Below are positions 1 through 20,296 of a DNA stretch of 20,296 nt, piece by piece (position 1 is the first letter of the stretch; each line of letters opens with the position of its first letter). A model generated the notes under the pieces. The model ran no database searches and was not told the origin of the DNA. It saw nothing but the letters and a program-made list of their open reading frames with translations. The stretch is taken from positions 1 through 20,296 of the IMG/VR virus record IMGVR_UViG_3300037070_000351. One strand, 5' to 3'. This DNA comes from a virus. A program made the translations under genes and the position numbers.

Positions 1-106
1 GAGACATAGGGAGACACGGGAGACATAAGCCGTTGAAAAGGCTATGTAATTCAGACCAAGCGCTAAAGCCATCGCGCGTTGAAAGTAGGGATAGAAGTAG
101 GGACGG

Positions 107-122
107 GGAGACACATGTCTCC
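107..122. repeat. GGAGACA/TGTCTCC inverted repeat
   Basis: A perfect 7-bp inverted repeat with a 2-bp spacer, GGAGACA-CA-TGTCTCC, lies in the non-coding leader. The half-site is the hexamer that is strongly over-represented through the window. A second, shorter palindrome, GGAGA-CTA-TCTCC, lies at 164-176. It may be a protein-binding or methylation site; function unknown. Confidence 0.5.
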
Positions 123-241
123 GAAAGCGTAATGAAATCAATGGGTTAGCTGGCGTGTTCGACGGAGACTATCTCCGCCAAACCGATCCGGCCCCCGGCC
201 CGCCTCGGCCTGCGCGCCGGACAAGTGCTTGCCCTCGAATC

Positions 242-295
242 CTAAAAATTTCGGGTTTTTAAGTATCGACCTCTAAAAATTTCGGGTTTTTAAGT
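242..295. repeat. Two direct copies of a 23-bp AT-rich repeat
   Basis: Identical 23-bp units occupy 242-264 and 273-295, so they are offset by 31 bp, close to three helical turns. Each unit contains an internal inverted repeat, TAAAAA-N7-TTTTTA (243-261 and 274-292), with TTTCGGG in the centre. Same-face spacing of partly symmetrical sites is typical of binding sites for a dimeric DNA-binding protein: a repressor or activator operator, a terminase recognition (pac) site or replication iterons. An A/T-only stem is too weak for a good terminator. Confidence 0.6.
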
Positions 296-320
296 TCTTG
301 ATTTATATGGAGGTTTTTTC

Positions 321-338
321 TGATTGTCACGACAATCA
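321..338. promoter_or_regulatory. Operator-like perfect palindrome
   Basis: TGATTGTC-AC-GACAATCA is a perfect 8+8 bp inverted repeat with a 2-bp spacer. It lies about 12 bp after a possible -10 box (TATATG, 304-309) and 35 bp before the first gene start (373). There is no U-tract after it on either strand, which argues against a terminator, and a 2-nt loop is poor for an RNA hairpin. A binding site for a dimeric helix-turn-helix repressor is the simplest reading; the regulator is not encoded in this window. Confidence 0.5.
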
Positions 339-372
339 CCGCCCAAGACCACCCCGGAAGAGAGGTGAACAA

Positions 373-627
373 ATGGTGTCCAGACCCCCGAAATCGGTGC
401 CGCCGAAGGACGAGATCAGGAGGGTGGCGACGCTCGCTCTCATAGAGGTGTCGAACAGCCAGAAAGCCCCTCCCGCCGCACGGGCTGCCGCCGCAAGGAC
501 GCTTCTTGAGAGCCTCGGAGACATCGGGCGGCTTCAGGAGATCGCGAGGGCTGCCGAAAAACCCCTCGCCGACATGTCCCTGACCGAGCTTGACGAGGAA
601 ATCCAAAGAGCCATAAAGAAGGAGTAG
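373..627 (+). CDS. Small helical protein, possible terminase small subunit
   Basis: This 84-residue protein is first in the operon. The ATG at 373 is chosen because GAGGTGA sits 5 bp upstream; an in-frame TTG at 298 would run through the palindrome at 321-338 and lacks a ribosome site. Composition is almost wholly helical: DEIRRVATLALIEV (about 13-26), an Ala-rich APPAARAAAARTLLESLG (about 32-49) and an acidic tail with MSLTELDEEI (about 69-78). The APPAARAAAARTLLE type of motif is seen in many phage small-terminase-like proteins, which bind DNA and recruit the large subunit. The large terminase lies about 7 kb away, so the call is tentative; a small DNA-binding regulator is the alternative. 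Confidence 0.45.
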   Translation: MVSRPPKSVPPKDEIRRVATLALIEVSNSQKAPPAARAAAARTLLESLGDIGRLQEIARAAEKPLADMSLTELDEEIQRAIKKE

Positions 628-651
628 CTGCTTCCGGAAAGACGGCCGACG

Positions 652-2175
652 ATGCTGGGGATTCTCCGGCGCGTGTTTAGCTTTGCCGACTGGACAGCGC
701 ACCACCCCACCGAACCAGTGCCCGGCGACATGCTGGATGCGTCGTTTGACGCCCAGAACCAGCGCATTTCCGAGCTTGAGGCCCTTGTCTCCCTCATTCT
801 TCGCTCCGACGGCCAACTCCAGAACGACACGGTCTCTTTCGACTCGTTTACATCAGAAGTCCGGGGTTTTCTGGTCCAAGAAGTCGCAAACGCCGTCCAA
901 GAGGCCACCCAGCGGGTGTTCGACCTCTATGACTTGGCTAAGGACGCCCAAGAAGTCGCTGAAATCGCTGCACAAACCGCTGTCTCGGCCTTCAACGGCA
1001 CCCAGATTGCCGGAAACGAGGTGCTTGCCGCGAAAAACACCGCTTTCGTGAGATTGGCGCTGCTGGATGCGCGAATGGACGAGACCAACGCCCTGCTGGA
1101 GGATGCTGTCGGGGTCAGGACCGATTGGGACGACAGCGCCTCCGAAGCGCAGGCGTGGGCCAATGCCAGCGCCATGTGGGCCGAGTGGATGCCCAGCACG
1201 CTGCCTGCCGAAAGCATGGCGCTGACCGGCGTCACCGGCGACCACTGGTCCTCAAGGTGGTGGGCCAACCAAGCCGCCAACGCCTTCGGGATGCTGACGA
1301 GCCTCTATCTGGGCGCTCACCCCGTGCCTCCCGTGACCAACAACAATGGCGGACCCATCGAAGTCGGAAGCATCTACTACGACACCACGAGCCAGCAGCC
1401 GTTCGTCTGGAATGGAAGCCAGTGGGTGCCGTTCACGCAGCCCTCTGCGGCCGCGACCATGTCTCTGTGGTACACGGCCACTGCCGGGCAGGCCTCCTTT
1501 CCGACCGGCGTCACCGATTTGCACGGCAATTCCTACATCCTCGACGCCAGCGCCCCCGAGGGCATCGACGTCCACGTCAATGGCCTGAAGAGGATGGAGA
1601 CCAAGGCCGGTTACCCCGGCGGTTCCTACACGGTCAATGCCAGCACCTCGACCATCGTCTTCACCACGCCCTTGGCCGCCGGAGACCTCGTCGGCATCGA
1701 CGTTCTTGTTGCGCCCAACGCCCTTGGCCCCGGTCAGGTGACGACGTGGATTTTGAAGCCGCTTGCCGGGAAAGACGGCGTCAAGGTCACCTTCGCCCTC
1801 GAAGCCGCCGACGCCTCCGCCCCGACGGTCACCCTGACCAAGGCCGAGGAACTGATCGTGTCTCTGGACGGCGTCATCCAGCAGCCGACGGCCGATTACA
1901 TGGCCCTTGGGAGCCAGATCACCTTCACGGTCGCCCCGAGCGCCGATTCCAAGACGTTTATTACGTGGTTGTGCCCCGACGGTTCGGGTTCCGGCATCGT
2001 GGTGCCGGGAGTGCCGGAAGCGCCCATCGACGGCAAGCAATATGGCCGGAAAGACGCGTCTTGGACGCCCATTGCGCCCGTCCCCAGTGGCACTGCCGAG
2101 GGACAGGTGCCGATTGCCGGTCCCGGACCCGCATATGCGTGGTCTCCGGGCTTCATCGACTGCGGGGTCTATTAG
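652..2175 (+). CDS. Tail fibre protein 1 (T7-fibre-like N-terminus)
   Basis: A 507-residue structural protein. The N-terminus contains FADWTAHHPTEPVPGDMLDA (about 11-30), resembling the virion-anchoring segment of podoviral tail fibre proteins. Helical, coiled-coil-like sequence follows (about 35-160), then VWNGSQWVPF (about 253-262). Two beta-rich receptor-type modules come next, one with VHVNGLKRMETKAGYPGGSY (about 306-325) and one with VSLDGVIQQPTADY (about 403-416), like the repeated modules of phage fibres. It ends with APIDGKQYGRKDASWTPI (about 457-474), a common fibre-tip motif. The ribosome site before 652 is weak. It shares a frame with the upstream gene, separated by TAG at 625-627. 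It should form a trimer that anchors the adhesion apparatus or binds the host surface. Receptor unknown. Confidence 0.8.
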   Translation: MLGILRRVFSFADWTAHHPTEPVPGDMLDASFDAQNQRISELEALVSLILRSDGQLQNDTVSFDSFTSEVRGFLVQEVANAVQEATQRVFDLYDLAKDAQEVAEIAAQTAVSAFNGTQIAGNEVLAAKNTAFVRLALLDARMDETNALLEDAVGVRTDWDDSASEAQAWANASAMWAEWMPSTLPAESMALTGVTGDHWSSRWWANQAANAFGMLTSLYLGAHPVPPVTNNNGGPIEVGSIYYDTTSQQPFVWNGSQWVPFTQPSAAATMSLWYTATAGQASFPTGVTDLHGNSYILDASAPEGIDVHVNGLKRMETKAGYPGGSYTVNASTSTIVFTTPLAAGDLVGIDVLVAPNALGPGQVTTWILKPLAGKDGVKVTFALEAADASAPTVTLTKAEELIVSLDGVIQQPTADYMALGSQITFTVAPSADSKTFITWLCPDGSGSGIVVPGVPEAPIDGKQYGRKDASWTPIAPVPSGTAEGQVPIAGPGPAYAWSPGFIDCGVY

Positions 2176-2192
2176 GAAAGGGCTAGATAGCC

Positions 2193-4028
2193 ATGGTGAT
2201 GAGGGTTCAGGCGCTTCGTTCGAGCGTCAAGTTGCAGCGCCCGGCTGCTGGTTCGCGGGAACCCGGAGAGGCGTTCTTCAACTTCGCGGATTTGCAGTTC
2301 GGACTGATCGATGCCGGGAAGAACCCGGTCGATCTCGTCGCCGTACGCTACTTCTCGGCCGCGACCGACTACGTGCTGGGCAACTTCGTCGTCCAAGGGG
2401 GCATTCTCTACCGTGCGAAGGGTGCCGTCCCCGCAGGAGCCTTCAGCGCCGCCCAGTGGGACAGCCTTGCCACTGCGGTCGATCTCTCCGGGAAAGAACC
2501 CACGATTGCCGCCGGAACCACCGCCCAGTACTGGCGTGGAGACAAAAGCTGGCAGACCCACGACAAGGCGAGCGTCGGTCTGGGCAACGTCGACAACACC
2601 TCTGACGCCAACAAGCCCATCTCGACCGCCCAGAACACCATCAACCTCCTCAAGGCCAACATCGACAGCCAGACCCTCACGGGCGTGCCGCGAGCGCCGA
2701 CCGCCGCCGACGGCAACTACACGACCCAGCTTGCCACCACGCAGTTCGTCGGAACCGCCGTCGGCCAGATGGCGGCGACGCTGGCTCCCACCAATTCCCC
2801 GACGTTCACGGGCGACCCGAAAGCGCCGACGGCGGCACCGGGGGACAGCGACACCTCGATTGCCACCACGGCCTTCGTGGCCAACGCCGTCGCGCCTCTC
2901 ACTGGGAAGGCCGACATCGCCAGCCCAGTCTTCACGGGCGACCCGCGAGCGCCGACGCCAGCCACGTCCGACAACGACACCAGCATCGCCACCACGGCCT
3001 ACGTCAAGGCTGTCGTTGCCGCCGTGCCGGGCGCGGTGCCGGGTGGCCTCGCCACGCAAGTGCAGTTCAACGACGGCGGCACCGTGTTCGCCGGAGACGC
3101 CGGGCTGACCTACGACAAGGTCACCGACATCCTGACTGCCGTCGGCGGCTTCTCGACCTCCGGCAACGTCACGGCAGGCAGCTTCTCGACCAGTGGCACC
3201 ATCATCGCCACCGGCAACATCGCTGGTGCCGCCATCACCTCCAGCGGGGGCATCAGTGTCACCAACGGCATCGTCCAGAACCCGTCCGGCGGGGGTTCGC
3301 TCGTCCTCGCGGGTAATGGCGGCAACTGCTACCTGCGCCCCAACGGCAGCGGCAGCGCCACCGGGCAGGCTTACGTCGCCAGCGCCGGGGATTTCTATGT
3401 CCCGGAGGGCATCGTTTACGCGCAAGTCGGTATGTTTGCCGCACTGGCTGGGAGCAGCAACGCTTACCTGTGCGGGACTGGCGGCAGCGTTTGCCTCCGC
3501 CCCAGCAGCACCAGCATCACGTCCAACCAGTTCGTCTATTCGGCGGCGGGAAACATCACATGCACCGGGCCGACCGCCGCCAAGTCGACCGCCGGATCGT
3601 GGGTGGCGATCTCCGACGAGCGCATCAAGACCGTCAAGGCCGACTACACGATGGGCCTCGCCGAGATCGTCGCGTTGCAGCCGAGGGTCTACACCTACAA
3701 GGGCAACGACACCGTCGAAGCCCCCGGCACGATGGACCTCGACCCCGAGGACGACGAGCCGACCCACGCCAGCGCAAAGGCCGCGCCGTACCCCGAAAGC
3801 ACCCACTACCAGATGGCGCTCGACGGCACCGAGATCGTCGGTCTCATAGCTCAAGAGGCCGAGGCGGTGATGCCGGAACTGGTCAACATCACGACCGGCT
3901 TCATCGACGGCGTCGAGCACGACGACGTGCGCAACATCGACATCACCAACCTCACCTACGCCCTGATCAACGCGGTCAAGGAACTGTCTGCGAAGGTAAC
4001 GGCACTGGAGGCGGCAGCAGCCGCGTGA
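2193..4028 (+). CDS. Tail fibre protein 2 with S74 intramolecular chaperone
   Basis: A 611-residue fibre. The N-terminal part includes FFNFADLQFGLIDAGKNPVD and a carbohydrate-module-like DYVLGNFVVQGGILYRAK (about 59-76). The fibre motif VGLGNVDNTSDANKPIS (about 127-143) is followed by three repeats of the type TGxPxAPT...DTSIATTAFV (about 160-275), then a Gly/Ser/Thr-rich probable triple beta-helix shaft (about 310-460). The C-terminus is an S74 peptidase/endosialidase-type chaperone: SDERIK places the catalytic Ser at 474 and Lys at 479, with GLIAQEAEAVMPELV and NLTYALINAVKEL downstream. In this family the chaperone trimerises the shaft and then cleaves itself off, here leaving about 473 residues. 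AGGAAAGGG precedes ATG 2193; ATG 2199 is an alternative start. Probably the main receptor-binding fibre. Confidence 0.88.
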   Translation: MVMRVQALRSSVKLQRPAAGSREPGEAFFNFADLQFGLIDAGKNPVDLVAVRYFSAATDYVLGNFVVQGGILYRAKGAVPAGAFSAAQWDSLATAVDLSGKEPTIAAGTTAQYWRGDKSWQTHDKASVGLGNVDNTSDANKPISTAQNTINLLKANIDSQTLTGVPRAPTAADGNYTTQLATTQFVGTAVGQMAATLAPTNSPTFTGDPKAPTAAPGDSDTSIATTAFVANAVAPLTGKADIASPVFTGDPRAPTPATSDNDTSIATTAYVKAVVAAVPGAVPGGLATQVQFNDGGTVFAGDAGLTYDKVTDILTAVGGFSTSGNVTAGSFSTSGTIIATGNIAGAAITSSGGISVTNGIVQNPSGGGSLVLAGNGGNCYLRPNGSGSATGQAYVASAGDFYVPEGIVYAQVGMFAALAGSSNAYLCGTGGSVCLRPSSTSITSNQFVYSAAGNITCTGPTAAKSTAGSWVAISDERIKTVKADYTMGLAEIVALQPRVYTYKGNDTVEAPGTMDLDPEDDEPTHASAKAAPYPESTHYQMALDGTEIVGLIAQEAEAVMPELVNITTGFIDGVEHDDVRNIDITNLTYALINAVKELSAKVTALEAAAAA

Positions 4029-4042
4029 AGGAGACATCAGAC

Positions 4043-4426
4043 ATGCAGTTCGTGAGCTATCGGAGGCGTGGCGACCTCAAGATTTACGCCCTTGGCGACG
4101 ACGCCAAGAGCTACCACTTCATCAATGCCGAGACCGCCGCCGAGTGGATGAAGACCAACACCACCAACATCCCGACGCTGGCCTCGATCTCGCCCGTCAG
4201 CGCGGCCGCTGGCGCTGCCGACCTCACGGTGACCCTGACCGGAACGAATTTCTCAGCCGCGTGCGAGGTCTTGGTGAATGGCGCTCTCTACGCCAGCACC
4301 TTCGTGTCCCCGACATCGATCACCATCCTCGCCAAGCCCCTGCTGATCCCGCAGAACACCGTCTACAACGTCGCCGTCCGCAAGGGCCTGATCACCACGG
4401 TCTCGAAGCCGTTCACCTTCACATGA
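4043..4426 (+). CDS. Small IPT/TIG-domain protein
   Basis: A 127-residue protein. The start at 4043 follows AAGGAG at 4028-4033; the frame is open further upstream, but that part overlaps the fibre gene. Residues 1-45 (MQFVSYRRRGDLKIYALGDD...) are unassigned. Residues about 46-127 form an immunoglobulin-like IPT/TIG fold: PTLASISPVSAAAG, TVTLTGTNFS, VLVNG, and a C-terminal strand ending KPFTFT. Such domains occur as virion decoration or fibre-associated modules. Its IPT domain is clearly related to that of the protein at 6654-7184. Its stop overlaps the lysozyme start (ATGA), so translation is probably coupled. Likely a minor virion or adhesion protein; the exact role is unknown. Confidence 0.72.
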   Translation: MQFVSYRRRGDLKIYALGDDAKSYHFINAETAAEWMKTNTTNIPTLASISPVSAAAGAADLTVTLTGTNFSAACEVLVNGALYASTFVSPTSITILAKPLLIPQNTVYNVAVRKGLITTVSKPFTFT

Positions 4427-5151
4427 CCCCGCTCGTCATCGACATCTCGCACTACCAGCCGACGCCCAACTGGGGCGAGGTCAGGAAGAGCGGCATCGTC
4501 GGCGTCATCCTCAAATGCACCGAGGGCGAGAGCTACGTCGACGACACTTGGATGGGACGCGCCACCGACGCTCTGGTCGCCGGTCTCGCTGTCTCCACCT
4601 ACCATTTCCTGCGGCCCGGTTCGATGGAAGACCAGATGCGCCACTACATCGACGAGCAGGACAAGGTGATGCCGCTGGGGTCTCGCGTCGTGCTCGACTA
4701 CGAGGACGACCGCGTCAACATCATCGATCTGTGCGCCTGCGTGCAGGCGATCATGGACAAGCGCCCCGACCTCCAGATCACGATCTACAGCGGCCACGTC
4801 ATCAAGGAGAAACTCGGCAACACCCACAACGATCTGCTGGCCAAGAACACGTCTCTCTGGATCGCCCAGTACACCACCGGCACTCCGACATGGCCAACGG
4901 CGACGTGGCCGCAATGGTCGCTGTGGCAGTACACCGACACCGGCACGGTCAAGGGCATCAGCGGACATGTCGACCTCGACGCCTTCAACGGCAGCGCCGA
5001 GGCGTGCGTCAAATGGATGGGTCCGGCTGGAAACGCGCAGCCGGGGCCTGACCCCGATCCCGGTGTCGAGGTCGTCTATGTCGATGTCAATATCGGGTCG
5101 GTGCCGGTCGGGTTTGAGGTCCGCGTTCGCGTCAACGGGGAGATCGTGTGA
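4423..5151 (+). CDS. Glycoside hydrolase family 25 lysozyme (endolysin)
   Basis: A 242-residue muramidase expected to cleave the MurNAc-GlcNAc beta-1,4 bond of peptidoglycan at lysis. GH25 hallmarks are in order: VIDISHYQ at the start (Asp7), KCTEGESYVD (31-40), YHFLRPG (60-66), the catalytic DxE as LDYEDD (Asp92, Glu94), IYSG in mid-domain, WIAQYT, LWQYT, and the terminal GHVDLDAFNG. After about residue 200 comes a Pro/Asp linker (QPGPDPDPG) and a short beta-type tail, VVYVDVNIGSVPVGFEVRVR, possibly a cell-wall or virion-binding add-on. There is no signal peptide, so export needs the holin. The ATG overlaps the preceding stop. It could alternatively be a virion-associated wall hydrolase, but it is grouped with membrane lysis genes. 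Confidence 0.9.
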   Translation: MTPLVIDISHYQPTPNWGEVRKSGIVGVILKCTEGESYVDDTWMGRATDALVAGLAVSTYHFLRPGSMEDQMRHYIDEQDKVMPLGSRVVLDYEDDRVNIIDLCACVQAIMDKRPDLQITIYSGHVIKEKLGNTHNDLLAKNTSLWIAQYTTGTPTWPTATWPQWSLWQYTDTGTVKGISGHVDLDAFNGSAEACVKWMGPAGNAQPGPDPDPGVEVVYVDVNIGSVPVGFEVRVRVNGEIV

Positions 5152-5156
5152 CGTGA

Positions 5157-5540
5157 ATGGCCGAGCTACAGCCCAACGCAGGCTGGCTGGCCGGGGCGAT
5201 CTCGGCGATCAAGGGACTGTCATGGACCAACCTGCTGGTGATCTTCGCGCTGTTGCTGATGCTGATCCCGGCGTATGTCGTCTACCGGGCGTTGAACGAC
5301 GAGCAGTTGCTCGACAGGTTCCTCAGTTCGTACCGGGAAGTCCCGTCGAAAAGCGGTTGTATCGTGCGCGTGGTCGCCGAGCGCGGCGGGCCGGAGCGCT
5401 GGTCGGTCTCGACGGCCTACGCAGCGAGCGGCGCGGATCGCTGGACTGTCGGGGTCGTCCTCGACAGCGCGCCTTCGGAAGAGCAGATCGCCAGCTACTG
5501 CGCCGCGCTGAACCTGATCGTGGACCGCCTGCACCAATGA
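5157..5540 (+). CDS. Single-TM membrane protein, lysis candidate
   Basis: A 127-residue protein with one clear transmembrane segment, LLVIFALLLMLIPAYVVYRA (about 26-45), after a short N-terminal segment, and an 80-residue C-terminal domain containing Cys68 and Cys115. It lies 5 bp after the endolysin gene with only a weak ribosome site, and its stop overlaps the next start (ATGA). Position and topology fit a holin-like, antiholin or inner-membrane spanin role. I recognise no family motif. The C-terminal domain looks folded (RWSVSTAYAASGADRWTVGVVLD) rather than a long coiled coil, which is atypical for an Rz-type spanin. Confidence 0.65.
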   Translation: MAELQPNAGWLAGAISAIKGLSWTNLLVIFALLLMLIPAYVVYRALNDEQLLDRFLSSYREVPSKSGCIVRVVAERGGPERWSVSTAYAASGADRWTVGVVLDSAPSEEQIASYCAALNLIVDRLHQ

Positions 5541-6109
5541 GATCGCATATCGTTTTGATAGGCATTTTGATGTCGACGGCTGCTCACGCCGAGAAACCGG
5601 ATTTTTCGGAAAATCAGTGCCGCGTGCTGCTACAGGTGCGTGCAGATAACGGTAGCTGCGCCCGCACGACGACGCGAAATGTTGGCCATAGTAGAGGTGA
5701 GACTGCAAATGCGGAACCTGCTGGTGCTGCTGTCGGCGCTGCTGGCGGTATTGGTGCTGCTGGCAGCGGCGTTGGGGATGTTTCGTCGTCCGGTGGGCAA
5801 GCAGGACCGGGTGATACAGGGGATGTTGATGCTGGAACCGGAACCCCCGGCGGTGGCGACCCCGGCGATCCCGGCGACCCCGGCGATCCCGGCGATCCCG
5901 GTCGGCCCGGCAGCGGTTCAGGACGCCCCGGCGGCAGGCCACCAATCGACATTCAGAAGCTGAAAGGTCGCCTCGAAGGTCTCGACGGCAAGCGGCTCAA
6001 AGAGTTTTTGCGTGAGCATCCCGCCATCGTTTTCGATCTGCTGAACGACCCCGGCAAGCCGGGTGGTGGTGGTTTCGATCCGCCGAAAGGCGGTCGCAAC
6101 GCCCGATAG
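5537..6109 (+). CDS. Exported protein with collagen-like Gly-Asp-Pro repeats
   Basis: A 190-residue protein whose start overlaps the previous stop (ATGA). The N-terminus is a probable Sec signal peptide, HIVLIGILMSTAAHA (cleavage after about residue 18), with no lipobox cysteine. Cys28 and Cys41 follow, then a low-complexity Ala/Gly stretch (about 58-95), a collagen-like run of GDP triplets (about 107-121) and a well-coded C-terminal helical domain, IDIQKLKGRLEGLDGKRL and EFLREHPAIVFDLLNDPG (about 136-172). From about 5709 to 5830 codon choice is unusual (many T-ending codons), because another gene (5709-5963) is read in a different frame. It is probably periplasmic and may act with its neighbours in lysis; no family recognised. 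Confidence 0.6.
   Translation: MRSHIVLIGILMSTAAHAEKPDFSENQCRVLLQVRADNGSCARTTTRNVGHSRGETANAEPAGAAVGAAGGIGAAGSGVGDVSSSGGQAGPGDTGDVDAGTGTPGGGDPGDPGDPGDPGDPGRPGSGSGRPGGRPPIDIQKLKGRLEGLDGKRLKEFLREHPAIVFDLLNDPGKPGGGGFDPPKGGRNAR
5709..5963 (+). CDS. Nested membrane protein with Pro-rich tail (spanin- or holin-like)
   Basis: An 84-residue frame fully inside the 5537-6109 gene, in the +1 frame. ATG 5709 has GAGGTGA 8 bp upstream, the same motif as before the gene at 373. Residues about 4-24 are a strong transmembrane helix (LLVLLSALLAVLVLLAAALG), followed by basic MFRRPVGKQ and a Pro/Ala-rich tail (EPEPPAVATPAIPATPAIPA). Third codon positions are almost all G or C (ctg, gcg, gtg, ccg), matching the rest of the phage, while the outer frame is poorer over the same bases. 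Nested genes with a membrane anchor and a Pro-rich periplasmic tail recall Rz/Rz1 spanin pairs, but neither product has a lipobox. The frame is open upstream to a GTG at 5640. Confidence 0.55.
   Translation: MRNLLVLLSALLAVLVLLAAALGMFRRPVGKQDRVIQGMLMLEPEPPAVATPAIPATPAIPAIPVGPAAVQDAPAAGHQSTFRS
5855..5899 (+). repeat. Five tandem 9-bp units read in two frames
   Basis: Five consecutive GGCGAYCCC units (5855, 5864, 5873, 5882, 5891; Y is C or T). In the outer gene they encode Gly-Asp-Pro collagen-like triplets; in the nested gene they encode Ala-Thr/Ile-Pro. Being multiples of three, changes in copy number keep both frames open. Confidence 0.8.
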
Positions 6110-6117
6110 GAGGCATC

Positions 6118-6315
6118 ATGATCAACCAACTCGTCTATCTGCTCATCGTTTGCGTCGTCGTGGGGCTGGTCTGGTGGATCGCGGACTGGTTGCCGGTGCC
6201 GGAACCGTTGAACAAGCTGCTCAAGGTCGTGTCGATCATCATCGGTGTGATCGCCGTCATCTATGTTCTGCTGGCGCTCGCTGGTATGGGTGGCGGACTG
6301 CCGAGGCTGCAATGA
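6118..6315 (+). CDS. Small two-TM membrane protein, holin candidate
   Basis: A 65-residue protein with an excellent ribosome site (AGGAGG, 6 bp before ATG). There are two transmembrane helices, LVYLLIVCVVVGLVWWIADW (about 5-24) and VVSIIIGVIAVIYVLLALAG (about 37-56), separated by a short loop, LPVPEPLNKLLK. Length, topology and position next to an endolysin match small two-TM phage holins, and the pattern resembles a short membrane-protein family common in phages and proteobacteria (Thivi_2564-like; from memory). It would form the inner-membrane lesion releasing the lysozyme. The stop overlaps the next start (ATGA). Confidence 0.72.
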   Translation: MINQLVYLLIVCVVVGLVWWIADWLPVPEPLNKLLKVVSIIIGVIAVIYVLLALAGMGGGLPRLQ

Positions 6316-6608
6316 TCACCCTCGCAGACGTCAAATCCAGCCCGTCGGGCTGGCCAGAGGAGGAAGGTGGCATGTACATCGATTTTGAACTCGCGCTGTC
6401 GAACCTGATCGCGCAGTACCGCAACAAGTACGACCGCCAGAAGGTCATCGACGGCCTCAATGCGCAGGCCGGATTGCTGGTCGGCGACGACGGCTGGACC
6501 AAGGACAAGCCGGACCCCGAGCCGGAAGTGGACCCCATCGAACAGGAGCCTGCCGACGCCGTGGACCCTACGCCGGACGACGAACCGACAGATCAGACTG
6601 CGGCATGA
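6312..6608 (+). CDS. Small acidic protein, paralogue of the next gene's N-terminus
   Basis: A 98-residue protein. The start at 6312 gives an ATGA overlap with the holin candidate; ATG 6372 is a real alternative because AGAGGAGG lies 8 bp before it (78 residues). The core is YIDFELALSNLIAQYRNKY (about 22-40) and VIDGLNAQAGLLVGDDGW (about 45-62), followed by a disordered acidic tail (EPEVDPIEQEPADAVDP...). The core lines up with residues about 22-61 of the 6654-7184 protein: F..AL......Y.N....DR....GL..QA......W. This suggests a duplicated module. Function is unknown; there is no signal peptide or TM, so it is probably a virion-associated accessory protein. Confidence 0.62.
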   Translation: MITLADVKSSPSGWPEEEGGMYIDFELALSNLIAQYRNKYDRQKVIDGLNAQAGLLVGDDGWTKDKPDPEPEVDPIEQEPADAVDPTPDDEPTDQTAA

Positions 6609-6653
6609 ACATCGTGATGAAACACACCGACATCAGAGGTTAAGGAGGCACCA

Positions 6654-7184
6654 GTGGCCAAGGACACCAAGCACAAGGCAGAGGCGAAAAGCATCGAAGA
6701 CGCCGAGCAGGATTTCGCCGACGCCCTGACGGCATTCACAGACACCTACAAGAACGTCCTGCACAAGGACCGCGTCGCACGCGGCCTCCAGCTTCAGGCC
6801 GACATCGTCAAGGCAGATTCCGAGTGGGTCACCTACGAGGGCGGTCCCGTCCCGGAGGAGGAGGCACCGCCGCCGACGCTCGACAGCCTGTCTCCCGCCA
6901 GCGCGGTTGCCGGGGATGCAGCCGACATCGTGCTTTCCTGCATCGGCACTGGCTTCATCGAAGGCGTCTCGACCATCATGTTCAACGGCCTGCCGGAGCC
7001 GACCACCTTTGTCTCCGACACCGAGGTGACGACGGGAGTGAAGCCATCGCTGTTCGTGGTCCCGGCGGTCTGCCCCGTCGAGGTCCACACCTACATGAAT
7101 GTTGCCGGGCCACTCGACTTCGAGTTCACCGAGGCGGTGGCGGCGCGCAGCGGCAAGAAATCGTCTAGGAAGGACGATGACTAA
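6654..7184 (+). CDS. IPT/TIG-domain protein with helical N-terminal module
   Basis: A 176-residue protein starting at GTG 6654, 6 bp after AAGGAGG. The N-terminal half is helical (FADALTAFTDTYKNVL, about 22-37, and ARGLQLQADIVKADSEW, about 43-59) and matches the preceding gene's product. Residues about 77-165 are an IPT/TIG domain: PTLDSLSPASAVAGDAAD, GTGFIEGVSTIMFNG, TTFVSDTEVTTGVKP, ending DFEFTEA. This domain shares the spacing PTLxSxSPxSAxAG, GTxF, NG, TFVS, KP with the 4043-4426 protein. The C-terminus is basic (KKSSRK). A virion decoration or adhesion role is likely by analogy with Ig-like phage proteins; not established. The next gene may start within its last codons (ATG 7177). Confidence 0.7.
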   Translation: MAKDTKHKAEAKSIEDAEQDFADALTAFTDTYKNVLHKDRVARGLQLQADIVKADSEWVTYEGGPVPEEEAPPPTLDSLSPASAVAGDAADIVLSCIGTGFIEGVSTIMFNGLPEPTTFVSDTEVTTGVKPSLFVVPAVCPVEVHTYMNVAGPLDFEFTEAVAARSGKKSSRKDDD

Positions 7185-7215
7185 GAGACCGAAACCCTCA
7201 AAACGGAGAGCTAAG

Positions 7216-7599
7216 ATGCCCGTAGAGACCGACACCGAACGCCACGCCCGCACCGATCTGTCGTCGCTGAGAATGAGCGACGACGCCTCGAAAGCGGTGC
7301 AGAAGACCCCCAACCGGGTCACCCTCGATTCCATGCTGGCGAAGATCGCCCACGAGGAGTTCATCCACCCGCAGTCGATCCCGCACATGACCATTGCCGT
7401 GCTCACGCTGGCCAACGGCTTCGCCATCGTCGGCAAGTCCGCGCCCGCCGACGCCGAAAACTTCGACGCCGCCCTTGGCGTCAAGTTCGCCAAGGAAGAC
7501 GCCATCCGGCAGATGTGGGCGCTCGAAGCCTATGTCCTGCGCGACCGGATGACCGAGCAGGGGCAGTTCGTCGGAGCAGGGGAAGACGATCCGGGTTGA
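7216..7599 (+). CDS. N4 gp49 / Sf6 gp66 family protein
   Basis: A phage protein of about 127 residues from ATG 7216, chosen because CGGAGAG lies about 6 bp upstream. An in-frame ATG at 7177 would add a Lys/Arg-rich 13-residue extension and overlap the previous gene by 8 bp; it cannot be excluded. The family core is clear: VTLDSMLAKIAHEEFIHP, MTIAVLTLANGFAIVGKSA, NFDAALGVKFAKEDAIRQMW and LEAYVLRDRM, matching the conserved blocks of the N4 gp49/Sf6 gp66 family as I know it. The biochemical function of the family is not established. Its stop overlaps the TTG start proposed for the large terminase (TTGA). Confidence 0.8.
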   Translation: MPVETDTERHARTDLSSLRMSDDASKAVQKTPNRVTLDSMLAKIAHEEFIHPQSIPHMTIAVLTLANGFAIVGKSAPADAENFDAALGVKFAKEDAIRQMWALEAYVLRDRMTEQGQFVGAGEDDPG

Positions 7600-9179
7600 A
7601 CCAGCGCATCATCATACCGCCGGAGACACGGCGTCATCTCAACGCGCTGAGGCGGCGGAAAGCCGCTATCGAGGCGAAGGACGATCTCTTGACCTTCGCC
7701 CGCTTCATGATGCCCGACGCCGACAACCCCGACGACGTCACCAAGAGCGCCTTCATCACCGAGCTTCACCACAAGGCCATTGCCTATGCCTTGGAGCAGG
7801 TTGAGATCGGACTGATCCCTCGCCTGATCATCAACGTGCCCCCGAGACACGGGAAGAGCCAGCTTTCGAGCAGGCTCTTCCCGGCTTGGTTCGAGGGTCG
7901 GCATCCCGAGGAATCCATCATCCTCGCCACCTATTCCGACAAGCTGTCGTGGGACTTCGGCCGCGAGGTCCGCGAGATCATGGAGGACAGCGTCTACCGG
8001 CAGGTGTTTCCGCAGATGGCGCTGCGCACCGCGAGCGTCGACCGCGTCGAGACCATGGACGGCGGAAAGCTCTTTTTCGTCGGCCGTGGCTCCGCCATCA
8101 CCGGGCGCGGATCGATTGGCCTGCTGATCGACGACCCGATCAAGGATCGCGTCGAAGCAGACTCGCTCGTCACCCGCAACAAACTGTGGTCTTGGTACAA
8201 TCAGGTCGCCAAGACCCGTCTCCTTTCAAGCGTGGGCTGGATCGTCATCATCCAGACGCGCTGGCACGAGGACGACCTCGTTGGTCGGCTCACCGACCCG
8301 CAGAACCCGGACTACTCGCCGACCGAGGGTCCGAAATGGAAGATCATCGACCTGCCAGCTTTGTCTCTCGGGGTTGGAGACCCGTTGGGCAGACCGCAGG
8401 GCGCAGCGCTGTGGCCCGCACGCTTCCCTGTGCAATATCTCGAAGAGATGCGCTCTGCCGATCCGCGCGGCTTCCAAGCGCTGTATCAGGGGTCTCCGAC
8501 GCCGGAGAAGGGCAACTTCTTTCCTGCCGACAAGATCAAGACCTATAGCCGTGGCCAGCGCCCGCCGAACGACAAGCTTCGCTTCTACGCAGCCAGCGAT
8601 CACGCTGTCTCCACCACGCAGGATCGCGACAAAACGTGCTGCGTGATCGTCGGCGTCGACGAGGAGCAGAACCTCTGGATCATGGAGGACATCGTCTGGG
8701 CGCACCTCTCGACGGACCATGTCGTCGAGCGCATGATCGACCTGATGGCCAAGTACAAGCCGCTCTACTGGTGGGCGGAGCGCGGCCACATCTCGAAATC
8801 CATCGGCCCGTTCCTGCGCAAGCGCATGATGGAGCGGGCCACGTTCTGCTCCGTGTGCGAGGTCACGCCGGTCCATGACAAGAAGTCTCGCGCCCAATCG
8901 ATCATGGCGAGAATGGCGATGGGGATGGTCTATTTTCCATCGTTTGCTCCGTGGTGGATGGAGGCCCGGCAGGAGCTTCTCCAGTTCCCGTTCGGAGCCA
9001 GAGATGATCTTGTCGATGCTCTTGCGTGGATCGGCTCCGGGCTGGGTGCGCAGACAGCACCTAAGATCGCTCGCCCGAAGAAACCGGCTCCGGCAGTGGG
9101 AACCTTCGCTTGGGTCAAGCAGTCCGACAGCACCGACCGCAAACGACAGCTCAACGACGCCCAGAGGGCGGGCTGGTGA
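7596..9179 (+). CDS. terL: Terminase large subunit
   Basis: The packaging ATPase/nuclease, 527 residues if it starts at TTG 7596, which overlaps the previous stop (TTGA). An upstream GTG at 7515 would add 27 Arg-rich residues read through the previous gene, and the next ATG (about 7708) would cut conserved sequence. ATPase domain: Walker A NVPPRHGKS (80-88), Walker B LLIDDP (176-181), and coupling-type motif TRWHEDDLVG (221-230). RNase H-like nuclease domain: ASD (Asp335), WWAERG (Glu395) and ARDDLVDALA (Asp471/Asp474) as likely metal ligands. Together these convert ATP energy into DNA translocation at the portal and cut concatemers. The rare start plus overlap implies translational coupling and low expression. 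Confidence 0.93.
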   Translation: MNQRIIIPPETRRHLNALRRRKAAIEAKDDLLTFARFMMPDADNPDDVTKSAFITELHHKAIAYALEQVEIGLIPRLIINVPPRHGKSQLSSRLFPAWFEGRHPEESIILATYSDKLSWDFGREVREIMEDSVYRQVFPQMALRTASVDRVETMDGGKLFFVGRGSAITGRGSIGLLIDDPIKDRVEADSLVTRNKLWSWYNQVAKTRLLSSVGWIVIIQTRWHEDDLVGRLTDPQNPDYSPTEGPKWKIIDLPALSLGVGDPLGRPQGAALWPARFPVQYLEEMRSADPRGFQALYQGSPTPEKGNFFPADKIKTYSRGQRPPNDKLRFYAASDHAVSTTQDRDKTCCVIVGVDEEQNLWIMEDIVWAHLSTDHVVERMIDLMAKYKPLYWWAERGHISKSIGPFLRKRMMERATFCSVCEVTPVHDKKSRAQSIMARMAMGMVYFPSFAPWWMEARQELLQFPFGARDDLVDALAWIGSGLGAQTAPKIARPKKPAPAVGTFAWVKQSDSTDRKRQLNDAQRAGW

Positions 9180-9394
9180 TGGGCCGCTGGCACACCCCGG
9201 ACAGCAAGGCGCAGACGGACGAACGGACCTTGCTGGCGAACCGCAAGGACCCGCTGGTCTTGACCAAGAAGCTGTCGTCGCCGCGCGTGCTGACGAGCGC
9301 GCCCGGCAAGCACATCAACCCTCCGGTCAGGCAGACGAGACCGATCACGCTGGCTGAAGTCTGGAAGAAAAAGGACGACAACCCTCTGACATAG
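9179..9394 (+). CDS. Small basic protein of unknown function
   Basis: A 71-residue protein between large terminase and portal. ATG 9179 overlaps the terminase stop by one base (TGATG). The sequence is polar and basic (RWHTPDSKAQTDERTLLANR, LTKKLSSPRVL, EVWKKKDDN), with no TM segment or signal peptide and no motif that I recognise. The tight overlap, correct start position and G/C-ending codons support a real gene. By position it may be a minor head or packaging factor. Confidence 0.6.
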   Translation: MGRWHTPDSKAQTDERTLLANRKDPLVLTKKLSSPRVLTSAPGKHINPPVRQTRPITLAEVWKKKDDNPLT

Positions 9395-9407
9395 AAAGCT
9401 AGGTGCA

Positions 9408-11882
9408 ATGGCTCTCCCACCCATTGGCGCAACCCCTCCTCCCGGTTCTCCCTTCGATGTCGGCCCGCCGCCGGAGCCGCACCCCCTGCTGGTGCCGCCG
9501 GAGACACAGGGAGACGTTGTCTCACGGGAAACACCGGAACCCGACGAGAAGCGCAAAGCCCTCGTCGATTCCGTGACCGACATGATCAAGCAGGCCAAGA
9601 CCTTCTGGGACAAGACGTTCCGGCAGATGGAGAAGGACCAGAAATTCGCTGCTGGTCTCCAGTGGAACGAGGACCCCAAGCTGTCGGTCTACGGAGATGT
9701 CGAGGTCAACGACCTCTACGTCGCCAACATCACGCTGCAACACATCCAGAAGCGCGTCGCCACCGTCTACGCCAAGAACCCGAAAGCCGTCTGCCGCCGG
9801 AGACCGCGGATTCTGTCCACCATCTGGGACGGCACCATGGAGGAGCTTGCCAAGGCGCAGGCGACCGTCCAGCAGGCCCAGCAGGCGGCGATGCTCGCCA
9901 CCATGGCGCTTGCCCAACACGCTGGAATCCCATCGCTGGCACCCGGTATGGCACCGACCACGAGTGGTCCGGGAGCCGGAGCCGGTGCCGGTGGTCTCGA
10001 CGGGATGCCGATGCCGGGGAGCCTACCCACGGCACCGGCTCCCGTCGCTGGACCGGGCAACACCGCCGGAGGCTCGCCGGGCGCACCCGGCCCAGACGGC
10101 TCTCCGACCATGGCGACGCCACAGCCGCCAGCACCCATGATGCCGCCACCTGATGAGGTGCAACATGCGCAAATGGTCATCGAGGACAGCCAGAACGTCA
10201 AGCGGCAGTTGACCATCCTCAACCGCATCGCCCGCACGCTGGAGATTCTCTACGAGTACGAGGTCAGCGAGCAGCAGCAATCGTTCAAGTCAATGATGAA
10301 GATGACGGTGCGCCGGGCGTCCACGTCGGGCGTCGGCTGGTGCCGCATCGGATTCCAGCGTGTCATGGGCAAGGACCCGGACATGGACAGCCGGATCGCC
10401 GACATCCAAGCCCAGCTTCAGACCGTCGAGCGCATCTCGGCCGACATGGCCGACGGGGAGGTCGACGAGAACAGCGCCGCCGCCGAGCAGTTGCGCCTGA
10501 CCATCGCCGACCTCGCCAAGGAGCAGGACATCGTGGTCCGCGAGGGCCTCGTGTTCTCGTGGCCGAAATCGACCGCCATCATCCCCGATCCGCACGTCAT
10601 CCAGTTGCGCGACTTCTTGGGTGCCGACTGGGTCGCCGAGGAGTTCCTGCTGACCATCAACGAGGTGCAGGAGACCTACGGCAAGGATGTCTCCAAGGGC
10701 TATAATTCCTACGCCCGCACCGATGTCGGCACCGACTACGAGCGTGCCCGGCAGTCGTGGGAGACCGGTGGCTCCACCGAGACCGCCATCGACTCCGGAG
10801 ACAGCGATTGCTGCCTCGTCTGGCACCTCTACAACAAGAAGGACGGCCTCGTTTACGTGGTCTGCGACGGCTACAACGACTTCCTGCGCGAACCGGCCAA
10901 GCCCGAAATCTACACCGACCGGTTCTGGCCGTGGTTCCTGACGGCTTTCAACGAGGTCGACGGGCGCGTCTATCCCTTGAGCGACGTCGCCCTGATCCGG
11001 CCGATGCAGCGCGAACTGAATCGTGCGCGGCAGGGCCTCCGGGAACACCGCATCGCCAACCGGCCGAAGACCGCCTATGCCGAGGGGACGCTCTCCGAGG
11101 ACGATCTCGACGCCTTCAAGAACCACCCCGTCAACGCGCTGATCGGCGTCGCCGGGATGCAGCCGGGGCAGGACATCAACCAATTGTTGCAGGCTGTAAA
11201 AGGAGCGCCGATTGATCCCAACCTGTACGAGGTCAACCCGATCTTCCAAGACCTTCAACGTGCCACCGGAGATCAGGAAGCTGATCTGGGAGGCACCAGC
11301 GGAGACACTGCGACAGAGACATCCTATGCCGCGAGCGCCAAGGCCAACGCCACCGGCTCCTCCATCGACGACATTGACGAGACCCTCACCGGCATTGCTC
11401 GTGCGGCTGGTCAAATCCTTCTTCTCAATGTTTCGGAAGAGGTCGTGAAGTCCATCGTCGGTCCCGGCGCGATGTGGCCGGTGCTGACCAAGTCGGAGGT
11501 CGCCAAGGACCTGTTCCTTGAAATTCAGGCAGGCTCTTCCGGCCGTCCGAACCAAGCGCAGGAGCTTCAGAATTTCGAGCGTCTCGCGCCCATCCTGATG
11601 CAGCTTCCCGGCGTCAAGCCGAACTTCCTCGCCAAGGAAGCCATCAAGCGGATGGACGACAAGCTCGACGTCGACGAGGCGGTTGCCGACGGACTGCCGT
11701 CCGTGACAGCGATGAATGCCGGGAAGATACCGGGGCTTCCCGGTCAGGGCGACCCAGCCGCGCAGGGACCGCAGGGGGGTCTCAACGCGCCACAACCGCC
11801 GCCAACCAATTCTCAGACCCCGGCACCTCCTCCGGCAGCGCCTGCACCGCCGACGCCGAACCCTACCCAGCGATTGCAGTAG
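9408..11882 (+). CDS. Portal protein with large Gly/Pro/Ala-rich insertion
   Basis: An 824-residue podoviral portal protein, expected to form a dodecameric ring at one head vertex and serve as the docking site of the terminase. Evidence is position (after large terminase, before scaffold and capsid), size, and recognisable P22/podoviral-portal-type segments: TFWDKTFRQMEKDQKFAAGLQW (about 65-86), VNDLYVANITLQHIQKRV, FLGADWVAEEFLLTINEVQE, FWPWFLTAFNEVDGRVYPLSD and MQRELNRARQGLREHRIANRPK. A helical stretch (about 144-166) is followed by an odd 75-residue Gly/Pro/Ala/Met-rich insertion (about 170-247). The C-terminus (about 770-824) is another Pro-rich tail. ATG 9408 is preceded by AGGTG. Confidence 0.88.
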   Translation: MALPPIGATPPPGSPFDVGPPPEPHPLLVPPETQGDVVSRETPEPDEKRKALVDSVTDMIKQAKTFWDKTFRQMEKDQKFAAGLQWNEDPKLSVYGDVEVNDLYVANITLQHIQKRVATVYAKNPKAVCRRRPRILSTIWDGTMEELAKAQATVQQAQQAAMLATMALAQHAGIPSLAPGMAPTTSGPGAGAGAGGLDGMPMPGSLPTAPAPVAGPGNTAGGSPGAPGPDGSPTMATPQPPAPMMPPPDEVQHAQMVIEDSQNVKRQLTILNRIARTLEILYEYEVSEQQQSFKSMMKMTVRRASTSGVGWCRIGFQRVMGKDPDMDSRIADIQAQLQTVERISADMADGEVDENSAAAEQLRLTIADLAKEQDIVVREGLVFSWPKSTAIIPDPHVIQLRDFLGADWVAEEFLLTINEVQETYGKDVSKGYNSYARTDVGTDYERARQSWETGGSTETAIDSGDSDCCLVWHLYNKKDGLVYVVCDGYNDFLREPAKPEIYTDRFWPWFLTAFNEVDGRVYPLSDVALIRPMQRELNRARQGLREHRIANRPKTAYAEGTLSEDDLDAFKNHPVNALIGVAGMQPGQDINQLLQAVKGAPIDPNLYEVNPIFQDLQRATGDQEADLGGTSGDTATETSYAASAKANATGSSIDDIDETLTGIARAAGQILLLNVSEEVVKSIVGPGAMWPVLTKSEVAKDLFLEIQAGSSGRPNQAQELQNFERLAPILMQLPGVKPNFLAKEAIKRMDDKLDVDEAVADGLPSVTAMNAGKIPGLPGQGDPAAQGPQGGLNAPQPPPTNSQTPAPPPAAPAPPTPNPTQRLQ

Positions 11883-11932
11883 ACGGCTACAAATTTTTGC
11901 GACTATAACGCTGCAACATCAACGAGACGCCG

Positions 11933-13012
11933 ATGGCCGACGAAGCACCTCCCACTGCTTCTCCGGACAGCGCGCCGCCCCCGTCAGGGGACGCGACGCC
12001 GTCCGCAGCGGCCCCGTCTCCAAGCCCATCGACGCCGACCGAGCCGTCGGCCGATTCTTCAGGGGACCAATCCAAAAGCACCCTGCTCGACGCCGTTCTC
12101 AAGGTGGTTCCGGCCACGAACGAGAAGGACGTGCTGGCAAAGCCCGAGGAACCGTCTTCTCCCCAAGACGACACCACGCCTCAAGACCCAGATCAGGCGG
12201 ATAAGGATTTAGAGACAGACGACGGGCCTTCGCCCGACGACGACGAGCCAGCGCCTGCGGATGCTGCTCCCGCCGTCAGGAAGAAGATCAACAAGCTGCT
12301 GAAGCAGCGCAGGGAGCTACGCAACGAGGTTGCGGCTCTTCGTCCTGCGGCTGAGATCGGCGGCGAGCTTGAGCAATTCGCCACCCAGAACAAGCTTTCC
12401 GGCGAGGATATCGCCGGGACACTCAGGATCGCAGCCATGCTGCGGGCTGGTGACTACGCGACGTTCTACAAGACGATTGCCCCCTATGTACGCACGGCGC
12501 AGGAGTATCTCGGGGTCGTTCTCCCCAAGGACCTGTCCGACCGCGTCCGCGCCGGTCACATGACCGAGACAGCGGCCAAGGAGTTCGCCCGGCAGCGCTA
12601 TGACACCCAGCGCACCAACTTTGAACTCCGCGAGACGCAGCAGGAGACACAGGTCTCCAAAGTCCATGCGATTCAGGCCGACGTCCAGCGTGCTGTCTCC
12701 TCGTTCGAGCTTCGGCTCTCCGCGAACGATCCGGACTACAAGGCAAAAGCGCCCTCCATTCGGAGGACGGCGCAGGCCATGTTGTTCGAGCGTGGCGGCA
12801 CCATCGCGAACGTCAACGAAGCCTTGGAGATCACCAAGGCTGCATATGACGAAGTGAACCGCCAGATGCGCACGATCAGTCCCCGGCCAGCAGCGACGCC
12901 CAGACAGCCGAATGGAGCCTCACCGCAACCCTCTTCTGCCCGCGCGGCTCCGAAAACTCTAATGGAAGCAGCACTCATTGGATTGGACAACGCCAGACGG
13001 GCAGGAGGCTGA
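11933..13012 (+). CDS. Scaffolding protein (predicted)
   Basis: A 359-residue protein between portal and major capsid genes, the classic scaffold position. Residues 1-110 are a disordered Pro/Ser/Ala then acidic region (ETDDGPSPDDDEPAPADAAP). A basic coiled-coil-like stretch (KKINKLLKQRRELRNEVAAL, about 113-135) follows, then mostly helical sequence (about 140-300) and a basic, Ala/Pro-rich C-terminus that may contact the capsid protein. Highly charged helical proteins with disordered ends in this position guide procapsid assembly and are lost before maturation. No protease gene is seen beside it. The start lacks a good ribosome site; the 50-bp gap before it holds an AT-rich patch (about 11891-11909). 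Confidence 0.78.
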   Translation: MADEAPPTASPDSAPPPSGDATPSAAAPSPSPSTPTEPSADSSGDQSKSTLLDAVLKVVPATNEKDVLAKPEEPSSPQDDTTPQDPDQADKDLETDDGPSPDDDEPAPADAAPAVRKKINKLLKQRRELRNEVAALRPAAEIGGELEQFATQNKLSGEDIAGTLRIAAMLRAGDYATFYKTIAPYVRTAQEYLGVVLPKDLSDRVRAGHMTETAAKEFARQRYDTQRTNFELRETQQETQVSKVHAIQADVQRAVSSFELRLSANDPDYKAKAPSIRRTAQAMLFERGGTIANVNEALEITKAAYDEVNRQMRTISPRPAATPRQPNGASPQPSSARAAPKTLMEAALIGLDNARRAGG

Positions 13013-13031
13013 TTGGAGGGTTTGAACCCCC

Positions 13032-14147
13032 ATGGCCTTCACAGCAGGTGAACTCACCAACATCGCGAACGCAGCGCTCGACTTCTACCTCGACAAGGGT
13101 GATGTCTGGCGGCAGTCGCTCCAGAAGCGGCCACTGTTCGACAAGATGGTGGCTCGCAAGAAGTACTTCCCCGGCGGCAAGGGAGACATCTCAGTCGCTG
13201 TCTCCGGCGCTTTCGGCGCAGGCGGCACCAACGACTCCGTCAAGGGCTACACCCACGACGATCAGGTGGTGTTCTACACGCCCGCCAACATCAAGCGCGC
13301 CAACTATACGTGGCGCGAGCACCACATCGGTCTGACGATGACCCACACCGAACTGAAGATCGACGGCATCTCCGTCGTCGATCCCGGCTCGAATGGGGAG
13401 CGCACGACCGAGCATTCCCGCCGCGAGATGACGGTGCTTGTCGGCCTCTTGGAAGACAAGCTGTTCGATCTCGGCGAGCAGTACGCGAGGAAGATGAACG
13501 CCCTGATGTACGGCGACGGTGTCGCCGACGCCAAGGCGCTCGCCGGTCTCAAGCTGCTGATCGCAGACAACCCGTCCGTCGGCGTCGTCGGCGGCATCAA
13601 CCGGGCCACCGCCGGGTTCGAGTGGTGGAGGAACCGCGCCTACACGACAGCAATGGGCACCGCCGTCGGCGGCACCCCGGCGCTGGCGGCATGGGGCGGA
13701 GCGCCTATCGCCAGCAACATCGCCAACGGTGGCGCTCTCCTGCAAGTGCTCCAGTCGGAGCGCAGGCAGTTGACCCGCTACGGTGGCGAGCCTGACACCT
13801 TCCTCGCCGGAAGCGCCTTCATCGGTGCCATGGAGACGGAGATCAGGGCCAACGGCAACTACTCGATGACCGGCTTCACGAAGAATCAGGACGGCAGCAT
13901 GGGGTCCATGCAGTTCGCAGGCACCGAGGTCGTCTACGACCCGACGCTCGACGATCTGGGCCTCTCCAAGCGCGCCTACTGGTTCGACTCGAAGAAGATC
14001 ATGATGATGTGCATGGAAGACGAATGGATGCACCGCCACACTCCGGCGCGGCCTCCAGACAAGTTCATCATGTACCGTTCGATCACCTCGACCTGCCAGA
14101 TGATCGGCAAGCAGTTCAACTCGTCGCTCGTGATCGATATAGCCTAG
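13032..14147 (+). CDS. Major capsid protein
   Basis: A 371-residue shell protein. Location after the scaffold and before a strong terminator, size, and sequence pattern support this: FLDKMV-type N-arm (RPLFDKMVARKKYFPGGKGD, about 35-54), WREHHIGLTMTHTELKIDGI (about 95-114), LFDLGEQYARKMNALMYGDG (about 147-166), PDTFLAGSAFIGAMETEIRA (about 254-273) and MEDEWMHRHTPARPPDKFIM (about 331-350). These resemble major capsid proteins of podoviruses with a HK97-type fold; the exact family is not assigned. GGAGGG lies about 11 bp before the ATG, with a small GGGT-TTGA-ACCC hairpin between them that could bring the two closer. The terminator just after the gene suits very high expression. Confidence 0.88.
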   Translation: MAFTAGELTNIANAALDFYLDKGDVWRQSLQKRPLFDKMVARKKYFPGGKGDISVAVSGAFGAGGTNDSVKGYTHDDQVVFYTPANIKRANYTWREHHIGLTMTHTELKIDGISVVDPGSNGERTTEHSRREMTVLVGLLEDKLFDLGEQYARKMNALMYGDGVADAKALAGLKLLIADNPSVGVVGGINRATAGFEWWRNRAYTTAMGTAVGGTPALAAWGGAPIASNIANGGALLQVLQSERRQLTRYGGEPDTFLAGSAFIGAMETEIRANGNYSMTGFTKNQDGSMGSMQFAGTEVVYDPTLDDLGLSKRAYWFDSKKIMMMCMEDEWMHRHTPARPPDKFIMYRSITSTCQMIGKQFNSSLVIDIA

Positions 14148-14166
14148 ACTACGCTCCCACGACCTT

Positions 14167-14199
14167 GCCGGGGCAGGAAGGACATGCCCCGGCCTTTTT
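14167..14199 (+). terminator. Rho-independent terminator after the capsid gene
   Basis: A perfect 9-bp GC-rich stem GCCGGGGCA (14167-14175) pairs with TGCCCCGGC (14185-14193) around a 9-nt loop and is followed by CTTTTTC. It starts 19 bp after the capsid stop codon. It should end most capsid transcripts and lower expression of the genes beyond, the same logic as the T7 terminator after gene 10. Confidence 0.88.
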
Positions 14200-14248
14200 C
14201 AGGGGAGACAGGCCTTGAGTTGGAGACAGGAAGCCGTCGACCGGCTGG

Positions 14249-14280
14249 AAGCGTTTTGCGGGCTGAATCCGCAGGCGCTT
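14249..14280 (+). promoter_or_regulatory. Stem-loop in the leader of the next gene
   Basis: Between the capsid terminator and ATG 14338 lies a two-part stem: AAGCG (14249-14253) with CGCTT (14276-14280), and TGCGG (14257-14261) with CCGCA (14269-14273), loop GCTGAAT, with a TTT/GG internal loop. There is no U-tract, so it is not a terminator. It may be an RNA stability or processing element for the downstream transcript. I found no convincing sigma-70 promoter in 14200-14337. Confidence 0.4.
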
Positions 14281-14337
14281 GGCAAAGGCCCGGTCAAAGG
14301 CGGAGAATACTGGGTCAACCATCACAAGGAGAACACC

Positions 14338-14796
14338 ATGCATTTCTGCAAGGCCACCATCGCCTTGGGCGAAGACATGCGCAACACCGTCAACCGCGAC
14401 GAGACCAGCCCGATCTCGTGGCCGGAGGTCGAGATCGTCCGCCTTCTGCATGGCGATGCCGCCGTCACCGACATCATCCCGTTCGTGCAGGTGTCGCAGT
14501 CGCCGCGCGCCGAGCGCCAGCGCCTTGCCGAAATCTACGGCGACCAAGCCTGCAAGGACGCTTGGGGAGGCCGTGCCGGACCCGGCGAGATGGAGGCCCC
14601 CGAGGCCACGCTGAAGGCTGGCGTGACGTGGGTGAACCCGATCACCCGGATGGTCGAGGTCACCTCGCCCGGCGGCGGCACGACCCGGCCGGAGACCATC
14701 GAGGAGGAGACCGATCTGGAGACACCGCCGTTCGACGACCCTGCCGTCGTCGACGTGGAGGACGCTCCTGTGAAGACTATGGCCAAGAAGAGGTAA
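14338..14796 (+). CDS. Small structural-region protein of unknown function
   Basis: A 152-residue protein. ATG 14338 is chosen because AAGGAG sits at 14327-14332; the same frame stays open up to TTG 14215, but that extension would span the leader hairpin and has no ribosome site. The N-terminal domain (MHFCKATIALGEDMRNTVNR, ISWPEVEIVRLLHGDAAVTD, about 1-60) looks folded; VTWVNPITRMVEVTSPGG (about 100-117) is beta-like; the rest is acidic and Pro-rich, ending in basic AKKR. Homologues of this kind are found between capsid and adaptor genes in related phages as hypothetical proteins (from memory). It may be a head or neck accessory protein. Not recognised further. Confidence 0.65.
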   Translation: MHFCKATIALGEDMRNTVNRDETSPISWPEVEIVRLLHGDAAVTDIIPFVQVSQSPRAERQRLAEIYGDQACKDAWGGRAGPGEMEAPEATLKAGVTWVNPITRMVEVTSPGGGTTRPETIEEETDLETPPFDDPAVVDVEDAPVKTMAKKR

Positions 14797-14800
14797 GCCC

Positions 14801-15505
14801 GTGCGCACCCAGACGCTTTCCGTGATGGTCAAAAACCTGCGCGCCGAGGCGGGCCACGCGCTCTCCGTGGCGCAGGGCGTCAACCAGTACGAGACGCTGA
14901 AATACCTGCTGGCGCGAACGCAGGAAGAACTCTGGACGGCCTTCGTCTTCCCCGACCTCATGATCCGCGCCAACGTCGCGATGGCCGCAGGGCAGTATGT
15001 CTACACCTTCCCGACGACCCCGGTTGCCATGAGCTTCGACATGATCCGGGAGACATGGACGGCGCAATCCGGCTCGACCTCATGGGACGAACTGCCCTAC
15101 GGCATCGACGAAGACTGCATCAGGCCGGACAACTCCAACACCAGCCGCGCCGACCCGGTGCAGGCGTGGGATGTCGAGGACACCAGCAACTTTCGCGTCT
15201 GGCCGACACCCGACACCACGGGCGGCACCGTCCGCTTCAAGGGCCAGCGTGAGTTGGCCCCGCTGCTTGCCGACAGCGATGTCTGCACCATCGACGCCAC
15301 CGCCATTATCCTGTTCTGCGCCGCCGATCTCTTGGCGCGGGCGAAGGCCGAGGACGCCACGGTGAAGATGCAGAAGGCCCAGAGACATTTGACCAAGCTT
15401 CTCGGCAACAAGATTTCCGCCAAGCGCAAGGTCGGCTCGCTGGGCGGCGGCGCTCCGTCGATGCGGCTGCGCAACTCGAACCTGCTCTACGGTCCCGGAC
15501 AGTGA
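14801..15505 (+). CDS. Head-tail adaptor protein (podoviral connector)
   Basis: A 234-residue protein starting at GTG 14801 with AGAGGTAA just upstream. Features typical of podoviral adaptor proteins (T7 tail tubular A / SU10 adaptor type) are an N-terminal helix bundle, MVKNLRAEAGHALSVAQGVN and YETLKYLLARTQEELWTAF (about 9-48), FPDLMIRANVAMAAGQYVYTFP (about 50-71), then beta sequence with FRVWPTPDTTGGTVRFKGQREL (about 131-152) and a C-terminal helical region (DLLARAKAEDATVKMQKAQR). It should sit as a ring under the portal and join it to the nozzle. Its stop overlaps the next GTG start (GTGA), so the two tail proteins are translationally coupled. Confidence 0.8.
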   Translation: MRTQTLSVMVKNLRAEAGHALSVAQGVNQYETLKYLLARTQEELWTAFVFPDLMIRANVAMAAGQYVYTFPTTPVAMSFDMIRETWTAQSGSTSWDELPYGIDEDCIRPDNSNTSRADPVQAWDVEDTSNFRVWPTPDTTGGTVRFKGQRELAPLLADSDVCTIDATAIILFCAADLLARAKAEDATVKMQKAQRHLTKLLGNKISAKRKVGSLGGGAPSMRLRNSNLLYGPGQ

Positions 15506-17520
15506 CCTATCAGCTTATAGAAAATTTCATCTCGGGGCAGGACACCCGCAAGTCTCCGCTGACGTCGGCGGCGGGCACCCTTACCCGGCTGATCAATGCC
15601 ATGATCACCCCCGGCGGCGAGATCGCCAAGCGCCGCGCCTTCGTCAATGTCGGCAGCGTCGCTGGCTCCTTCGGCCTCGCTGCGACCGAGTCCTCGCTGT
15701 TCGTGTTCGGCCGCAATGTCGACCCGGTGGTGCCGAACATCGGCGTCCCCGGCGTCAACCTGCGCGCCTGCAAGATACCCAACACCGACACCTCGCTTGA
15801 GCAGACCGACTACGACGTGTTCGACGGCAATGTCTATCTCGCCTGCCGCACCGGGGCGTCGCTGTTCAACTATCCGACCGAGGCCCAGAACCCGCACTAC
15901 TACCTTGGCGTGCGGCCCTCGACGGTGATCTACGACGGCAAGCTCTCGGAGGGGTCCGGCAGGGGCTACTATGTCCGCACCTTCCAGTCGAAGGTCTACG
16001 CGGTCATCAACAAGCTGCTCAACTTCTCGGCCATCGGCAACCCGGTGGTGTGGGACGAGGAGGCGCTGATCGACAAGGTCGTCGTCGTCCTGCTGTCCAA
16101 CACCAACCCTGCCATCTGCACTGTCTCCGCCGCCGAGATCGGCCAGTTCACCGCCGGGCGATTCGTCTACATCGCAGGGGCCACCAAGGCGGGCCTGACC
16201 GGGGCCAACGGCTACCGGCAGATCGGCACCGTCGGGGCCACCACCTTCACGCTGAACGGCGTCAACGGCTCGACGGCGACGTCTCCGGGACAGAACGACA
16301 GCAAGGTCTCCGCCACGCCCGCCATCTCCGTGCAGTCGATCTCCAACACCAACCCGGCGCGCTGCACCATTGAAGCCGGGGCCATCGCCAAGTTCTCCGA
16401 GGGCATGAAGGTCCAGATTTATCTTCCGGCCCCCGGCCCCGGTTGGCCCGCGATGGTCTCCGGCCCGCGCATCGTCACCCAGATCAACGTCGGCACCAAC
16501 AGCTTCGCGCTGTCGGGGATCGACGCCTCCGCGCTGGCTCCGCAGAGTGCCGCAGGCTGGTGTACGCTGACCTCCGACGTCATCCGCACCGGTCGTGGAT
16601 TCATCAACATCTCGACGGTGGATGCCGACAGCGAGAAGCTGACCTCGCTGGAGGTCTACTACGACAAGCTGGCGATCTTCTCGACGCAGGCGACCCAGAT
16701 TTGGGCGGTCGACCCGGACCCCCTCCAGAACGCCTTCGAGCAGTTGCTGCGCGGCGCGGGCACCACCGCGCCGAGATCGCCGCTCCAGTACGGCTCCGGC
16801 GACGTTCTCTATCTCGACCCGTCCGGGATCAGGTCGCTGAAGGCCAAGGACAGTTCAAACAGCGCTGCCGTCTCCGACATCGGCTCTCCAGTCGACCCGG
16901 CCGTCAGGGGCATCCGCCTCGACCCGCTCAAGGGCACGCTCAACTACGCCGACGAGGCGGTCTCGCTGCTGGAGCCGAGCGTCGGCCGGTTCTGGATGAT
17001 CTTCCCGAGGGAGATTCTCTGTCTCTCGTACTTCCCCGGACCCAAGATCACGGCGTGGTCGACGCTGACGCTGCCAGAGCTTGCCGGAGCCGAGATCGAT
17101 CACGCGGTTACTTGTGGTGGGAAAATCTTCCTGCGCGACAGCGCCGACAACCTCTGGGTCTACGGAGGCACCGACGGCAAGGCCTACAACAATCCCGGTG
17201 TCGAGGTGCGGCTGCCCTACCACGACTCGAAGAAGCCCGGCCACAAGAAGGAGTTCCAAGCCTTCGACGCCACGGTCAACAGCGCCGATCCGCCGCTGGT
17301 CAATCCGGGAACGTGGCGGGTCGCTGTCTCCTACGACTACAACAACCCGGATGCCGAGGAGACCATCGCCAACATCGCGGTGCCGACATGGAACTTCGGC
17401 AGCCACGAGCTTCAGGGCTACGACAGCCACTTCTCGTTGCGCTTCTACAACAACGACAATCTTGAGGCGACGATCTCCAACGCTGCCGTCCACTACGCGA
17501 TTGCGGACGAAGAGGCATGA
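15502..17520 (+). CDS. Tail tube / nozzle protein with two inserted beta modules
   Basis: A 672-residue protein starting at GTG 15502, overlapping the adaptor stop. Position and size match podoviral tail tubular B/nozzle proteins: MTYQLIENFISGQDTRKSPL at the N-terminus, ITPGGEIAKRRAF (about 36-48), long beta-propeller-like sequence with LEVYYDKLAIFSTQATQIWA (about 384-403), and GSGDVLYLDPSGIRSL (about 433-448). Two related inserts begin at SNTNPAICTVSAAEIGQF (about 198) and SNTNPARCTIEAGAIAKF (about 280), each ending in a TFTLNGV/SFALSGI strand. They look like the FCCH-type beta modules (named after ubiquitin E1) seen in other phage tail proteins and may decorate the nozzle. It forms the DNA exit channel and binds fibres. 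Confidence 0.82.
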   Translation: MTYQLIENFISGQDTRKSPLTSAAGTLTRLINAMITPGGEIAKRRAFVNVGSVAGSFGLAATESSLFVFGRNVDPVVPNIGVPGVNLRACKIPNTDTSLEQTDYDVFDGNVYLACRTGASLFNYPTEAQNPHYYLGVRPSTVIYDGKLSEGSGRGYYVRTFQSKVYAVINKLLNFSAIGNPVVWDEEALIDKVVVVLLSNTNPAICTVSAAEIGQFTAGRFVYIAGATKAGLTGANGYRQIGTVGATTFTLNGVNGSTATSPGQNDSKVSATPAISVQSISNTNPARCTIEAGAIAKFSEGMKVQIYLPAPGPGWPAMVSGPRIVTQINVGTNSFALSGIDASALAPQSAAGWCTLTSDVIRTGRGFINISTVDADSEKLTSLEVYYDKLAIFSTQATQIWAVDPDPLQNAFEQLLRGAGTTAPRSPLQYGSGDVLYLDPSGIRSLKAKDSSNSAAVSDIGSPVDPAVRGIRLDPLKGTLNYADEAVSLLEPSVGRFWMIFPREILCLSYFPGPKITAWSTLTLPELAGAEIDHAVTCGGKIFLRDSADNLWVYGGTDGKAYNNPGVEVRLPYHDSKKPGHKKEFQAFDATVNSADPPLVNPGTWRVAVSYDYNNPDAEETIANIAVPTWNFGSHELQGYDSHFSLRFYNNDNLEATISNAAVHYAIADEEA

Positions 17521-17981
17521 GACGGATCGACGACCAGCCCGACCTCGACGATCTCGCCTCCATCGGCAGGCACCTGTGCGAGAGCGACAAGATCGAACTG
17601 GGACTGACCCGCGATCCCGACAACTACGTGTCTCTGGCGCTCGACGCTTTCGAGAGCGATTTCAAGTACGTGGTCCTCGACATGGACGTGCCGGTGATGG
17701 CGTTCGGGGCAAAACTCCTCGGCCCGATAGCTCTCGTGTGGGGTTTCAAGACCGACGAGGGACGGCCAGCCGTCGGGATGGTGACGAAATTCATCAAGCG
17801 GACTATGATCCCCGAACTCAAGAGCGAGGGGGTGAGCCGGGCCGTCTGCCTCGTGCATCCGCTCAATCAGGCATCGCAGAACTGGCTTCGCCACCTTGGC
17901 TTCACGCCACGGGCCACATCTCGGGAGTTTGGCACCCGGCATGAGGAGGTTCTCCTCTTCCAGCGCGACGATCTCCAATGA
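17517..17981 (+). CDS. GNAT-like protein, T7 gp13 (internal virion protein A) type
   Basis: A 154-residue protein whose ATG overlaps the nozzle stop (ATGA). It has a GNAT-like layout: an N-terminal helix-rich part, a central strand pair PIALVWGFKTDEGRPAVGMV (about 69-88), helix FIKRTMIPELKSEGVSRAVC, and the C-terminal NQASQNWLRHLGF typical of acetyltransferase-fold motif B. The usual acetyl-CoA pyrophosphate loop (R/QxxGxG/A) is not evident, so catalysis is doubtful. T7 gp13 has this fold and lies at the same place (after the tail tube genes) and affects virion assembly. The family match is from recall, not a search. Confidence 0.7.
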   Translation: MRRIDDQPDLDDLASIGRHLCESDKIELGLTRDPDNYVSLALDAFESDFKYVVLDMDVPVMAFGAKLLGPIALVWGFKTDEGRPAVGMVTKFIKRTMIPELKSEGVSRAVCLVHPLNQASQNWLRHLGFTPRATSREFGTRHEEVLLFQRDDLQ

Positions 17982-18499
17982 ATCAGGCCCTCGACCAGAA
18001 GCTGCTCGCGCAGGCGGTCGACGCCTACTCGTTCCGGGGCGCGAACTCCTTGGATGTCTCCCAGATCGTCAACCTCTATGGCGAGTTCTTCGCCGAGAGT
18101 GACTGGCCGAACCGCAACCTCGTCTACGACCCGCCGCGCATGTGGGCGTGGGTCTTCAGGGGCATCACCAGCGGCAACGTCCCGCACCTCTTGGCGTTCG
18201 AGAAGACCAAGGGTGAGTTGGTCGGCTCGATCTGCTACACGCTCGACCACAATTTCACGACCAAGCCCTTCGCTCATCTGGACAAATTCTTCGTTCGCCG
18301 GAAATGGCGCAGGTCTCCTGTCGGCCGGGTGCTGCTGACGCTGTGCCTTGAGATCGCCCGCGCCGACGGTGCCGCTTGTTTTAACGCCAACGCGCTCTCC
18401 GGGATGAAGGAGATCGCCAGCCTCAAGAACCTCCTGATCCACATGGGCTTCCGGGAGACCAACGGAATCGCGATGACAAGGAACTTCGACGATGTGTGA
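17978..18499 (+). CDS. Second GNAT-fold acetyltransferase-like protein
   Basis: A 173-residue protein with ATGA overlap to the gp13-like gene. GNAT features: strand LVGSICYTLDHN (about 86-97), then AHLDKFFVRRKWRRSPVGRVLLTLCLE (split over about 98-125), where RRSPVGR occupies the place of the acetyl-CoA-binding R/QxxGxG/A loop, and the C-terminal NLLIHMGFRETNGIAMTRNF (about 150-169). The loop is closer to a functional one than in the neighbour but is not canonical. Role unknown: a virion component, or modification of a phage or host protein. Its end overlaps the next gene by 8 bp. Confidence 0.65.
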   Translation: MNQALDQKLLAQAVDAYSFRGANSLDVSQIVNLYGEFFAESDWPNRNLVYDPPRMWAWVFRGITSGNVPHLLAFEKTKGELVGSICYTLDHNFTTKPFAHLDKFFVRRKWRRSPVGRVLLTLCLEIARADGAACFNANALSGMKEIASLKNLLIHMGFRETNGIAMTRNFDDV

Positions 18500-19445
18500 T
18501 CTGTTCGGCGGTTCGAGCGACGACTCCTCGCGGCAGATGATCGACATGCAGAAGGAGGAGGCGGCGGCTGCCCGCGCCAAGGAAGTGGCACGGCAGGCGC
18601 GGCTCACGTCGGGTCTCGCCCGTATCAAGGGGGCCTTCCACGGCACCCCCGAGATGGTCAAGAGAACCTTCAAGGCTGGTGCTTCCGGGATGCCGACTGG
18701 CTTCAAGCTCGTCGACCTTCCCGCTGTCTCCGCCATCGCGGGCCGTCCGGCGGGCACCAGAACGATACCGGGCCAGATGGTTCCGACCACCGGACACGGC
18801 ACCGGCAACATGCAGGAGGTCGGGGGACGGACGGTCAACACCCCGGCGGTGACTGCCGTTCCCGGACGCGCTGCCGGGAAGTACGTGCAAGGCCCGGACG
18901 GCAAGGTCTACAAGATCGGCGAGAACGTCACCGCCGACGTCGCCACCGGCAAGCAGGTGGGTGGAATCCAGCCGAGCTTCTTCAACGACTTCAAGCAGGG
19001 CATCCTCGACTACTACACGCCGCAGGTGGCGGAGAAGTACGGCGAGGCCAAGGATGAGACGACCTTCCGGCTGGCGCGCGCGGGCACACTCCGTTCGAGC
19101 GCCGCCAACGACGCGGCTGCCGACCTGTTCAAGCAGAACCTGATCAATGTCGGCGACGTCCGCAACAAGGCCGATACGGCTGCTGCCGATCTCAGGTCCC
19201 GGACGGCAGCGGAAGAGGCCAAGGCTGTCTCCCAGCTTTACGCGACAGAGAACCCGGACGTCGCGGCCAACCAAGCGACGGCCGCGATCCGCAACATCAC
19301 GTCGGAGGACCCGCCGACCACGGCGCTGGGCGACATCTTCAACGTCGCGGCCATCGGTGGCGCGAAGTACATGCAGGGTGCCGACAACGCGGCTTTTGCG
19401 AAACGCGTCGGGGCACTGCCGAAGCCACAGACCCGAACCGTCTAG
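18492..19445 (+). CDS. Internal virion / ejection protein 1 (predicted)
   Basis: A 317-residue protein starting MCDLFGG, 8 bp inside the previous gene, with a weak ribosome site. The N-terminal helix is charged (QMIDMQKEEAAAARAKEVAR, about 15-34), the middle is Gly/Thr/Pro-rich (about 55-150), and the C-terminal half is helical: FFNDFKQGILDYYTPQVAEK (about 162-181), TFRLARAGTLRSSAANDAAA (about 191-210), VSQLYATENPDVAANQATAA. There is no TM or signal peptide. Location after the tail genes matches the internal virion proteins that enter the cell with the DNA in T7-like phages. The next gene also starts MCD, a start seen in some gp14-like proteins. No enzyme motif seen. Confidence 0.62.
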   Translation: MCDLFGGSSDDSSRQMIDMQKEEAAAARAKEVARQARLTSGLARIKGAFHGTPEMVKRTFKAGASGMPTGFKLVDLPAVSAIAGRPAGTRTIPGQMVPTTGHGTGNMQEVGGRTVNTPAVTAVPGRAAGKYVQGPDGKVYKIGENVTADVATGKQVGGIQPSFFNDFKQGILDYYTPQVAEKYGEAKDETTFRLARAGTLRSSAANDAAADLFKQNLINVGDVRNKADTAAADLRSRTAAEEAKAVSQLYATENPDVAANQATAAIRNITSEDPPTTALGDIFNVAAIGGAKYMQGADNAAFAKRVGALPKPQTRTV

Positions 19446-19455
19446 GAGACACACC

Positions 19456-20274
19456 ATGTGCGATCCTGTCTCCCTGTCGATTGCCAGCACCGTCGTCGGG
19501 GCCGTCGGCACCATCGGCGGTGGCATGGCCCAGCGTTCGGCTGCGAAGAAACAGCAGGAAGAGGTCAACGTCTGGCAGCAGCAGCAGAAGAAGGACCGCG
19601 CCGCCGAGCAGGTCAGGCAGGAGGAGTTGCGCAAGGAGGCTGACGCCGCCCGCCTCAAGGGTGTGCAGGACCTCTCCGGTGACGAGCAGGTCAAGCGTCA
19701 GAAGGAAGAGGAGGCGCGTCTCGCCTCCTACCTGACGGGGCAGGGCGACGCCAACGCCACCCCCGAAGCCGACATCGGTCCCCAAGCGACAGCCGACACC
19801 GCGATGTTCTCCGGCCAGCAGGGTGGAGACGCGGTCTCCAATAGCGACCTCGCCAAGAAGATCAGCGAGGCGAGTTCCAGTGCGCAACAACGCATCAAGG
19901 CGCTCGCCAAGGTCTCCTCCTACGGGGAGAGCTTCGGTGGTCTGGGCACCGAGAACCCGCTGCTCCAGCAGGAGGCTGGCACCGGCATCGACATGGCCAA
20001 CGAGATGCGGCGCGGGTCTCTCGGCGCGTTCGGTGTCGAGAAGGCCGTCGATCCCGTCCAAGTGTCGTTCACGCCGTCGCCGTTGGCCGACATCTTCTCG
20101 ACGGCGCTGTCTCTCGGCGCGCAGGGAATGGGCGGCAAGTTCGGCAGTCCGTTCGCCGGTTCCGATTCCACCTCGACGCTGTTCCCGGCCGCGCCCAAGG
20201 CGTCGACCTTCATCGGACCTGCCGTGCCCCTGCCGAAGAAGTACGCATCGCCAAGCAGCGCCAACATCTTCTAG
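19456..20274 (+). CDS. Internal virion / ejection protein 2, gp14-like (predicted)
   Basis: A 272-residue protein with AGGAGAC 6 bp before ATG. The N-terminus MCDPVSLSIASTVVGAVGTIGG is hydrophobic enough to insert in a membrane (about 5-22), followed by a charged coiled coil, RSAAKKQQEEVNVWQQQQKK and EQVRQEELRKEADAARL (about 27-75), a second Arg/Lys/Glu segment to about 95, then a polar, Gly/Ser-rich, beta-poor remainder. An N-terminal apolar helix plus coiled coil is the layout of T7 gp14-type proteins, which form the outer-membrane part of the ejection conduit. Family assignment is by layout and position only. Confidence 0.66.
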   Translation: MCDPVSLSIASTVVGAVGTIGGGMAQRSAAKKQQEEVNVWQQQQKKDRAAEQVRQEELRKEADAARLKGVQDLSGDEQVKRQKEEEARLASYLTGQGDANATPEADIGPQATADTAMFSGQQGGDAVSNSDLAKKISEASSSAQQRIKALAKVSSYGESFGGLGTENPLLQQEAGTGIDMANEMRRGSLGAFGVEKAVDPVQVSFTPSPLADIFSTALSLGAQGMGGKFGSPFAGSDSTSTLFPAAPKASTFIGPAVPLPKKYASPSSANIF

Positions 20275-20283
20275 GAGCCAGAC

Positions 20284-20296
20284 ATGGCGACCATGG
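20284..20296 (+). CDS. Start of next gene (truncated by window end)
   Basis: AGGAG at 20273-20277 precedes ATG 20284; only four codons (Met-Ala-Thr-Met) are inside the window. Position suggests another internal virion protein, for example a large gp15/gp16-like protein, but the sequence cannot show this. Confidence 0.5.

Follow-up and report, generated by a model that had tools for sequence, protein, structure and literature searches.

In the lysis region of a tailed phage, one run of bases very probably encodes two proteins: an exported protein, B, and, nested wholly within its gene in the +1 frame, a short peptide, X, with a single predicted transmembrane (TM) segment. A preliminary description of the window (the whole 20,296-nucleotide stretch analysed, IMG/VR record IMGVR_UViG_3300037070_000351) had proposed dual-frame coding in the lysis cassette, and comparative tests by permutation, scanning and retention support it. 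The open reading frame of X, a +1 hydrophobic signature beyond chance, its recurrence in multiple lineages and its retention under divergence are all supported by comparison of sequences; we further infer translation of X, its membrane insertion and a holin or antiholin role, and spanin function of genes A and B. For the reading as a whole, in which A and B form a spanin-like pair and X, overprinted on the linker of B, is a separately initiated single-span peptide that times lysis or permeabilises the membrane, we estimate a probability of about 0.62.

The window carries tailed-phage genes for an SU10-type adaptor, large terminase, portal and capsid (Pfam and PHROG matches). Near and distant searches of phage DNA with the window sequence gave no match, and the major capsid protein alone matched GenBank phages (Microcystis phage Mae-Yong1326-1 and Rhizobium phage RHph_N65). 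In the lysis region, a gene for a GH25 endolysin is followed by genes A, B and C (Table 1). Gene C, which matches no named family in Pfam or PHROGs (weak, unknown matches only), is probably the main holin. Related contigs are labelled L002 to L105; in several of them a lysozyme gene of another type (GH19-like, by eye) lies near A and B. Two genes with similar IPT/TIG-like repeats (PTLxSxSPxxAxAGxAD...; window about 4036-4426 and 6654-7184) flank the lysis genes and are kept in relatives. Elsewhere in the window, two overlapping genes (17517-17981 and 17978-18499), acetyltransferase-type by eye, lie between structural genes. Two otherwise identical contigs show clusters of substitutions, L002 in an S74-type tail gene (window 2702-2781) and L003 near the right end (19199-20127), which may reflect local recombination or assembly mixing.

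Table 1. Lysis-region features, in window coordinates
Feature	Coordinates	Strand	Basis
GH25 endolysin, ATG 4423	4423..5151	+	Pfam Glyco_hydro_25 E 4e-30, PHROG endolysin E 2e-38, both on 4426-5148
Gene A: N-terminal TM and ~80-aa periplasmic alpha/beta domain with two invariant Cys; i-spanin-like partner	5157..5540	+	Homologues, alignments, AF2
Gene B (outer frame), ATG 5537 to stop 6109, 190 aa: signal peptide, QCRVL...C, low-complexity Gly/Ala/GDP tail, C-terminal domain	5537..6109	+	Sequence, alignment
B signal peptide, predicted (MRSHIVLIGILMSTAAHA), without lipobox	5537..5590	+	By eye
B two-Cys motif (QCRVL-x9-C)	5615..5659	+	Alignment of 16 B sequences
X Shine-Dalgarno GAGGTGA, 8 nt upstream of X ATG	5694..5700	+	Duplex energy, synonymous resampling
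Candidate nested gene X, ATG 5709 to stop 5963, +1 frame of B, 84 aa, single-TM peptide	5709..5963	+	ORF, permutation, scan
X TM segment (LLVLLSALLAVLVLLAAALGMF), from a run of T-ending codons in B	5718..5783	+	Hydropathy, permutation
B C-terminal domain (PPIDIQKLKGRLEG...)	5945..6106	+	Partly common to L055 and relatives
Gene C: 65-aa 2-TM membrane protein, holin-like by position	6118..6315	+	SD -10.2 kcal/mol; conserved in relatives

Homologues of A occur in ~45 IMG/VR contigs at 38-63% identity, whereas protein searches of GenBank phages and GTDB bacterial genomes returned no match and no Pfam or PHROG family was hit. The AF2 model (pLDDT 79, pTM 0.51) has a TM helix at residues 23-47 followed by the alpha/beta domain, and a structure search with it found no PDB match. 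Sequence and model together predict the topology of an i-spanin, a single N-terminal TM segment with a periplasmic domain. The start codon of B overlaps the stop codon of A. As the preliminary description had it, the outer product appears to be exported and has no lipobox in the window: the signal peptide, judged by eye, ends in ...AHA before an E, with no Cys at that end. The lipobox expected of an o-spanin is thus lacking from B of the window, while LAGC or LTGC ends the signal in homologues from L011/L062, L047, L052, L054 and others. Among 16 aligned B sequences, C28, L31 and C41 are invariant. Recognised by its exported N-terminus and QCRVL...C, B then follows A at nearly every A locus inspected for it. 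A protein search with B gave no match in GenBank phages, nor was there one in Pfam or PHROGs, and a single-sequence scan with its N-terminus recovered known loci only.

B of relatives takes one of two forms: a single gene like that of the window, or two genes, a short B1 that overlaps the end of A and a long B2, the latter usually a lipoprotein (LAGC, LTGC or similar) with PPD, GPP or Gly-rich tails. Tandem duplication of B is seen in many relatives (L011:2311-2912, L047:3368-4032, L051:3215-4118, L054, L060, L082-L084 and L092); B1, without lipobox, shares bases with the 3' end of A but is read in a different frame, and both B1 and B2 carry QCRVL...C. Between B1 and B2, L050 and L053 have ~540 more bases than L051 (L050:3447-4661 versus L051:3447-4118). 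In L051 and L052, and in L062 at about 3891-4037, the end of B2 is also where a further short TM gene begins, encoding MPGPDxGFWRGVFYATAFSTAIWFVLWLIFR or MNTEPRGFEPLPIPGVSREFLRGVFVGALIMIPVWTGLFLLFEWVVT.

The two genes resemble a two-component spanin, since B comes after A and many relatives encode it as a lipoprotein. Where the preliminary description had paired the outer with the inner frame, the likely pair is A with B, given the TM protein encoded upstream and the lipobox of B in relatives; its function is here assigned from sequence. Gene order, topology, overlap, the lipobox of relatives and Cys content all match the two-component pattern (PMC6139136), and A and B are adjacent within the lysis cassette, with the endolysin gene upstream in the window. 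As in lambda Rz/Rz1 and other two-component spanins (PMC6139136), an inner-membrane TM protein is followed by an overlapping exported protein beside the endolysin, B of relatives combines a lipobox with Pro- or Gly-rich stretches and Cys, and the cassette includes embedded +1 coding. Unlike these spanins (PMC6139136), A and B show no sequence or fold relation that we could find to them; A is predicted to form an alpha/beta domain rather than coiled coils, and B of the window has no lipobox. The embedding also differs: in Rz/Rz1 the o-spanin is embedded in the i-spanin, whereas here a third, membrane-spanning peptide would be embedded in the o-spanin-like B.

The 84-codon frame that the preliminary description had singled out, nested in the outer gene with a ribosome site, a TM segment and a Pro-rich tail, was borne out by the ORF list, Shine-Dalgarno (SD) energy and hydropathy. 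As in overprinted genes, the second frame is open and has its own start and ribosome site. The SD duplex energy of X (-10.1 kcal/mol) compares with -10.2 for gene C and -8.3 for A, and reached P 0.046 on synonymous resampling of the upstream codons. The TM-like stretch spans ~22 residues, with a 19-residue mean hydropathy of 3.09, and is followed by a Pro/Ala-rich tail. X matches no Pfam or PHROG family and no known holin family; its TM span and its location in the lysis cassette are those of a holin or antiholin. The suggestion that X is the more gene-like frame by its G/C-ending codons was set aside as partly an artefact: GC3 is 0.83 in X, against T3 of 0.61 and GC3 of 0.35 in B across the TM part, but the high value in X partly reflects G at the first codon position of B, which weakens the codon argument.

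Our initial expectation was that X is a mere shadow ORF of a Gly-rich sequence, and this was largely rejected by permutation and by controls with other genes and other Gly-rich tracts. We regard it as unlikely that the composition of the Gly/Ala/Ser/Pro-rich tail, with SD-like GGAGG arising from Gly codons, accounts for X and that B is the sole product. Given the Gly/Ala/Pro/Asp tail of B, its +1 frame is indeed expected to be open (P ~0.5, synonymous permutation), Gly codons yield SD-like and GTG-like words (median null SD ~-6), and the sequence and start position of X vary between lineages, some relatives having none. The hydrophobicity of that frame, however, goes beyond chance given the first frame. 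In B of the window, the best 19-residue +1 hydropathy is 3.09, against a mean of 1.8-1.9 when the gene's own codons are permuted (P 0.0015-0.0025); with genome codon usage the best value falls to 0.6, and the observed level was reached in 0 of 2000 trials. By synonymous permutation, a +1 hydrophobic stretch is likewise significant (P <= 0.012 in the window, L046, L047, L048, L050-L052, L063, L085, L089 and L105; P < 0.0005 in L058). No such excess was found in L028, L069, L073, L101, L084, the L055 group or Pro-rich tails; the B tails of the first five of these are Gly-rich, which argues against composition as the source of the hydrophobic run.

Nested ORFs were also sought by a scan for ATG or GTG starts in another frame with an SD energy <= -6 and an 18-residue span of hydropathy >= 2.6 within 34 residues. 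With these thresholds, which were set after the first hits and whose SD and TM criteria are those used for embedded lysis genes in leviviruses (PMC7693330), a nested SD-start-TM ORF was present in 10 of 30 distinct B genes, all in the +1 frame, unrelated in sequence and from about seven lineages by our own count. The same scan matched 3 of 390 other long ORFs of the same contigs (495 kb), namely two gene C homologues and one apparent small gene in L021, each in the shadow of a longer ORF. Synonymously permuted B sets gave a mean of 0.26 matches and a maximum of 2 in 200 rounds, and the contrast between B and controls was unchanged at looser and stricter thresholds. The hydropathy attained by 11 of 28 B genes was reached in none of ~55 Gly-rich stretches in other genes of the same contigs (Fisher P 1e-6).

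The hydrophobic +1 run is caused by a local series of ~20 T-ending codons spread over many amino acids, a feature absent from comparable Gly-rich tracts; typically 12-16 of 19 codons in the run end in T, against a fraction of 0.1-0.3 in other parts of the gene. A T that ends a codon of B occupies the second position of the +1 codon, which then specifies V, L, I, M or F. It is quite unlikely that the run has a non-coding cause, such as decoding speed in the linker, mRNA structure, or local mutation or repeat expansion, with the +1 TM segment as by-product. The runs do consist of simple GGT, GCT, CCT and TCT codons, and B of the window is codon-atypical outside X too; yet T ends codons for Gly, Ala, Ser, Pro, Thr, Val, Asp and Leu, with no single repeated triplet, the run is about as long as one TM span and is absent from comparable tails, and start and stop features adjoin it.

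A tree of A places the window, at moderate support, together with L046, L047 and L048/L058, all of which have X, and with L028/L069, which do not; overall, the tree requires at least several gains or losses of X. The preliminary description had pointed to loss of a frame in close relatives as the observation that would count against it: the frame is kept in L046, L047, L048 and L058, but L028/L069, in the same A clade, have no +1 TM segment, and X is therefore dispensable or replaceable. Copies of X from different lineages have hydrophobicity in common rather than residues, their tails vary, and in L047 and L050-L052 the peptide has only 26-29 residues. With hydrophobicity alone in common, copies of X from different lineages need not be homologous; loss with re-creation and fast drift under a constraint on hydrophobicity alone both fit the pattern.

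Selection on the second frame, as expected of an overprinted gene, was detected in three pairs of relatives and not in the window itself, where X offers no informative substitutions: its sole close copies are identical over X, and the near-identical L002 differs in the lysis region by just one extra GGT at 6061, in the GGT run of B outside X. In L048/L058, identity of the outer protein is 0.58 in the X part and 0.84 in the rest of B, and in L063/L105 it is 0.60 and 0.75; in both pairs third bases change less in the X part. Third-base identity in the X part exceeds that in the remainder of B (CMH P 0.001-0.004), a test made partly circular by the choice of pairs after a TM segment had been seen in both members. 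The +1 hydrophobicity of the three pairs, so chosen, is kept beyond what is left after equally many changes in neutral simulations (P <= 0.001 for L048/L058 and L063/L105, ~0.01 for L051/L052), and such retention is at odds with a compositional shadow. The faster divergence of outer residues in the X part would also be expected if X alone were functional over the shared bases and the tail of B were passive read-through there. That is highly improbable: the B frame is open through and past X in all B genes read, it leads to a related C-terminal domain both in the window and in the L055 group, and a linker may simply tolerate change.

Start sites were compared as well. SD energies beside the TM segment (kcal/mol) are -10.1 for the window ATG, -10.3 for the L047 GTG, -9.5 for the L050-L052 GTG, -7.4 for the L089 GTG and -6.0 for the L105 ATG, with a combined P of 0.006 against resampled upstream codons; by the same resampling L048 has no good SD site there (P 0.99). 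By itself, this evidence for dedicated starts is moderate. Across L050, L051 and L052, GGAGGCGCCA-GTG, comprising SD and start, is unchanged and a +1 stop directly follows the TM segment; this TAG survives an outer change from Leu CTA to Val GTA, both codons being rare in the window's genes. Conservation of start context and stop again speaks against a mere shadow. A unimolecular spanin joins an N-terminal lipobox and a C-terminal TM segment in one protein; here the features lie in different frames and a frameshift would be required. Programmed frameshifting from B, which beside normal B would yield a product that is secreted or lipid-anchored and carries a C-terminal TM segment, is highly improbable. 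B of L047 and L050-L052 does have a lipoprotein signal, with the +1 stop right behind the TM segment as in T1 gp11-type u-spanins (PMC6139136), but an unsystematic look noticed no slippery site, SD and start lie just upstream of the TM segment in most TM-positive copies, and several +1 frames extend far past it.

We return to X as a separately initiated peptide. A would reside in the inner membrane, and B would be secreted, and lipid-anchored in many relatives, with its low-complexity tail as a flexible linker. This tail tolerates Gly, Ala, Ser, Pro, Thr or Val at little cost, so a second message can be carried cheaply: T at the third base of B would turn the +1 codons into NTN (V/L/I/M/F) and these into a TM helix. 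Translated from its own SD and ATG or GTG on the mRNA of B, X would become a single-span inner-membrane peptide and may serve lysis timing or inner-membrane permeabilisation in the manner of a holin or antiholin, tied by position to spanin synthesis. This specific role as a lysis regulator is our best guess from the location and size of X, offered tentatively and at somewhat less than even odds; gene C, 2-TM and holin-like, is already present, and a second holin is not required.

Embedded lysis genes are already known, including Rz1 in Rz, E in D and the levivirus sgl genes. Lysis gene E of phiX174, a phage without endolysin, is nested in gene D in the +1 frame, and its product inhibits MraY. 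X likewise has an N-terminal TM segment and a non-TM C-terminal tail and is wholly nested in the +1 frame, a likeness of architecture. Single-TM holins and antiholins are short single-span membrane proteins of lysis cassettes; X differs in matching no family, in shrinking to 26-29 residues in some relatives and in coexisting with the 2-TM gene C. In leviviruses, the sgl genes lie in the +1 frame of rep, each a small ORF with an SD and a single TM segment; they occupy poorly conserved parts and are quickly gained and lost (PMC7693330). X resembles them as an SD-equipped single-TM ORF in the +1 frame of a poorly conserved part of its host gene (PMC7693330). The settings are unlike: leviviruses are ssRNA phages with one lysis gene (PMC7693330), whereas here a tailed DNA phage has an endolysin and a likely holin, and X sits in the low-complexity linker of a lysis gene. 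The open-licence literature searched gave no example of an o-spanin-like gene that harbours a third membrane peptide, recurrent within a phage group.

We put at even odds the proposal that these peptides are an undescribed kind of lysis gene, in which the low-complexity linkers of o-spanin-like genes have repeatedly gained an overprinted single-TM peptide in their +1 frame, such that one stretch of DNA would specify both a periplasmic linker and an inner-membrane regulator. A and B themselves constitute a candidate two-component spanin family without a family match in the libraries searched. If X is translated, lysis cassettes of tailed phages would repeatedly contain a gene within a gene, of a type that probably escapes gene callers because it is short, often starts at GTG and is enclosed by another gene. 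X would also illustrate a simple rule for the birth of membrane genes, T-ending codons in a Gly/Ala/Ser/Pro linker, and these phages would form a set in which overprinting can be followed as it is kept, moved or lost.
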